In this document: positions 1 to 64,000 of the stretch, one piece after another | Numbering within the stretch: the stretch's first letter is position 1 | Layout: every line of letters starts with the position of its first letter | From: Bacteroidia bacterium | Lineage (GTDB): Bacteria > Bacteroidota > Bacteroidia > Chitinophagales > UBA2359 | DNA: 64,000 nucleotides | Direction of reading: 5' to 3' | Assembly (NCBI GenBank): GCA_030427245.1 | Contig: JAUHXA010000027.1 | Coordinates: forward strand, 1 to 64,000 | The notes under the pieces: generated by a model | Seen by the model: the letters and a program-made list of their open reading frames with translations, nothing else | What the model was told of the DNA's origin: nothing | Database searches by the model: none | Made by a program: the position numbers and the translations under genes

Positions 1-99
1 CGTAATTAGCGTTATACAAATATTTCAATTGCTAAGATAATATTTTCTACTGTATAATTCAAATCGAAAAAGCACTTTATTTCACTCAATATCAAATAT

Positions 100-123
100 T
101 AGTGCCTTCCCGTTCAGGCACTA
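100..123. terminator. Possible hairpin terminator before the first gene
   Basis: An 8-bp perfect inverted repeat (TAGTGCCT at 100-107, AGGCACTA at 116-123) with an 8-nt loop is followed by a T-rich stretch. It could terminate a gene lying left of the window. It sits only 3 bases before an ATG at 127, which is odd if that ATG begins the next gene. Confidence 0.4.
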
Positions 124-181
124 TTTATGTTTAAAACATTTTACACTTCGACAAAATCCCTACCGTTTATTTATAATTGTA

Positions 182-1243
182 TTGGTTGGGTTGATTGCAG
201 GAACTGGAATATCTATAAATGTGAGTCAACTTATTCCCGATATTTTCGCCCCAATTTGTTGGATGTGTCTTGCATTGTTATTATTAGGGCACTCTCTTCA
301 AAGAAAAACTCTGATTTTCATTTCAATAGTATTTTTATTAGGTGATATGACACATAATTCGCACCTAATCATCAATTTACTGACTATTCTTTCTTTCGCC
401 TTTTATGTATATTGGAATCAAAGCAACTTCAAGGAAAAGTTGAAAATCCTAAAAAGCCGCATTATTCTTTGCTTAGGACTTTCTATAGGTGCTTGGTTTT
501 TACTGCCAAGCATACATGCAATATATGGATATGGATTTCAGACTTCTAAATCCAGTCAATTTTTTATAGTCAGCAAATTTGCTCAAACAGGTATTTTAGA
601 CAAATACTTATCAGAATATTGTGGTGAGAAGACTTATAAACTCTGTGAATATCAGGGCAAGTTTACCAATAACTTTCTTTGGGCTGGGGCAGGTAGTCCC
701 TTCTACCTAACAGGAGGATGGGAAGCGAAAGAAGAATACAAACAGTTGGTGAATGATATTTTCTCTACCCCAAAATATGTAAAAATGTTTGCTATAAAAT
801 CATTACAGTTTTCTATCAAACAGTTTTTTAGCTTTGAAACAGGAGATACCCGCCCCCAAAATAAGAAATCTGCTTGCTACCATGCTATAAAAACTTACTT
901 TCCAGATGAGCTTCAAGAATATGAAATAGCACTACAGCAATACAATATGCTCGATTGGAAGCTACTTAATTATACTCAGAGCTGGATTATTTTGTTTAGT
1001 ACAGCAATATTGTTTCTGTTATTGTTAAGTCCTAACCTTTACTTTTCCAATCAATACTACCAATTGGTCGTTTTACTATTTTTATTTTTATTCTTGAATG
1101 CTTTAGTTTGCGGCACACTCTCTGATACAGTTCCCAGATACCAAAGCAGACTAATATGGTTGATTCCATTTGTGACCATAGTTGGTTTATCCATTGCTTA
1201 TCCACAATGGAATCAGAATAGAGTCAAGAAAAAAATTCTATAG
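182..1243 (+). CDS. Uncharacterised multi-pass membrane protein, 5' end uncertain
   Basis: Function not recognised. The protein has about seven or eight hydrophobic segments: five in the first ~110 residues, then a ~150-residue probably extracytoplasmic loop, then three more. Near the C-terminus is a striking polar stretch, CGTLSDTVPRYQSRLIWLIP, which resembles a motif I recall from uncharacterised bacterial membrane proteins; that memory is not a verified match. The only start in this frame near the 5' end is TTG at 182, which falls inside the first membrane segment. The frame stays open back to base 41 without an ATG. An ATG at 127 in the neighbouring frame would join this frame if one A were removed from the run at 133-136. 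The gene is therefore either frameshifted, truncated or started at a non-ATG codon. It converges on the HIT gene with a 6-bp overlap. Confidence 0.6.
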   Translation: MVGLIAGTGISINVSQLIPDIFAPICWMCLALLLLGHSLQRKTLIFISIVFLLGDMTHNSHLIINLLTILSFAFYVYWNQSNFKEKLKILKSRIILCLGLSIGAWFLLPSIHAIYGYGFQTSKSSQFFIVSKFAQTGILDKYLSEYCGEKTYKLCEYQGKFTNNFLWAGAGSPFYLTGGWEAKEEYKQLVNDIFSTPKYVKMFAIKSLQFSIKQFFSFETGDTRPQNKKSACYHAIKTYFPDELQEYEIALQQYNMLDWKLLNYTQSWIILFSTAILFLLLLSPNLYFSNQYYQLVVLLFLFLFLNALVCGTLSDTVPRYQSRLIWLIPFVTIVGLSIAYPQWNQNRVKKKIL

Positions 1244-1627
1244 ATTCCCCCGAATAGCTTCTGCAATCTCCTCAAATTCTTCTTTGCTAAACTTCATTTT
1301 TTTTCTAAAACTAATAATTCCTCTTTCATCTAAAGGAACTAAGTGTATGTGTGCATGAGGTACTTCCAATCCCAATACGGTCATACCAATGCGTTCACAG
1401 GAAATCGTTTTTTCGATGGCTACTGCTACCTTTTTGGCAAAAAGCATCAAGGCAGACATATCGTTATCCTCTATATCAAAAAAATAGTCGGTTTCCTTTT
1501 TAGGTACAACTAAAGTATGCCCTTTGGCTACGGGAAAAATGTCTAAAAAAGCGAAGTGATGTTCGTCTTCTGCAATTTTGTAGCAAGGAATCTCCCCTGC
1601 AATAATTTTAGAAAAAATACTGGACAT
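1238..1627 (-). CDS. HIT family nucleotide hydrolase/transferase
   Basis: A 129-residue protein of the histidine triad family. These are cytosolic enzymes that hydrolyse or transfer nucleoside monophosphates, for example from AMP-lysine or dinucleoside polyphosphates. The catalytic triad motif HAHIHLVP is at residues 91-98, and the N-terminal pattern SIFSKIIAGEIPCYKI is typical of the Hint-like branch. The start at 1627 is chosen because it gives the family's usual N-terminus; the frame is open 17 codons further upstream, but that part has no family resemblance. It is transcribed in the same direction as greA, with a ~290-bp spacer containing a palindromic element. Its stop overlaps the end of the convergent membrane-protein gene. 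Confidence 0.9.
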   Translation of the reverse strand: MSSIFSKIIAGEIPCYKIAEDEHHFAFLDIFPVAKGHTLVVPKKETDYFFDIEDNDMSALMLFAKKVAVAIEKTISCERIGMTVLGLEVPHAHIHLVPLDERGIISFRKKMKFSKEEFEEIAEAIRGNL

Positions 1628-1715
1628 GAGAAGTGGGAATAAATGAATGTGAAAAAATGAAAAATGTCTATCTATCAATTATTAGAACTTTGACATTTTA
1701 TTTACTTTAAGTAGG

Positions 1716-1856
1716 TTAGTACCGTGTAACAGAAGTTTCTTTAGACAGCAAGGTGTAATCTTCGGAGGAACGAAGAAGGTGACATCTTGCTGTCGGCTTT
1801 GAAATTACACCTTTTCGTTGCCTCAAACCCTTAAATTATTTATGTTACAGTGTAGT
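1716..1856. repeat. Nested inverted-repeat element, MITE- or REP-like
   Basis: This intergenic stretch between greA and the HIT gene holds several interleaved inverted repeats. GACAGCAAG at 1744-1752 pairs with CTTGCTGTC at 1786-1794. AAGGTGTAAT at 1750-1759 pairs with ATTACACCTT at 1804-1813. TGTAACA at 1725-1731 pairs with TGTTACA at 1843-1849, with looser pairing outside it. The second pairing excludes part of the first, so two alternative folds exist. There is no convincing ORF. It could be a miniature mobile element or a structured RNA. Confidence 0.5.
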
Positions 1857-1914
1857 GAGCCTTAATGAGAAATTGAAGTTTATAACCTTTCGTTTCTCTA
1901 TTCTGACTTCCCCT

Positions 1915-2385
1915 TTACATCGTAATCTCTAAAATCTCAAAGTGCATCTTTCCTGCAGGAACGGTGATTTCCACTTTGTCCCCTACCTTGTGTCCTATTA
2001 ATCCTCCTGCAATGGGAGAACTGAATGAAATTTTGCCTTCCTTCAAGTTTGCCTCGCTTTGAGAAACAATTTGATAATTGAACACCTTGTTGAATTTTAG
2101 GTTTCTCACCTTGACTTTAGAAAGAATCATCACCTTTGAAGTATCCATTTTGCTAGGATCCAATAAACGAGCATTTCCAAGCTCTTCCTCCAATTTTGCA
2201 ATCTTCATTTCGAGCAAACCCTGTGCTTCTTTTGCAGCATCGTATTCTGCATTTTCAGACAAATCCCCTTTCTCACGAGCTTCCGCAAGTTGCTTAGACA
2301 TAGCAGGACGACCTTTGGTTTTCATCTCATGTAGTTCCTTTCTCAATCGTGCCAATCCTTCAGGAGAATAATATTTAACTGCCAT
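1915..2385 (-). CDS. greA: Transcription elongation factor GreA
   Basis: A 156-residue cytosolic factor that enters the RNA polymerase secondary channel and stimulates cleavage of backtracked transcripts. The N-terminal half is a helical hairpin whose acidic tip, GDLSENAEYDAA at residues 40-51, carries the conserved Asp41 and Glu44. The C-terminal half is the FKBP-like domain ending in EITVPAGKMHFEILEI. The start at 2385 gives the normal N-terminus (MAVKYYSPEGLARLR); the reading frame continues 11 codons upstream without family resemblance. It is transcribed leftwards, with the HIT gene next in the same direction. A strong terminator of the preceding leftward operon lies ~40 bp upstream. Confidence 0.96.
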   Translation of the reverse strand: MAVKYYSPEGLARLRKELHEMKTKGRPAMSKQLAEAREKGDLSENAEYDAAKEAQGLLEMKIAKLEEELGNARLLDPSKMDTSKVMILSKVKVRNLKFNKVFNYQIVSQSEANLKEGKISFSSPIAGGLIGHKVGDKVEITVPAGKMHFEILEITM

Positions 2386-2424
2386 TTTTAAACAGATTTT
2401 TGATAAGTTAGTTAACATAAAAAA

Positions 2425-2455
2425 AGAAACGTTTCTGTAAAACAGAAACGTTTCT
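2425..2455 (-). terminator. Intrinsic terminator of the TonB/T9SS/PorV operon
   Basis: A perfect 13-bp inverted repeat built on GAAACGTTTCTG (2426-2437) and CAGAAACGTTTC (2443-2454), with a 5-nt loop. On the minus strand it is followed by a run of T residues. It lies 41 bp downstream of the PorV/PorQ-family stop codon and just upstream of greA. Confidence 0.88.
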
Positions 2456-2495
2456 CAAATTTTAACGCAAAATTAATAAATATAGTTGAAAATCA

Positions 2496-3581
2496 CTAAA
2501 GATTTAGTCGAACTCCAATCGTATGATTGTTATTGTAAGATGCAGTAGCTCTATAAGCATAGTCAAATCCAATAGAAGGCCCTCCTTCTTTAATGGGTAC
2601 TTCTACGCTTACTCCTGCACTCAAACCTGTAAATTCAGATGTTCGTTCGGTAAAATCCAAATCACCGTCTAAACCATCTTCATAGCGGTAAGCAGCTCTC
2701 ACAGAGAATCTTTTATTGTAGGTATAGCTGATTCCACCCCCCAAATAGTCTTTGTTAAAAGCATTGGAGGTAAAGTTTCCTACAAAACCCAATACATGTC
2801 TATCGGCTGAATCTAAGTGCATATCGTAACCCAAGCCAATATTCAAAACAGAAGGCAACTCAAAACGATCTGCCTGGTTTTTTACGGTTACATTGTATCC
2901 ACTCTCAACGGGTAGTTTTACGGACAACCCATCACCATTGAACTGCATAGGCGTACCAATATTTCTTAGAGAAACTCCAAAATGAACATTATCGTGAGGT
3001 CCAGTAACATATTGGATTCCCATGTCAAACGCCATACCACTCGCAGTAACATCAAAGATAGATTCGCTGACAATTCGCCCAACAAATCCTACGTGAATAC
3101 TATTGGAGAAAGAACGAGCATAAGAAATACCTAAGTTCAACAATTGAATTTCAAAAGTTGCACCAGTTCCGCCTTCGGGAGCAGAGATGGTCGTTACATC
3201 TTGCTCGCCAAAGCTCATAGATACCACATTGAGCCCTAAAACGCCTGACTCTCCCATACGTTGTCCAAATCCAAAGGCGCTAAGGGTGACACCACTGCCC
3301 CCTAAATAGTCGGTACTCGCAAAAAGCACTTGGGTTTTGGATTCTTCATTCAAACTTCCCAAACCCATACGGGCTAAACCGCCTGCATTAAGGCGCATAG
3401 CTTCAATACCTTGGACAGTTGCTGAGTTCATACTGTTGAAACCACTGCTACGAGCCCACGGATTCAACAGCAACTCGACTGCCCCTGCTTGCCCCACCCT
3501 GTCGGTATTTCCTGCATTTGCATCGGCTACGAACAGGGTAGCACATAAAGAAAATAAGATGATATAGTTGATATGCTTCAT
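2496..3581 (-). CDS. PorV/PorQ family outer-membrane beta-barrel protein
   Basis: A 361-residue exported protein with a signal peptide (MKHINYIILFSLCATLFVADANA) followed by many amphipathic beta-strands alternating with Gly-rich turns and ending in a C-terminal strand (HTIGVRLNL). The early motif LLLNPWARSSGFNSMNSATV, with its following 'NAGGLARM' stretch, is characteristic of the PorV/PorQ/FadL-like family. In T9SS bacteria these barrels shuttle or anchor secreted substrates at the outer membrane. The start at 3581 is preferred because the signal peptide begins there; the frame runs 28 codons further upstream without function. It is the last gene of a leftward triad after the 1367-aa T9SS cargo and the TonB receptor, so it is probably a dedicated partner of that cargo rather than the core PorV. 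That pairing is inferred from context. Confidence 0.82.
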   Translation of the reverse strand: MKHINYIILFSLCATLFVADANAGNTDRVGQAGAVELLLNPWARSSGFNSMNSATVQGIEAMRLNAGGLARMGLGSLNEESKTQVLFASTDYLGGSGVTLSAFGFGQRMGESGVLGLNVVSMSFGEQDVTTISAPEGGTGATFEIQLLNLGISYARSFSNSIHVGFVGRIVSESIFDVTASGMAFDMGIQYVTGPHDNVHFGVSLRNIGTPMQFNGDGLSVKLPVESGYNVTVKNQADRFELPSVLNIGLGYDMHLDSADRHVLGFVGNFTSNAFNKDYLGGGISYTYNKRFSVRAAYRYEDGLDGDLDFTERTSEFTGLSAGVSVEVPIKEGGPSIGFDYAYRATASYNNNHTIGVRLNL

Positions 3582-3606
3582 ATCGTATTTTTTAATTTTA
3601 GAATTA

Positions 3607-3666
3607 AATGAGGAGTGGAGATAAAAAGTAATGGAATTTTTAGTTAAGCAATCCCAACTCCTCATT
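3607..3666 (-). other. Large intergenic hairpin between T9SS cargo and PorV-like gene
   Basis: AATGAGGAGT at 3607-3616 and ACTCCTCATT at 3657-3666 form a perfect 10-bp stem that closes a ~40-nt loop with further partial pairing. It fills most of the 112-bp spacer between two co-directional genes. The tract after it on the minus strand is A/T-rich but is not a clean T-run. An mRNA-stability or attenuation role is therefore as likely as termination. Confidence 0.5.
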
Positions 3667-3693
3667 CAATAAATGATTAATTTCCGTCCTCTA

Positions 3694-6600
3694 TTAGAAA
3701 ATATCAAGGTCAAGTGGTCTATTAACACAGAAGAACTTGATGGTAGTTTCTTCTCCTAAGTCGGGAGCTGAAATACGAATCAGATACACTCCACTTGCCA
3801 CGGGGATACCTTTGTTGTTTTTCAAATCCCAATCAACAGAGTTGATGTTTTCTGTACCAGAAAGATTACCCACACCTGTTTCTACACCATTGTTGTCGAC
3901 TTTGATTTGTTGTACCAATGAGCCATCCAAAGAGAAGATGTCAATATTCGCACGAGTCGGCAAATTGGTAATTCTCACTCGATTGTCCAACTGACTTGTC
4001 TCATAAGCAGAAAAAGCATAGTATGGATTTGGAACAACTTTCACCAAATCAACTGCTTTTGCAGCTACTTCTGTTTGATTTATCAAAGGAGCATATTTAG
4101 AGAAATTGAAGCGGTACTTCAATGGTTCTGAATCTGCTGTTTCTTTGTAGGCTTTGGCTACACGTACTTTCAAACTTACGGTAGAAGGAATAATACCATT
4201 TTCCAAAGTTTCCAAATCAAACCCAGGAGTCAAATAAGGAACTGTCACCCACATCGCTTCATCGTACACAGCTTTTTTAATGCTTGTACTATTGGTCAAT
4301 GCTGACTCAACCAACATGCTCTGATAACGTGCCCCTTCATCATATCGAGAGTTCATCACATACACATAATGTTCTCCGCCTACTCTTGTGGCATTCGCTC
4401 CAGTGACTCCTGAAGAGGTAGTCAATGTAGAAGTAGGATTCCATATCAAATCCTTGCCATTCTCGCTACCCAAGAAAGAGTTTTCACTAAACATGATGTT
4501 CAGTCTTTCGCCCTTTTCTACATTGATAGCATAACCAGGAAACCAAGAGCGTCCAATATCTGCCGCATCGTATAGTTCTGCATCATTGAATGTAGCTACA
4601 CTTGTAGAACCATTGATGTCTTCTACCTTGAAAAAACTATTGGTTCCACGCTGAACAATTGCGCCACTGTTATTAGTATATTCAATGTAAGAAGCAGAAT
4701 TACCCACTACATAGTAAGTGCCTCCAACTTCAACACTGCTAACCGTAGAAACATAACTTGGTGTATTGCCACTTGCTTGTGCATCCCAACTTGCGTGTCT
4801 TCGGATACCATTTTTAGTGGCCCTACCTTCTGCCAATACTATATCTCGTGCCATTTCTACTACTACTGCTCTTGTCCACTTCGTTTTGTCAGCAGTCAAG
4901 ACAATATCTATACTTGAGGTCTGAGGAAGCGTATAATCTGGATCAGGATTGGCACCGTAACAATCACCACATGCAGGAGCAACAGGTGAATTGTTTCTAA
5001 ATCCAGTTCCCAAAGGTGCTCCATTTCCATTCGTTAAAGAATAAGGGGCAATGATTCCTCCGCCAATGGTTTCGTAGTATTGATTCGGATCATGGTATTC
5101 AGCGTCTGTCCACCCATTGTCATTAACAGCACTGTTGTTTTCGTCTAAGGTAGTACCAGAGCGAATCCAGTTAAAGATAGAGTTGGTGTTATCCACATCT
5201 TGGACGGCAGTTAACCAAACATCTTGTACATCACTGAAACTCAAAGTAGCACCCAATACGCCATCTATATCTCGACCAGGCTCATCTACTTGACTCACAT
5301 TTACAGTGAATCCTGCAATCGAGCTTTCAAGGATATCACCTTTCCATTCACCAACAAACTGTTCGTTGCTTTGACTAATAGGACGTGCAGAATTATCGGT
5401 ATCGCCAGTTGCCAAATTGGTTAAAACCCAATTGGAATTTCCATCCACAATTGTTTCAGAACCTACATTATTAATGACCAATTCAAACTCACTATTTGGA
5501 ATTCTTGCAGGGTCGAAAATCTTGATGTCAATTGGAGTGCTTCCTCCTACATACGTGGGAGTAGCTGCAAAACCATTTGCCAAAATTTCGTCAATGCTTT
5601 CTTGAGTCAATTCCAAACTATTACCACCATTTCCTGTACCTGACACCTGAACAACATCTGGCCCATCTCCATACTCTGCATTCAAAGTAATCCCGTTGGA
5701 TTGAGGTGTTGGAATGTGAGGAATACCTGTGTAAACTCTCACATTGTTACGACCTTCCAAGTAAGGAATTCGCTGAGAAGTTTCGTCAGGCTCATTGGGA
5801 TTATAAGCTGTATGTCCGTTATAGGCATAAGCAATCGCTGTAAAATAGTATTTGCTATTGTTATTGAGCTTAGAAGAACCCAATGCAAACAAATCGTTTG
5901 TAATTCGGAATGTATGACGAATACCTTGATCTGGAGCATCTACCTTTATTTGAGGAACCAACACATCACTGATATTGGCATCCGAATCATAGTTGATCAA
6001 ACGATCAATACCATTCTTAATATCTACAATTGCAATCAATCGAGCATTGTCTGGGTCTTCTAATGCGGTAACAGTAGGCGAACTTAATTGGTAGATTTTA
6101 TAACCTTCAAATCGGTAGGTAGAGTCTGGAAATCCTTGTTTTGCCAGTACTGGATCGGCTTCTTCATAGCCTTCATTTGCATTGTTGGAAGTACTTTCAT
6201 TGTTCCAAAGCGACAAAATCAATTCTTGATCCAATTCTCTAATCGCAATATTCGGTGCATCAGGACCATCGGTTAGTTTGAAGTTGTTGTCAAACAATGC
6301 CTGCGCTTTACGGTCAGCTTGTTTGATTGCATCAAATGAAGGACAAGGATATTGGAAACCTTTATCAATCCAAACCACCCCTACAATAACATCGTTTACA
6401 GCACCAGGCTCCAATCGGAAAGGACCAGAAGACTGAATGAAACGACGGTCAGCAGGTGTATTGTTTTCCGAACATTCCGACCATCCTTCACTATCCGTAG
6501 GATCATCAGGGAACATGTAATCACATAATTCTGTTCCTCCACGAGCAAATCCGCCACAGGTAAATGGCTGGCCATCTTTCCAAACTCCTGCCATATAGCC

Positions 6601-7797
6601 ATAAAAATGAGAGGCATTTTCAGGATTACCTGTTACTGTAAAATCATTGTTGTAAAATACAAAGGCAGACATACCAATTTCTTCTGCAACTTCTTCTCCT
6701 TGATTGTTGATAAACGTGCGCTTTGGACCTCTAAAGAAATCCACACCCAACATAGGAGGATTTTGACCATAATCTCCATCTTGTGCGTCTCCATTGTAGA
6801 CAATACCAAGTGCCTCTTCAGGTACACAACCTACAAAGTCATCGTCAAATTGTCCCAAATCAGGGTCCACCCACTGTCCGAAAAAGGTACTATCAGTAGC
6901 AAAAGTAGATTTGTTGTCAATATTGTATTTGTAAAAGGTCATGTTATTAACCTCGTCATTCGTAGCAAAAGCAAAAGCCAATGCACTTACTTCGAGCCCA
7001 ATCGCTTCTCCATTTGTTTCGGTATGCACATTTCCTTTGTCGTTGAACATCCACCAAATCATCTGGTCACCATAAACTCCCTCTACTTCCGAATCAATAA
7101 CAGGATAATCTCCTTTTGTTGGATCGTATTCATCAGGGTTTCCATCATTGTCCCAAAAAGGAGCCAAATTTTTATTGGCAGGCAAATCGAACCCATTTTG
7201 TTGGATAAACCAAGGATTATTTCTACCTGGCCAAGCTAAAATACTTGCAGGAATTTGAGCAAGGGGGATGCTAATATTATTGCTTCCCGCCGCTTCTTTT
7301 GCTTCCTCTACTCGACCGATAAAGGTATTTACATCTGTACCTTTCACTTCCCAAAATCTATCAAACTGTGAGCAAACTGCTTCTTCTACCTCGCCATTTG
7401 AATCCAATGGGCCAGGCCAAAAGTCGTTACCACTTTGACGATAGGTTTGTGCAGCTATTTTTAGCTGATCAAATTGGTCAATACCTCCAATCCAAAGTGC
7501 CCCTGCAAAGAGAGAACTTTTGGAAACTTCATCAGAGCCAGGAGGGACTCTAGGCACTTCGTAGTGATTCTGAGTAGAAACTGGATCCCACCAAACGTCA
7601 CCGCCTGTTAGCACCCTTGCTCTTACATTGTTGATATTCAAATCAACTTGTGCGGTAGCGGCATTACAGTCAGCTACCTTTTCAGCAGAAGTATCTGGAT
7701 TTACTGGTTGGCTTGTCACACCTATGTTTTCCTTTGCAGAAAGCGTCCAGCAATAGCAGATAGCTAAAACTAAGAGTATAATTTTTTTACGATACAT
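3694..7797 (-). CDS. Large secreted protein with T9SS type A sorting domain
   Basis: A 1367-residue secreted protein. Residues 1-20 form a signal peptide. The N-terminal third carries aromatic-rich blocks such as ALWIGGIDQFDQLKIAAQTY and DYPVIDSEVEGVYGDQMIWW, shared as far as I recall by large uncharacterised Saprospiria/Cytophagia proteins; catalytic residues are not evident. The last ~110 residues form a T9SS type A sorting module: KVVPNPYYAFSAY, then ...DIFSLDGSLVQQI..., then GIPVASGVYLIRISA. Unusually, the sorting domain is followed by a short tail, FFCVNRPLDLDIF, beyond the normal ending. It lies between a TonB-dependent receptor (152-bp spacer) and a PorV/PorQ-family barrel (112-bp spacer), all leftward. 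Export through T9SS to the cell surface is well supported. The substrate or role is unknown. Confidence 0.8.
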   Translation of the reverse strand: MYRKKIILLVLAICYCWTLSAKENIGVTSQPVNPDTSAEKVADCNAATAQVDLNINNVRARVLTGGDVWWDPVSTQNHYEVPRVPPGSDEVSKSSLFAGALWIGGIDQFDQLKIAAQTYRQSGNDFWPGPLDSNGEVEEAVCSQFDRFWEVKGTDVNTFIGRVEEAKEAAGSNNISIPLAQIPASILAWPGRNNPWFIQQNGFDLPANKNLAPFWDNDGNPDEYDPTKGDYPVIDSEVEGVYGDQMIWWMFNDKGNVHTETNGEAIGLEVSALAFAFATNDEVNNMTFYKYNIDNKSTFATDSTFFGQWVDPDLGQFDDDFVGCVPEEALGIVYNGDAQDGDYGQNPPMLGVDFFRGPKRTFINNQGEEVAEEIGMSAFVFYNNDFTVTGNPENASHFYGYMAGVWKDGQPFTCGGFARGGTELCDYMFPDDPTDSEGWSECSENNTPADRRFIQSSGPFRLEPGAVNDVIVGVVWIDKGFQYPCPSFDAIKQADRKAQALFDNNFKLTDGPDAPNIAIRELDQELILSLWNNESTSNNANEGYEEADPVLAKQGFPDSTYRFEGYKIYQLSSPTVTALEDPDNARLIAIVDIKNGIDRLINYDSDANISDVLVPQIKVDAPDQGIRHTFRITNDLFALGSSKLNNNSKYYFTAIAYAYNGHTAYNPNEPDETSQRIPYLEGRNNVRVYTGIPHIPTPQSNGITLNAEYGDGPDVVQVSGTGNGGNSLELTQESIDEILANGFAATPTYVGGSTPIDIKIFDPARIPNSEFELVINNVGSETIVDGNSNWVLTNLATGDTDNSARPISQSNEQFVGEWKGDILESSIAGFTVNVSQVDEPGRDIDGVLGATLSFSDVQDVWLTAVQDVDNTNSIFNWIRSGTTLDENNSAVNDNGWTDAEYHDPNQYYETIGGGIIAPYSLTNGNGAPLGTGFRNNSPVAPACGDCYGANPDPDYTLPQTSSIDIVLTADKTKWTRAVVVEMARDIVLAEGRATKNGIRRHASWDAQASGNTPSYVSTVSSVEVGGTYYVVGNSASYIEYTNNSGAIVQRGTNSFFKVEDINGSTSVATFNDAELYDAADIGRSWFPGYAINVEKGERLNIMFSENSFLGSENGKDLIWNPTSTLTTSSGVTGANATRVGGEHYVYVMNSRYDEGARYQSMLVESALTNSTSIKKAVYDEAMWVTVPYLTPGFDLETLENGIIPSTVSLKVRVAKAYKETADSEPLKYRFNFSKYAPLINQTEVAAKAVDLVKVVPNPYYAFSAYETSQLDNRVRITNLPTRANIDIFSLDGSLVQQIKVDNNGVETGVGNLSGTENINSVDWDLKNNKGIPVASGVYLIRISAPDLGEETTIKFFCVNRPLDLDIF

Positions 7798-7881
7798 AGG
7801 ACGTATTTATTTTGTAATTTATATTTTTCTGTTGTCTAAAAACTATCACCCAATCCCTTAGGTAAGCATCTACAAAAATAA

Positions 7882-7937
7882 CAGAAATCAGGTGAGAGAC
7901 CTTGTTTCAAATGAAATTGCTTCACACCTAATTTCTG
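7882..7937 (-). other. Terminator-like hairpin between TonB receptor and T9SS cargo
   Basis: AGAAATCAGGTG at 7883-7894 pairs with CACCTAATTTCT at 7925-7936 with one mismatch. An inner TTTCA/TGAAA hairpin is at 7904-7915. On the minus strand the structure is followed by TTATTTTTG, a weak T-tract. It may act as a partial terminator that sets the ratio of receptor to downstream cargo. Confidence 0.5.
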
Positions 7938-7949
7938 ATATATTATAGT

Positions 7950-10900
7950 TTAAAAGCCTACAGACAGTCCCACACGAATACGTCGAGGAATACTGTAATT
8001 ATTTGGATTCTGTACTTTGATTAAGTATTGATCTAAATAAGCTTGTCTGCTTACTTGTGAGTCTAAGGTTTCTACACCTTCAGGAGAAGTGACATAACCG
8101 TCGTCCAATGGACTGCCTGTGAAATCATACACATTGATGATGTTTTTGGCATCTAATAGGTTTTGTACCAATAGATAGACATTCACATAAGTTGCTTTTT
8201 TGCCTTCTTTTTTACCAGAGCCAATTTTGAAGTCTTTTTCCAAACGAGCATCCATTCTAAAGCTCCAAGGCAAACGAGAACCATTCACCGTACCTTCAAT
8301 CGTTGGACGACTTTGTACACCAAACTGTGCTTCAGGTGTTGCAGCAGCTTGCTGTGTGTAAGGTGTACCAGAGCGACCTCTTACAATAAGGTTCAAGCCC
8401 GTATTTGCCAAAATATCAGAATCTCCAATCTTCGGCCCATTGTATTTGCTGCCTTCACCATAACGGAAATCAAAGTTAAGATTCAACATGTGGCGAGAAT
8501 CATAGCTTAACGGGAAGATGGCACGCAAATTCGGCTGCCCAAAAGCAATAAGGTTAGCTTGTGAACGGTCTCCCGAACCTGTTCCTTCTGCAAATTGAAG
8601 GGTATAGTTAGCGGTCAATCGGACATTTTGCGTTCTACGCAAGTCATAAGCGACTTCCAAACCTTTCACTGTACCAAAATCAATGTTCTCATAAGTTGAG
8701 TATTCATTTGGATAAGCAAACGGTACACTTTGAACCTGTACCATATCTTTCAACTCTCTGTAAAAACCCGATAAGGTAAGAGCAGAAGATTTAGTCAATT
8801 TTTGTTTAAAACCAATTTGGTAATCAATCGTTCTTTCAGGCTTCAAGTTTGGGTTATCCAATACACCACCCAATGCACTTGCTTCAAAATAGTACCAAAT
8901 ATCTGGAGTCCCACGGAATCGAGATTGTGGTCGTTGAGAAAGAACGTCATAGTGAGCGAAGAAAATAGCTTCGTCTGAAATATCAAAAGAGAAAGAAATA
9001 CGAGGCATCAAGGTTACTTGTGGCTCATAATCTTCAAATGCCAAGGAAACATTGTATTCATCGTCATCTCTAATGCTTGCCTGACCTTCGATTAAAAATG
9101 GGATAGGCGAAGCTCCACCCTGCAATAATACATTAGGATTCTTTAAGGCCTCTCCATTTTCATCATACCATTGGTTTTCATTTCTGTATCCTACAATATC
9201 CGTAGCATCCGAATTGCCATATACAACAAAATCTTCTCCAATTGTAGAAGGGTGTGTTACAGGTTCTCCTGCTACTTGCGTTACCTCAGCAGCACGTTTT
9301 ACACCATACAAAGGAGAAAATTTGTCCTTAGGTACTTGAATGTTTGCATCAAAACGATCCACTCTCAATCCAATGTTGAAAAGCAAATCTTTTAAGTAGA
9401 ATTTGTCTTGAATATACCCTGCCATATAAATAGGTCTCAAAGCATCAATAGGACGAGTTCTAATTCCCGTAGAAGGATCGGTTGCTCTCCAGAAATCCTC
9501 AAAAGTTGGTTGGTCTGAAGATTTATTACCCAAGTAGTCATATCCATAGTAGTCTACTACTGCGGCATTACCACCATTTCGGTACAATTCATCCGCAGAG
9601 AACATATCCAATGAGTATTGATCAGGTGTTACATTGAAGGGATCAACAAACTCTGTTTGCCCAAATCCCAATCTATCACGAAAAGTTCGGTCAAAGTAAT
9701 TATTAGGATCATTTGACAAGGTGTTGATAATATTGTATGTAATCGTGTCATTGGAGTTGAAAATCTTATCAATACCATCGTATTCACTGAAAGGGATTCG
9801 CTCTCCATCAATGATTAAGAAAGTAGATTCTGCACTTTTATCTAATTCTAATCCTCTTTGTGGCTCTGCAATCAATTGATCAGCAAGTGTCCACAAATCA
9901 GAAGGTGTAATCAACCAACTTCTATCCACCCGTTGTTCATATTCAAATCCGAACTGTATAGAGTGCTTGTTTCGATCAGATGCCCCAGGTTTTCTGAGGT
10001 CAAAAGAACCATTGAAACTAAGTCTATACTGATCAGAATCATCTGTTTGGTAAACGCCATAAGGATTACCCGGAGCATACCAAAGGTTATAGGTAGTGGA
10101 AAGAGACGTAGAAACAGGACCATTCAAAATACCATTGTTCAACAATATTTGGTCACGGGTATTGTAAAGTGCCCTATTGTCTCCTGCCAATTCAAAGTAT
10201 TGTTGGTTATGCTTAGATTTGATGGGATTGATATCGGTTGGAACATAAGTTACCAAAGTATCTTGAAACCCCTGCAATTCCCAACCTTGAATAGACACGC
10301 CATTGTCTAACTGAAGAACGGTTTGTCCATAATTTGGTGCACGGAAAGTATTGAACTGACCTGCATATCCATATTCAAAAATTCTGTCTTCAAAAATAGG
10401 GTCTTGTGCTTTGAGTTTTGATTTTGTATAATCAAATTGAAGAGAGTAAAACGCATTTTGAAGAACAGAAGGTTTTACATCTTCCCCTTCAACTGCTTCT
10501 CGATTTGCAAATCGCTGAGTGAAACGACCATATACCCTATAGACCGTATTTGTGAGTTCAGGTGTATGTTCTGCATTGAACAACTCATAGCGTCTCATGA
10601 AATCTCTAAACGCTACCGAACGTCGGCCTGTTCCTCCACTGTTGTAGTTGAAGTTACCACCCAATGTAAAATTGAAGTTTTGAACAGGCTGGAAGTCGAT
10701 TTTACCAGCAAAACTGTATTCGTCTTTCGCAACATTGTTTTTGGCATCAATCTTTTCCAAATCATCCAAAGTCACAAAATCAGAACTTTTTTGGAAACCA
10801 CTTACTGCTTCCGAACTCTGCAAAGGATTGTCAATGATGTTTTGAAGCACATCATCTTTTACTTTCCAAGTACCAATTGCAGAAGGGTCATCGTCTTTTT

Positions 10901-11747
10901 CATAAAGATATTCACCCGACATGAAAAAACCCAAAATGGGTCTTTCGCCATCTTCTCCTTTATTGACCTTCAATAAAGGACCTGACAAACTAAAATTCCC
11001 CAAACGGTAGCCGTAAGGATCTAATCCTTCAGAGGAAACTACCTCTAATCCACCAGCTACTTGAGAAGAAGGACCACGAGTCGTAATGTTGATGATACCA
11101 CCTGTAGCATCCCCATATCTCGCAGGCACACCACCTGTCACAACAGTCAACTGCTCAATAGCCGTAGCAGGCAAAGCACTTGTACCACGCACTTTCACAC
11201 CGTCAATGTAGTAATCGGTAGCCTCTTCACGAGAACCTTTTACATTCAAACCACTGCCCTCATCTGCCTGAAATACTCCAGCAGCATTTCCTGCAATGGA
11301 GTTCACATTTCGAGTAGGCATGGATTTAATTTCCTTTGCTGTAACCGTAGAACCTGTTGAAGTCTGATCCGACTGCAATAGAGGAACTTCGTAAGCAATT
11401 ACTTCAACAATGTCTAACAACTCTGCATCTGTTCCCATTTCTGCATTCAAGAATGTTGTTTTATCCACATTCACTTGAACACCATCTACCTGTTTGGTTT
11501 GCAACCCTACATAAGAGAATGTAATGGTGTAACTACCAGGTCTAACAGAATTAAGTGAATAAATCCCGTCAAAATCGGTTGTTGTACCTACTAAGGTACC
11601 ACCGACATTGATAGACACATTTACAAAGGGAATCGTTTCACCCGTTTCCCCATTCGTAACTTTACCCTGAATTTCACCTGTTTGGGCATAGGCGAAACTT
11701 GCACAAAGCAAGGGCATTAAAATCAATAGTAATAATCGTCTTATCAT
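7950..11747 (-). CDS. TonB-dependent receptor with carboxypeptidase-regulatory-like N-domain
   Basis: A 1265-residue outer-membrane receptor. The signal peptide covers residues 1-21 (ending ASFAYAQ). Residues ~23-110 form a carboxypeptidase-regulatory-like beta-sandwich (GEIQGKVTNGETGETIPFVN... TDFDGIYSLNSVRPGSYTI). The plug domain follows at ~115-245 (IKSMPTRNVNSIAGNAAGVF, then IEQLTVVTGGVPARYGDATG), and the rest is the 22-strand barrel ending in IRVGLSVGF. There is no SusD gene beside it, so it is not a classic SusCD glycan system. It is first of a leftward set with a T9SS cargo and a PorV-like barrel, a grouping that suggests a function in surface assembly. A hairpin terminator and a -7-like TATATTTG lie just upstream. 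Confidence 0.93.
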   Translation of the reverse strand: MIRRLLLLILMPLLCASFAYAQTGEIQGKVTNGETGETIPFVNVSINVGGTLVGTTTDFDGIYSLNSVRPGSYTITFSYVGLQTKQVDGVQVNVDKTTFLNAEMGTDAELLDIVEVIAYEVPLLQSDQTSTGSTVTAKEIKSMPTRNVNSIAGNAAGVFQADEGSGLNVKGSREEATDYYIDGVKVRGTSALPATAIEQLTVVTGGVPARYGDATGGIINITTRGPSSQVAGGLEVVSSEGLDPYGYRLGNFSLSGPLLKVNKGEDGERPILGFFMSGEYLYEKDDDPSAIGTWKVKDDVLQNIIDNPLQSSEAVSGFQKSSDFVTLDDLEKIDAKNNVAKDEYSFAGKIDFQPVQNFNFTLGGNFNYNSGGTGRRSVAFRDFMRRYELFNAEHTPELTNTVYRVYGRFTQRFANREAVEGEDVKPSVLQNAFYSLQFDYTKSKLKAQDPIFEDRIFEYGYAGQFNTFRAPNYGQTVLQLDNGVSIQGWELQGFQDTLVTYVPTDINPIKSKHNQQYFELAGDNRALYNTRDQILLNNGILNGPVSTSLSTTYNLWYAPGNPYGVYQTDDSDQYRLSFNGSFDLRKPGASDRNKHSIQFGFEYEQRVDRSWLITPSDLWTLADQLIAEPQRGLELDKSAESTFLIIDGERIPFSEYDGIDKIFNSNDTITYNIINTLSNDPNNYFDRTFRDRLGFGQTEFVDPFNVTPDQYSLDMFSADELYRNGGNAAVVDYYGYDYLGNKSSDQPTFEDFWRATDPSTGIRTRPIDALRPIYMAGYIQDKFYLKDLLFNIGLRVDRFDANIQVPKDKFSPLYGVKRAAEVTQVAGEPVTHPSTIGEDFVVYGNSDATDIVGYRNENQWYDENGEALKNPNVLLQGGASPIPFLIEGQASIRDDDEYNVSLAFEDYEPQVTLMPRISFSFDISDEAIFFAHYDVLSQRPQSRFRGTPDIWYYFEASALGGVLDNPNLKPERTIDYQIGFKQKLTKSSALTLSGFYRELKDMVQVQSVPFAYPNEYSTYENIDFGTVKGLEVAYDLRRTQNVRLTANYTLQFAEGTGSGDRSQANLIAFGQPNLRAIFPLSYDSRHMLNLNFDFRYGEGSKYNGPKIGDSDILANTGLNLIVRGRSGTPYTQQAAATPEAQFGVQSRPTIEGTVNGSRLPWSFRMDARLEKDFKIGSGKKEGKKATYVNVYLLVQNLLDAKNIINVYDFTGSPLDDGYVTSPEGVETLDSQVSRQAYLDQYLIKVQNPNNYSIPRRIRVGLSVGF

Positions 11748-12198
11748 AAGTGTACTTTTTTGGTTAATATGAACCTATGACTAAATTTTGTTTTTTGTTG
11801 TAGGAAGTCCCCACAAATATAGTTAAATAAAAAGGCTTTGTCTTGAGACAAAATGCCTGTTTGTTTATTTTATGACTCACTAAGCCGATCATATAGTTGT
11901 ATTTCACAACTTGATATCCTCACAATTGTCATATAAATGTCGACTGAAGCATTTAGAATTGAATCCAATGGTGAAAAAACTGCTTTTTCGGCAAACAAAA
12001 AAATACTTTATTCACCATTTATCAAAGTAAAAACGTCCTTTCTTTGTTTCAGAAAACCATCTAACACTATTCATTATCAACATTTTGTCAAAAAACACAA
12101 TTGTAAATCTATCGTTTCGTGACTACCTCTAAATTAGCCAAAAATTGTCAAATAGCTGATAGCTGCTAAAATGATATTCCTTCAAGAGGACGTTTTAA
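11748..12198. other. 451-bp intergenic region without a credible gene
   Basis: This spacer separates rsmA from the TonB receptor; both are leftward. It holds the hairpin at 11833-11858, a minus-strand -7-like TATATTTG at 11821-11814, and a small inverted repeat AGTTGT-N5-ACAACT at 11895-11911. Only a short frame of 61 codons is open, and its composition does not look coding. The remainder (about 11912-12198) is A/T-rich with no structure I can name. Confidence 0.6.
11833..11858 (-). terminator. Probable intrinsic terminator upstream of the TonB receptor
   Basis: TTTGTCT at 11837-11843 and AGACAAA at 11846-11852 form a tight stem. It is extended by AGGC/GCCT across a 2-base bulge. On the minus strand it is followed by TTTTTATTT. 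It would stop read-through from rsmA before the receptor promoter. Confidence 0.5.
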
Positions 12199-12963
12199 TT
12201 ATTGACAAAATAATGACAAAGTTACAAAATCGGATACACTCAGTTGCTCTGCTCTTTTGTTTTTTATCTCATCAAAAAATGTAGTATCCGAAAATACCAT
12301 TCCTTTCAAAGCATTGTTCAGTTTTTTTCTTCTCTGACCAAAAGCCTGCTTCACCACTCGTCTCACTTTTTTATAATCGCAATTGCCATCAAAACGAGTA
12401 TGGCGTTTTAATCTAATGACAGCGGATTGTACCTTTGGTGGAGGCTCAAAATATTCGTTAGAGACTTCAAAAAGATAATCTACATCAAAATAAAGTTGTG
12501 TAAGAACACTGGTAACACCGTAAGTTTTACTACCTGGCTGTGCAGCAATCCGTTGTGCTACTTCTCGTTGAAACATTCCCACCATTTGTGGTATTTGGTG
12601 GCGATACTCTAGTACCTTGAAAATAATCTGGGTAGAGATGTTGTACGGGAAGTTGCCAATAACTAAAAAAGGGCTTTTAAAAAAAGTCTCGAAATTGACC
12701 TTTAATACATCTTCATGAATAATGTGGTCTTTTAATCTTGGAAACTTTTGGAGCAACAAGGTCGGCAATCGCTTGTCCAATTCCACTACATACAGTTCTA
12801 TATTTGGAAAGGCTACAAGATATTGGGTTAAAACTCCTTCTCCCGGACCTATTTCCACCACTATTGAAGTTGATTCTGTCTCCAATTGAAGGCTATCAAC
12901 GATTCGCTGTGCAGTTTCTTGGTCTCTCAGGAAATGTTGCCCTAATGATTTTATCTTTTTCAT
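12199..12963 (-). CDS. rsmA: 16S rRNA dimethyladenosine transferase (KsgA)
   Basis: A 254-residue cytosolic enzyme that dimethylates two adjacent adenines near the 3' end of 16S rRNA (A1518 and A1519 in E. coli numbering) during small-subunit maturation. Seen: the N-terminal KSLGQHFLRD, the S-adenosylmethionine motif EIGPGEGVLT (37-46), the acidic VELDKR loop, the target-adenine motif GNFPYNIS (103-110), and the C-terminal KQAFGQRRKKLNNAL helix that contacts rRNA. Length is normal. It is divergent from the aminopeptidase gene, with only 47 bp between the starts. pdxA, its operon partner in E. coli, lies nearby but on the other strand. Confidence 0.96.
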   Translation of the reverse strand: MKKIKSLGQHFLRDQETAQRIVDSLQLETESTSIVVEIGPGEGVLTQYLVAFPNIELYVVELDKRLPTLLLQKFPRLKDHIIHEDVLKVNFETFFKSPFLVIGNFPYNISTQIIFKVLEYRHQIPQMVGMFQREVAQRIAAQPGSKTYGVTSVLTQLYFDVDYLFEVSNEYFEPPPKVQSAVIRLKRHTRFDGNCDYKKVRRVVKQAFGQRRKKLNNALKGMVFSDTTFFDEIKNKRAEQLSVSDFVTLSLFCQ

Positions 12964-12976
12964 CTCTTTAATTACT

Positions 12977-12984
12977 TAACTTTG
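12977..12984 (+). promoter_or_regulatory. -7-like box for the aminopeptidase gene
   Basis: TAACTTTG matches the Bacteroidota -7 consensus TAnnTTTG. It lies 26 bases before the ATG at 13011, in the short spacer with rsmA. No clear -33 TTG is present at the usual distance. Confidence 0.35.
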
Positions 12985-13010
12985 TCCATTCATTTATTCA
13001 AAATAAAGAT

Positions 13011-14465
13011 ATGCAATTATATAGCACACCATCCAAAGTCGCATCATTGGGCTGCATTTACTTGGCAGATGCAAATACAGATTGGAAACAATCCTCTTTG
13101 TCACCTCAACAAATAGCCTATGTACAAAAAAACATAGCGCAGAAAATTAACACGATTCACTTCAATGAATTTGGAGACCATACATTTGTGATCATCATAG
13201 AAAATAAACCAGACACTTTCGGAGCACAAGAACAATGGAGAAAACAGGGTGCGAAACTAAACAAAAGCATCAATGAATTAAAATTGTCGGGAATCAATCT
13301 ATCAAATCTTAGCAAAGAATCAATGGTTGCTTGGCATTTTGCAGAAGGTTTTGCATTGGCAAATTACCAGTTTTTGAAGTATAAAAAGGATGTTAAAAAA
13401 GAAAAACATACTTTGGAAAGTCTGTATATCTTCGAAAAAAGTTTGCCTAAAGCCAAAGTGGAAGAACTTCAAAACCTGATTGAAGGTGTTTTTTATGCAA
13501 GAAACTTGGTGAATGAACCCCTTTCTTACCTCACAGCTCCAAAATTTGGGGAGTTGGTGCAGCATTTAGCCAAGGAAACGGGTTTTGAAGTAGAGGTTTG
13601 GGACAAAAAGCAAATTGAAACTGCAGAAATGGGCGGTATTTTGGCCGTCAATAGAGGTAGTATCGATCCTCCTTCTTTTTCTATACTGAAATGGCAGCCT
13701 GATAATGCGGTCAATGAACAGCCTATTGTCTTGGTTGGCAAGGGCGTGGTCTATGACACTGGCGGTTTGAGTTTGAAGCCTACGGCTAACTCTATGGACT
13801 TTATGAAAAGTGACATGGGTGGTGGAGCAGCAGTGGTAGGTACGTTTTATGCGATTGCTAAAAACAAACTTCCTTTAAACGTAATTGGCTTGGTACCTGC
13901 TACGGATAACCGCCCTGGTCAAAATGCTTATGTGCCTGGCGATGTGGTCGTGATGCACAACAAACTGACAGTAGAGGTTTTGAATACGGATGCAGAAGGT
14001 AGAATGTTGTTGGCGGACGCACTGAGCTATGCCCAATCGTTGAACCCACAATTGGTGATTGACATTGCTACGCTGACAGGGGCTTCGGTGATGAGTGTGG
14101 GAACAAGTGCCATGTTGATAATGGGAAATGCGAATGAAGGAATAAAAAGTTCTTTGAAAGAAAGTAGTTTTGAAGTACATGAACGATTGGTGGAAATGCC
14201 GCTTTGGGAGGACTATAAGGAGATGTTGAAGTCGGACATTGCTGACCTGAAAAACATTGGAGGCAAATTTGCGGGAGCTATTACCGCTGGTAAATTTTTG
14301 GAACATTTCACAGCTTATCCTTGGCTACATATTGACATGGCTCCTATGGGTTGGAATTTTCAGACAAGTGGCTATCGTATCAAAAATGGCTCGGGTGCAG
14401 GAGTCCGATTGTTCTATGATTTTTTGAAGAAGCAAGCGAATTCGGAGACGAGAAGTGAGAAGTGA
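13011..14465 (+). CDS. pepA: M17 family leucyl aminopeptidase
   Basis: A 484-residue cytosolic metallo-aminopeptidase that removes N-terminal residues from peptides using two metal ions. The catalytic C-terminal domain shows Lys244 and Asp249 (VGKGVVYDTGG), the second lysine in SLKP (256), Asp268 in KSDMGGG, and the family signature NTDAEGRM at 325-332. The N-terminal ~165 residues are the divergent macro-like domain. The last residues (NSETRSEK) are encoded by an imperfect GAGAAGT direct repeat that runs past the stop codon, so the native C-terminus may once have been shorter. pdxA follows at once. Confidence 0.95.
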   Translation: MQLYSTPSKVASLGCIYLADANTDWKQSSLSPQQIAYVQKNIAQKINTIHFNEFGDHTFVIIIENKPDTFGAQEQWRKQGAKLNKSINELKLSGINLSNLSKESMVAWHFAEGFALANYQFLKYKKDVKKEKHTLESLYIFEKSLPKAKVEELQNLIEGVFYARNLVNEPLSYLTAPKFGELVQHLAKETGFEVEVWDKKQIETAEMGGILAVNRGSIDPPSFSILKWQPDNAVNEQPIVLVGKGVVYDTGGLSLKPTANSMDFMKSDMGGGAAVVGTFYAIAKNKLPLNVIGLVPATDNRPGQNAYVPGDVVVMHNKLTVEVLNTDAEGRMLLADALSYAQSLNPQLVIDIATLTGASVMSVGTSAMLIMGNANEGIKSSLKESSFEVHERLVEMPLWEDYKEMLKSDIADLKNIGGKFAGAITAGKFLEHFTAYPWLHIDMAPMGWNFQTSGYRIKNGSGAGVRLFYDFLKKQANSETRSEK

Positions 14466-14474
14466 GAAGTGAAG
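14439..14474. repeat. GAGAAGTG direct repeat spanning a stop codon
   Basis: Three tandem copies of GAGAAGT at 14450-14470, preceded by AATTCGGAGACGA, overlap the end of the aminopeptidase gene. A related sequence in reverse orientation is at about 34994-35028. Weaker relatives (AGAGAAGTGAG, GAGGTGAGAGAATGAG) are at about 37829 and 43735. Confidence 0.55.
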
Positions 14475-14531
14475 TATACTCTTACTTTCTTCTTTCAAAG
14501 GTTTAAAGTGCGTAACAAATTGACAAATACA

Positions 14532-15704
14532 ATGAAAGACAAAAATAAAGAAAACACTAATAATCCAGACAACGCTAATGAGCAGAAAATCAAAATTGGT
14601 ATTTCGATTGGTGACATCAATAGTGTAAGTCCCGAAATTATCATCAAGACCTTCAAGGATGAAAGGATGTTCAAATACTGTACTCCAATCGTCTATGGTT
14701 CTTCGAGGGTGCTTTCATACCATAGGAAGGTGCTGCAAGAGGAGGATTTCAACTACAACATCATCAACTCAGCGGCTCGTGCTAAATCGGGTACTTGTAA
14801 TGTACTCAATTGTTGGACAGAAGATGTTTCGATTACCATTGGCCGCCCCAATCCTGAAATTGGTGTATTTGCACTTAGAGCCATCGAATCGGCATTGTAC
14901 GATTTGCAGGAAGGCAAAATAGACATGATTTTGACTGCCCCCGTTAATAAGAGTTTGTTGCATACAAACAAAAATCCTTTTCCAGGACACACAGAATACA
15001 TTACACAAAAATTTGATGGTTCGGCAAGTATGATGTTTTTGGTGAGCAATCAATTGAGAGTGGGCTTGGTGACAAATCATGTGCCTGTAAAAGACATTGC
15101 CAAACACATTTCAGAAAAGCTGATTCTAAAAAAACTGCGAATCATGGAAGACTCTCTCAAAAGAGATTTTGGTATTGTCCGTCCTAAGATTGCGGTGTTG
15201 GGTTTGAATCCACACGCTGGTGATAGTGGATTAATAGGACTAGAGGATGAAGAAATTATAAAGCCTACTTTAGAAAAAGCAAGGAACGAAAATATGTTGG
15301 TTTTTGGGCCCTATGCAGCAGATGGATTTTTTGGAATGGGCTTGTATCGGCAGTTTGATGCAGTCTTGGCTATGTATCACGATCAAGGTCTCGTTCCTTT
15401 CAAAACCTTGAGCTTTGGGCATGGAGTGAATTTTACGGCAGGACTTCCGATTGTTCGTACTTCTCCCGATCACGGTACTGCTTATGATATTGCAGGAAAG
15501 AACATTGCTTCGGAGCAGTCTTTTCGAGAGGCTATTTTTGTCGGGATAGACGTGATTCGACATCGCCAAAATTTTGAAGAAATGACTGCCAACCCTTTGA
15601 AGAAAGCAGTGAGAGGAAGAACGAAATTCTCTAGTAAGAATGTAGGAGAAGAAAAGAACGAATTATTAGAGGGTGATAATGAGGTCATTGAAAAAAACGA
15701 TTGA
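14532..15704 (+). CDS. pdxA: 4-hydroxythreonine-4-phosphate dehydrogenase
   Basis: A 390-residue enzyme of pyridoxal 5'-phosphate biosynthesis (DXP-dependent route). It oxidises 4-phosphohydroxy-L-threonine, and the product goes on to PdxJ. Seen: GDINSVSPEII near the N-terminus, TAPVNKSLL, the metal-site PGHTEYITQKF, NPHAGDSGLIGLEDEE, the metal-site AMYHDQGLVPFKTL, and GVNFTAGLPIVRTSPDHGTA. The start at 14532 is chosen because it is an ATG; the frame is open back to a GTG at 14469, but the extra 21 residues have no family resemblance. Both ends carry extra charged residues compared with the enterobacterial enzyme (~330 residues), including an acidic C-terminal tail. Confidence 0.94.
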   Translation: MKDKNKENTNNPDNANEQKIKIGISIGDINSVSPEIIIKTFKDERMFKYCTPIVYGSSRVLSYHRKVLQEEDFNYNIINSAARAKSGTCNVLNCWTEDVSITIGRPNPEIGVFALRAIESALYDLQEGKIDMILTAPVNKSLLHTNKNPFPGHTEYITQKFDGSASMMFLVSNQLRVGLVTNHVPVKDIAKHISEKLILKKLRIMEDSLKRDFGIVRPKIAVLGLNPHAGDSGLIGLEDEEIIKPTLEKARNENMLVFGPYAADGFFGMGLYRQFDAVLAMYHDQGLVPFKTLSFGHGVNFTAGLPIVRTSPDHGTAYDIAGKNIASEQSFREAIFVGIDVIRHRQNFEEMTANPLKKAVRGRTKFSSKNVGEEKNELLEGDNEVIEKND

Positions 15705-15806
15705 TGCAATTATAACATTTTTATGTATTTCGAGGTTATAGTTTTGCCATAAAACAGATTCACTACCAAAACCAACAATCTATCATACCATTCAAATTCC
15801 ACCTAT

Positions 15807-18593
15807 ATGAAACAGCCCATAATGCATTTTAGTTTGACTGTCTTTTTTTTGATAGCTTTGAGTACTTCTACGATTTATGCTCAAGCTACTTACAATATGA
15901 GTGACAACTTTGTAACCGATTGTGAAGGAATTCTCTACGATAGCGGTGGCCCAGATAATAACTATAGTCCTAACGAAAACTTTACTTTTACAATTTGTCC
16001 TGATACCAACCCCAGTTGTATTCACCTATCATTAGGGACAGTAATCATTGAAAATCTTTTTGAATCCATTGAAGTATATGATGGCATTGACAATACTTCT
16101 CCGCTATTGTTGCTTCACAAAGACGGCTTACAAACCATTCCTATCTTGGAGGCGAGTAGTGGGTGTATAACCATTATTTTTAAGTCTGATAATAGCAACA
16201 ATCTATCGGGTTGGATGGCCAGTTGGTCGTGTTTTCAAGACGATTGTCCCGAAATTGAATTGCTGCCTACTTCACAAGACTGTTTGGGAGCGATTCCGCT
16301 TTGCTTAGGAGAATATTCTGAAACGAGTGCATTTGTAGGAGAGGGAAATGTGGTGGATGAAATTGACCCATCAATTAGCTGTTTTGGACAAGGTGAAAAA
16401 AACAGTGTTTGGTACACTTTCACAGTACTAAGCAGTGGTGATTTGGGTTTTACGATTACTCCAAACGACTTAAACGACGATTACGATTGGGCGGTATTCA
16501 ATATCACTGAGGCAAGCTGTGAAGAGATTGCTACCAACGATGCCCTTTTGGTCAGTTGTAACTTTTCTTCTACAGAAGGAGTAACAGGAGCAACGGGCGC
16601 AACCTCTCAGACCTCTGCAGATGGAGGTGGGGATAATCAAAATGCACTGATTCCTGTTCAAGAAAATGAAACTTATGTGATTAATGTGAGTCAGTTCACG
16701 GTCTCAACAAATGGCTATACCATCAATTTTGATTTTTCCACAGCCGTTATTTTTGACGATGAACCTCCGAGTTTGGATGGGGCAGTTTTGTGTGGCGCTA
16801 GTAATATTCGGCTCAAACTACCAGAAAATGTTTTTTGTAATACGGTTGAAACCAGTGATTTCATGTTGACTGGACCCAACGGCACACACAGCATTACAGA
16901 TATTAGTTCTCAAGCCTGTGAGGATGGGGCTGAATATGATCGTTTCTTCAATATTTTCTTCGACCCTCCTATTGAAGTGGCAGGGCAATATACCTTGTCT
17001 CTTCCTGGGGTTATTGAAGACTTGTGCAACAATATCTCTGCTCCTGGTAGTCAATTGATACTCGACATTACCGAGGCGGATCTTCGCACTCCTGTTGAAG
17101 ATATTGATGCTTGTGTAGGCGATGACTTGACACTGATAATAGAAGATCCTAATGGTAATTACAATTTTTATTTGGACAGTGGATTGGACAGCTTGTTGGG
17201 AACAGGCACTCAACTCGATGTGAGCCAATATATTACTACTCAAAATTCACTTTTCTTTTTCTATATTACAGAAGTAGACAGCGAATGTAACAACTCTCCT
17301 ACTGAAGTGTCGGTAATTGTGCGAGATGGAGACACCGCAAATTTGACTTATGACAGTCCTATTTGTTTTGACGAAAATTCGCCTCCTGCCTTGCCCATAT
17401 TAAGTCCAGAATCTACACAAGGTGGTACTTTTAGCATCAGTGGCGGAGCAGTGATTGACGCTGCAACGGGTGAAGTTGACATCCCTACTACCATTGCAGG
17501 AAACACCTATACCATCACTTATACGACTCCCAATCCCAATTGTGGTGTGTCTGTAACTGCAGATGTGACCATTACTTCTCCTCCTGATTTGAGTATTGAA
17601 GGCTTAGACAATGGCTATTGTGAACTAACAGGAGATATTTCATTGACTGCAAATATTTCCGATGCAGTTTTTGCAGGACCAGGCATTACGGCTAACTCCA
17701 ATATCTTCAATACAACTTTAGCAGGTATTGGAACACACGAAATATGCGCTAATTACACCGATCCTACAACGGGTTGCCCTGCACAAGATTGCCGAGTAAT
17801 TGATGTCTTTTCAGAACCTACCGCTACCTTTGATGTGGCTTCAGCAGCTTGTATTAATGAAGAAAGTAGTTTTATTTATACAGGAAATGCCGACCCCAAT
17901 TCCGCTACTTTCACTTGGGACTTTGGCAATGGCACACAGATAAATGGAAATAATGCCAACCCAATAGTCCAATGGAATGAACTCGGTATTGAAACCGTAT
18001 CGCTGACAGTAGATGTGGGCGGCAACTGCTCCAATCTAGAGACTCAAGAAATTGACATCTTCTCGATTGAACTTCTCAATGCTACACAAGATACTATCAT
18101 TCGTCCAGGTCAAAGCATTACATTGGATGTAGATGCTAATATCAGCAATGGCAATGAATTATCTTATGTATGGACTCCATCTGATGATTTGAGTTGCAGC
18201 AACTGCCCAAACCCTGTCGCTTCTCCTGATGCTTCTACTAATTACAGTGTAGTCATTGCAGAGTTGCTCAGTGGTTGTTCGGTTTCGGCTAGCTTCCGAG
18301 TAGATGTGGTACGAGAAAGTCGAATTGTGATTCCCAAAGCTTTCAGTCCAAATGGAGACGGTATCAACGATGAATTTAGAATTTTCCTCCGAGATTTTAG
18401 AGAGGCGGATTTTGCGATTTACGATAGAAGTGGAAATCGTGTATTTGAAAGCACGAATCCTATGTTGGATGGTTGGAATGGCGTTTACAAAAACGAAGAA
18501 CAAAACATTGGTGTATATGTCTATTACTTGGTTGTGACCTTCAATGACGATACACAACGACTCTATCAAGGAAATATAACCTTAATTCGATGA
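15807..18593 (+). CDS. CHU_C (T9SS type B) surface protein with CUB-like and PKD domains
   Basis: A 928-residue cell-surface protein. It has a signal peptide (1-26, ending TIYAQ). A CUB-like domain follows at ~30-145 (IEVYDGIDNTSPLLLL, SGCITIIFKSD, GWMASWSC). Next is a Cys-containing domain at ~150-310 beginning SQDCLGAIPLC, then Ig-like and bacterial repeat domains, and a PKD domain at ~675-750 (FTWDFGNGTQINGN). The final ~90 residues are the gliding motility-associated module (IPKAFSPNGDGINDEFRIF ... GVYVYYLVVTF), which directs T9SS export. The architecture is the same as that of the much larger protein at 47423-54118, so the two look like paralogs. Its role is probably adhesion; no catalytic motif is visible. 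Its end lies 2 bp from the convergent DUF4783 gene. Confidence 0.87.
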   Translation: MKQPIMHFSLTVFFLIALSTSTIYAQATYNMSDNFVTDCEGILYDSGGPDNNYSPNENFTFTICPDTNPSCIHLSLGTVIIENLFESIEVYDGIDNTSPLLLLHKDGLQTIPILEASSGCITIIFKSDNSNNLSGWMASWSCFQDDCPEIELLPTSQDCLGAIPLCLGEYSETSAFVGEGNVVDEIDPSISCFGQGEKNSVWYTFTVLSSGDLGFTITPNDLNDDYDWAVFNITEASCEEIATNDALLVSCNFSSTEGVTGATGATSQTSADGGGDNQNALIPVQENETYVINVSQFTVSTNGYTINFDFSTAVIFDDEPPSLDGAVLCGASNIRLKLPENVFCNTVETSDFMLTGPNGTHSITDISSQACEDGAEYDRFFNIFFDPPIEVAGQYTLSLPGVIEDLCNNISAPGSQLILDITEADLRTPVEDIDACVGDDLTLIIEDPNGNYNFYLDSGLDSLLGTGTQLDVSQYITTQNSLFFFYITEVDSECNNSPTEVSVIVRDGDTANLTYDSPICFDENSPPALPILSPESTQGGTFSISGGAVIDAATGEVDIPTTIAGNTYTITYTTPNPNCGVSVTADVTITSPPDLSIEGLDNGYCELTGDISLTANISDAVFAGPGITANSNIFNTTLAGIGTHEICANYTDPTTGCPAQDCRVIDVFSEPTATFDVASAACINEESSFIYTGNADPNSATFTWDFGNGTQINGNNANPIVQWNELGIETVSLTVDVGGNCSNLETQEIDIFSIELLNATQDTIIRPGQSITLDVDANISNGNELSYVWTPSDDLSCSNCPNPVASPDASTNYSVVIAELLSGCSVSASFRVDVVRESRIVIPKAFSPNGDGINDEFRIFLRDFREADFAIYDRSGNRVFESTNPMLDGWNGVYKNEEQNIGVYVYYLVVTFNDDTQRLYQGNITLIR

Positions 18594-18595
18594 AA

Positions 18596-18979
18596 CTACC
18601 AATTTTCAATTGTCAATTCTTGAATCTTATCGCCATTGACAACGATATAAGCTCGGTAATCACCTTTTGAAGTAGTAAGGTTGCCAATCACATATTGCGA
18701 ACCATTTGGGGCAGTTCCTTCATGCTTAATGGTAAAACCACTAGGGCTATAATTCCCAAAAAAGGATTTAATTTTTGTAGTTGCTGCAGATTTTGAAGAT
18801 GCATCGTCTCCTAATAGGCTCATTTCAACATTGCTGTCGAAATAAGTTGCAATTCCTGCCGCATCTCCTGACCGCATTTTTGTAACAATACCATTTATAT
18901 CGGCTTGATTTGTAAATGCGTAAAAACACATTGACAAAGCAAATAGAATAACTGAAATATGGAATTTATGATTTTTCAT
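18596..18979 (-). CDS. DUF4783 family exported NTF2-like protein
   Basis: A 127-residue protein with an N-terminal signal peptide (~1-22) followed by a small alpha/beta domain: INGIVTKMRSGDAAGIATYF, FDSNVEMSLLG, an FFGNYSPSGFTIKHEG stretch, and a C-terminal YRAYIVVNGDKIQELTIE. This pattern matches the Bacteroidota-specific DUF4783 family, which has an NTF2-like fold with a pocket of unknown ligand. No catalytic role can be assigned. It is transcribed leftwards between two rightward genes and ends 2 bp from the CHU_C gene. Confidence 0.8.
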   Translation of the reverse strand: MKNHKFHISVILFALSMCFYAFTNQADINGIVTKMRSGDAAGIATYFDSNVEMSLLGDDASSKSAATTKIKSFFGNYSPSGFTIKHEGTAPNGSQYVIGNLTTSKGDYRAYIVVNGDKIQELTIENW

Positions 18980-19154
18980 TTTATTATTGGGTTTGGGTTC
19001 TTTTGGACTTTATCTCTTTAGATACCTCTTTTACCGAAACGTTTAAATGTTTTTAACATAAAAGGCACAATATAAAGACATCAGAAATCGGATAATGTTG
19101 CATCAAAACATTTTGATTGTACTTTTATTGAGACTACAAAAATGGAATTGGTCA

Positions 19155-19189
19155 TTTGATATGGCAATATTCATTTTCTCTTACCTTTG
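19155..19189 (+). promoter_or_regulatory. Probable promoter of gpmI
   Basis: TTTG at 19155-19158 and TACCTTTG at 19182-19189 match the Bacteroidota -33 and -7 elements with a 23-bp spacer. The -7 box is 33 bases before the ATG at 19223. Confidence 0.5.
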
Positions 19190-19222
19190 CAAATCTATTT
19201 TACCAAAAAAAAATATAAAGAT

Positions 19223-20755
19223 ATGTATTCCAACGAAAAAGTTGCACTCCTTATTTTGGATGGTTGGGGACATGGACTCAATCCAGCCGTTAGCGCTATT
19301 GCTCAAGCCAATACTCCTTTTGTAGATAGTTTGTATGACAAATTTCCCAATGCCGAACTCACCACTCACGGAGAGTTGGTAGGATTACCTGCTGGACAAA
19401 TGGGTAATTCGGAGGTGGGACACCTCAACATTGGGGCAGGGCGAATTGTGTATCAAGAACTATTGAGAATCAACAATGCCATCAAAGATAAAACTTTGGA
19501 TAACAATGCAGTATTGAAAGATGCGATGACTTATGCCAAAGAACACAACAAGCCTATTCACCTAATGGGTCTGGTTTCTGATGGTGGCGTTCATTCTCAT
19601 ATTGAGCATATCAAAGGTTTGTGTGATATTTTGCATGACAATGAATTGAAGGAAGTATATATTCACGCCTTTACGGATGGGCGAGATACCGATCCCAATG
19701 GCGGTTTGAATTATTTAAAAGAGCTTCAAAACCATCTTCTAACTTCAACAGGGAGAATTGCATCCGTTATCGGGCGGTACTATGCGATGGATAGGGACAA
19801 ACGTTGGGAACGAATTAAATTAGCATACGACCTATTGATTGAAGGAAAAGGAACAAAAACAACTGATTTTGAAACCACTATTCAAGCATCTTATGATGAT
19901 GGGGTGACAGATGAATTCTTGCAGCCCATTGTGGTTTTGAATGAAAACAATGCGCCAACTGCAATCATTGAAGAAGGTGATGTGGTAATTTGCTTCAATT
20001 ACAGAACCGACCGTTGCCGCCAAATCACGACTGCTTTGACACAGCAAAATTTTCCAAGTGAAGGCATGAAAACCATTCCTTTGTATTATGTGACGATGTC
20101 CCGATATGACGATACTTTTGAGGGGATCCATGTGATTTTTGAGAAAGACAACTTAAAAAATACGATTGGCGAAGTGTTGGCGAACAATGGAAAGCGACAG
20201 ATTCGAATGGCAGAAACAGAAAAATATCCACATGTTACTTTTTTCTTTTCAGGTGGACGAGAGGAAGTTTTTGAAGGGGAAGAACGCATTGTTGTGTCTT
20301 CACCGAAAGTAGCGACTTACGATTTGCAGCCTGAAATGAGTGCAGCGGGTTTGACGACTGCTATTCTTGCCAAAATGGAAGAAGAATCGGCGGATTTTAT
20401 TTGTCTTAATTTTGCGAATACGGATATGGTCGGTCATACAGGGGTTTTTGAAGCGGCAATGAAAGCCGCAGAAACGGTGGACAATTGTGTGAGTCAGATT
20501 GTGCCGATGGGCTTGAAGCACGGATACTCCTTTATTATTATTGCAGACCACGGAAATGCGGACATGATGCGAAACCAAGATGGTTCGCCTAATACAGCTC
20601 ATACTACCAATCTTGTGCCTATCTTTTTGGTGGGAAAGGATGTGAAAGGAGTGAAGCTAAAAGACGGTAAGCTGGGTGATGTTGCACCTACTATATTGAC
20701 CATTATGGGTTTGGAAATTCCTACGGAAATGACGGGTGAGATATTACTAAGTTGA
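19223..20755 (+). CDS. gpmI: 2,3-bisphosphoglycerate-independent phosphoglycerate mutase
   Basis: A 510-residue glycolytic and gluconeogenic enzyme that interconverts 3- and 2-phosphoglycerate through a phosphoserine intermediate and two Mn ions. Seen: LLILDGWG with metal Asp13, GNSEVGHLNIGAGR with catalytic Ser63, DGGVHSHIEH, HAFTDGRDTDP, RYYAMDRDKRWER, then the second metal site IIADHGNADMM and HTTNLVPIFLV. Length is standard (~510). The start at 19223 is chosen because MYSNEKVALLILDGWG is the family N-terminus; the frame opens 12 codons earlier at an ATG that overlaps the -7 promoter box. Confidence 0.97.
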   Translation: MYSNEKVALLILDGWGHGLNPAVSAIAQANTPFVDSLYDKFPNAELTTHGELVGLPAGQMGNSEVGHLNIGAGRIVYQELLRINNAIKDKTLDNNAVLKDAMTYAKEHNKPIHLMGLVSDGGVHSHIEHIKGLCDILHDNELKEVYIHAFTDGRDTDPNGGLNYLKELQNHLLTSTGRIASVIGRYYAMDRDKRWERIKLAYDLLIEGKGTKTTDFETTIQASYDDGVTDEFLQPIVVLNENNAPTAIIEEGDVVICFNYRTDRCRQITTALTQQNFPSEGMKTIPLYYVTMSRYDDTFEGIHVIFEKDNLKNTIGEVLANNGKRQIRMAETEKYPHVTFFFSGGREEVFEGEERIVVSSPKVATYDLQPEMSAAGLTTAILAKMEEESADFICLNFANTDMVGHTGVFEAAMKAAETVDNCVSQIVPMGLKHGYSFIIIADHGNADMMRNQDGSPNTAHTTNLVPIFLVGKDVKGVKLKDGKLGDVAPTILTIMGLEIPTEMTGEILLS

Positions 20756-20838
20756 TTTGTGTATAGATTATTTAATTTGGTGATAATAAACACAAACATA
20801 CAAAAGCGGCTACTTAATATCTTTTAATTCTACTAAAA

Positions 20839-20873
20839 AAAGCCCCCAACAACTTGACGTTGTCGAGGGCTTT
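20839..20873 (-). terminator. Bidirectional terminator between gpmI and the beta-helix gene
   Basis: AAAGCCC at 20839-20845 pairs with GGGCTTT at 20867-20873, with CAAC/GTTG pairing inside. On the minus strand the stem is followed by seven T residues, which suits the leftward beta-helix gene. It may also serve the convergent gpmI. Confidence 0.8.
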
Positions 20874-20906
20874 ATCATTTATTATGACTTAAACTAATTA
20901 CCTGTT

Positions 20907-23900
20907 TTACTTAGCAATGTATAGTTTTTCATGATGTGTGGTGCCAGAATCAGTGGTCACTTGAAGTACATACATACCTGTTGGTAAGTTCTCTGCATTG
21001 AAAGGCAAAGAATATACCTGACCTGCTTCAGCTTCTCCTTCAAATACTTTTGCAACTTCTCGTCCATCCATCGTAAAGATAGCCGCAACAACATTAGAAG
21101 ATTCAATCAAGCTAAATTCAACTGTTGTAGAAGTTTCAAATGGATTTGGGTAAACCTTCATGGTTTCGAGTAAAGTGCCATCAATAGCTGCTTTTCCTCT
21201 ACAACCACGTCGCCCACGAGAACCATTTGTTGTCAGACGTTGTATTCCTACGGTTACTTCAATACTTGTTCCTGCACAATCGGTGATGGTTACTTGATAA
21301 ACTCCTTTTATCAAATCAGTCACAACAAGATCAGAGGTACCTCCACCAGTAGGAGCAGTAAAGGAACCACTACCACTATCAGGGCCTGTATAGGAATAAG
21401 TATAATCTGAGCATGTATCATCTCCTCCTTCTATTGTAATGGTGAAAGTTCCATCTTTATCATAGCAATTTTCAGGAGTAGTAGCGGGTTCACCGACTAC
21501 TTGTACAACTGGAGCTGAAGGCACACCACCTTCCGTGAAGATAACGTCTTTATTGGTACATCCTTCTGCATCTGTAACGGTCAAAGTCCATTCCTCTCCA
21601 ACAGCATAAACTACTTGATACCTTATGCAGCCTGGTAGAGGACTTGGTTGGGGATCAATGAAAGCAGCACCAGTAGCAGTCGTGAATTCAAAGCTGTAAG
21701 GCATCGTACCTCCACAAACTTCAATAATATACACATTTTCGTTATTGTCACTGCTGACCAAACCTGTATTTGCCAAGTTAGGTTGAGGTGTACTGTCTCT
21801 CTCAAAAGCACCAATGTCTCTTTGTCCACCTGCAATCGCAATGTTTCGTTGGTCGGGTGAACTATTCCCTGGATCTCCTGCGTCAATTGCAGGGCTCGCA
21901 CAGTTAAGTTCATGTGTAAAGGTAGGTCCGCCATTGTCAGCCAAAGGATTCAATAATGGGTCAATTGGGCTTCCACCTACTCCTATTAAATCATTTCCTG
22001 CCGAAGTGAACAGCGTCAAGTCGTCTTCTCCAATCAAATTGTAATCGGCAGAAGTGAAAGTACCCATTCCTGCGATATCTTGTCCTGCTGCTGCAAAATT
22101 CACCGCTACAATAGAACTACCCACTGTTGCCGTATTGGAAGTTTGTGCGATACCACCGCCATTTCCATTAGCAGTATTGTCTGTAATGGTAGAAGCAACA
22201 ACGTTTACATCTCCATTGCCAAAAACACCGCCACCGTTTCCTAGTGTGCTGTTTCCTGAAATGGTACTGTATTCAACAGTTGTAAGACCATTTTCTGAAT
22301 GAACACCACCACCGCTAGCAGTAAGACCAGTGGTATTGTTGGAAGAAACAGTAGAACGACTTATATTCAGCGTACCACCATTGTTGAAGAGTCCGCCACC
22401 GCCAGTATCGACTGCATCTCGACTTGCTGTATTGCCCGCAACTGTTACTTCTGTGACATTCATGGTTCCAGAACCATTCCACAATCCACCACCTTCTTCT
22501 GCGGTATTACCTCCTACATTTCCGCCTGTAATGTCGGCATCACCTGCACCTGTGATGTGCATTCCACCACCATTTCCAGGCGCATTTCCTGCATCATTCA
22601 AATCCAAACCAACATCTGTCAAAGTAGTCATAGAACCTGCAGTAGCTTCAATACCACCTCCTGCACGGGTAGAACCATTGAAAAAGATGGCACTTTCATC
22701 TACGGTGAGTGTTCCTGCATCGTTCAAGATACCACCACCACTACCAGCAGTCCCATCAGCCGTATTGCTAAAGATTTCGGCATTGCTGATATTGAGTGTT
22801 CCTCCAGCATTGAAGAGTCCGCCACCGCCTTCGGTCGAAGTTAAGCCACTTGCAGTATTTTCACTGACTTCTGTTCCATCAACGGTCATTGTTCCAGTAC
22901 CATTCCACAATCCACCGCCTTCAGAAGCAGCAATATTGAGATTTACGATTCCGCCTGTGATGTCGGAAGCACCTGGACCTGTCATGTGCAATCCACCACC
23001 ATTACCAGGGGTAGGTCCTGTTTCGTTGTTCAATAAATCTACATTGGTCAAAGTCACACTGCCTGTAGCTATTGAAGAGTTGTCTTCGATACCGCCACCT
23101 GCTCTTTGAGAAGTGTTGCCAGAAATTTCGGTATCTGTCACGGTCAATGAACCACCAGCATCGTTCAAGATTCCGCCACCACTACCAGCAGTGACACCAT
23201 CTGCATCATTGCCACTAATAGTAGCATTGGATATATTCACTGTTCCCCCTGCATTGAAGATACCTCCACCGCCTTCGGCTAGTGCTGTACCACTTGCAGT
23301 ATTGTTGCTGACTGTTGTACCGTTTACAGTCATGATTCCAGAACCATTCCACAATCCACCACCTTCGGCAGCGGCCGTATTTCCATCTACCAAACCACCA
23401 ATGATGTCAGAAGTACCAGGACCTGTCATGTGCAATCCACCGCCATTACCTGGTGAAGCACCAGTATTGTTGTTCAACAAGTCCAAATTGGTAAGCGTAA
23501 CACTTCCAGCGGTTCCTGTAGAATTGTCTTCAATACCTCCTCCTGCACGAACAGCAGTATTTCCAGAAATTTCGCCACCTGTAACGGTCAATATACCTCC
23601 CAAATTCAGGATACCACCGCCGCTACCAGCAGTACCATCGGCTACATTGCCTCTAATATTGCTGCTTGTAACGTTAAGAGTACCTCCATTGTTGAAGATG
23701 CCACCGCCGCCATCGTCTGCACCTGTGCTTCCGCTTGCAGTATTGTTGTCTATATTTGAATCTTCAACAGTCATGACTCCTGAACCGTTCCACAATCCAC
23801 CGCCTTCTCTGTCGGCTACATTGTCCAAAACAACACTGCCATTCACTACATCTACTGTACCATTGCCAGAAACGTGCAATCCACCACCATTACCAGGGGC

Positions 23901-26543
23901 AGCTATTGCATCGGGAGCAACACCAGCATTGTTTTCTACCAATCTCGAATTGTCAATCGTAACTGTCGTACCTGCAGTTGTTTCAATACCACCGCCTGCA
24001 CGATTGGCTACGTTTCGGTTTACTCGGCTACCTGTAATGTTCAATATACCAGAAGCATCATTGAAGATTCCACCACCACTTCCAGAAGTACCATCTGCAA
24101 TGTTTTGGTTTACTCTTGTATCATTGGTGACTTCTACCGTACCACCAGCATTGAAGATACCGCCACCACCATTGGTCGCATCATTTCCACTTGCCGTATT
24201 GTTGTTTACTCTTGTGTTGTCTAAAGTCATGGTACCTGTACCATTCCACAATCCACCGCCTTCTGAGGCAGCAATATTGTTGTTGTTCGTTCCACCTGTA
24301 ATCGTGACGTTACCAGCACCAGAAATGTGCATTCCACCGCCATTACCAGGATTGGCTACGGCAGGAGCAACTCCTGCATTGTTGTTGTTCAAAGTAACAT
24401 TGGTTAAGGTATTGGTCGTTCCAGCTGTGACTTCAATACCACCTCCAGCTCGGTTGGCTTGATTGAGTCGAATCAAAGCATCTGAAATGATTACTGTACC
24501 TCCTGCATCGTTTAAAATCCCACCGCCACTACCAGCAGTTCCATCGGCAATATTACCAATGATTTCAGTAGGACCCGACGTATTTATAATATGAACTGTT
24601 CCTCCTGCATTGAAGATACCTCCACCCCCTTGGTCGGCTCCATCTCCGCTTGCTGTATTGTCTTCAATAAAAGAAAAGTCTATGGTCATTGTACCTGTTC
24701 CGTTCCACAACCCGCCTCCTTCCGAGGCAGCAACATTATCTACTACACCAACAATAAGGTTGGCATCTCCATTACCTGTGATGTGCATTGCACCCCCATT
24801 TCCAGGATTAGCTACTGCGGGAGCAACCCCTGCATTGTTACCCTCCATAAATATAAAAACCAATTCGGTCAAGGTGCCAGCTGTTGCTTCTACGCCTCCT
24901 CCTGCACGATTGGCAGTATTAAATGAAATATTACCAAAATTCATAACTCTTACTATACCACCTGCATCGTTGAAAATTCCGCCTCCACTACCTGATGTTC
25001 CATCAGCTACATTGTTGGTAATATCTACGGGTACATTGACCCCTATGTTTACTGTTCCTCCAGCATTGAAGATTCCGCCTCCGCCATTGGTTGCATCATC
25101 TCCACTTGCAATATTGCTGTCAATATCTGTGGCATCAATATCCATTGTACCTATTCCATTCCACAATCCACCGCCTTCGGAGGCAGCTGTGTTTCCATTA
25201 ACGAAACAATTTGTAATTGTAGCACTGCCAAAACCTGTGATGTGCATTCCGCCTCCGTTTCCAGGATTGGCTATTGCAGGAGCAACTCCTACATTGTTGT
25301 TATTTAGAAATACATCGTTTAAATTGTTATCCGCCCCTACTGAAGCTTCAATTCCTCCACCTGCACGATTGGCAGTATTGAATATGATGTCGCAAAAAGT
25401 CGCATTTAATAGTCCTCCATCGTTGAATACTCCGCCGCCACTACCAGCACTACCATCAGCAACGTTGTCGGAGATAATTGTTAAATTGTTTCCTAAAATG
25501 TCGACTATACCTCCTGCATTGAAGATACCACCTCCACCATTATCGGCTGCATCTCCACTTGCGGTATTGCCACTAATGGTTGTACCGTCAATCTCCATGA
25601 GACCTGTACCATTCCACAATCCGCCACCTTCTGAGGCAGCTACATTGTTATTGACCACACCATTTTCGATTACAGCATCACCCGCACCTGTGATGTGCAA
25701 ACCCCCACCATTTCCTGGGGCTGCTATTGCATCAGGGGCAACGCCAGCATTATTTCCATTGAGTCTGAAATTGTCTAGAATAGTAATAGTGCCATCTCTT
25801 GATTCGATTCCCCCGCCTGCACGGTTGGCAACATTGTTATTGATTCGGCTGTCTCCATCTACCAATAAACCTCCATCATTGAAGATTCCACCACCGCTAC
25901 CAGATGCTCCATCGGCAGTGTTGTTGTTGATTCTGGAATCTGAGGTAATCGTAACAATTGCGTCATCGTTATAGATTCCTCCACCGCCGTCGCCACTTGC
26001 AGTATTGCCAGTTATTCGGGTATCAGAAATGAAGAGGTCAGCATTGGTCCAAATTCCGCCGCCATTCATATCCGCACTACTGCCTCTGATTTGAGAGCCA
26101 GAGATATTAACTGGCGTGTCCATAATAAAAATGGCACCACCACTCATCGTAGTTGCACCATTTCTAAGTCTAATATCGTTGATATTTAAGACTGCGGTTG
26201 CATCACCTGATACATTGAAGATACGGCTGGAATTGGTACCATTGACAATCGTGTTGGTAAAGCCATTTCCTGTAATGGTTAAATCCTCTCCTGCTGCTAG
26301 GTTAATAAGGATTTCTCCACCAGTAAGGCTGATTGTGTTGCCATTTGTACTTGCAGCAAACTCAATGACATCAGATGCATCTGCATTTGCTAAGGCATCG
26401 GCTACGGCTTCTCGAAGGGTAAGCCCTCCTGTTCCGTCATCGGTAGTACTATCTACCGTAAAAAGAGCTGCCGATAAGGACAGTGTACTGAAAGTTAACA
26501 CCAATGCCAACATAAAATTTTTGAATATAAATCTCCGATTCAT
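20907..26543 (-). CDS. Giant right-handed beta-helix repeat protein with T9SS type A sorting domain
   Basis: A 1878-residue secreted protein. The signal peptide covers 1-25. After an opening LTLREAVADALANAD block, typical of polymorphic beta-helix proteins, about 1300 residues consist of Gly-rich helix coils (GGGIFNDGG, GGGLWNG, GGGIE, GNGGGLHITG). These are organised in super-repeats of ~150 residues with five coils each; EGGGLWNG or a close variant recurs eight times. A 'choice-of-anchor Q' type segment follows (DNGGPTFTHELNCASPAIDA). A Cys-containing domain comes next, then the T9SS type A tail (KVYPNPFETSTTVEFSL ... GMYVLQVTTDSGTTHHEKLY). It is probably an adhesin or surface-layer component; no lyase or esterase residues are recognisable. 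Repeat number is likely to vary between strains. Confidence 0.88.
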   Translation of the reverse strand: MNRRFIFKNFMLALVLTFSTLSLSAALFTVDSTTDDGTGGLTLREAVADALANADASDVIEFAASTNGNTISLTGGEILINLAAGEDLTITGNGFTNTIVNGTNSSRIFNVSGDATAVLNINDIRLRNGATTMSGGAIFIMDTPVNISGSQIRGSSADMNGGGIWTNADLFISDTRITGNTASGDGGGGIYNDDAIVTITSDSRINNNTADGASGSGGGIFNDGGLLVDGDSRINNNVANRAGGGIESRDGTITILDNFRLNGNNAGVAPDAIAAPGNGGGLHITGAGDAVIENGVVNNNVAASEGGGLWNGTGLMEIDGTTISGNTASGDAADNGGGGIFNAGGIVDILGNNLTIISDNVADGSAGSGGGVFNDGGLLNATFCDIIFNTANRAGGGIEASVGADNNLNDVFLNNNNVGVAPAIANPGNGGGMHITGFGSATITNCFVNGNTAASEGGGLWNGIGTMDIDATDIDSNIASGDDATNGGGGIFNAGGTVNIGVNVPVDITNNVADGTSGSGGGIFNDAGGIVRVMNFGNISFNTANRAGGGVEATAGTLTELVFIFMEGNNAGVAPAVANPGNGGAMHITGNGDANLIVGVVDNVAASEGGGLWNGTGTMTIDFSFIEDNTASGDGADQGGGGIFNAGGTVHIINTSGPTEIIGNIADGTAGSGGGILNDAGGTVIISDALIRLNQANRAGGGIEVTAGTTNTLTNVTLNNNNAGVAPAVANPGNGGGMHISGAGNVTITGGTNNNNIAASEGGGLWNGTGTMTLDNTRVNNNTASGNDATNGGGGIFNAGGTVEVTNDTRVNQNIADGTSGSGGGIFNDASGILNITGSRVNRNVANRAGGGIETTAGTTVTIDNSRLVENNAGVAPDAIAAPGNGGGLHVSGNGTVDVVNGSVVLDNVADREGGGLWNGSGVMTVEDSNIDNNTASGSTGADDGGGGIFNNGGTLNVTSSNIRGNVADGTAGSGGGILNLGGILTVTGGEISGNTAVRAGGGIEDNSTGTAGSVTLTNLDLLNNNTGASPGNGGGLHMTGPGTSDIIGGLVDGNTAAAEGGGLWNGSGIMTVNGTTVSNNTASGTALAEGGGGIFNAGGTVNISNATISGNDADGVTAGSGGGILNDAGGSLTVTDTEISGNTSQRAGGGIEDNSSIATGSVTLTNVDLLNNETGPTPGNGGGLHMTGPGASDITGGIVNLNIAASEGGGLWNGTGTMTVDGTEVSENTASGLTSTEGGGGLFNAGGTLNISNAEIFSNTADGTAGSGGGILNDAGTLTVDESAIFFNGSTRAGGGIEATAGSMTTLTDVGLDLNDAGNAPGNGGGMHITGAGDADITGGNVGGNTAEEGGGLWNGSGTMNVTEVTVAGNTASRDAVDTGGGGLFNNGGTLNISRSTVSSNNTTGLTASGGGVHSENGLTTVEYSTISGNSTLGNGGGVFGNGDVNVVASTITDNTANGNGGGIAQTSNTATVGSSIVAVNFAAAGQDIAGMGTFTSADYNLIGEDDLTLFTSAGNDLIGVGGSPIDPLLNPLADNGGPTFTHELNCASPAIDAGDPGNSSPDQRNIAIAGGQRDIGAFERDSTPQPNLANTGLVSSDNNENVYIIEVCGGTMPYSFEFTTATGAAFIDPQPSPLPGCIRYQVVYAVGEEWTLTVTDAEGCTNKDVIFTEGGVPSAPVVQVVGEPATTPENCYDKDGTFTITIEGGDDTCSDYTYSYTGPDSGSGSFTAPTGGGTSDLVVTDLIKGVYQVTITDCAGTSIEVTVGIQRLTTNGSRGRRGCRGKAAIDGTLLETMKVYPNPFETSTTVEFSLIESSNVVAAIFTMDGREVAKVFEGEAEAGQVYSLPFNAENLPTGMYVLQVTTDSGTTHHEKLYIAK
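22470..25635 (-). repeat. Eight tandem ~450-bp super-repeats in the beta-helix gene
   Basis: The minus-strand codons for EGGGLWNG recur at about 22475, 22895, 23345, 23790, 24242, 24705, 25158 and 25613. The spacing is ~420-463 bp. Units near the N-terminus contain AGVAP...ANPGNGGG. Units near the C-terminus contain a shorter G(A/P)(S/T)PGNGGGLHMTG. This indicates two subfamilies produced by successive duplication. Confidence 0.85.
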
Positions 26544-26728
26544 ACATTGTAAGTTTATAGGTTAAATAAAAAGAATTGTTAAACTAATTCAATTGACTAG
26601 CTCTAATTAAGACCTACGAAATTATTTGGCAATTGGATTTTCGATGTAAAAAAAAGAAAATTTATACTATCTGTCAAATGAAAGTATAATAGCGATTAAT
26701 ATAAAAAGGAGAGTATTTTAAAACAAAA

Positions 26729-26762
26729 AATTCTGTTGAACATCGAAATACTCAACAGAATT
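26729..26762 (-). terminator. Intrinsic terminator of the DUF1015 gene
   Basis: AATTCTGTTGA at 26729-26739 and TCAACAGAATT at 26752-26762 form a perfect 11-bp stem. On the minus strand TTTTTTGTTT follows. It lies ~50 bp after the DUF1015 stop codon. Confidence 0.85.
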
Positions 26763-26813
26763 ACATAACATAATTAATGTTATTAAAATGTAAATTACAA
26801 GAAAATAAAAACG

Positions 26814-28055
26814 TTAAAATTTATGTGTCACGAGTCCGCTTCTCAATTTGGGTTCAAACCAAGTACTTTTTGGGGGCATGACATTACCAGAATTGGCTAC
26901 GTTGATAAGTTGTTGAATACTGACTGGATAAATGGAAAAAGCCACTCTCATTTCACCGCTATTCACTCTTTTTTCTAATTCTTTTAAACCTCGAATTCCA
27001 CCTACAAAATCAATTCTATCATCGGTTCGTTGGTCTGTAATACCCAAGATTGGAGCAATGAGATTGTTGGAAAGCACTGCAATATCTAAAGATTCAATTG
27101 GGTCTGTGGTATTATAAGTTCCTTTTTTTGCAGTCAATTTGTACCACTCTCCTTCCAAGAACATTCCAAAAATATAGTGCTGTGCAGGTTTGACCTGCGC
27201 TAAACCATATTCTTCTACTTCAAATTTATGCGATACTTTTTGAAGAAATTCATCTGTACTCAAGCCATTTAGATCTTTCACTACCCGATTGTAGTCTATG
27301 ATTTGGAGTTGGTTGTCGGGAAACAAAACAGATAGAAAGTAATTGTAGCCTTCTTTGCCAGTGTGATTTTCATTTTCTTCTTTAAGCTTCAAGCCTACTT
27401 TGGTGGAGGAAGCTGCTCGATGGTGTCCGTCTGCTATATAAATTGCTTCTACTTCGGAATCGAATAAATCTACCAATGTCTGAATAATACTCACATCGTC
27501 AATGACCCATAGAGTGTGTTGGATGCCATCGTCTGCGGTAAAGTCGTATTCGGGGGCTTGTTTTTGGGTGACTTGATTGATAACTGCATCTATGACATTG
27601 ATTTGTGGATATGCCATCAATACAGGACCTGAATGAATCTTGGTTGTTGAGATGTGATTGATACGGTCTTGTTCTTTGCTTGGCCGAGTGAACTCGTGTT
27701 TTTTGATGACATCATTCTGATAGTCCTCAATGCTCGTACAGGTCATTAAACCGACTTGTTGCCTACCGTTCATGGTTTGGGCATATACGTAGAGACAGTT
27801 TGCTACATCTTGCTTCAATACTCCTTCTTTTACGAACTGCTCAAAGTTCTTTTTTGCTTTTTTATAGACCTTTTTATCATAGGGATTTTCTACGTCTGGT
27901 AAGTCTATTTCTGCACGAATAATGTGCAAGTAAGAATAAGGATTGGATTCTGCCAGCGCCTCTTGTCGGTTGAGTACATCGTAGGGGCGAGATGCGACTT
28001 TTGCAGCCAACTCTTTTGTTGGTCTATATCCCCTGAATGCTTTAATTGTTGCCAT
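26814..28055 (-). CDS. DUF1015 family protein
   Basis: A 413-residue cytosolic protein of the DUF1015 family. Seen: IKAFRGYRPTKELAAKVASRPYDVL at the N-terminus, the conserved EFTRPSKEQDRINH, and the hallmark IYIADGHHRAAS near residue 215, a His-rich motif probably binding a metal or phosphate. Length agrees with the family. The biochemical function is not established; homologs are often beside serA/serC, but here no serine gene is visible. The start at 28055 (MATIKAFRGYRP) gives the conserved N-terminus; the frame begins three codons earlier. It is followed by its own terminator, so it appears to be a single-gene unit. Confidence 0.88.
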   Translation of the reverse strand: MATIKAFRGYRPTKELAAKVASRPYDVLNRQEALAESNPYSYLHIIRAEIDLPDVENPYDKKVYKKAKKNFEQFVKEGVLKQDVANCLYVYAQTMNGRQQVGLMTCTSIEDYQNDVIKKHEFTRPSKEQDRINHISTTKIHSGPVLMAYPQINVIDAVINQVTQKQAPEYDFTADDGIQHTLWVIDDVSIIQTLVDLFDSEVEAIYIADGHHRAASSTKVGLKLKEENENHTGKEGYNYFLSVLFPDNQLQIIDYNRVVKDLNGLSTDEFLQKVSHKFEVEEYGLAQVKPAQHYIFGMFLEGEWYKLTAKKGTYNTTDPIESLDIAVLSNNLIAPILGITDQRTDDRIDFVGGIRGLKELEKRVNSGEMRVAFSIYPVSIQQLINVANSGNVMPPKSTWFEPKLRSGLVTHKF

Positions 28056-28153
28056 AAATAACATTATTTTATTATAGATGCAAAGGTAGGAAATTATTTT
28101 GTTGAATAGTCATGGGTTGATTAGTGCATGGTCAGTGTTTTCTCCATACGAGA

Positions 28154-29182
28154 TTATTTTTCAACTAAAAAATCCCCCTTCGCCACCAATTTGTCCTGTT
28201 GCCATACTTGATATAGATATACACCACTCTTACCTTTCAATTGTTTTGGGGTCAATCGAGTATCATTGGCATTGTAGTAAAATTTTTGAATTTCGATGCC
28301 CGAGACATCAAATATTTGGATGATGTAAGGAGCGATCTTATTGGCGTTTACTATTTCAAGAACGGATTCATTGGTAATGGGATTTGGGTGAATATTGATT
28401 TGGACTTGGTCAGATAAGTTTAATTCTGGTACATTCGTGGGATTGAGCCATTCATTGAACTCAGTTTGCAATACATCAATGGGTTCTTCTCCGAAATCGG
28501 TAATTGGTACAACGAGGTCCAAATAGTAGTTTTCTTCTGTATCTTCAGGTTTGGCAACTCGAATAAAAGCCGAGCGTGAAGAAACGCCTTCTTCCAAACA
28601 ACGGGTATCTGCTCCTGATACGTTTGCGCCTTGAAGGGCTGCCATTAATTTTTCTGCCAAGCTACCTTCTGCTTGAAGGAATCTTACTTCCATCGAATCC
28701 AATATCTCTGGTCCTAATAAGATATTACCTTGTATGGCATAGTTGTCACCCAATTTGTGTCCTTTGTAAGGACTGGTAAGAGAGCCTGTATAGGCAGAAG
28801 TTCTGGCTTGACCATTTTCGTCAAAATCAACAATTCCGTATTGCCTAATGCGTCGGTTGTCTTCTGCATCGTTATTGATTAGCCAAGATCTGACTTCATC
28901 AGCGGACATTCCTTCCAACAATCGGTTACCCGCATTTTCTTGATTTATGGGATTCCAAAGGGCTTGCGTATTGATGGCCCCTCGTCCTGGATATAGTTTA
29001 CCGATAATCGAAACACCTCCATCTATTTGGTTCTCGTCCAAACAGGACGCACCCGCACTACCGACTTCGCCTGTTTCGGTGTCAACGGCTACTATGGAGA
29101 AGGTATCTTGGGCGAAAAGGATTGAAGTAGAAAAAAGAAATAAGATGATTGAAACGAGTAGAAATGGTTGATAAAGTTTCAT
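28154..29182 (-). CDS. DUF1028 Ntn-hydrolase-like protein with T9SS type A tail
   Basis: A 342-residue exported protein. After a signal peptide (~1-24) the mature part begins DTFSIVAVDTETGEVGSAGA, the hallmark of DUF1028, a family with an N-terminal-nucleophile-like fold. The domain covers residues ~25-245, including GGVSIIGKLYPGRGAINTQA and GNILLGPEILDSM. The last ~80 residues are a T9SS sorting module (INIHPNPITNESVLEIV ... GKSGVYLYQVWQQDKL). Attaching this domain to a surface sorting tail implies action outside the cell; the substrate is unknown. The start at 29182 puts the signal peptide at the N-terminus; the frame is open 12 codons more. Confidence 0.85.
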   Translation of the reverse strand: MKLYQPFLLVSIILFLFSTSILFAQDTFSIVAVDTETGEVGSAGASCLDENQIDGGVSIIGKLYPGRGAINTQALWNPINQENAGNRLLEGMSADEVRSWLINNDAEDNRRIRQYGIVDFDENGQARTSAYTGSLTSPYKGHKLGDNYAIQGNILLGPEILDSMEVRFLQAEGSLAEKLMAALQGANVSGADTRCLEEGVSSRSAFIRVAKPEDTEENYYLDLVVPITDFGEEPIDVLQTEFNEWLNPTNVPELNLSDQVQINIHPNPITNESVLEIVNANKIAPYIIQIFDVSGIEIQKFYYNANDTRLTPKQLKGKSGVYLYQVWQQDKLVAKGDFLVEK

Positions 29183-29253
29183 TGAAAAAATGATTAGAAT
29201 GAACAAAAATAAAGTCAAGGTAAAATACTTTTTCTTCTACTTCCTTTTCTTAG

Positions 29254-29679
29254 TTATTGCACCAATTCGGCATCTTCCAATACATAAATCAGTCCATTGG
29301 GCGTTTGAGAGAGTACCAACATTCCTTTGAATTTTCGAGCATCATCCATCTGGAATCGTTGTCCTTTTTGAGCCAATCGAAGTTCTACAATAGATTCTGG
29401 ACCAGCATTTCCACAGAAGAAACAGGAGCTATAGGGAAAAGCAGAAAGTACATAATAGTCTCCGTCTACATCTACGGGAATCATAAACCCTTCGACCATG
29501 ACCGTTTGAAAATTATAGGATTGCAGTTCTTTGCTAAAAATCGGCACATTTTCTCCCATTTCGTCTTCTTCAAATTGGACGTTCATTAGTTGTTTCCAAG
29601 TTAGTTCAGTGGGCATTTGAGCCATTGTATTGAAGCTAAAGAACAAGAAAAAAGCAATAAAAATCAACAATTTATTCAT
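29254..29679 (-). CDS. DUF3299-like exported protein of a metal-transport cluster
   Basis: A 141-residue exported protein. The signal peptide is MNKLLIFIAFFLFFSFNTMA. The mature part shows VEGFMIPVDVDGDYYVLSAF followed by PYSSCFFCGNAGPESIVEL. This resembles the DUF3299 pattern, in which a 'GYMIPL' strand precedes a conserved Cys-containing loop. From memory, DUF3299 proteins accompany ABC transporters linked to zinc supply, such as the Vibrio zrg operon; this supports the same role here but is unverified. The CxxC pair could bind metal. The frame is open for a further 82 codons upstream to an ATG at 29925 that overlaps the permease stop codon; I favour 29679 because of the signal peptide. Confidence 0.65.
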   Translation of the reverse strand: MNKLLIFIAFFLFFSFNTMAQMPTELTWKQLMNVQFEEDEMGENVPIFSKELQSYNFQTVMVEGFMIPVDVDGDYYVLSAFPYSSCFFCGNAGPESIVELRLAQKGQRFQMDDARKFKGMLVLSQTPNGLIYVLEDAELVQ

Positions 29680-29917
29680 TTTATTATTTTTGTTTTGTTT
29701 TCTATTTTCGATTAAAAATTTTTTAATGTTATTTTCTTCTACTGACTCTACGTGTCTGGTTTTCTTTTCATCGTCCAGCGCTTTTTCCTTTCTTGATTCT
29801 CCTTGTTGATGCCATTTATGACTTTTATAGATTAGTTCTTTGCTCAAAGCCTTGAGTGTATCGCTATCTGCAACCAAACCTTTGCCTTCTTGTCTTAACT
29901 CAACGCTTGTTTTCTCC

Positions 29918-31378
29918 TCACGCATTTGCCAATGTTTTTGATATATTCATGTTAAAGGCTTGAAGGGCTGGTAAAATAGCAGCTACTATTCCTATGCAAA
30001 TTGTAGCAACAAATAAAGCACCTTCTTGTGGTAAAAATTGCCATGCCTCCAAACCGTAATGATAGCTGCTTTCCATCAAACCTGATAAAAAATACAAACC
30101 TAACCTACTTATCAACATTCCTAAGACAAAGCCAAGTATAGAAAGGATTAATCCTTCCATCAAGACCAACAAAAACAATTTGGTTCGAGAAGCCCCCATA
30201 GACCGCATTAATGCCATCTCGTATTTTCTTTCTTTAAGTGAATTGAATAAAGATACAAATACACTGATACCAGAAATAAGAATAATGAAAAAAGCTATGG
30301 CTCGAAGTGTATCCATCCCAACACCCATGAGGGTAAATAAGCGATTGACTTCAATAGCAGGGACAGCGGCTTGCATAGATGTATTTTCATTGACCATTCT
30401 CGGAACGGTCATTACTCCCATTTTGCTTTTGAATTTGACTAACATGGCGGTTATCTGCTTTCCTTCTGAATTCTTGGCATTGGGAACAAGTGTGTTTGTT
30501 TTTGTGCTTGGATTGATAGTTGTATTGGAGTCTTCGTGTTCGAAATGGTCATGTTCTTCTTCTGAATGGTCGTGTCCTTCGTGCTCTGAATGACTGTGTT
30601 CCTTATCCTCTACCATTTTTTCATCCTCTGAATGGTCGTGTCCTTCATGCTCTGAATGACTGTGTTCCTTATCCTCCGCCATTTTTTCATCCTCTGAATG
30701 GTCGTGTCCTTCGTGCTCTGAATGACTGTGTTCCTTATCCTCCACCTTTTTTTCATCCTCTGGATGGTCATGTATCGCCCAAACGCTTGTTACATCTGTC
30801 AGTAAAAGTTGGTCAATCACCGAATTGCTGTGTTCAAAAATGCCGACAACTTTGTAATCTGCATGGTCGTGAGCAGGCGCATTTTCTACCAAACCATGTG
30901 CGCTGTGAAAACGGTCACCAATTTTCAATCCCAAATTTTTAGCAACAACTGCGCCAGCCGTTACTTCGTATTCATGCATCCAAAGTTTTCCTTCCTTCAA
31001 TACTACATTGTAATGTTCTGCATACTCTTTATTAGTTCCTACAATTCGATAACCCTTGTAGCTGTCCCCATACGCCAAAGGAATGCCTTGCTTTATAATT
31101 GGGTTTTTCAACAATGCTTCTGCTTCCTCCAATGGAATATTGCCTGTCGGATTGTCTATGTGATAGACACTCGACAAAATCAATTGCAAAGGACTACCTT
31201 TTGCTCCTACCACCATGTCTATACCACTGATGTTTCTTTTGAACTGTTCGTCTAATTGCTTGTTCAGAATCAACAACATGGATACCAAAGCGACTCCCAA
31301 TGTCAACAATAGCAAACTCAAGAAAGTGTTCAAGGGTTTTGCTTTTAAGTTGCTCCAACTAAGTTTGGTTAGATTCAT
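29918..31378 (-). CDS. FtsX/MacB-like ABC transporter permease with His-rich loop
   Basis: A 486-residue inner-membrane permease. TM1 is at ~18-38. A MacB-type periplasmic domain follows (ISGIDMVVGAKGSPLQLIL ...), then three C-terminal TM helices (~365-390, 410-435, 455-475) with the FtsX-like cytosolic loop SLKERKYEMALMRSMGAS. Inserted in the periplasmic domain at residues 203-282 is a His- and acid-rich stretch with about twenty histidines. It is built from three near-identical 22-residue repeats of the type EDKEHSHSEHEGHDHSEDEK. Such loops bind Zn, Ni or Cu, so this is likely the transport or metal-sensing part of the system. The ATPase gene is 74 bp upstream in the same direction; the DUF3299-like gene follows. 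Confidence 0.88.
   Translation of the reverse strand: MNLTKLSWSNLKAKPLNTFLSLLLLTLGVALVSMLLILNKQLDEQFKRNISGIDMVVGAKGSPLQLILSSVYHIDNPTGNIPLEEAEALLKNPIIKQGIPLAYGDSYKGYRIVGTNKEYAEHYNVVLKEGKLWMHEYEVTAGAVVAKNLGLKIGDRFHSAHGLVENAPAHDHADYKVVGIFEHSNSVIDQLLLTDVTSVWAIHDHPEDEKKVEDKEHSHSEHEGHDHSEDEKMAEDKEHSHSEHEGHDHSEDEKMVEDKEHSHSEHEGHDHSEEEHDHFEHEDSNTTINPSTKTNTLVPNAKNSEGKQITAMLVKFKSKMGVMTVPRMVNENTSMQAAVPAIEVNRLFTLMGVGMDTLRAIAFFIILISGISVFVSLFNSLKERKYEMALMRSMGASRTKLFLLVLMEGLILSILGFVLGMLISRLGLYFLSGLMESSYHYGLEAWQFLPQEGALFVATICIGIVAAILPALQAFNMNISKTLANA
30563..30742 (-). repeat. 66-bp tandem repeat encoding the His-rich loop
   Basis: Nearly three exact copies of a 66-bp (22-codon) unit lie inside the permease gene. 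Differences between copies are only a few bases. This points to recent slippage or recombination and to probable length variation between strains. Confidence 0.85.
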
Positions 31379-31452
31379 TGCTATAATTGTGTGATTATCT
31401 TTGCTATTTTACTAATAATTTCGCAAACTTATCCTTTCTCCCGTCCCCCATC

Positions 31453-32082
31453 TCATAAGCTTACAATTCCTCCTCCAAAAACCTCCTTCAATCTTTGGTC
31501 ATGTGTCACAATCACCAAGCTCGCTTTTGCCTCCAAAGCCTGCTCCTTCAACAACTCTATAACTTCAAAACAGTTTGTATCATCCAAAGCTGCTGTGGGT
31601 TCATCGGCCAAAATCACATCAGGGCGATTCAACAATGCACGTGCAATTGCCACTCTCTGCTGCTCACCTTGACTCAATTCGGAAGTCTTGTTGTTCAGCT
31701 TACTAACCAAATTCAAACGCTCCAAAAGATGCTTGATTCGGTTTAAATCTTGTGATTCTGCTGCCAAGTATTGCGCCAACAACAAATTGTCTTTCACATT
31801 TAAAGAAGCGACAAAATGAGATTTCTGAAAAACAATGCCAATGTGTTTACCTCGAAATCGGTCCAATTGTTTGGTGGACAGTTGAGTGATATCGGTATTG
31901 CCCACTTCAACTTTGCCTGAAGTAGGTCGCAATAAACCCGCTATCAGATGTAAAAAAGTGGTTTTGCCTTTGCCTGAATCGCCAATAATTAATAAATGCT
32001 CTGACTGAGCCGCTTCAATATCTGGAAATTGAAAGCGATTATGGGCATCGTAGGCAAATTGAAGGGAAGAAGTTTTTAACAT
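31453..32082 (-). CDS. ABC transporter ATP-binding protein (LolD/MacB type)
   Basis: A 209-residue ATPase subunit. Walker A is GDSGKGKT (34-41). The signature LSQGEQQRVAIARALLNRPD is followed by Walker B with VILADEPTAALDD and a switch His in VIVTHDQ. It is short, as usual for MacB/LolD/FtsE-type ATPases that pair with FtsX-like permeases. The cognate permease is the next gene downstream. The start lies 12 bp from a perfect palindrome (32094-32110) shared with the divergent MerC gene, so both sides are probably controlled together. Confidence 0.92.
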   Translation of the reverse strand: MLKTSSLQFAYDAHNRFQFPDIEAAQSEHLLIIGDSGKGKTTFLHLIAGLLRPTSGKVEVGNTDITQLSTKQLDRFRGKHIGIVFQKSHFVASLNVKDNLLLAQYLAAESQDLNRIKHLLERLNLVSKLNNKTSELSQGEQQRVAIARALLNRPDVILADEPTAALDDTNCFEVIELLKEQALEAKASLVIVTHDQRLKEVFGGGIVSL

Positions 32083-32093
32083 GATGAATGCTT

Positions 32094-32110
32094 TTGCAAC
32101 ACTGTTGCAA
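32094..32110. promoter_or_regulatory. Perfect 17-bp palindromic operator, Fur/Zur-like candidate
   Basis: TTGCAACA-C-TGTTGCAA is a perfect 8-1-8 palindrome between the divergent ATPase and MerC genes. It overlaps the -33 element of the MerC promoter. A second palindrome, TTTAACGTTAAA, follows at 32112-32123. The regulator is not encoded in the window. A zinc-responsive Fur-family (Zur) repressor is the obvious candidate given the neighbouring genes. Confidence 0.65.
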
Positions 32111-32135
32111 GTTTAACGTTAAATAATTAACTTTG
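32105..32135 (+). promoter_or_regulatory. Probable promoter of the MerC-domain gene
   Basis: TTG at 32105-32107 and TAACTTTG at 32128-32135 match Bacteroidota -33 and -7 elements with a 20-bp spacer. The -33 half lies inside the palindrome, so a bound repressor would block it. Confidence 0.55.
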
Positions 32136-32200
32136 TGTCAAAGTTAGCATTTTTTGTAGGTTGATTTTTAACTCTCATCCATTAAAAACTTCTATTGCAA

Positions 32201-32590
32201 ATGAAAGTAGATACTATTTCAAACAAAGCAGATCTGATAGGTATCATCAGCGCAGTACTTTGCCTAATTCATTGTCTTGTCCCTCCCATCTTATTTCTCT
32301 TTTTTGGACACCTTATCGAACACAATCACAATCATCTATTTAGATGGGATTATTTCTTTCTCATCATCAGCTCTTATGCTGTTTACCATGCGACTCATCA
32401 TGCAGTGAATGGTTTTATAAAGGGCATCTTGTGGGTTTCCTTTGCAGTCTTATCCATTGCTATTGTTTTACACCATATCCCAGTTATGCATTATATTGCT
32501 TACCTTGCCTCCTTGGGGTTGATAGGCGGGCATTTGGTAAATCTTAGGAAAATTCAAAACTCAAAGGCAAATTCAAACAATACGATGTAA
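32201..32590 (+). CDS. MerC-domain membrane protein
   Basis: A 129-residue inner-membrane protein with four predicted TM helices. The MerC hallmark, a Cys pair in the first helix, is seen as CLIHCLVPP (~residues 21-29). MerC proteins of the mer operon move Hg(II), but chromosomal Bacteroidota members commonly lie beside zinc-homeostasis genes. The ATP-driven metal cluster across the shared palindrome supports a zinc role here. ATG at 32201 is used; a TTG two codons earlier is possible. The last ~14 codons (QNSKANSNNTM and just before) and the stop lie inside a dispersed repeat element, so the native C-terminus has probably been replaced. Confidence 0.82.
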   Translation: MKVDTISNKADLIGIISAVLCLIHCLVPPILFLFFGHLIEHNHNHLFRWDYFFLIISSYAVYHATHHAVNGFIKGILWVSFAVLSIAIVLHHIPVMHYIAYLASLGLIGGHLVNLRKIQNSKANSNNTM

Positions 32591-32618
32591 ACGAGCAAAT
32601 TATATTTTAGTTTGCCTA
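32544..32618. repeat. Dispersed repeat, family 1, copy A
   Basis: This segment aligns with 37852-37979: AAACTCAAA, GCAAA, ATTCAAACAATAC, TGTAA.CGAG.AAA and TTTTAGTTTGCCT occur in the same order. Copy A lacks the internal hairpin and a second insertion present in copy B. It covers the end of the MerC gene and the spacer to the glycosyltransferase gene. Confidence 0.7.
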
Positions 32619-32650
32619 AAAGTTCAACGATTCAGCAATACAACAATTCA

Positions 32651-33781
32651 GTGATATTATTCATTCACCTACTCTTTGTCCTTGCGGCAATTCTCCAAAT
32701 TCTTATTTACTTAGGCATTTTCAGCCGTTTGGCTTTCTACAAAACTCCTTCCTCCCTCCAAAACCAAAACGCTTCTTCTCCCTCCAATAGCTTGCCTATA
32801 TCTGTCGTCATTTGCGCTCGAAACGAAGCAGAAAATTTGCAAAAATATTTACCTTCTATTTTGCAGCAAAACTACCCCGAATTTGAAGTAATCGTGGTGA
32901 ACGATGCTTCAACTGATGACACTCAAACTATTCTAGAAACATTTACAAAAACTTATTCACATCTAAAAACAATCAATACAGAAAGTTTGACCAGAAATAT
33001 GGCGGGCAAAAAATTTGCGTTGACCAAAGGTATTGAAGTATCGAAATACGAACACCTGCTGTTTACAGATGCAGACTGTTATCCAGCTAGTCAAGATTGG
33101 ATTACAGAGATGGCAAAAAATTTTACAAAAAAAAGACAAATCGTTTTAGGCTTTGGTCCGTACATTTGTCATGAAGGTTGCTTGAATAAAATTATTCAAT
33201 ACGAAACTTTGACGACCGCCCTTCAATACCTATCTTTGAGTTTATTGGGTTTGCCTTATATGGGTGTAGGTCGAAATTTGGCGTATCACAAATCATTGTT
33301 TATTGAAAACAAAGGGTTTGAAAGCCACAAACATATCCCATCAGGAGATGATGATTTGTTTATTAGCGAAGTTGCAACACCTCAAAATACCACAATAAAC
33401 ATTACTCCAAAAACCTTCTGTTATTCAGAGCCTCCTTTAGATTGGCATTCATGGATTGCCCAAAAGAGAAGGCATCTGAGCACAGGCAAATACTATTCTT
33501 TCTTACATAAATTAATATTAGGAGGTATTTCAGCCTCTCATTTTTTATTTTATGGTACACTAATTGTAGTATTGATAACAAAATCGTTCAATTTTACCAT
33601 ATTTTCCTTATTTACTTTCCGTCTAATCAGCCAGTTTGTTGTCTTAAAACGGGTTTTAAAAAAGTTAAAAGTACCTTTGCCGATTTGGCAATTTATGGTG
33701 ATAGATGCTTTATTTATCTTTTATTATGGTATTTTTGGACTTACAATATTTTCTAAAGCACAGGTATCATGGAAGAAGTAA
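32651..33781 (+). CDS. GT2 family membrane glycosyltransferase
   Basis: A ~376-residue processive-type family 2 glycosyltransferase. It has an N-terminal TM helix, then the GT-A domain with VVICARNEAENLQKYL, the VNDASTDDT nucleotide-binding acidic motif, the metal-binding DAD (LLFTDADCYPASQDW), the acceptor-side GDDDLF, and a downstream QKRRHLSTGKYY that resembles the Q(Q/R)xRW-like motif. Two or three C-terminal TM helices follow. The sugar and acceptor are unknown. GTG at 32651 is taken as the start because the preceding in-frame stretch from TTG 32612 is a low-complexity, repeat-derived sequence. It overlaps the sigma-factor gene by 13 bp, which implies coupled translation. Confidence 0.86.
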   Translation: MILFIHLLFVLAAILQILIYLGIFSRLAFYKTPSSLQNQNASSPSNSLPISVVICARNEAENLQKYLPSILQQNYPEFEVIVVNDASTDDTQTILETFTKTYSHLKTINTESLTRNMAGKKFALTKGIEVSKYEHLLFTDADCYPASQDWITEMAKNFTKKRQIVLGFGPYICHEGCLNKIIQYETLTTALQYLSLSLLGLPYMGVGRNLAYHKSLFIENKGFESHKHIPSGDDDLFISEVATPQNTTINITPKTFCYSEPPLDWHSWIAQKRRHLSTGKYYSFLHKLILGGISASHFLFYGTLIVVLITKSFNFTIFSLFTFRLISQFVVLKRVLKKLKVPLPIWQFMVIDALFIFYYGIFGLTIFSKAQVSWKK

Positions 33782-34767
33782 TTGTAAATACAACTGAGTC
33801 AAACACCTTATCTTTTAATGAAGATTTGAAAGAAGAAAGTCTGCTTTCTGAAGAAGGAACTAAGATTGCAGAAGGTTCGGTTGTCCATCCCGAAATTCAA
33901 TCCACAGCTATTCACCACCCAATTATGACTATTACTGGTTTAATACAGGATGCACGAACCAGCGAATTTATTGCTGGTGCAACCATATATCTTAAATCTC
34001 AAAGAACCAACAGTACTTTTTCCAACGACGAAGGACGTTTCACGCTTCAAGTTACTATAGGAGAATTGGAGGAAGACACGCTTGTCATCACCAATGCAGG
34101 ATACCAAAAATTTTCTCTCAAAATAGCGATTGGCAAGGACTCTGATCGTTTGATTAAGATAAAGAAGAAGGTCGAAAAAACGGACCGTGCACTTAAAGAC
34201 CATGAACTGGTAAAATTAGCTATTAGTGGCGACCAACGAGCTTATGGTAAACTTATGGGGCGTTACCGTGACTCGATTTACTTTATGATTCAAAAAATGG
34301 TCAACAACAAAGATGATGCAGAGGATTTGACCATTGAAGCTTTTGGTAAGGCTTTCAACAATATCCACAAATACAGCCCTGATTATGCATTTAGTACTTG
34401 GTTGTACCGAATTGCGATCAACAATTGTATTGACTTTATCCGCAAAAAACGTTTGGAAACCTTCTCATTGGACGAACCTATGGACAATGGAGATGAGGGT
34501 GGCAAAACGACCAGAGATGTACAGTCTCATGTGTTAGACCCTGAAGAGGAAATCATCAAAAAACAACGCATTTTATTGATGCGAAATGTGATTGAAAAAC
34601 TGAACAACAAATACCGTCGTTTGATTGAATTGCGGTACTTGAAAGAGCTTTCTTACCAAGAGATTGCAGAAACATTGAACCTACCTTTGGGAACAGTCAA
34701 GGCGCAGCTTTTTAGAGCGAAAGAATTGTTACACAATATTTTGCAGAATTCTAAAGAGCGATATTAA
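33769..34767 (+). CDS. ECF-type sigma-70 factor fused to a carboxypeptidase-regulatory-like domain
   Basis: A 332-residue protein with an unusual layout. Residues 1-52 are acidic and probably disordered. Residues ~54-132 read as a carboxypeptidase-D regulatory-like beta-sandwich (TGLIQDARTSEFIAGATIYL, SNDEGRFTLQV, DTLVITNAGYQKFSL). Residues ~148-228 are sigma region 2 (DQRAYGKLMGRYRDSIYFMI, DAEDLTIEAFGKAF, FSTWLYRIAINNCIDFIRKK). Residues ~273-325 are sigma region 4 with its helix-turn-helix (LSYQEIAETLNLPLGTVKAQ). There is no signal peptide or TM helix, so a domain normally seen in exported proteins sits in the cytoplasm. No ATG precedes the sigma part, so the fusion is read from 33769. It is translationally coupled to the glycosyltransferase. 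No anti-sigma gene is adjacent. Confidence 0.88.
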   Translation: MEEVIVNTTESNTLSFNEDLKEESLLSEEGTKIAEGSVVHPEIQSTAIHHPIMTITGLIQDARTSEFIAGATIYLKSQRTNSTFSNDEGRFTLQVTIGELEEDTLVITNAGYQKFSLKIAIGKDSDRLIKIKKKVEKTDRALKDHELVKLAISGDQRAYGKLMGRYRDSIYFMIQKMVNNKDDAEDLTIEAFGKAFNNIHKYSPDYAFSTWLYRIAINNCIDFIRKKRLETFSLDEPMDNGDEGGKTTRDVQSHVLDPEEEIIKKQRILLMRNVIEKLNNKYRRLIELRYLKELSYQEIAETLNLPLGTVKAQLFRAKELLHNILQNSKERY

Positions 34768-34813
34768 TCACAGATTAAACAATAATGACAGATACCTTTG
34801 CATTTTAGAAATA

Positions 34814-34854
34814 ATGGGTGTTGTCGAAGTTTTTCGATAAGCACCCATTTTTTT
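34814..34854 (+). terminator. Intrinsic terminator of the sigma-factor gene
   Basis: ATGGGTG at 34814-34820 pairs with CACCCAT at 34842-34848, with inner TCGAA/TTCGA pairing and seven T residues after. It lies ~50 bp downstream of the sigma-factor stop. Confidence 0.88.
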
Positions 34855-34939
34855 GTGGATAAAAGAAGTGTGAATAGGAAAGCGAGATACGATAACTTGG
34901 TTAAAGTACAGCTCGATAAAACGTTGTTTTTAAACAAAA

Positions 34940-34977
34940 AAAATCGGCAAGATGAAATTTCTCATCTTGCCGATTTT
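34940..34977 (-). terminator. Intrinsic terminator of the L,D-transpeptidase-like gene
   Basis: AAAATCGGCAAGATGA at 34940-34955 and TCATCTTGCCGATTTT at 34962-34977 form a perfect 16-bp stem with a 6-nt loop. On the minus strand a long T-run follows. It is ~55 bp after the stop at 35032. Confidence 0.9.
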
Positions 34978-34993
34978 CAGTTCGTATTTTAAA

Positions 34994-35028
34994 ATCTCAC
35001 CTCTCACATTTCTACTCTCACCTCCGAA
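34994..35028. repeat. Inverted relative of the GAGAAGTG repeat
   Basis: Read on the minus strand, this stretch is AATTCGGAGGTGAGAGTAG followed by AAATGTGAGAGGTGAG. It matches the start and period of the repeat at 14439-14474. It lies in the spacer between two terminators and the L,D-transpeptidase-like gene. Confidence 0.45.
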
Positions 35029-35031
35029 TTG

Positions 35032-35805
35032 TTATGCAAATCGATATTTATTCTTCACAAAGAAACTCGCTGCAATGTATTCATTCAACAAGTTTGATTT
35101 TTGAAGGTAGTTGTTTTGGTTCTTATAGATGAACAAACAATTTCCGCCTTTTATAGCATTGATAATTGGCTTGGATTCAGCACGAGAAATAGCAGGACAC
35201 CCCCAACTTCTTCCCAATCTACCGTTTCTTTTAACGAAATCATGTGAAACATAATCTGCTCCGTGCATCACAACTGCCCTTCCACGAGCATTGCTGTTGA
35301 AGCCTTTTTCTAAACCGTCCAAACGAAGTGAATAGCCATGTTTGCCTTGATAGGTTTCAGCCGTTTTGTAGAATCCCAAACTGCTTTGAAGAGATTGATG
35401 TGTATTGGAGAATTTATCTGCGGTAATCAAACCAGTGTTTTTTCCGTGTGCTACATAAGTGTAATGTAGTACTTTGCGGTTTTTGATATCAACGATATAC
35501 AATCGTTTTTGATGTGAAGGCTTGGAGAAATCCACGATGGATAAAGTGGATTTACTGGCAAGAATCTGACCTTGTTGAATCATGTTGTAGTAGCCTACCA
35601 AAGCTCGTTTGAACACATCGTAGTTCAACTTTCTTTGTGACAACTGACAGTCGTTATACAGACATTTGCTGTATTGTTCAAACTGAGAACTTATTGCTGT
35701 GTTGTTATTTGTACTTGCTTGTACAGTAGGAGAGAAAGAAAAAAGAATCAAAAGAGTGAAAACCAAAAAACCTAAAAACCCTTTGCGACTAATTGAATAC
35801 ACCAT
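35032..35805 (-). CDS. Murein L,D-transpeptidase catalytic-domain protein (YkuD_2 type)
   Basis: A 257-residue exported protein. An N-terminal signal or anchor (~8-30) is followed by a domain with LYIVDIKNRKVLHYTYVAHG, then the catalytic region HGADYVSHDFVKRNGRLGRSWGCPAIS (His and, ~24 residues later, the nucleophile Cys in WGCPAIS). Members of this Bacteroidota-type YkuD_2 group are presumed to cross-link or modify peptidoglycan in the periplasm; experimental support for the exact reaction is limited. ATG at 35805 is used; TTG at 35811 is an alternative. The gene stands alone with its own terminator. Confidence 0.86.
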   Translation of the reverse strand: MVYSISRKGFLGFLVFTLLILFSFSPTVQASTNNNTAISSQFEQYSKCLYNDCQLSQRKLNYDVFKRALVGYYNMIQQGQILASKSTLSIVDFSKPSHQKRLYIVDIKNRKVLHYTYVAHGKNTGLITADKFSNTHQSLQSSLGFYKTAETYQGKHGYSLRLDGLEKGFNSNARGRAVVMHGADYVSHDFVKRNGRLGRSWGCPAISRAESKPIINAIKGGNCLFIYKNQNNYLQKSNLLNEYIAASFFVKNKYRFA

Positions 35806-36059
35806 AAGCAATGAAAGCCGTTTTTTTATGTGATTATTACGAAATTAAATAGAGGTCTAATAAAAAATAAGGTATGGTATAGGGGAAAAATAGCAGTAGA
35901 GTTAGGGAAAATTTTAAATTATAGGGGTATGATTTCTGTGCGACGCAAAGTTAGCATTTTTTTTTCACAAAAAAAGCATTTTCTCAATTTATTTATTCGG
36001 ATTCTGCAAACCTTTAATAGTTTAATGGACGCACAATTTTTTTTTGATTTATTTCGGAT

Positions 36060-36067
36060 TAACTTTG
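36060..36067 (+). promoter_or_regulatory. -7-like box for the dynamin-like gene
   Basis: TAACTTTG fits TAnnTTTG and lies 20 bases before the ATG at 36088. A T-rich stretch takes the place of a clear -33 TTG. A minus-strand TAACTTTG at 35953-35946 could serve the divergent L,D-transpeptidase-like gene. Confidence 0.35.
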
Positions 36068-36087
36068 TTGAGTAAATAACCGATAAT

Positions 36088-37821
36088 ATGACAAAAAACA
36101 GTTTAATCAATAAGCATTACGACCATTACAAAACGGTGATTGACGATATTTTTCAAGAACTGTATCATCTTACCTTGAATGTCAAACACAAAACTCTCTC
36201 CAGTACGGTCGACAACATTCGTGCCAGATTGAACGAACCATTTTTGTTTGTGATTGTGGGAGAAGTAAAGGTGGGTAAAAGCAGCTTTATCAATGCTTTA
36301 TTGCAGACAGGAAAGGAGGTTGCGAAGGTTGCACCTGACCCTTGTACGGATGTGATACAGCAGATTGTTTATTCGGAAACCGAATCGGTTATTCCCATCA
36401 ATCAGTACTTGAAGAAAATTACTGTTCCTGCTGAAATCCTCAAAGAAATCGCTATTGTCGACACACCTGGTACCAATACGATTATGGATCATCACCAAGA
36501 AATTACGGAGAAATTTATCCCTGTTAGTGACTTGATTATCTTTGTATTTGAAGCCAAAAACCCCTATCGTCAATCTGCTTGGGAACTGCTGGATTATGTG
36601 AATAAGGAATGGCGAAAAAAGGTTATTTTTGTATTGCAGCAATCGGATTTGATTGAGCCCGAAAACTTGGAAATCAATATGCGAGGGGTGGCCCAACAGG
36701 CGATGAAAAAAGGTATCAGCGAACCAAAGGTTTTTTCGGTTTCGGCCAAAAGAGAGCTGGAGGGCGATACGGAGAACAGCGGCTTTGAAGCCATTAGAGA
36801 TTTTGTTAATAACACTGTTACGGGCGGCAACAATGTGCGATTGAAGGTGGAGAGTTTGTTGTCGACTTCCAAAAACATTATGGATACGATTCAAGATGGC
36901 TTGGAAGCTCGCAAAAAACAATTGAGCATTGACACGGATTTTCGCAGTCGAGTAGATTCTCTTTTGGACAATTCGGAGGGAAAATCAGCTAAGCAGGTAA
37001 ATAGCATTGTGGATGACCTGCTTAGAGAATACGACAAAATCACGGATGACATTCAGCGTGATTTTGAAGATGGTTTGGGTGTGTTTACCTTGGTCAAAAA
37101 ATCATTTTTGTCTATTTTCAGTAGCGGACAGAGTTTGGAAGATTGGCTCGAAACGATTACAGCTCGTTTCCAAAAAGATTTGAAGCCTGCTCTGGAGAAA
37201 AAATTGCGAACGGGAGTCAAAAACATGGCAGAAAGCATCAAGCAAATGGCAGAAATCATTGATATTGAGATTCGAAAAAGCAAGGACAACCTTCAACCAA
37301 ATGCTCAACTATTCGGAGATATTGCCAACAAACGCCAAGAGAAACTGGAAAACCTGCAAACAAATGTTGAGGATTTTATTACCGAAACTGAAAACTTTAT
37401 CAATAAAGACATGTTGGAAAAAGGCTCGGCTTTGATTCCGAGCATGGCTACGGGCGGTGGATTGATGGTTGTAGGAGGCATTTTGATGAGTGTGACGAGC
37501 GTTATTGCAGTAGATGTGACAGGTGGGATTTTGACAGCTCTTGGCTTGGGAGTAGCAAGCGTTTATACAATGTCTCAGCGAAATAAAATCGTAGATGAAT
37601 TTGAGACTGAAATCGAAAAGGGTAGGGACAAATTAAAAGAAGAGGTAACCAATCGCTTGCTGGATTATGTGAAAGAGATTCGCACTAAAGTAGACAACAA
37701 TTTCTTAGATTTTGACTCATATATAGGCGAAGAACGTAAAAACTTAGAGTCTTTTGAAGAACAGTATCAACGGATTGATGAAAAGTTTGAGAAGCTAAAG
37801 AAGGATTTTGAAATCGGATGA
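36088..37821 (+). CDS. Dynamin-like GTPase
   Basis: A 577-residue large GTPase. The G domain shows the P-loop GEVKVGKSS (58-66), the switch-I threonine in PCTDVIQ (~87), DTPGTNT (125-131), and a QQSD at the G4 position in place of the usual T/NKxD. A long helical stalk follows. A hydrophobic Gly-rich 'paddle' at ~450-495 (MATGGGLMVVGGILMSV ...) then resembles the membrane-inserting element of bacterial dynamin-like proteins, and a C-terminal coiled-coil ends in KFEKLKKDFEIG. Likely role: membrane remodelling, fusion or protection. Many bacterial dynamins occur in pairs, but only one is present here. Confidence 0.87.
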   Translation: MTKNSLINKHYDHYKTVIDDIFQELYHLTLNVKHKTLSSTVDNIRARLNEPFLFVIVGEVKVGKSSFINALLQTGKEVAKVAPDPCTDVIQQIVYSETESVIPINQYLKKITVPAEILKEIAIVDTPGTNTIMDHHQEITEKFIPVSDLIIFVFEAKNPYRQSAWELLDYVNKEWRKKVIFVLQQSDLIEPENLEINMRGVAQQAMKKGISEPKVFSVSAKRELEGDTENSGFEAIRDFVNNTVTGGNNVRLKVESLLSTSKNIMDTIQDGLEARKKQLSIDTDFRSRVDSLLDNSEGKSAKQVNSIVDDLLREYDKITDDIQRDFEDGLGVFTLVKKSFLSIFSSGQSLEDWLETITARFQKDLKPALEKKLRTGVKNMAESIKQMAEIIDIEIRKSKDNLQPNAQLFGDIANKRQEKLENLQTNVEDFITETENFINKDMLEKGSALIPSMATGGGLMVVGGILMSVTSVIAVDVTGGILTALGLGVASVYTMSQRNKIVDEFETEIEKGRDKLKEEVTNRLLDYVKEIRTKVDNNFLDFDSYIGEERKNLESFEEQYQRIDEKFEKLKKDFEIG

Positions 37822-37851
37822 TTTTGGAAGAGAGAAGTGAGACACAATACT

Positions 37852-37979
37852 TTAGGCAAATTCAAATTAAAAACTCAAATGCAAAACTTGTCCCGCATTT
37901 TAATCGGGATTCAAACAATACTTTGTAAGCGAGTAAAGTAAATTGCAGAAATGCCTAATTTAATATTTTAGTTTGCCTT
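37852..37979. repeat. Dispersed repeat, family 1, copy B
   Basis: A 128-bp element bounded by AGGCAAA (37854-37860) and TTTGCCT (37972-37978), i.e. short terminal inverted repeats. It contains an internal CCCG/CGGG hairpin (37892-37908). It shares its ordered blocks with 32544-32618. It fills half of the dynamin-tsaE spacer. Confidence 0.7.
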
Positions 37980-38057
37980 ATTGATTATCAAACCTGTTTT
38001 TTCAATAAATCAAAATTTGACTCCTCTCCTCCTACCGCTCGCCCAATTAGTAATCAC

Positions 38058-38486
38058 ATGATGAAAAGAATTGAAGTAAAGCATATTGATGATTTAGAAC
38101 AAGCTGCAAGTAGTTTGTTAGAATTTGCAGCAGATGAAAGGGTTTTTGCTTTTTATGGTGAAATGGGGGCAGGAAAAACGACTTTTATCCAGCGTATTTG
38201 CAAACAATTGAAGTCCAGCGATGCGGTGAGCAGCCCTACTTATGCGCTTGTAAACGAATACAGTTTAGTAGGCGGAAATTCTCTTTTTCACCTCGACCTT
38301 TATCGCCTCAAAGATTTGGAAGAAGCGTATAATATTGGTATTGAAGAATATTTGTATGGAGGGGATTATTGTTTGATAGAATGGCCCCAAATTATTGAGC
38401 CTTTATTAGAATCGCACATAAAAGTCGAGATTGGTTTGAAGGAAAAAGAAAATCGTCTGATAACCATCAGTAAAGTTCATTTTTAA
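38058..38486 (+). CDS. tsaE: tRNA threonylcarbamoyladenosine biosynthesis ATPase TsaE
   Basis: A 142-residue cytosolic ATPase required with TsaB, TsaC and TsaD to make t6A at position 37 of ANN-decoding tRNAs. Seen: FAFYGEMGAGKTTFIQRI (Walker A), SSPTYALVNEY, the conserved LFHLDLYRL, and CLIEWPQII. Length is normal. ATG at 38058 or the next codon at 38061 could initiate. Alanine dehydrogenase follows 30 bp downstream, an arrangement I recall as common in Bacteroidota, so the two are probably co-transcribed. Confidence 0.95.
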   Translation: MMKRIEVKHIDDLEQAASSLLEFAADERVFAFYGEMGAGKTTFIQRICKQLKSSDAVSSPTYALVNEYSLVGGNSLFHLDLYRLKDLEEAYNIGIEEYLYGGDYCLIEWPQIIEPLLESHIKVEIGLKEKENRLITISKVHF

Positions 38487-38516
38487 TCTTAATTTTATTT
38501 TCAACTTGTTGAAGCC

Positions 38517-39740
38517 ATGAGTACTAAAACCTTGTATCAGAATCCTGCCATGACTGACATCAGTCTTTCGACTCAAGAAAAACTGGCTGAAACTCAATCT
38601 AAGCAAAAGAAACTTTTCATCGGTGTTCCCAAAGAATCTTCCTTTCAGGAGAGCCGTGTGCCTTTGACTCCCGAATCCATTTTGTTGTTAACCAACAACG
38701 GACATCGAGTAGTGGTGGAATCAGAGGCAGGTTTGGAGGCACATTTTTCCGACCATGAATATTCTGAGGCAGGCGCAGAAATCACCTCCGACATAGACAA
38801 GGTTTTTCAGGCAGATACCATCGTAAAAATAGCCCCACCTACTTTGGAGGAATTGGATAGGATGAAAAGCCATCAAACCATTTTTTCGCCACTCCATCTA
38901 CCTACCTTGAATATGGAGTACTTTGAAAAACTTATCAACAAGAAAATTACTGCTTTTGCCTACGAATATATCAAAGACGAACAGGGTAACTTTCCTATGG
39001 TGCGGGCGGTCAGCGAGATTGCGGGGAGTGCTTCTATTTTGATTGCCGCCGAATACCTCTCCAATACTCGACAGGGTCAGGGAGTATTGTTAGGCGGTGT
39101 AGCGGGTGTTCCTCCTACCAAAATCGTGATTTTAGGAGCTGGAATTGTGGGGCAGTTTGCCACTCGAACAGCTTTGGGCTTGGGAGCAGAAGTGCGGGTT
39201 TTTGACAACAATGTATATAAACTCATGCGCCTACGCAACAATGTGAATGTGATGGTTTATACTTCGGTCTTGAATCCCGAAACCCTTCAAAAAGAGCTTA
39301 GAGAAGCGGATGTAGTGATTGGAGCGATTCACTCCGAGTCGGGTAGAACGCCTTGTGTGGTGTCGGAAGAAATGGTGGCAAATATGAAATCAGGTTCGGT
39401 GATTATTGATGTCAGTATTGACCAAGGCGGTTGTTTTGCTACTTCAAAGGTGACGACACATACCAATCCCATCTTCAAAAAGTACAATGTCACCCACTAC
39501 TGTGTTCCAAATATTGCTGCAAGAGTCGCTAAAACTGCTTCGTTGGCGGTCAGTCATGTTTTGACTCCTATTCTTCTTCGCTCTCAAAAATTCGGCGGTT
39601 TGCAGAATTTTTTGATGCAAAATTTGGGTACTCGCAATGGTGTGTATGTTTACAAAGGATGCTTAACAAATCAACACATTGGGCACCGCTTCAATCTGAA
39701 ATACACTGATATTGATTTGTTGATGACGGCAAGCAGCTAA
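38517..39740 (+). CDS. ald: Alanine dehydrogenase family protein
   Basis: A 407-residue NAD-dependent dehydrogenase family member that reversibly deaminates L-alanine to pyruvate and ammonia. Seen: an N-terminal domain with IGVPKESSFQESRVPLTPES, the conserved Lys in IVKIAPP, then the Rossmann motif VILGAGIVGQFATRTALGLG with an acidic VFDNN. A catalytic-site region follows with DVSIDQGGCFATSK and VTHYCVPNIAARVAKTAS. The ~30-residue N-terminal extension and the PNIAARVAKT variant of the usual 'NMPGAVPRTS' motif match the Bacteroidota branch. A saccharopine or transhydrogenase-type relative is the alternative. It ends 1 bp before the convergent galactokinase stop. Confidence 0.88.
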   Translation: MSTKTLYQNPAMTDISLSTQEKLAETQSKQKKLFIGVPKESSFQESRVPLTPESILLLTNNGHRVVVESEAGLEAHFSDHEYSEAGAEITSDIDKVFQADTIVKIAPPTLEELDRMKSHQTIFSPLHLPTLNMEYFEKLINKKITAFAYEYIKDEQGNFPMVRAVSEIAGSASILIAAEYLSNTRQGQGVLLGGVAGVPPTKIVILGAGIVGQFATRTALGLGAEVRVFDNNVYKLMRLRNNVNVMVYTSVLNPETLQKELREADVVIGAIHSESGRTPCVVSEEMVANMKSGSVIIDVSIDQGGCFATSKVTTHTNPIFKKYNVTHYCVPNIAARVAKTASLAVSHVLTPILLRSQKFGGLQNFLMQNLGTRNGVYVYKGCLTNQHIGHRFNLKYTDIDLLMTASS

Positions 39741-39741
39741 T

Positions 39742-40914
39742 CTATACGACCGAAACCCCTTCTTCAATGTCTATAAAATAGGCTTCCCCTTCAATACCTG
39801 TTTTGGCAGTATATTGCTTTAAAATTTGTTTTGCAATTGCATGACTATTCTCTTTTTTCATCAAATTTAAGGTACATCCGCCAAAACCGCCTCCCATCAT
39901 TCGTGCGCCTAATACTTCGGGAATGTTTCGGGTAAAATCTACCAACAAATCCAATTCATCACAGCTTACTTCATACAAATGCTGCAATCCATGATGCGAT
40001 TGATACAACAATTCTCCCAAAGGCAAAATCTCCCCTGCTTTTAGATGTTCACAAAACTGATGGACTCTTTCGTTTTCTGCAAGGATAAATTGGCAGCGAT
40101 TTAACAAAGTTTGAGGAAGATTTGATGCAGATTTCTCCAACATGGAAGGAGTGACATCTCGCAAGTTTTCAATATTAGGATAATCTTTTTGAAGTAATTC
40201 AACGGCTTGTTTACATTCGCTGGGGCGGTCATTATAGCCCGAAGTTGTGTGTTCGTGTTTTACATTGCAGTTGATCAATACCAAACAACAATTTCCCAAT
40301 TCAAGTGGCACATATTCAAAAGTTTGAGAGCGACAGTCCATCAACATCACTTTGTCTTTTGCACCGAAGGTAGAAGAAAACTGGTCGAGAATACCGCTTT
40401 GAATACCCAAAAATTGGTTTTCAGTTTGGTTCCCAATTCGTGCGATTTCCCATTTCTCCAAAGTTACTCCTCCCAATTCACACAAACCTCTTGCGAACCC
40501 ACATTCCAATGCTGCCGATGAACTCAATCCCGAACCTATGGGAATATTCCCTGCAAATACACAATCGAAACCTTTCACTTCAATACTCCTTTTTTGAAAT
40601 TGCTGAACTACTCCCAGCAAATAATTCACCCAAGAATGTTCCGTTTTTTGAATGTCCTTCAATGAACATTCATAGCTTCCATTCATATCCAAAGCTCTAA
40701 GTCGACAGACCTCTTCTGTATTATTGGCTGCAAAACCAAATAAAATGTGTTTGTCTATTGCAGCAGGTAGTACGAAGCCCATATTGTAGTCGGTGTGTTC
40801 TCCGATTAGATTGATGCGTCCTGGTGCTTTGACATACAGCTGAGGCTGTCTTTCAAAGGATTGCTGAAAGATTGCAGCAATTTTGGGCAGAAGATTTGAG
40901 GTTTGGTTTGACAT
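39742..40914 (-). CDS. galK: Galactokinase
   Basis: A 390-residue GHMP-family sugar kinase that phosphorylates alpha-D-galactose at C1 (Leloir pathway). Seen: the substrate signature PGRINLIGEHTDYN near residue 28, the ATP-binding GNIPIGSGLSSSAALECG, the catalytic-base region GILDQFSSTFG, and the C-terminal GARMMGGGFGGC. Length matches the family. No galT, galE or transporter gene is adjacent, so it is not in a gal operon here. Transcribed leftwards, convergent with ald. Confidence 0.96.
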   Translation of the reverse strand: MSNQTSNLLPKIAAIFQQSFERQPQLYVKAPGRINLIGEHTDYNMGFVLPAAIDKHILFGFAANNTEEVCRLRALDMNGSYECSLKDIQKTEHSWVNYLLGVVQQFQKRSIEVKGFDCVFAGNIPIGSGLSSSAALECGFARGLCELGGVTLEKWEIARIGNQTENQFLGIQSGILDQFSSTFGAKDKVMLMDCRSQTFEYVPLELGNCCLVLINCNVKHEHTTSGYNDRPSECKQAVELLQKDYPNIENLRDVTPSMLEKSASNLPQTLLNRCQFILAENERVHQFCEHLKAGEILPLGELLYQSHHGLQHLYEVSCDELDLLVDFTRNIPEVLGARMMGGGFGGCTLNLMKKENSHAIAKQILKQYTAKTGIEGEAYFIDIEEGVSVV

Positions 40915-41034
40915 TTTTATTAATCGCTTTTGGAGTTTTTCTTTGTTACTTATTCAATGACTTGTAGGCAGTTGAAATGGAAGTTTCAAAGGTAATAATA
41001 AAGGATAACAGAACCAATGGAGTGCTTTTATTGT

Positions 41035-41067
41035 AGAATAAACTCACTATTTGAATAAATTTATTCT
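41035..41067. promoter_or_regulatory. GAATAAA half-site cluster abutting a start codon
   Basis: GAATAAATTTATTC (41053-41066) is a perfect 14-bp palindrome ending 1 base before the ATG at 41068. A further direct copy, AGAATAAA, is at 41035-41042. It could be an operator for the binding-protein-like gene. Confidence 0.35.
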
Positions 41068-41925
41068 ATGAAACTTACCATACGGATAGGGGGCGTTCCC
41101 GAACATTTCAATCTTCCCATTCACTTAGCCATTGAAGCAGGAGATTTTGATAAAAAAGACATAGACCTCCGATGGACAACCTTCAAAGGAGGAACAGGGC
41201 AAATGACCAAAGCTTTGCGAGAAGACCGAGTAGACGCCTGTATTCTTTTGACAGAAGGCATCATCAAAGATATTCTGCAAGGCAATCCCAGCAAGATCAT
41301 CAGCAATTATGTGATTTCTCCTCTGACTTGGGGTGTTCATACATCGGCGGACAATCCTTTGAATCACTACCGTGATATTTTTGATAAAAACTACGCTATC
41401 AGCCGCTTTGGATCGGGTTCGCATTTGATGGCGATTGTGGATGCAGACAGCAAAGAACAAAATATTGACGAATCACAATTCGAAATCATCCGCAATTTGG
41501 ACGGAGCTTTGGAGTCTTTGGCGAAGCAAGAAACGGATGTTTTTTATTGGGAAAAGTTTACAACCAAGCCCTATGTGGATTCGGGTCAATTGAAGCGCAT
41601 CGGTGAATTTCTCACCCCTTGGCCTTGTTTTGTGATTGCCGCTACGGACAAAATATTGAAGGAACAACCCGAAAAAGTCATTGAGATGCTTCGGGTAATC
41701 CACAATGCTTGCCGCAGTTTTATGCACAATGACAATGCGGTGCAGTTGGTAAGCGAGCGTTATGGGCAAAAATTGAAGGATGTAGAGCGCTGGTTTCACA
41801 GTACAGAATGGGCTACACATGGTTGGGTGAGCGACAAGATGTTAAAGAGTGTGGTATATTCACTTCAGACGGCGGGCATTATTGAAGGAAATCAGGAAAA
41901 TATGGAATTGGTTTGGAGAAGGTGA
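41068..41925 (+). CDS. Substrate-binding-protein-like protein lacking a signal peptide
   Basis: A 285-residue protein with the periplasmic-binding-protein type 2 fold pattern of the NMT1/THI5 group. Seen: IRIGGVPEHFNLPIHLAIEAG, WTTFKGGTGQMTKALRE, RVDACILLTEG, ISRFGSGSHLMA, and FYWEKFTTKPYVDSGQL. It starts directly at the first strand without any signal peptide or lipobox, so it is probably cytosolic. No ABC permease or ATPase is nearby. As far as I recall it resembles the Ca3427-like group, which includes fungal proteins, and may bind a pyrimidine- or sulfonate-like ligand or act as an enzyme. Function unknown. Confidence 0.75.
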   Translation: MKLTIRIGGVPEHFNLPIHLAIEAGDFDKKDIDLRWTTFKGGTGQMTKALREDRVDACILLTEGIIKDILQGNPSKIISNYVISPLTWGVHTSADNPLNHYRDIFDKNYAISRFGSGSHLMAIVDADSKEQNIDESQFEIIRNLDGALESLAKQETDVFYWEKFTTKPYVDSGQLKRIGEFLTPWPCFVIAATDKILKEQPEKVIEMLRVIHNACRSFMHNDNAVQLVSERYGQKLKDVERWFHSTEWATHGWVSDKMLKSVVYSLQTAGIIEGNQENMELVWRR

Positions 41926-42013
41926 AAACAATTTATACGCTGAACTATGCTTTCCGCACAAAAAAGCGCATCTTTAAGCCTTTTTAGATTACCAACAATT
42001 ACATCAACCTTAC

Positions 42014-42628
42014 ATGAAAATACGGCTCAATATTGCTGACCATCTTAGTTTATCAAGAATATACGTAGCCCCCTTTTTCCTACTATTGGAATGGGATTGG
42101 GAATACAACTATTTGTTTTTGATGGGAATAGTTTGCTGGGCAATGCTGAGCGACTATTTGGATGGCTATTGGGCGAGAAAGGAAAATGTGGTTTCCAACT
42201 TGGGGGCTTTTTTAGATTTTACTGCCGACAAAGTATTCGTAGCCACTGTTTTAGTGATGCTTACCATCACAGATTGGATACCTGCATGGATGACATTATT
42301 GATCATTGGAAGGGAGTTTTTGGTGATGGGATTGCGGATATTTGCTGCCATTGAAGGCTTGGCAGTTCCCGCCTATTTTTGGGGCAAGGTCAAAACCGCT
42401 TTCACCTTTGCAGCGATTATGGGCGTATTGACCTGTGGGCAGTTGTCTGTGTGGAATTGGGATTGGGTGCCACACGATTTATTGTGGGGCATCACCTACG
42501 TTTTGCTGTTGATTTCCACCTTTTTGACGCTGAGTTCAGGTTTTGATTATATTCGGAAGGTATTGGAATATGTGACGAAAAAACGAAGTGAGACGGAAAT
42601 TAAGAATGCTGAAGCAGAAAGAGGCTAA
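42014..42628 (+). CDS. CDP-alcohol phosphatidyltransferase, PgsA-like
   Basis: A 204-residue inner-membrane phospholipid-synthesis enzyme with about six TM helices. The complete family motif D-G-x2-A-R-x8-G-x3-D-x3-D is present as Asp50, Gly51, Ala54, Arg55, Gly64, Asp68 and Asp72 (LDGYWARKENVVSNLGAFLD). The N-terminal IADHLSLSRIYVAPFFLLLE is typical of phosphatidylglycerophosphate synthases. The alternative substrates glycerol-3-phosphate, serine or inositol phosphate cannot be separated by motif alone. A family-2 palindromic repeat follows the stop by ~10 bp. Confidence 0.87.
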   Translation: MKIRLNIADHLSLSRIYVAPFFLLLEWDWEYNYLFLMGIVCWAMLSDYLDGYWARKENVVSNLGAFLDFTADKVFVATVLVMLTITDWIPAWMTLLIIGREFLVMGLRIFAAIEGLAVPAYFWGKVKTAFTFAAIMGVLTCGQLSVWNWDWVPHDLLWGITYVLLLISTFLTLSSGFDYIRKVLEYVTKKRSETEIKNAEAERG

Positions 42629-42637
42629 GTAAGGGTA

Positions 42638-42718
42638 AAAAAATAACTCCTCGTTTTCTTTTGCTAACATACCCCATCCCCTTTCAAAAGGGGAATATTG
42701 GTCGATGAGTTATTTTTT
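42638..42718. repeat. Palindromic repeat, family 2, copy A
   Basis: An 81-bp imperfect palindrome. The ends AAAAAATAACTCCTCG (42638-42653) and CGATGAGTTATTTTTT (42703-42718) are 15/16 complementary. The centre carries CCCCTTTCAAAAGGGG. It aligns throughout with 54125-54211. It lies just after the phosphatidyltransferase gene and could double as its terminator. Confidence 0.75.
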
Positions 42719-42782
42719 CTTTTTTACTAAGTTTTTTTACTTCCTTATACCATAAAGTATTTTCACTAATTTTGAAAATCTC

Positions 42783-42818
42783 ACATCACAAATCATGTAA
42801 TCCTACATCTTAAATCCA
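42783..42818. repeat. 36-bp dispersed repeat, family 3, copy A
   Basis: These 36 bases are the exact reverse complement of 63589-63624; the first 20 here are ACATCACAAATCATGTAATC. Similar low-complexity phrases (ATGATTTACAATATTTGACG) follow at ~42870-42898. Confidence 0.75.
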
Positions 42819-42910
42819 CCTAAAGTGTGCTTGCCGCACCTCACTTTACTTGCTCATAACTGGTAAATTTATGATTTACAATATTTGACGTTTGATTTGC
42901 CCGAATCCAT

Positions 42911-43711
42911 TCAATCCTTCATCGTCGGTGAGTCGTCCGCCAAAAAACCACTCACCACCTCAAAAAACGCTTGCGGTTGTTCTGCATGAACCCAATGCCC
43001 AGCACCTTCCACCACTTCAATTTTAGCATTTGGAAAATGCTTTGAGATGATTTCATCTGCTTTCTCAATTTGCATATATCGCTCCGATGTTCCGCCTTTC
43101 ACAAACAACGTTTCCCCTTCAAACACATCAAAATTGGTCAGTGAATTGGCAATCAAATTGGAATAATTGAAGTGAATCGCCTGCAAATTGAATTTCCAAC
43201 GATACCCACCCGACTTGTTTCGAGCCAAGTTTTTCAACAAAAATTGGCGCACCCCCTCCTCCTCTACCAAAGGCTTCAAAGTCTCATAAGCCTCACTTCG
43301 AGATTGCAGTGAATCAATATTGACTTCAAAAAGAGCCTGAAAAATATCCTCATGTCCTGCGGGATAATCTTCGGGAACAATGTCAACGACCACCAATTTT
43401 TCGACACGATTGGGATTGTCCACAGCAAACTGCATTACCGTTTTGCCACCCATTGAATGGCCAATCAAGTGTGCTGTTTCAAGATTGTGTTCGTCCATAA
43501 ACTCCACTAAATCGTCTGCCATCAGATAATAGTCAAATTCCAAACTGTGTGGAGATTTGCCGTGATTTCGTTGGTCAATCAGAAAAACATGGTATTTCTC
43601 CGCAAACCTCCGCCCCAAAGTTTGCCAATTGTCCAACATTCCGAAAAGCCCATGTAAAATGAGCAATGGAGGAGCGTTTTCTTCGCCGAAAGATTTGAAA
43701 TTTAGTTGCAT
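42911..43711 (-). CDS. Alpha/beta hydrolase, YbfF-like
   Basis: A 266-residue cytosolic hydrolase, probably an esterase or thioesterase. Seen: the oxyanion region LLILHGLFGMLDNWQ, VFLIDQRNHGKS, the nucleophile elbow GHSMGG with Ser86, and the catalytic His in GAGHWVHAEQP. These match the YbfF/small esterase branch. The natural substrate is unknown. It is transcribed leftwards, divergent from the ABC exporter, with ~130 bp between starts. Confidence 0.87.
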   Translation of the reverse strand: MQLNFKSFGEENAPPLLILHGLFGMLDNWQTLGRRFAEKYHVFLIDQRNHGKSPHSLEFDYYLMADDLVEFMDEHNLETAHLIGHSMGGKTVMQFAVDNPNRVEKLVVVDIVPEDYPAGHEDIFQALFEVNIDSLQSRSEAYETLKPLVEEEGVRQFLLKNLARNKSGGYRWKFNLQAIHFNYSNLIANSLTNFDVFEGETLFVKGGTSERYMQIEKADEIISKHFPNAKIEVVEGAGHWVHAEQPQAFFEVVSGFLADDSPTMKD

Positions 43712-43826
43712 TTTTAGGAATCAGGTTTCAGGAACGAGGTGAGAGAATGAGTGTGAAGTATCAAAACTTGATTACTGACTGCTCACCCCTGTCTCCTTAA
43801 AATTAGAAAACCACAAAACTAATTAA

Positions 43827-43834
43827 TAATTTTG
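43827..43834 (+). promoter_or_regulatory. -7-like box immediately before the ABC exporter start
   Basis: TAATTTTG fits TAnnTTTG and ends 4 bases before the ATG at 43839. If functional, the transcript would begin at or inside the first codons, meaning a leaderless mRNA or a start further downstream. Confidence 0.3.
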
Positions 43835-43838
43835 CCGA

Positions 43839-45668
43839 ATGAGTGACTTTATAAGAGTAATTCGATACATCCTTCCCTTCAAAGGATATGCACTGTTGAA
43901 CATCCTCTCCAATATTTTGGCGGTGTTTTTTTCATTGTTTTCATTGGTAATGGTGGGTCCTTTTTTGGAAATACTATTTGGAACCAAAGAGGTAAATATA
44001 GCAGCAAAACCTGTTGTGGAATTATCCAACCTGAAAGATTCTTTGGTAGATTTCTTCTATTATCAACTTCAAACGATTATTGACCAATACGGCAAATTGG
44101 ATGCACTGTTGTTTATTTGCATCATTGTTGCCACCTTCATTTTCCTAAAAAATTTGTTTCGTTTTTTGGGCTTGTATTTCATGGCACCCATACGGAATGG
44201 AGTCATCAGAGATATTCGGAATCAGCTTTTTAGCAAAATCACTGTTTTACCCTTAGGATACTTCAGCGAGGAAAAAAAAGGTGATATTATGACAAGAGTA
44301 ACTTCTGATGTGCAGGAAATCGAGTGGGGCATCCTGAGCGTATTGGAGGCGACTTTTCGAGAGCCCGTTGCTTTTGCAGCCTATCTCACAGCGATGTTGA
44401 TGATCAGTCCAGTTTTGACGCTTTTCGTATTTACAATTCTGCCAATTACAGGCATCATCATTGCACGAGTCGCTAAAAGCTTGAAAAAAAGTTCGCACGA
44501 TGCCCAATCGAAGCTCAGTCTCTTAATGTCCATCATTGACGAAACTATTTCGGGCTTGCGAATTGTCAAGGGCTTCAATGCGATTTCTTTCCAAAATCGA
44601 AAATTCCAAAAAGAGAATCAAGCGCATTTCACCCTGATGAACCGAGTTTTGCGCCGAAAAGATTTGTCCTCACCTCTTGCTGAATTTTTGAGCATCTTAG
44701 TCGTTTGTGTTGTCTTGTATATTGGAGGTCGAATGGTGCTGGGAGGAGAGGGCGATTTGCAGCCACAGGCGTTTATCGTGTTTATGGTCATTTTTTCACA
44801 AATCATTCCCCCTGCCAGAGCTTTTGCTTCTGCTTTTTACAATATTCAAAAAGGCATGGCTTCAGTAGAACGAATCAACAAAATACTTTATGCACACAAT
44901 GACATCGTAGATACTTCAAATCCTAAAGAGCTAAATAATTTTAACCACGCTATTTCGTTTAATAAGGTGTCCTTTGCTTATGAGCAACAATTGGTACTAA
45001 AAAACATTAACTTTGTACTACAAAAAGGAAAAGCTTTGGCATTGGTCGGGGCTTCAGGTGCAGGAAAATCAACCATTGCAGATTTAATCCCAAGATTTTA
45101 TGATGTGACCGATGGCGAGATTTTATTGGATGGTATTGATATTAGGAAGTATCGTTTGGAGGATTTACGCAAACTGATGGGCATTGTATCACAAGAAGCA
45201 ATACTTTTCAATGATACTGTATTCAACAATATTGCCTTTGGAATAGAGCGAGAAGTGACACGAAAAGAAGTCGTCCATGCTGCAAAAGTAGCTAATGCTC
45301 ACGATTTTATTGTGCAACTTAGCAATGGATATGATACCTTAGTTGGAGATAGAGGTAGCAAACTGAGTGGAGGAGAAAGGCAACGTTTGACTATTGCAAG
45401 AGCCGTATTGAAGAATCCTCCAATATTGATTTTAGACGAAGCAACATCCTCTTTAGATGCTGTTTCTGAAAAACTGGTGCAAGATGCGCTTTTCAAACTA
45501 ATGCAAAATAGAACCTCAATTGTTATTGCTCACAGACTATCAACCATTCAATTTGCAGATGAAATATTGGTGATGAGGAGAGGAGAAATTGTAGAACAAG
45601 GGACACACCAAGAACTGTTAGAGAAAGAAGGTACTTACCAGCAGTTGGTGAAATTGCAAGCTTTTTAA
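43839..45668 (+). CDS. MsbA-type ABC exporter (fused permease and ATPase)
   Basis: A 609-residue half-transporter that works as a dimer. An exporter-type membrane domain covers ~1-330 (coupling helix region YFSEEKKGDIMTRVTSDVQE). The nucleotide-binding domain follows at ~365-600 with Walker A GASGAGKST, the Q-loop MGIVSQEAILFN, signature LSGGERQRLTIARAVLKNP, Walker B ILILDEATSSLD and the switch AHRLSTI. The order and length match lipid-A/lipid exporters of the MsbA family, but multidrug exporters look the same at this level. It is divergent from the alpha/beta hydrolase. Confidence 0.9.
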   Translation: MSDFIRVIRYILPFKGYALLNILSNILAVFFSLFSLVMVGPFLEILFGTKEVNIAAKPVVELSNLKDSLVDFFYYQLQTIIDQYGKLDALLFICIIVATFIFLKNLFRFLGLYFMAPIRNGVIRDIRNQLFSKITVLPLGYFSEEKKGDIMTRVTSDVQEIEWGILSVLEATFREPVAFAAYLTAMLMISPVLTLFVFTILPITGIIIARVAKSLKKSSHDAQSKLSLLMSIIDETISGLRIVKGFNAISFQNRKFQKENQAHFTLMNRVLRRKDLSSPLAEFLSILVVCVVLYIGGRMVLGGEGDLQPQAFIVFMVIFSQIIPPARAFASAFYNIQKGMASVERINKILYAHNDIVDTSNPKELNNFNHAISFNKVSFAYEQQLVLKNINFVLQKGKALALVGASGAGKSTIADLIPRFYDVTDGEILLDGIDIRKYRLEDLRKLMGIVSQEAILFNDTVFNNIAFGIEREVTRKEVVHAAKVANAHDFIVQLSNGYDTLVGDRGSKLSGGERQRLTIARAVLKNPPILILDEATSSLDAVSEKLVQDALFKLMQNRTSIVIAHRLSTIQFADEILVMRRGEIVEQGTHQELLEKEGTYQQLVKLQAF

Positions 45669-45706
45669 AACGAGAACCGATTTAATCTATTATATACCAC
45701 AAGAAG

Positions 45707-45811
45707 ATGAAACGTCCATGATTAAATCATCATTAAAACACAAAAGGAAATGATTATTTCATTTATGGTAAGTTCCATCTGACCTTCAAAAGAAAAAATA
45801 AACAGATGAAA
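45707..45811 (+). promoter_or_regulatory. Conserved ~105-bp leader, copy 1
   Basis: The 100 bases before and the first codons of the PKD gene match, at roughly 80% identity by eye, the leader of the gene starting at 59599 on the other strand. Shared blocks include ATGAAACGTCCATGA, ATGGTAAGTT, CATCTGACCTTCAAAA and GAAAAAATAAACA. CATCTG at 45776-45781 can pair with CAGATG at 45803-45808, enclosing the start codon. No TAnnTTTG box is obvious inside. Confidence 0.65.
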
Positions 45812-47209
45812 GAAAGATTTACTTTACTATGCGTTGTTATTCTACTGCAATGTTCGGTTGCCCCAATTCAGGCGCAAATCAGCATTACTGCGGATGATTT
45901 ACCTTACCCTGGTTTAGAAGTAGCAACAACTGTGGCTACAAACCCACCTATCACTGTCGGCAAAGCAAGTAGTCAAGCACAAATTTGGAACTATACCAAA
46001 CTGAGTTCAGAAGCTACTCAAACGGTTGTTTTTGAAGCCATCACAGAAGAAGATACAGTTGCCAACGAAAGCTTTCCCAGTGCTACAATGAAAAGCAACC
46101 TGCTTTCTTTGTTTGGTGGAGGAACAGGTGGCCTTCCAATTGATGTAGGCGGTGCGGCAAGTTATTACTCACAAAATGCTGCGGGGAATGTTGTAATCAA
46201 TGGGGTAAACCTCAATTTGGGATTAAATTTGGATTCATTGGGTATTGATATTGATGAAATTACGATGATAGGAAATCCTGCTGATGCCTTTTATACGGTG
46301 GGAGAATATGGCGATTCTTTTGACAATTCGGGAAGTTATTCTTATACCATCAATGTACCCGTTGATACACTACCTATTCCAGTTCCTGTGACCATCGAAC
46401 TCAATACAGATAGACATACGGAGATTGACGCTTTTGGTACAATGCAATTCCGATATGAAAATTACGACGTATTGCGCTATAATGAAACCACTGATGTCAA
46501 CTTATTTGCAGGAGTCTTATTTTTTGGAATCCCCATTTATACCTTAATAGATACAAGTTTTCAAGTTCCTTCTTATCGTTTTTACACCAAAGACAAAGGA
46601 TATCCATTGGCAAGTATAACTGTAGGCGAAGATGAAACCGAGCCTTTCGTAGCATCTGTTGAATATCAAGCACAAGCAGCTCCCGACCCAATCGGATTTA
46701 GTTATGATGTAAATTGTTTGAATGTGGTTTTCACCAATACAAGCAGCGAGAGCGAATCAAATGGAGGACCTATTGTTTTTACTTATTGGGATTTCGGAGA
46801 TGGAAATACGAGCAATCTAAAAGATGCCGTTCACAATTATGCAGAAATGGGAACTTACAAAGTATATTTAGAAATAGAGGATACAGATGGCATTACAGAT
46901 ACGCTGTCCAAAATAATTGAAGTAGGATGCACAGATGTAAGCATAATCGACCTTCCTACTTTTACACACACCGTTTTTCCCAATCCCGTAAACGACATTT
47001 TACACTTTGCTTTTGAGGAAGATGCGCTCGCTTATATCGAACAAATCATTGTTTTCAACTCGGTCGGGCAGCAAATTCACGAGATAAACAGTCTAAAGGA
47101 TGTGGTGGAATTAGATGTATCGAATTGGACAGGGGGCGTTTATTTTTACGCATTAACGAGTAAAGATAAAGGCACTATTTTTGGCGATCGATTTGTGGTT
47201 CAACATTAG
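45806..47209 (+). CDS. Secreted PKD-domain protein with T9SS type A tail
   Basis: A 467-residue exported protein. The signal peptide covers ~1-24. A beta-rich domain of unknown type follows (~25-300, beginning ISITADDLPYPGLEVATT). A PKD domain is at ~305-375 (YDVNCLNVVFTNTSSES, YWDFGDGNTSNLKDAVHNYA), and the C-terminal sorting module starts at ~390 (TVFPNPVNDILHFAFEE ... WTGGVYFYALTSKDKG). It is probably anchored at the cell surface; no enzyme motif was recognised. It has a conserved leader shared with the ricin-like gene at 58619-59599 and is followed by a hairpin terminator. Confidence 0.84.
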   Translation: MKERFTLLCVVILLQCSVAPIQAQISITADDLPYPGLEVATTVATNPPITVGKASSQAQIWNYTKLSSEATQTVVFEAITEEDTVANESFPSATMKSNLLSLFGGGTGGLPIDVGGAASYYSQNAAGNVVINGVNLNLGLNLDSLGIDIDEITMIGNPADAFYTVGEYGDSFDNSGSYSYTINVPVDTLPIPVPVTIELNTDRHTEIDAFGTMQFRYENYDVLRYNETTDVNLFAGVLFFGIPIYTLIDTSFQVPSYRFYTKDKGYPLASITVGEDETEPFVASVEYQAQAAPDPIGFSYDVNCLNVVFTNTSSESESNGGPIVFTYWDFGDGNTSNLKDAVHNYAEMGTYKVYLEIEDTDGITDTLSKIIEVGCTDVSIIDLPTFTHTVFPNPVNDILHFAFEEDALAYIEQIIVFNSVGQQIHEINSLKDVVELDVSNWTGGVYFYALTSKDKGTIFGDRFVVQH

Positions 47210-47223
47210 AAGAGTATTAACAT

Positions 47224-47254
47224 GACTTAATTACTAATATAAATTAAGTCGTTT
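47224..47254 (+). terminator. Intrinsic terminator of the PKD gene
   Basis: GACTTAATT at 47224-47232 and AATTAAGTC at 47242-47250 form a perfect 9-bp stem, followed by GTTTTC. It starts 15 bp after the stop codon. Confidence 0.65.
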
Positions 47255-47422
47255 TCTAAGTACTTGTTCAAACTGTTAATACAAATCTCAAATTCACTCC
47301 TAACACTTGATTACAATCAACTATTCAATATCCATCACCCTTCTATTTATCCTATAACCTAATGACTTCCATTGGACTCACTATTCACCAGTGGTTATTT
47401 AACACTCTAAACACAATAGACA

Positions 47423-50400
47423 ATGAGGGGACTTTACTTACGAATTTTACAAGCTATTATTTGTCTCACACTTTTCTTTTTCAACTCAAACTTTATTCAT
47501 GCTCAGGCAACTTACTTAATGGGAGATGTACCTTCGACAACCGATCCAGTAGGCTTCTTTTACGACGATGGAGGAAATGGTTTCCCGGGTTTTTATTCCA
47601 ATCAATCTGCATCCAATGCACAACAATTTACAATTTGTCCTGAAGGTGCAGGTTGCGTCATTATGGATTTCTCTACATTCATCACCGAAAACAGCTCTAG
47701 CCTTGGACAAGGAGACTTGTTGTTTGTTTACGATGGTCCAAATACAAGTTCCGATTTGATTGGTGCTTATGAAGGGGCTTTATTGAACAGTGAAAATGCT
47801 TTTGGGCAAATTTTTGCAGGAAGTGGTTGTATGACCTTAGTTTTTATTCAAAATGGAGGTTTTACAACAGTCGGTTGGGAAGCCGAGTGGACTTCTTTTA
47901 CCAGTACTTGTGTTACTCATTCCACTCTTGACCCGCCAGTAGATTGCGAAACAGCTATCTTGGTGTGTGATGAAGAATCCCTGAACTACAATAGTAATGG
48001 GCCTGGAGTAGAAGAATTGCTCAGTCAAGGAATTGAAGGCTGTATCTCCAGTGGAGAAAAACAATCTGCATGGTTTGTTATAAACATCAACCAATTTGCA
48101 CCTCCCAATATCCCCTTGGAGTTTACCATCGCTCCCAAACCTGGTGGCGAAGATTATGACTTTTCTGTCTTTGGTCCGACCAATGATTGTGAAAACTTAG
48201 GGTTCCCAATTCGTTGTTCGTACGCCGAAGAGGTAACAGCAGGTACCTTACTGACAGGTTTAAGGGTAGGTGAAACAGATATCTCTGAATCTCCCACACT
48301 GGACAACAATGGAGCTGGTGCCAATGGATTTGTTTCCCCTATTATAGTCAATCCCGGTGAAACCTATTACATCATGGTTAACAACTTTTCGGCTGACAAT
48401 GTTGGATTTGATTTGTATTGGGGTGATCCCGTTATTGACAACAACATATTAGATTGTACGGTTTGTGATTTCGCATTGATTATGCCCGATGATTTTTCTG
48501 TTTGTCAAGGCGAAACCTTTGACCTCATGGCTGATATTTTCAAAGGTTCTGGCTTTTTTAATTTTGATTGGTCAAGTGACCCTCCTCTCTCACTTACAGG
48601 AGGTAACCCTGTTACCGTTTCAACTCCATTGGGATACAGTGGCCAAATAACTATAGATCTAACCGTAACAGATACAGAGGTAAATAATTGCTTTAGAGAA
48701 GGCTCTATTACCGTTGATGTACAATCAGATTTTTCATTTGGAGGAACAGAAATCACCTCTTTGCTTTGCCCTGGCGATATTACGGATGTAGAGCTGTTCG
48801 GTACCTTTGGAGATGGCACCGAGTTTACCTGGGATATTGGTGATGCCAACTTTATTGGAGGCGACTCTACCGCACTCGGTCCATTTCAGTTGAGTTGGGA
48901 CGAACCTGGCGATAAATTAGTGACCGTTGCATTACAACAAGGAGACTGCAACGACATCATTGTTGAATTAGAAACAAAAGTACTTCCTATTATAGGAACG
49001 CCTACTGTGATGTGTCCTTCACTTCCTAGTGACTCTACTTTTACATGGACACAAGTGACAGATGCAATCAGTTATACAGTGACGGTTTTGGTGAATGGAG
49101 AAGAAATAGAAACCTTCAATACCACCAGCAGTCAATACACTGTGGAAGGAGCACAAGGCGAAGATGTAGAAATCATTGTAATTGCCAATCATGGAACGGG
49201 CTATTGTGATGGCACAAGTGGTTCTGTGGAGTGTACCATCTTAGGATGTGAAATACCTGGCGATTTTGGCATTTTAGCCATCAATGATACTTACTGCGAA
49301 GAAAACGACCCCCTTCCTCTGATAGGGAATCCATCTGGAGGAACCTTTACCATAGACGAAATCGAGGTAACTACTTTCGATCCTGCCCAAGGAGAAGGAG
49401 AATACCTCATTCAATATACTTTTGAAGATACTACACTTGGATGTATTTATACTGACATAGATACAGTGACCGTTTTAGGAGCGTTGACTGCCGACTTTAC
49501 AGTTACCGATAGTATATGTACAGATGGATTTGCCACTGTCACCTATGACGGAAATGCAGGAGCAGATGCTGATTACAGTTGGAATTTTTCAAATGGAAGT
49601 CCAAGTACATCTAACAGCCCAGGCCCTATTGAAGTAGCTTGGGACAGTGGTTCAGGTTCATCTACTATGGTTGTCACCCTTGAAGTTTCTTCTAATGGCT
49701 GTAGTTCAGGAATACCTACTCCTCAATTTATCACTGTCATTCAAGCACCTACCGCACCCGAACTCACTTGTGACGAAGCAGAATTAGGATGTGCGAGTGT
49801 CAGTTGGACAGCCGAAGCAGGACACTTGTATTACATCGAAGCCATTGTGAACGGGAACCCTTTGCCTCCTATTCCTGCTATTACCAATGGCAACTACAAT
49901 CAATGTGGGCTTGAAGATGGAGATACACTTCTGGTCAATGTCTACGCCGAAATTGAAGGTAATACCTTCTGTGGTCAGACAGCCCCTGTAAGTATTGAAT
50001 GTATTGTCAATACCTGTAACGAAACACCTTTGAGTATTTTGGGAATAGACGAAACTTATTGTTTAGGAGACCAAGTAGTTGAAATCACCACCGAACCAGC
50101 AGGAGGTATTTTGAGTACAGCTTCTGCAGGTTTAATTGACAGTACCTTTACCATTGCAGATGCAGGCGTAGGCGAACACACTATTTTATATGAATGGATG
50201 GACGAAGATGGCTGTCCGAACGATACTACATTCACAACGACTATTTATGAAATACCAACTGCCTCTTTCACCATCAATCCAAATCCTATTTGTGAAGGTT
50301 CGGGAGCAACCATCACTTACAATGGAACATCAGGCGTAGAAGATTTTGAATGGGACTTTGGCGAAGACGTTGTAACCGTTGGACTTACAGGTGAAGGCCC

Positions 50401-53400
50401 ACACAATGTGGTTTGGGGAACACCTGGCACCAAAACAATCACCCTAGTTGTGACTGCAAATGGCTGTCCATCAGAAATGTTCTCAGCCGACTTAGAAATT
50501 ATACCAGAACCTCAAACACCCACTATCTCCTGTGGACCATCTACCGAAGACTGTGTGACCTTTGAGTGGACTTCTACAGATGGTGACAATGGTTATACTT
50601 TTAGCCTTTTGATTACTCCACCAAGCGGTAGTCCAATGACTCAAACGGGACTGCAAAGTGATACTAACAGCTATACAATCTGTGATTTAGAGCCAGGAAC
50701 AGAAGTTCGCATCAGTGGATTACGAGCAGTAGCTTTTGACCCCTGTAACAATTCCGCCGCAGCCGCAGCATTTACGTGTAATGCGATTGATTGTAGCGAA
50801 ATTCTCACTATCAATGGTTTGCCAAATGATGTTTGTGCTGATGGAGGCTCCATCAACTTCAATTTTGTAGCACCTGTCGGAGCAGTTATCAGTGGAAATG
50901 GCGTAACCCAAAACACCAACAGCAGTGCGACCTTCAATCCTGCAACAGCAGGAGCAGGTGTTCACACCATCAGCTTAGACTATACAGACCCAGATACCAA
51001 CTGTCCTCCTTACAATGAAACAACTCAAATTGAAGTTTTTGCAGTACCTACTGCGGACTTCAATATTGCAGGAAACACAACCGAATTTTGCATTGGACAG
51101 CCTGTTACTTTTACCTTCAACGGTTCAGCAGGAATAGACAGCTACAATTGGAACTTTGGCTCAGGAGCTTCTCCTTCAAGTTCGGTCAGTGCCAATCCAC
51201 CAGCCATTTCTTACAGCTCGGCAGGCACTAAAACCATTACTTTGCAGGTAAACGACAACGGATGTTTGGACGAAACCAGTCAAACCATCACCATTGTAGC
51301 ACCTTTGGCAACACCTGTTGTTAGTTGTGAAGAAACCACTCAAACTTCGGTTACTTTTGGATGGAACGACATTGCAGGAAATACAGGCTACTCTATCAGT
51401 TATACGATTGACAATGGCGCACCTGTAAGCGACAACCTTGTAGCAGGAACGACTTCCTATATGGTTTCACCTCTTACACCAGGACAATCCGTAGAAATTA
51501 CAGTGACTGCTTTGGGGAATGACCCTTGTGGAGACAGCAATTCCGACACACAAGTATGTGTGGCACAAGACTGTATTCCAGCCAATCCACAAATCACAGG
51601 CCTAAATAGTGAATATTGTGACGATTGTGGAAGTCCAATCACCTTGACTGCTACTCCGTCGGGAGGAACATTTACCATTGATGCAGACCCAACGCCTATC
51701 ACGACCTTTGACCCTTGTGGCTTGTCGGGAACGTTTACCATTCATTATGAGTACACACAAGGAGAATGTACGGAAACTACCTCACAGTCAGTGACCGTCT
51801 ATACTCGACCAACCGCAGATATAGCTGTATCAGCTACCGAAATTTGTTTGGATGGAAGTATAGACATCAGCTTCACAGGTACAGCAGGTGCAAATGCCAA
51901 CTACAACTGGAATTTTGGTGCGAATGCAAGTCCTCAAACGGCCAATACCGCTGGACCACACAATGTATCTTGGACTTCAAGTGGAGTCAAAACCATCACC
52001 CTCAATCTGGATGAAAATGGATGTACTGCAACGGCTGCAACAACAACCATTGAAGTATTTGACCCACTACCAACCCCTACCATTAGCTGTAATGGCAGCA
52101 CCGAAAACAGTGTGAGCTTTAGTTGGAGTGATGTAGGAGGAACAGGCGAGTTTATTTACGATGTCTATCTTAACGGTAGCTTAGACTTGAGTGCTCAAAG
52201 TACTTTTGGCACAACTTACGACCGCAATGGTTTGACACCAGGCGATGAAGTTAGAATCGTATTGTATGCCGTCGGAACTGCTCCCTGTGGAGACAGCGCA
52301 ACGGCTGAACAAACTTGTTTTGCAGAAAACTGCCCAACCCTTGAACCAACTATTGACAACTTGAATGCTGCTTATTGCCAAAATTCAGGAACGATTCCTT
52401 TGACCGCTACCAATACAGGCGGTAATGGCTCTGGTACAGGCGAATTTACTTTGAACAATGTGGTCATTACCGAGTTTGATACCAATCAAACTCCTGGCAC
52501 TTACACCATCAACTATACCTACACACAAGGTTCTTGTTCGGGTTCGACTTCTGCAATTGTCACTATTGACGAACAACCACAAGCCGACATTGCAGCTCTA
52601 TTGGATGCCTGTATCAGTGAAACGGTGGACATCACTTACACTGGAACAGCTCCTGCAGGAGCAAACTTCACGTGGGATTTTGGAACAGGCGCGATTCCTG
52701 CCACTCAAACGGGTGAAGGTCCTTGGCAAGTGGCTTGGGACAGCGAGGGAACAAAAACCATCAGTGTGACCGTAGAATTGAATGGCTGTCAAGACGAAAC
52801 AAGCATCACGATGGAAGTGATTGCCCCATTGGAAACACCTACCGTCACCTGTACAGAAGTGACTCAAAACGATATTACTTTTGAATGGAACAACGTGGCA
52901 AGCAGCTACAATGTGAGTGTGATTGTCAATTCGATTCCAACTTTTGACGACCCTGCCTTTACGGGCGAGACTTATACTGCAACGGCCTTGGTGCCAGGTG
53001 ATGAAGTCAGCATAGTCGTTGAGCCTTTGGGGGATGCGCCTTGCGGCAATGGCATTGCAGGAGCAACTTCTTGCATTGCAGCAGACTGCCCAGAATTGGC
53101 TTTGGAAATTTTGATGGACAATACTTCTTTCTGTTTGGACGAAGAAGGAACATTACTGAGTGCAAATCCAGCAGGCGGTTCTTTCACCATCAATACAAAT
53201 CCAACTCCTGTGGGCGACTTCAATCCCGCATTGATAGGTGTAGGTACACACACAGTCTATTACAACTATACTGACCCTGATACAGGCTGTCCTTATGCCG
53301 ATTCATTAGAAGTCAATGTCTTTGAATTACCAGAAGCCAACTTTGATTTGGCGTTGCAGGCTTGTCCAGATGAAGCGATTACTCTTGACTTTACAGGTTT

Positions 53401-54118
53401 GGCACCCAATACCTCAGATGGCGGCTTCAATTGGGGCAACTTCAATGGAGCAGATATTTTGTCGGGTTTAGGTGCAGGTCCTTACGAACTCAGTTGGACA
53501 AGCGCAGGCACAAAAACCATCAGCTTGCAAATTACCACAGACGATGGCTGCACTTCGAGTATTGAACAAACCATTGAGATTACCGACATGAATTTGTTGA
53601 TGCCCGAAACACTAACCATCGCTCAGGGAGACAGCATTTTGATTACTGCACTTGCCAATTCTTCTACGGCCGATGTGACAACGTATGTTTGGGACAATGT
53701 GGAGACATTGAGTTGTATCGACTGTTTCAATCCAATGGCAAGTCCTACTGAAACAACGACTTATACGCTGACCGTGACGGATGATGATGGCTGTAGTACG
53801 GCTGCAAGTGTCTTGGTCAATGTGGTCATTCCTGAACCTGTTCCCCAAGTGACGATTGCGAATGCTTTCTCACCAAATGGAGACGGAATAAATGACCGAT
53901 TCTATCCATTTTTAGACGACATGGCAGTAAGCATGAACATGCAAATCTACAATCGCTGGGGTGAAATGATTTATGAAAGTACGGACAGAGACGGCTATTG
54001 GGATGGCACTTATAAAGACGACCCTGTACCTGTTGGAGTATATGTTTATTGGGTCATAGTAGAATTTTCTAATGGCTCCTCTCAACTCTTGACAGGGAAT
54101 GTGACCGTCTTTCACTAA
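47423..54118 (+). CDS. 2231-aa modular CHU_C (T9SS type B) surface protein
   Basis: A giant secreted protein. The signal peptide covers 1-~29. A CUB-like domain is at ~30-165 (LLFVYDGPNTSSDLIGAYEG, SGCMTLVFIQNGG, VGWEAEWTSF). A Cys-containing domain follows at ~170-335 (PVDCETAILVCDEES), like the one in the 928-aa paralog, then PKD-like repeats. From ~610 onward it is built from five ~255-residue modules and a partial sixth. Each module combines an Ig/choice-of-anchor segment (YC...GGTFTI), a PKD domain (W.FG...GP..V.W...GTKTI) and a fibronectin-like domain (C......F.W ... PG..V.I.V.A.G..PCG). The last ~85 residues are the gliding motility-associated module (IANAFSPNGDGINDRFYPF). It is probably a long adhesin fibre. 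Confidence 0.87.
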   Translation: MRGLYLRILQAIICLTLFFFNSNFIHAQATYLMGDVPSTTDPVGFFYDDGGNGFPGFYSNQSASNAQQFTICPEGAGCVIMDFSTFITENSSSLGQGDLLFVYDGPNTSSDLIGAYEGALLNSENAFGQIFAGSGCMTLVFIQNGGFTTVGWEAEWTSFTSTCVTHSTLDPPVDCETAILVCDEESLNYNSNGPGVEELLSQGIEGCISSGEKQSAWFVININQFAPPNIPLEFTIAPKPGGEDYDFSVFGPTNDCENLGFPIRCSYAEEVTAGTLLTGLRVGETDISESPTLDNNGAGANGFVSPIIVNPGETYYIMVNNFSADNVGFDLYWGDPVIDNNILDCTVCDFALIMPDDFSVCQGETFDLMADIFKGSGFFNFDWSSDPPLSLTGGNPVTVSTPLGYSGQITIDLTVTDTEVNNCFREGSITVDVQSDFSFGGTEITSLLCPGDITDVELFGTFGDGTEFTWDIGDANFIGGDSTALGPFQLSWDEPGDKLVTVALQQGDCNDIIVELETKVLPIIGTPTVMCPSLPSDSTFTWTQVTDAISYTVTVLVNGEEIETFNTTSSQYTVEGAQGEDVEIIVIANHGTGYCDGTSGSVECTILGCEIPGDFGILAINDTYCEENDPLPLIGNPSGGTFTIDEIEVTTFDPAQGEGEYLIQYTFEDTTLGCIYTDIDTVTVLGALTADFTVTDSICTDGFATVTYDGNAGADADYSWNFSNGSPSTSNSPGPIEVAWDSGSGSSTMVVTLEVSSNGCSSGIPTPQFITVIQAPTAPELTCDEAELGCASVSWTAEAGHLYYIEAIVNGNPLPPIPAITNGNYNQCGLEDGDTLLVNVYAEIEGNTFCGQTAPVSIECIVNTCNETPLSILGIDETYCLGDQVVEITTEPAGGILSTASAGLIDSTFTIADAGVGEHTILYEWMDEDGCPNDTTFTTTIYEIPTASFTINPNPICEGSGATITYNGTSGVEDFEWDFGEDVVTVGLTGEGPHNVVWGTPGTKTITLVVTANGCPSEMFSADLEIIPEPQTPTISCGPSTEDCVTFEWTSTDGDNGYTFSLLITPPSGSPMTQTGLQSDTNSYTICDLEPGTEVRISGLRAVAFDPCNNSAAAAAFTCNAIDCSEILTINGLPNDVCADGGSINFNFVAPVGAVISGNGVTQNTNSSATFNPATAGAGVHTISLDYTDPDTNCPPYNETTQIEVFAVPTADFNIAGNTTEFCIGQPVTFTFNGSAGIDSYNWNFGSGASPSSSVSANPPAISYSSAGTKTITLQVNDNGCLDETSQTITIVAPLATPVVSCEETTQTSVTFGWNDIAGNTGYSISYTIDNGAPVSDNLVAGTTSYMVSPLTPGQSVEITVTALGNDPCGDSNSDTQVCVAQDCIPANPQITGLNSEYCDDCGSPITLTATPSGGTFTIDADPTPITTFDPCGLSGTFTIHYEYTQGECTETTSQSVTVYTRPTADIAVSATEICLDGSIDISFTGTAGANANYNWNFGANASPQTANTAGPHNVSWTSSGVKTITLNLDENGCTATAATTTIEVFDPLPTPTISCNGSTENSVSFSWSDVGGTGEFIYDVYLNGSLDLSAQSTFGTTYDRNGLTPGDEVRIVLYAVGTAPCGDSATAEQTCFAENCPTLEPTIDNLNAAYCQNSGTIPLTATNTGGNGSGTGEFTLNNVVITEFDTNQTPGTYTINYTYTQGSCSGSTSAIVTIDEQPQADIAALLDACISETVDITYTGTAPAGANFTWDFGTGAIPATQTGEGPWQVAWDSEGTKTISVTVELNGCQDETSITMEVIAPLETPTVTCTEVTQNDITFEWNNVASSYNVSVIVNSIPTFDDPAFTGETYTATALVPGDEVSIVVEPLGDAPCGNGIAGATSCIAADCPELALEILMDNTSFCLDEEGTLLSANPAGGSFTINTNPTPVGDFNPALIGVGTHTVYYNYTDPDTGCPYADSLEVNVFELPEANFDLALQACPDEAITLDFTGLAPNTSDGGFNWGNFNGADILSGLGAGPYELSWTSAGTKTISLQITTDDGCTSSIEQTIEITDMNLLMPETLTIAQGDSILITALANSSTADVTTYVWDNVETLSCIDCFNPMASPTETTTYTLTVTDDDGCSTAASVLVNVVIPEPVPQVTIANAFSPNGDGINDRFYPFLDDMAVSMNMQIYNRWGEMIYESTDRDGYWDGTYKDDPVPVGVYVYWVIVEFSNGSSQLLTGNVTVFH
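49246..53085 (+). repeat. Five tandem ~768-bp modules in the giant CHU_C gene
   Basis: Module starts (Cys codon at the head of each Ig-like part) are at about 49246, 50013, 50789, 51569, 52330 and 53085, a period of 755-780 bp. The sixth module lacks its fibronectin-like part. Divergence between modules is moderate, so they are older than the 66-bp repeat in the permease. Confidence 0.75.
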
Positions 54119-54124
54119 GGATTT

Positions 54125-54211
54125 CCAATAAAATAACTTCCCGTTTTTTCTACTACATCCCCCTCCCCCCTTTCAAAGTGGGAATTGTAGGTCGGAAACT
54201 TATTTTATTGG
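54125..54211. repeat. Palindromic repeat, family 2, copy B
   Basis: An 87-bp imperfect palindrome with ends CCAATAAAATAACTTCCCG (54125-54143) and CGGAAACTTATTTTATTGG (54193-54211), 17/19 complementary. The centre has CCCCCTTTCAAAGTGGG. It aligns with 42638-42718, sharing blocks AAATAACT, CGTTTT, CCCCTTTCAAA, GGGAAT, GGTCG and CTTATTTT-like ends. Confidence 0.75.
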
Positions 54212-54239
54212 AGTTACTAAACAAAACTTCACCAACTAC

Positions 54240-54294
54240 AAATGGGAAATAGGTTGAAACCGAATAGGATTTCAATTTATTTCCCATTTTGTTT
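54240..54294 (+). terminator. Intrinsic terminator of the giant CHU_C gene
   Basis: AAATGGGAAATA at 54240-54251 pairs with TATTTCCCATTT at 54278-54289, with an inner TTGAAA/TTTCAA stem and a following TTTGTTTTT tract. It lies 122 bp after the stop, beyond the palindromic repeat. Confidence 0.8.
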
Positions 54295-54314
54295 TTCAAC
54301 AATGTCTTCCTAAC

Positions 54315-55952
54315 TTGTCCTTCAATTTCAACTCCATAAACTCACTTTCTACGTTGAAAAACCGTTACTACTTCCTAGCAGGTCTGATGCTTTTGTCCAT
54401 TTTAGTACGAATACCGCACATAGATCGACCGCTTTCCAAACACCATGAGTTCTGCACCGCACTTGCGCTGATTACCTTCGATGTTTGGAAACTGGATGGA
54501 GCAGCCAAGTTTCATTACAGCCCTGTCACCAACTACCAAAATCCCGCTGACCTCCACATCAACAACGGTACTGTTCCGCTACTCAAAGACGGCACGCACT
54601 ACTACCTCTCGCATCCACCTATGGGTTTTTGGTTGCCCTACATGAGCCTGAAATATTTGGGCTTCGAGTTGAGTAGCCGCAATTTGCAGTACTTCAATGT
54701 TCTCTTTCATTTACTGGCAACACTTTGTGTTTTTTCGATTGTGGAAATATTGTTGGTTAGAAAAGAAGAAAACAAAAATTCATCTTCTCCCCTATTTTCC
54801 CCTTCTCTTTTGGCTGCAAGTGTTTATTTGTTCAGTCCTGCAATGCTTTGGTACAGCTCTAATGTCTATTTCTCAGATATATTTGTCAATCAATTGTTTG
54901 TCATTAGTGTTTGGATGTGTGTAAAATTGCAGCAAAATTACCGCCTGTTCCTTCAAAACGATATCGAAAATAGCAACACACTGCCACCCTCTATTTACCT
55001 TCAATTGCTGGCTTTCGGTGTGTTGGTCGGAATGACCTTATTGACCGAATGGATTGGTTTTTTATTGGCAGCAAGTGTGGGTTTATATACTTTCATCCAA
55101 CTTTTCAAATCCTCTAAACGAACGACAAAAACCTTTTATGGGCTTCAATTGGGTTTGATGATTTTAGCGGTTTTGGCAGGTTTGGGTATCACCTTCAGTG
55201 TGTATAGCAGCATTGCAGGAAGTGAAGCATTTTTAGAATATTTAGAGCATCGTTTTTTATCGAGAACAGGACAAATGGGAGACAATCCAGGAATGTTGGC
55301 CGTTTGGTATTCCTACCTCAAACAATTACCTCAACATTTCTTTAGTTCTTACCTACCCGTTTTGTTGTTGTTAATGGCTTTGTTGGGGTTGTATTTTTTC
55401 CAAGTTCCACGACAAAAAAACACCAAAGTCCATTCTGAATATCCTCAAAAATCAGCTTTGTCGCATTTTTGGTGGATCATCTTACCACCTATTTTGGGGC
55501 ATTACTTTTTGTTTATCAACTATGCTGCCGTTCACGAATATGCAGTCATCAAAATGGCACTGCCTTTGAGTGTGTGGATGGCGGTTTTGTACCACCGAAT
55601 CCTCAACACCAAACCTTCTTGGGCCTCCTATTTCAAATACGCCTTTTTCCTTGTCTTTTGGCTTTGCATAGTGCAACACTACTACATCAATCGTTTGGGA
55701 GATTATTCACAGACAGGTGAGCGTTATGATACGCACAAGCGATTGGGTACAGTAATTCAAGAAAATGCTTTTCCCGACGAGATGGTTTTTGTGAAAGGCA
55801 AAGCGGATGTCAGTTTTTTGCTGGTTTATTATGCCAAACGCAATATCTGGACTTATCGAACACCTGAAAAAATGGAAAAAGATTTGGAGGCTTTTGGGAA
55901 TCCCAAGTATCGGATTTTTAATGCCGATAGTATTTTGCAGAATGAGCCTTAA
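54315..55952 (+). CDS. Multi-pass membrane protein, GT39-like glycosyltransferase candidate
   Basis: A ~545-residue inner-membrane protein with about 10-12 hydrophobic segments. The first extracytoplasmic loop contains HIDRPLSKHHEFCTALALIT followed by a YYLSHPPMGFWLPY stretch. A charged residue after TM1 and a (H/Y)PP motif are the pattern of the PMT/ArnT (GT39/GT83) lipid-linked sugar transferases. The soluble C-terminal part (DEMVFVKGKADVSFLLVYYA) is also typical. Donor and acceptor unknown. No ATG precedes the first helix; TTG at 54315 or TTG at 54354 is the likely start, since ATG 54387 falls inside the helix. It converges, 2 bp apart, on the next gene. Confidence 0.78.
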   Translation: MSFNFNSINSLSTLKNRYYFLAGLMLLSILVRIPHIDRPLSKHHEFCTALALITFDVWKLDGAAKFHYSPVTNYQNPADLHINNGTVPLLKDGTHYYLSHPPMGFWLPYMSLKYLGFELSSRNLQYFNVLFHLLATLCVFSIVEILLVRKEENKNSSSPLFSPSLLAASVYLFSPAMLWYSSNVYFSDIFVNQLFVISVWMCVKLQQNYRLFLQNDIENSNTLPPSIYLQLLAFGVLVGMTLLTEWIGFLLAASVGLYTFIQLFKSSKRTTKTFYGLQLGLMILAVLAGLGITFSVYSSIAGSEAFLEYLEHRFLSRTGQMGDNPGMLAVWYSYLKQLPQHFFSSYLPVLLLLMALLGLYFFQVPRQKNTKVHSEYPQKSALSHFWWIILPPILGHYFLFINYAAVHEYAVIKMALPLSVWMAVLYHRILNTKPSWASYFKYAFFLVFWLCIVQHYYINRLGDYSQTGERYDTHKRLGTVIQENAFPDEMVFVKGKADVSFLLVYYAKRNIWTYRTPEKMEKDLEAFGNPKYRIFNADSILQNEP

Positions 55953-55954
55953 TC

Positions 55955-56779
55955 TTACCTCACAACTACCAACCTTTCACTCCTCCAAAAATTCCCATCA
56001 GGGTATCTCAAAAAATAGATACCCGATGGAAATGTGTTTACCGAAAAGCTTAAAATTTCGTTTAATTGTTTGAAATGCAGCAAGGTTTTGCCCGTAAAAT
56101 CGGTGACAAACAGTTCTTCAATTGGTGCTTGGACTTCAATCGTCACAAATTCGCTTGCAGGATTGGGATAGAATTGAAGTGAGAAATGGGAGTTCTGCAC
56201 TTCAACTGATTTTTTGAAGCTTGTCTTTTCTGCAATTTGACTCACTTCAAAGACTTCTATTTCTTCTTCGTTTGAAATTGAAGAGTCTTCAAAGTAGGCG
56301 GGGGATTTAAGAATTTCGTGGGCAATAATTTTATATTCGGCAGGTGTTTCTTTAAACTCCCATCTTAGACAGTTATCAGAAGGAGAACATAAACAAATAT
56401 CTTTTCTTTCTCCAACTTTCACCCATTTCCCCATTGCAGGTTTCACCATCACACTATCTCTAACCGTCTCGAAAACAGGAGGATGGTAAATGAATTTCTT
56501 GGAGTTTTGTTTTAGAACTTGGTAAGTGATAGTTTTATATTGAGGTGGAATTTCTTCATTAACCCACGTCATTCCTTCCCCTCTGTAATTTTCACAAAAG
56601 CAGCAATCCCATACCATCCATTTTTTTGTCCATGCTATATCAGCAGGCTTCACCATCACCTTCTCACTAATCGTCTCAAAAACAGGCGGCAAAAAAAGAT
56701 ATTGAACATTTGCATCCGTTTGAGCCATTGAAGGAAAGCAGATAAAAAGGAAAAATAAAATAGAGAACAGTCTTTGCAT
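55955..56779 (-). CDS. T9SS type A protein with a duplicated 'PPVFET' domain
   Basis: A 274-residue exported protein. The signal peptide covers 1-19. Two copies of a ~75-residue unit follow: copy 1 LPPVFETISEKVMVKPADIAW at ~30 and copy 2 HPPVFETVRDSVMVKPAMGKW at ~99. Each continues to a Cys-containing stretch (CCFCENYRGEG, ICLCSPSDNC) and a P(P/A)(Q/E)YK(T/I)I strand. Such valine-rich units occur in Bacteroidota surface proteins, but their function is not known to me. The T9SS sorting module is at ~195-274 (LQFYPNPASEFVTIEVQ ... FPSGIYFLRYPDGN). Transcribed leftwards. Confidence 0.8.
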   Translation of the reverse strand: MQRLFSILFFLFICFPSMAQTDANVQYLFLPPVFETISEKVMVKPADIAWTKKWMVWDCCFCENYRGEGMTWVNEEIPPQYKTITYQVLKQNSKKFIYHPPVFETVRDSVMVKPAMGKWVKVGERKDICLCSPSDNCLRWEFKETPAEYKIIAHEILKSPAYFEDSSISNEEEIEVFEVSQIAEKTSFKKSVEVQNSHFSLQFYPNPASEFVTIEVQAPIEELFVTDFTGKTLLHFKQLNEILSFSVNTFPSGIYFLRYPDGNFWRSERLVVVR

Positions 56780-56986
56780 GGTTTTGAAGTTTTTAACAAC
56801 TGCAATTTAATATTCATTTTGATTTTTACCAATTTTTAAAAGCTCATTAACAAAGCATTAACAATTCACCCATCTTTATTCTGCAAAACTTCAAATTTGG
56901 TTTTTAACACAACAACCAATAACTTCGCACCTACGGATTTTTTTGAACAGGAACTGCTATATGAAAAGGAACTTGGTTTACAAAAA

Positions 56987-57055
56987 CATCAACCAAGAGC
57001 CAAAAGCATCCATAGTATCAATCAAGAATCCAAAGCATCAACCAAGAATCCAAAG
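56987..57055 (+). repeat. 20-bp tandem repeat in the leader of the carboxylase gene
   Basis: Three copies of a 20-bp unit (CATCAACCAAGAATCCAAAG or a close variant) are at 56987-57006, 57016-57035 and 57036-57055. Short YATCCATA partial units are interspersed at 57007 and 57056. The array ends 11 bases before the ATG at 57067. Confidence 0.75.
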
Positions 57056-57066
57056 TATCCATAAAC

Positions 57067-58611
57067 ATGCAAGACAAACTCCAAAAACTCCAATCCAAAA
57101 TCGCCCAAGCCAAATTGGGTGGCGGCGAAAAACGCATTGCCAAACAACACGCCAAAGGCAAACTAACCGCCAGAGAACGAATAGAATTGTTGATGGACGA
57201 AGGCAGTTTTGAAGAAATCGGAATGTTGGTCACACACCGTTCTAAAGATTTCGGCATGGAAAACCAGAAGTTTTTGGGAGATGGAGTGGTGACAGGATAC
57301 GGCACAATAAATGGGCGTTTGGTCTATGTGTTCTCACAAGACTTCACTGTATTTGGTGGTTCGCTCTCCGAAACACATGCCGAAAAAATCTGCAAAATCA
57401 TGGATTTGGCGATGCAAAACGGAGCCCCTTTGATTGGCATGAACGATTCGGGAGGAGCGAGAATTCAGGAAGGCGTGAACTCATTAGGCGGCTATGCAGA
57501 TATTTTCTTGCGGAATACGCTTTCATCAGGAGTGATTCCACAGCTTTCGGCCATCATGGGACCTTGTGCGGGCGGTGCGGTCTATTCACCAGCCATTACC
57601 GACTTTATTCTTATGGTCGAAAACAGTTCCTACATGTATGTGACGGGGCCGAATGTGGTCAAAACGGTCACACACGAAACGGTGACACATGACGAATTGG
57701 GTGGAGCCAATACACATGCGACCAAATCAGGAGTCACGCATTTTGCCTGCGCCAACGAAGTCGTTTGTATCAACACGGTCAAACAACTGTTGAGTTATAT
57801 GCCGCAAAACTGCGAGGAAGATGCCCCGATTTATCCTTATGAAGTCCAAAAAGATGAAACTCGTCCACAATTGACCGACTTGCTTCCCGAATCCCCGAAC
57901 CAACCTTACGATATGCGAGAAGTCATTGAAGGGGTGGTAGATGGCGATTCATTTTTAGAAGTGCATAAAGGTTATGCTGAGAATATGGTGGTAGGTTTTG
58001 CGAGAATTGCAGGACGAAGTATTGGAGTCGTGGCAAACCAACCTGCGTATTTGGCGGGCGTTTTGGACATCAATTCCTCCAAAAAAGGAGCGAGATTTGT
58101 GCGTTTTTGTGATGCCTTCAATATCCCTTTATTGGTCTTAGTAGATGTGCCAGGATTTTTGCCTGGTACCGATCAAGAATGGAACGCCATTATTACCAAC
58201 GGAGCGAAATTACTCTATGCCTTTAGTGAAGCGACCGTTCCGAAAGTGACGGTTATCACCCGAAAAGCTTATGGTGGGGCTTATGATGTAATGAACTCCA
58301 AACATATTGGTGCAGATCTCAACTATGCTTGGCCTTCTGCCGAAATTGCAGTGATGGGAGCTTCGGGTGCTGCCGAAATCATTTTCCGACATGAAATAGC
58401 ACAAGCAGAAAATCCTGCTGCCAAATTGCAAGAAAAAGTGGACGATTATACTGCTAAGTTTGCGAATCCCTACCGAGCAGCAGATAGGGGTTTTGTGGAT
58501 GAAGTGATTCACCCACAAGACACCCGTATAAAATTGATAAAAGGCTTCAAAATGTTGGAGAACAAGGTATTGAAGTTACCCAAGAAGAAGCATGGAAATA
58601 TGCCACTTTAG
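57067..58611 (+). CDS. Acyl-CoA carboxylase beta subunit (propionyl-CoA/methylmalonyl-CoA type)
   Basis: A 514-residue biotin-dependent carboxyltransferase that moves CO2 from carboxybiotin to an acyl-CoA, probably propionyl-CoA to methylmalonyl-CoA. Seen: [20 protein letters not shown], the acyl-CoA oxyanion loops with [20 protein letters not shown] and [13 protein letters not shown], then the C-terminal half with [30 protein letters not shown] and the terminal KKHGNMPL. Length is typical of PccB/MmdA. The biotin carboxylase and biotin-carrier genes are not adjacent, so they must be elsewhere. A 20-bp tandem repeat fills the leader. It converges on the ricin-like gene. Confidence 0.94.
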
Positions 58612-58618
58612 AGGAAAA

Positions 58619-59599
58619 TTATTCCAAATCCACATTTTCTTCCAAAACAATCGGAATACTCGTCTCAACAGGCACTTCAAAATTGGCTTCTGAACCCAGA
58701 TAAGGACTGAATAAATCATCTGTATTGTTGATCTTCACTTTGTTGGTTTTGATGGGTAGATAGGTGCCACCTACTTCCACAGCTATCAACTCCAAGAAAT
58801 ATTCGTCTCTGTTGTTTTTCGAAATATTTGCGTGCATATTGGAGTTGGCAGGAACAAGCGTTTTGCCGTCTATCACTACCGCATATAGCGTTTGCAAGGT
58901 AAGCGGATTCTTCATTGCCCACCAGTTGGATGGTAGAGTTCGAGGAAACAACTGTGTCCCTTTTGTCAAACGGTTTTTTGGAACGATTTCCACTGCAGGC
59001 TGTTCGACTTTTCTTGTTTCCACTTTCAAAACACTGACATCATTTGCCTGAGTTTGATTCTTGGCGTTTTTGCCTCCTCGTTGTTTGATTTTGGTTAATT
59101 TCCAAAACTGCCCACTAACGCCTTGGCTGTTACCCATGAACACCGTATTTCTTCCATCGTTTTTCACATCCAATACCTTCTTCTCCCCTTCTGACTTGGC
59201 GTACAATTGATAATAACCGCTTCCATCTGGAACGAGTCGCCATAGTTGACTTTTTCGTTTTCCTCTCTCTCCCAATTGAGGAGAATCGTTTACGATGTCC
59301 AAACATTTGGTACTTTTCTGAAATCGGGTAAAAACTCTGTACCAGCCCTCTCTTACGTGTTTGAAGCGCCAATATTGACCTTGTATTTTTCCTGGAGTTG
59401 CCAATTTGAGTTTGCAATTGCACTGCCCATCATCAACGATATCTAAGGCCAAGTTATCGCCTTTCCACATATTGGTGATTCGATACCAGAAACTGGAATC
59501 TATCGGCTCAGACTTCTCTTGCGCCATCAACAAAGAACTGAAAGAGAGGAGGATGGCTAAAGTACATACTTTTACGAAAATTGAATTACTGAATTTCAT
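58619..59599 (-). CDS. Secreted ricin-type beta-trefoil protein
   Basis: A 326-residue exported protein. The signal peptide covers ~1-26 (ending SSLLMAQ). Residues ~36-172 form a ricin-type beta-trefoil with QxW-like repeats (GQYWRFK, SQLWRLV, GQFWKLT) and LDIVDD / LDIVND / LDVKND strands, i.e. three lobes that could bind carbohydrate. The C-terminal ~150 residues are beta-rich without a recognised family, and no T9SS sorting motif is evident. The gene has the conserved leader also found upstream of the PKD gene at 45806. The next gene upstream (59718-61712) is co-directional with a ~120-bp spacer. Confidence 0.8.
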   Translation of the reverse strand: MKFSNSIFVKVCTLAILLSFSSLLMAQEKSEPIDSSFWYRITNMWKGDNLALDIVDDGQCNCKLKLATPGKIQGQYWRFKHVREGWYRVFTRFQKSTKCLDIVNDSPQLGERGKRKSQLWRLVPDGSGYYQLYAKSEGEKKVLDVKNDGRNTVFMGNSQGVSGQFWKLTKIKQRGGKNAKNQTQANDVSVLKVETRKVEQPAVEIVPKNRLTKGTQLFPRTLPSNWWAMKNPLTLQTLYAVVIDGKTLVPANSNMHANISKNNRDEYFLELIAVEVGGTYLPIKTNKVKINNTDDLFSPYLGSEANFEVPVETSIPIVLEENVDLE

Positions 59600-59706
59600 C
59601 TGTCTATGTTTATTTTTTCTTTTTGAAGGTCAGATGAAACTTACCATGAACTACATAATTATTTCCCTTGTTACTCTAATGATTATTTAGCTCATGGACG
59701 TTTCAT
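59594..59706 (-). promoter_or_regulatory. Conserved ~110-bp leader, copy 2
   Basis: Read on the minus strand, this region aligns with 45707-45811. It contains GAAAC...CCATGA...TCATGG...GTTTC as a long palindrome. TTTCATCTG (minus strand of 59631-59639) is a perfect 9-bp complement of CAGATGAAA (minus strand of 59594-59602), which carries the start codon. Confidence 0.65.
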
Positions 59707-59717
59707 TTGTGTAGATT

Positions 59718-61712
59718 TTAATTGTTAATCTTTGTTTTGGGATTGATTTTACTTCCGTTGTATTGTTGTTTCGAGTTGTCTATCGGCGGAGCAACTTGAG
59801 TATTCTCCCTTATTGAATTGTCAATTGCCAAGATATTGAAGTAGGCATTTGGAGAGAGAGGCTCTTTATCGCAGTTGTAAACCGACCATTTTCCAGAATG
59901 GTAATAAACGCCTGTGTTGTGTTTGTTATAGACACGGGTGTTCCAACTTGAAGTAGCAAACAAAAGCAATTCTGAATTTCCATTCGTTTGAGGGCTGTCC
60001 ATTATGGAAACGTGCGTATAATTTTTCAACAAACTTTCGGATGATACTTTATGTCCCATTACTTTTGCTCCTTTCAGTCCTGCATCTTCATCCTTCTTCA
60101 AAATCAACACATTGAATTGAGCATTTTCAGGCATTGGAGCTCTGTCTTGATTGAAAATTGACCATTGTCCATTGGCATAATACACCCCAATTGGATGATT
60201 GTTGTACACGCCTTTTCCATTGGAGCCATAATTTTGGGTGACAATGAGTTGGGCATTTTTATCTCCATCGCAGTAAGGATGACTGATACGGGTGATGTGT
60301 TTTTCGATGCTTGAGGTATTGTCTTTGGAGGCTTTGTGAACAAATACATTTCGGCCTGTATGTGGATAGGCCAATACATTGAAGCGGTAGTTTTCGGGAA
60401 TACTTTTGCTGCGATCTTGATTAAATATTCTCCATTTATCCTTGTCCCAATACACTCCTATTGAAGTAGGATTATAAGGTGATTTCCAGTTGGGGGTCAC
60501 AAACACGATTGCTTGAGAATTGTTGTTTGTTTTTGAATGATTCAACCATGTGGAGTTTCCTGTTGTATTGGTGCTGTTGGTAGTGTGGCTAAAGGCTTCG
60601 GGAGTTGAAGCGGGAATAATGGGCGGAGTGGGCTTGCCAATCGGAGTTACCGTTTTTTCGCTTTTGGCATCTACAATTTTGTAAATCGGATATTTCTTTT
60701 GGTTTCCGCTGCCAAACATCACCAAGCTGGTGTGTAAATCCAGTTGAACATGAGCATTTCGAGACTTGTCAAAAAGGTAAACCGACCAATCATCCCGATT
60801 CTGCTCGATAAAATTAAACTTGGTTTGTCCGCTTATCAAATCCACTTCAACCCATCCCTTACCATCTTTTTGAATAAATTTTCCTTTTGCACCTCCGTTG
60901 TTTTCAAAGGTCACTTCTTGAACCATCCATCCATTGACCTTAGCGGAAGAATTCAATATTTCGTATAAAGGGCGTTTTTGTAGATTTTTCGCATCTTTGT
61001 AGAATACTTTTTTGGTGTGTAAGTCCAACTGAATAGAAACGCTTCTTCCTTCATCCTTCAAATAAACCGACCATTCATCCCGATTCATTTCTTTGAATTC
61101 AAAAGAACCTGCTCCTTCTGCAGTTCCTATTTCCTTCCAAGCTTTTTTGCCCACTTGTATGTAAAACCCCAGTTTGCTGTTGTTTCTACCAAAATTTACC
61201 AGGGTTACATTCTCCCCATTGACCAATTCCAAACTCGGCTTGCCTTCAGGTTGTGAGATGTCATTGGGTACTTTTACATCAGAGTTCAAGATGTCGTACA
61301 AAGGTCGTTTGGTCTGACTTGCAGTTGCAGCAAACAGGATTTTTTTGTTTTTTAAATCTATCTGAATGAAGGTATTGCGAGACAGATCCTGTAAATGCAC
61401 CGACCATTGATCCCGCTTTGTTTCTTCCAGTTTGTAGTTCAATCCTCCTTTTGCTGTACTTACCTCTGTCCAAGTTTGTTCTCCAACATATTTGTAAAAA
61501 CCCAGCGCTTTTCCATTGCGACCAAACTCAACATAGTTGACATTTCTGCCTGTCATCAATTGTAAACTCACTTTGTCGTGGGACGAAGAAACTTTAGAAG
61601 GAGAGCTTAAACCTTGAGTGGCTTTCTTCTGAGCATTTAGGGTGTTGGTGGAGAAAAATAAAAAAATACAGGCGAGAACCAAAATCGTAAAAAAAGAACT
61701 GAAACTTTTCAT
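59718..61712 (-). CDS. Secreted repeat protein with two kinds of triple repeat
   Basis: A 664-residue exported protein. The signal peptide covers ~1-27. Three N-terminal repeats of ~105 residues follow (~45-360), with the pattern FGRN..KLGFY..VG...W.E, ..RD.WSV.L.D.SR, and IQLDL..KKV........RPLY.ILNS. A Pro/Ser/Thr/Asn linker comes next (~365-410). The C-terminal part has three further repeats (~415-650) of the type IGVYWDKDKWRIFNQDRSK plus FNVLAY. The latter look like the DUF7452-type repeat of secreted bacterial proteins, a name recalled and not checked. The function of either repeat is unknown. No T9SS tail is seen. Confidence 0.75.
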   Translation of the reverse strand: MKSFSSFFTILVLACIFLFFSTNTLNAQKKATQGLSSPSKVSSSHDKVSLQLMTGRNVNYVEFGRNGKALGFYKYVGEQTWTEVSTAKGGLNYKLEETKRDQWSVHLQDLSRNTFIQIDLKNKKILFAATASQTKRPLYDILNSDVKVPNDISQPEGKPSLELVNGENVTLVNFGRNNSKLGFYIQVGKKAWKEIGTAEGAGSFEFKEMNRDEWSVYLKDEGRSVSIQLDLHTKKVFYKDAKNLQKRPLYEILNSSAKVNGWMVQEVTFENNGGAKGKFIQKDGKGWVEVDLISGQTKFNFIEQNRDDWSVYLFDKSRNAHVQLDLHTSLVMFGSGNQKKYPIYKIVDAKSEKTVTPIGKPTPPIIPASTPEAFSHTTNSTNTTGNSTWLNHSKTNNNSQAIVFVTPNWKSPYNPTSIGVYWDKDKWRIFNQDRSKSIPENYRFNVLAYPHTGRNVFVHKASKDNTSSIEKHITRISHPYCDGDKNAQLIVTQNYGSNGKGVYNNHPIGVYYANGQWSIFNQDRAPMPENAQFNVLILKKDEDAGLKGAKVMGHKVSSESLLKNYTHVSIMDSPQTNGNSELLLFATSSWNTRVYNKHNTGVYYHSGKWSVYNCDKEPLSPNAYFNILAIDNSIRENTQVAPPIDNSKQQYNGSKINPKTKINN

Positions 61713-61892
61713 CTTTTGTGAAGTTTAGGATATTGAAAAAATGGCGAGATTTGGTTGCAAAGAAATATAAAGATAACATAATTAAATGTCAATTCCTCTT
61801 CTTTCTATCTGCCCTATCTTCAATTGTACCTATCATTAGACGAATTTCATTGGAAGCCTCCGACAAAAAAACAAGAATTTTTGGTGCTTTTC

Positions 61893-62567
61893 TTAATAAT
61901 TTTTTTGTTCGTCATTGTTTTCCTCCTCATTCTCCTGCAATACTTCTGATTCCATCCATTCCTGCAATTCTTCTTTGGTCTGATAGTAGAAAATTTTTCC
62001 TTTTTCAGTTAGGTAAGGAAAATGCAAATCCATGACCGCCCCAACTCCTCCTGCAATACTAATGGTTCCTTCTCCCAGTATTTCTCGTGCCAGCAACCAT
62101 GAATTTTGAATCGCCCACGAATTTCTCGCCATAGTATCATACAAACCTTCATGTGGTTCTTTTACCAAAAACCCCATATCTACCGCCACATACAGCATCT
62201 TCCTATTGAAGCGGATGAGATGAAAAATTTGTTCTTTGTAATGTTCTTTAACCTCAGGATAAACATGAAAAATCTCTAAAAAATCACGGTAAAAGAAACG
62301 AAATTTAATCTGAAATTTCAGGTAATCCTTAGTAACCATTACTGCATTTGAAGACTTCAAAAACACCTTTTTTATGTCTTCAAGGCTTTTTAACATGTAT
62401 CGGTAAACCGAATGAAGAATGTCTTTTTTGGTCTTAAAATGATAGGTCAGATTTCCTGGGCTCAGCTCTGCTGCTTCTGCAATATCTCGAACTCGAATGT
62501 TTCCAACCCCTCGTTGGTTAAACAAGTCAATTGCCGTCTGAATAATCTTTTGTTTCGTTGATTTCAT
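61893..62567 (-). CDS. TetR/AcrR family transcriptional regulator
   Basis: A 224-residue repressor-type protein. The N-terminal DNA-binding domain starts KSTKQKIIQTAIDLFNQRGV and contains the helix-turn-helix region RVRDIAEAAELSPGNLTYHF followed by KTKKDIL. The C-terminal ligand domain is helical and ends in an acidic, Asn-rich tail. The start at 62567 is chosen because it gives the standard N-terminus; the frame is open 29 codons further, through the putative operator region. It is divergent from the class II aldolase-like gene, with a TetR-like operator between them, so it probably controls that gene and itself. The ligand is unknown. Confidence 0.88.
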   Translation of the reverse strand: MKSTKQKIIQTAIDLFNQRGVGNIRVRDIAEAAELSPGNLTYHFKTKKDILHSVYRYMLKSLEDIKKVFLKSSNAVMVTKDYLKFQIKFRFFYRDFLEIFHVYPEVKEHYKEQIFHLIRFNRKMLYVAVDMGFLVKEPHEGLYDTMARNSWAIQNSWLLAREILGEGTISIAGGVGAVMDLHFPYLTEKGKIFYYQTKEELQEWMESEVLQENEEENNDEQKNY

Positions 62568-62607
62568 CTTCACAAATGTAAAGTTTAGCCTCCAATCAAA
62601 CAATCTT

Positions 62608-62627
62608 TTTAGTATTTTTGTACTAAA
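62608..62627. promoter_or_regulatory. Probable TetR-family operator
   Basis: TTTAGTA-N6-TACTAAA is a perfect 7-bp inverted repeat in the 98-bp gap between the divergent TetR and aldolase-like genes. It overlaps two plus-strand -7-like boxes: TATTTTTG at 62613-62620 and TAAATTTG at 62624-62631. Binding there would block rightward transcription. Confidence 0.6.
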
Positions 62628-62665
62628 TTTGCTTGCAATTCTTAACAAAATCAATACAAATAACC

Positions 62666-63478
62666 ATGGTCAAAAACCCTCCAATACAATTGCCCGCAGG
62701 AATTATACCTCAATTTGACAGCTTAGAAGCAGAACGTTACTACCGCAAAAGCCGATTGGCGGGAGCTTTTCGTATTTTCGGAAAATGTGGCTTCTCAGAA
62801 GGTGTAGCAGGACACATTACCGTTCGTGACCCCGAACATCCCGAGTGTTTTTGGGTCAATCCGTTTGGCTTGTCCTTCAATCAAATCAAAATTTCGGATT
62901 TGATTCTCGTCAATGAAGAAGGTGAAATCATTGCAGGAAAGCACAAGTTTTTGAACAAAGCAGCTTTTGCGATTCACTCCGAAGTACATAAAGCCCGTCC
63001 AGATGTGATTGCAGCTGCACATGCTCATTCAATTTACGGCAAAACTTGGTCGACTTTTGGCCGTTTATTAGACCCAATAACGCAGGATTCCTGTGCGTTT
63101 TACCAAGATCACGGACTATACGATGACTATACAGGTGTGGTAAACGATTCGAGTGAAGGAGCAAGAATTGGGATGGCTTTGGGCGAAAAAAAAGCAGTTA
63201 TCCTTCAAAATCATGGGTTGCTGACGGTAGGACACAGTGTAGAAGAAGCAGCTTGGTGGTTTTTGAGCATGGAAAGGTGTTGTCAATCACAAATTTTGGC
63301 GGAATCTACAGGTAATGCCCCTATTCAGATTGACCCCAAAACAGCCTTGAAAACTCGTGACTTTGAAGTTGGTTTTCCCATTGCAGGATTTTTCAGTTTT
63401 CAACCCCTCTGGCAAGATATATGTCAACAACAGCCTGATTTTATGGATGTTCCTGCGCCGAAAGTGACGGAATCTTGA
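62666..63478 (+). CDS. Class II aldolase/adducin family protein
   Basis: A 270-residue cytosolic protein of the zinc-dependent class II aldolase/adducin family. Seen: GFSEGVAGHITVRDPEHPEC, FWVNPFGLSFNQI, the metal-site HAHSIYGKTWSTFG with the preceding AAAHAH, and the C-terminal AVILQNHGLLTVGHSVEEA. Members split sugar-phosphates or act on non-sugar substrates. This ~270-residue branch is common in acyl-CoA or aromatic catabolic clusters, so the substrate cannot be fixed. ATG at 62666 is used. It is under a probable TetR operator, and a thiolase gene follows in the same direction after 175 bp. Confidence 0.88.
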   Translation: MVKNPPIQLPAGIIPQFDSLEAERYYRKSRLAGAFRIFGKCGFSEGVAGHITVRDPEHPECFWVNPFGLSFNQIKISDLILVNEEGEIIAGKHKFLNKAAFAIHSEVHKARPDVIAAAHAHSIYGKTWSTFGRLLDPITQDSCAFYQDHGLYDDYTGVVNDSSEGARIGMALGEKKAVILQNHGLLTVGHSVEEAAWWFLSMERCCQSQILAESTGNAPIQIDPKTALKTRDFEVGFPIAGFFSFQPLWQDICQQQPDFMDVPAPKVTES

Positions 63479-63588
63479 TGGTGAGATGTGACTACTTTAA
63501 TAATAAATTTAAAATCAAGCTTCGTCTATCGTAATTCATACATCTATCAGTTTTTGTGTTTGTGAACGAAAATGCCTTTCACTGAACT

Positions 63589-63624
63589 TGGATTTAAGAT
63601 GTAGGATTACATGATTTGTGATGT
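63589..63624. repeat. 36-bp dispersed repeat, family 3, copy B
   Basis: This is the exact reverse complement of 42783-42818. It lies 29 bases before the thiolase ATG and continues into a GTTTGATTTTTT tail that resembles the ~42890 region. Confidence 0.75.
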
Positions 63625-63653
63625 TTGATTTTTTAAAATAACAATATAAACAA

Positions 63654-64000
63654 ATGAAAGAAGCAGTAATTGTATCAACCGCACGTACAGGTATTGGCAA
63701 AGCCTATAGAGGTGCTTTCAACAATACACAAGTCCCAACCCTCGGTGGATGGGCTATTGAAGCAGCCGTCAAAAAAGCGGGCATTGACCCTGCAAGTGTG
63801 GACGACTGTATCATGGGATGCGCCATGCCACAAGGAAGTGCAAGCCCCAATATCGGACGTTTGGCAGGATTGGCAGGTGGATTGCCTGTGACTGTGGCAG
63901 GTATGACGATGGACCGTCAGTGTTCTTCGGGAATGATGGCGATTGCTACGGCTGCCAAACAAATCATCGTGGATGGAATGAAGGTCGTAGTCGGTGGCGG
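63654..64000 (+). CDS. Acetyl-CoA acyltransferase (thiolase), 5' part only
   Basis: The first 115 residues of a thiolase, open at the right edge of the window. Seen: EAVIVSTARTGIGKAYRGAF, the TLGGWAIEAAVKKAGIDPAS helix region, and VAGMTMDRQCSSGMMAIATA with catalytic Cys90. The enzyme carries out thiolytic cleavage of 3-ketoacyl-CoA or the reverse condensation. Its position downstream of the TetR regulator and aldolase-like gene suggests a fatty-acid or short-chain catabolic cluster extending to the right. The distinction between a beta-oxidation thiolase (FadA) and a biosynthetic acetyl-CoA C-acetyltransferase needs the missing C-terminal half. Confidence 0.92.
   Translation, partial: MKEAVIVSTARTGIGKAYRGAFNNTQVPTLGGWAIEAAVKKAGIDPASVDDCIMGCAMPQGSASPNIGRLAGLAGGLPVTVAGMTMDRQCSSGMMAIATAAKQIIVDGMKVVVGG

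Follow-up and report, generated by a model that had tools for sequence, protein, structure and literature searches.

A short intergenic region of the window (the whole 64-kb stretch of DNA analysed here) lies between a leftward ABC transporter unit and a rightward gene for a MerC-family membrane protein, and carries a 17-bp palindrome that overlaps the MerC promoter (Table 1). The locus raises the question of whether this palindrome is an operator and, if so, which regulator reads it and which of the two units it controls. We propose that it is very probably an operator for Zur, a Fur-family repressor that responds to zinc, through which both the MerC and the ABC unit would be controlled. What can be observed in favour of this proposal is the word itself, how rare it is, which genes it accompanies, its link to Zur-like orthologues and the geometry of the adjoining promoter.

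Table 1. Sequence features and genes around the palindrome (window positions)
Feature	Position	Strand	Basis
17-bp palindrome TTGCAACA-C-TGTTGCAA = TTGCAACACTGTTGCAA, proposed Zur operator	32094..32110	none	sequence and contexts
Adjacent palindrome TTTAACGTTAAA	32112..32123	none	present, common class
TTG, -33 element of MerC promoter, inside right half of palindrome	32105..32107	+	sequence and recurrent geometry
TAACTTTG, -7 element of MerC promoter, 20 nt from TTG	32128..32135	+	TAnnTTTG consensus
TAACTTTG, probable -7 element of leftward (ABC) promoter	32139..32146	-	inferred from consensus
MerC-family membrane protein, rightward unit	32201..32590	+	Pfam PF03203, E=1.9e-13
ABC transporter ATPase (LolD-like), first gene of leftward unit	31453..32082	-	profile/homology matches
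FtsX/MacB-like permease with repeated His-rich insert	29918..31378	-	profile matches
Small exported protein with CFFCG motif, third gene of leftward unit	29254..29925	-	sequence

RESULTS

Layout of the region and chance level

The initial annotation had described a perfect 17-bp palindrome 12 bp from the ATPase start, and both statements hold: the window sequence at 32094-32110 has perfect 8-bp arms around one central base, and the ATPase start codon, on the minus strand, has its first base at 32082, leaving a gap of 12 nt. Palindromes of this class (8-bp arms, one central base) number three in the 64-kb window against a mean of 1.85 in shuffles, which is chance level, so that the symmetry is no evidence by itself; what exceeds chance is the particular word, its rarity and its gene contexts. 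The neighbouring palindrome TTTAACGTTAAA is present as had been described, but it is of an ordinary kind, commoner in shuffles (about 19) than in the window (13 palindromes of 12 bp), and no support for its being an operator was found. Further to the right, TAACTTTG-TGT-CAAAGTTA at 32128-32146 forms a second perfect inverted repeat with 8-bp arms, and consists of two back-to-back -7 boxes, one per direction. No plasmid relatives of the intergenic region were found.

In the leftward unit, the ATPase is 33% identical to that of a Pseudomonas aeruginosa operon with equal gene order. The permease gene contains a His/Asp/Glu-rich tandem repeat of HDHSEHEGHDHSEDEK units (window 30540-30770), and its product likely has a metal-binding loop there. 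The third gene probably starts near 29679, ahead of a signal peptide, and is homologous to a gene adjoining zur in a member of the Spirosomataceae (L195). Its protein reached no Pfam family; the label DUF3299 was rejected, as the protein falls short of Pfam DUF3299 and matches the Pseudomonas protein over a short stretch only.

The word in the host genome

In the 7.58-Mb genome the exact 17-mer occurs in two copies and a reversed control pattern in none. The exact 15-bp core TGCAACNNNGTTGCA has three copies, one in the window and two as a tandem pair 39 bp apart on another contig (C172:155548-155603), directly before genes for a TonB-dependent receptor and a small lipoprotein. No larger repeat was found around the genome's own copies. 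The best NCBIfam match of the C172 receptor is a heme-receptor model, and its match to the ZnuD model (E=5.8e-31) is far below that model's cut-off, so that a zinc role is only presumed for it. Core sites with one mismatch are mostly intragenic, and the two intergenic ones, C88:34078 and C84:39358, were left out of the site count. The former (L143:1501-1515, TGCAACTAGGTTGCG) is some 40 bp ahead of the coding sequence of a P-type ATPase whose N-terminus is His-rich, and may be either a chance match or a weak Zur site in front of a metal exporter gene.

Thus a genome scan for the word, as the initial annotation had proposed, yields exact-core matches only before genes of metal-uptake type, namely in the window and at the receptor and lipoprotein genes of C172. 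The recurrence expected of a Zur box before zinc-uptake genes is seen in relatives (below), and in the genome itself at transport units only, whose zinc role is probable. The further expectation of a link to non-zinc ribosomal-protein paralogs failed: the genome has a single bL31 gene and no second paralogue of it, and no ribosomal-protein genes lie downstream of the inspected core sites (up to one mismatch), the paralogue search covering bL31. A Zur regulon need not include such a ribosomal-protein branch. No box was found before the genome's own zur gene that would point to autoregulation, and a search of the genome for COG0523 gave only weak cobW matches. Elsewhere in this genome (contig C31, L024:1791-3219), a regularly repeated motif that reads FNRTILELK in translated frames looks like a CRISPR array.

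The word in relatives and across Bacteroidota

Of 20 genomes of the host's family, 5 contain the exact 17-mer, the host's own among them (reversed control, 0); in two of the others it precedes a homologue of the C172 lipoprotein gene, and in a third the gene of a His-rich lipoprotein. A phylum set of 395 genomes contains six with the exact 17-mer, and none with the control. The word stands between a divergently transcribed Zur-like Fur gene and merC in G203 and G392, before a DUF1826 gene in G205, between a ZIP zinc transporter gene and zur in G199, and before a lipoprotein-zur pair in G083. Two further genomes (G339 and G181; L156 and L038 between them) have the box before a pyridine-nucleotide oxidoreductase gene of one kind, with merC next in G181.

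A scan of public genomes, with one genome per species, gave at least 119 stretches with the exact 17-mer. Among the matches listed, 21 of 34 intergenic sites titled Bacteroidota have a relevant gene within 1.5 kb and 13 do not, compared with 13% of positions drawn at random from those loci and with 1 of 19 intergenic sites outside Bacteroidota, likewise among the matches listed; the count of 21 is partly circular, because some seed genes were chosen from box loci, and the circularity is smaller for the Fur, MerC and window-operon cases. The box precedes the same ATPase-permease pair as in the window in Flammeovirgaceae (L233), zur-ATPase-permease-third gene in Bacteroidales (L193), the third-gene homologue and zur in Spirosomataceae (L195), zur-znuA-ABC ATPase-znuB in Moraniibacteriota (L249), and cobW in Lewinella and Cytophagales MAGs; in Fibrisoma limi and Arsenicibacter rosenii it lies between merC and a lipoprotein gene. 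The consensus of the zinc-linked sites is ATTTGCAACA-N-TGTTGCAAAT.

Several other contexts were seen in the same scan. Four Chitinophagaceae loci (L192, L199, L211 and L252) have the box before a SCO1/SenC-family gene followed by zur, with merC divergent where the locus reaches that far. In Aquimarina (L229, L232 and L245), the exact 17-mer keeps a distance of 237 bp from the gene downstream, which encodes a 159-aa protein with no Pfam family and is possibly an unrecognised zinc gene. In two Persephonella MAGs outside Bacteroidota (L191 and L242), it lies near two small DUF2173-type genes, with no obvious zinc genes. At least 11 exact 17-mers occur in a Verrucomicrobia MAG, UBA1183 (L190, L198, L209, L216, L225, L240, L246 and L258), embedded in a larger intergenic element that is conserved and flanked by inverted repeats, i.e. 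a dispersed repeat; because this repeat happens to contain the same word, the 17-mer alone is not diagnostic.

Gene-anchored searches and co-occurrence with zur

Other searches started from genes rather than from the word. The core with at most two mismatches, no more than 100 bp from the start, was found upstream of lipoprotein genes in 12 of 31 entries (the host's own gene counted twice), where the rate in shuffles is 0.1% per region. Among the lipoprotein entries with no box, many have the receptor gene first, so that the operon promoter is outside the stretch examined. Upstream of MerC genes, the core with at most two mismatches was found in 7 of 30 cases, and 26 of 68 MerC matches are within 2.5 kb of a Zur-like gene. 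Across the host's order, the box is mostly absent upstream of the orthologous ABC operon.

Presence of the box is tied to presence of the regulator. The exact 15-bp core was found in 9 of 198 sampled Bacteroidota genomes, and zur adjoins the box in several genomes. All nine core-box genomes have a Zur-like orthologue of the host's C39 protein, against 61 of 198 overall (P=1.6e-5), and boxes before MerC genes are confined to genomes that have zur (7 of 11, compared with 0 of 19 where zur is absent; P=1.6e-4), P values that are guides only because related genomes are not independent.

Promoter geometry

A Bacteroidota sigma-A promoter has the -7 consensus TAnnTTTG (PMC9723704), with a TTG upstream at about 20 nt. 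To the right, TTG-N20-TAACTTTG has this form, and its TTG lies in the palindrome as the initial annotation had it, with the MerC ATG at 32201. To the left, towards the ABC unit, there is a -7 box only, with no clear TTG at -33. The palindrome is thus placed as a Zur box would be, as an inverted repeat in the promoter region of the gene to be controlled (8-bp arms, TTG inside, -7 at N20). A scan for an E. coli-type sigma-70 promoter gave nothing at the site, that promoter type being the wrong one for Bacteroidota.

The overlap of the palindrome with the MerC -33 box is backed by the same geometry at other zinc-linked boxes. Of 72 flanks of such boxes, 12 have TAnnTTTG at 17-22 nt from the TTG within the box, where 0.31 are expected, and the spacing among these 12 peaks at 20 nt (seven cases); at other Bacteroidota sites the geometry occurs in 1 of 48, and at non-Bacteroidota sites in 0 of 59. 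Both loci of the host genome have a -7 box 20 nt from the TTG within the box. At C172, one box of the pair has its TTG at N20 from TATATTTG and the other box overlaps that -7 box. With a -7 box 17-22 nt from the box TTG at a number of sites, the double use of a half-site as -33 element recurs among these boxes. There is a second spacing peak near N10, in which case the box falls within the promoter spacer.

Candidate regulator

The host genome has three Fur-family genes, one Fur-like (L016) and two Zur-like (L017 on C141 and L018 on C39). L018, a protein of 140 aa encoded at C39:45615-46034, scores above the cut-off of Pfam FUR and matches PDB sequences of Fur, Mycobacterium tuberculosis FurB and E. 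coli Zur. With the site-B ligands taken from E. coli Zur (PMC4219657), L018 was judged on His77 and Cys88 of site B and on the structural CxxC pairs; in the alignment, both ligand positions and the two CxxC pairs of the E. coli protein are present in L018 and in L017. Against the NCBIfam Zur equivalog NF008646, which models the enterobacterial protein, L018 scores 33 bits, below the cut-off of 167. In a tree with several weakly supported forks, L018 falls in a broad group with most of the box-linked proteins and L017 in a small group that has no box-linked member, both with modest support. L018 is the likeliest protein to act on the palindrome in this genome. Upstream of L017, between it and a tyrosine recombinase gene (L021:8257-8340), there are three TTGCGTAACAA-type words 34 bp apart, possibly another operator or a recombination site.

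DISCUSSION

From the site, its contexts and the promoter geometry, we infer binding by a Zur protein, zinc as the signal and repression as the outcome, with L018 as the one of the two Zur-like proteins that would act. As long as zinc is in good supply, 32094-32110 would be occupied by a Zur dimer carrying Zn, which would mask the -33 TTG of MerC's promoter and, on the ABC side, cover the leader that runs from the probable transcription start to the ATPase start codon; with the -33 masked and the leader covered, both units would therefore be silent. Upon zinc shortage, Zur would lose its zinc and leave, and both units would be expressed, jointly with the C172 outer-membrane receptor operon and its two boxes. 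The initial annotation had regarded the palindrome as placed to repress both units. On the MerC side this stands, and the geometry makes repression by occlusion of the -33 element well supported; control of the ABC unit is put forward more cautiously, because the -33 element of its promoter is weak.

Several points speak against the Zur reading, namely that the box is mostly missing before the orthologous ABC operon in the order, that the genome's own zur gene has none, that the genome has two Zur-like proteins and that the exact word is also found at sites that have no zinc genes. The presence of two Zur-like proteins leads to a variant of the same explanation, in which the Zur operator is read by L017 (C141) and not by L018 (C39). 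L017, too, has the His and Cys positions typical of Zur, but its tree group has no box-linked members and that of L018 has them, although several forks are weakly supported; we regard this variant as rather unlikely. The last point bears on whether the palindrome is chance, or a repeat element, and has no regulatory role. The window does contain chance palindromes of this length, and the copies of the word in one verrucomicrobial MAG belong to a dispersed repeat. In the host genome, however, all three exact cores are in the promoter regions of two transport units and no larger repeat surrounds them, and neither chance nor a repeat fits the gene-anchored conservation, the co-occurrence with zur or the promoter geometry, which makes such an origin very improbable.

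A further rival is an operator read by a Fur-family protein that senses a different metal, nickel in particular (Nur), as TTGCAA-CACTG-TTGCAA matches the Nur consensus letter for letter (PMC3919588). Yet the neighbours of the box are genes for ZIP, ZnuA/ZnuB, zur, cobW and MerC, and nickel transport or superoxide dismutase genes were not seen among those inspected. Moreover, the box-linked regulators keep the Cys88 position that is conserved in Zur, whereas the metal site of Nur has been described as four histidines (PMC7055735). A nickel operator thus appears improbable, and we retain the Zur operator as the reading of the palindrome.

Beyond this genome, we lean towards the view that much of Bacteroidota uses a single Zur operator, ATTTGCAACA-N-TGTTGCAAAT, with a half-site that often serves as the sigma-A -33 element, and that many MerC-family proteins of this phylum are proteins of zinc starvation rather than of mercury resistance. 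If this is true, MerC, the FtsX-type ABC operon, the TonB receptor/lipoprotein pair and the small His-rich lipoproteins would belong to zinc uptake. What the results offer for the study of zinc homeostasis in this large phylum is a proposed operator, a candidate repressor and a list of targets, all open to test. In the open literature, to which the search was confined to the exclusion of subscription journals and of regulon databases (RegPrecise among them), we found no description of a Bacteroidota Zur box, and two Zur reviews there do not mention Bacteroidota; the operator is apparently undescribed for the phylum in that literature.

Comparison with known systems

The Zur boxes of E. coli have a different and longer sequence than the window palindrome. 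L018 itself is only about 28% identical to E. coli Zur over the alignment. An RNNNY motif has been described for the E. coli boxes (PMC6103462). The Streptomyces Nur box (consensus tTGCaa-N5-ttGCAA; PMC3919588), which the window site fits exactly, is likewise read by a Fur-family dimer, but its targets are nickel and superoxide dismutase genes, whereas those of the window-type box are of zinc type.

For the ABC unit, the nearest likeness is the P. aeruginosa operon PA4063-PA4066, whose promoter is bound by Zur with zinc (PMC8531726), and which has ATPase and permease genes in this order and then a small exported protein gene, as in the window. A plasmid copy in P. aeruginosa has the order DUF2796, ATPase, permease, DUF3299, and a Phaeobacter copy of the operon has a Fur-family gene in front. 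The window operon differs in having no DUF2796 gene, and the likeness is drawn from the genes, not from the sequence of the Pseudomonas Zur box.

For the box itself, a near-identical word has already been predicted as a Zur box, in Desulfovibrio, as ATGCAACNNNGTTGCAT before znuABC-zur (Rodionov et al. 2004, PMC545781). Like the window box, it is a 17-bp palindrome with a TGCAAC...GTTGCA core before zinc-uptake genes linked to zur, and the C172 copy ATGCAACAGTGTTGCAA is one base apart from the D. vulgaris site ATGCAACAGTGTTGCAT. The Desulfovibrio box, which belongs to another phylum and is likewise a computational prediction only, usually has T/A rather than A/T as its outer base. Unlike in Desulfovibrio, the targets here are MerC, the FtsX-type ABC operon and the TonB receptor pair.
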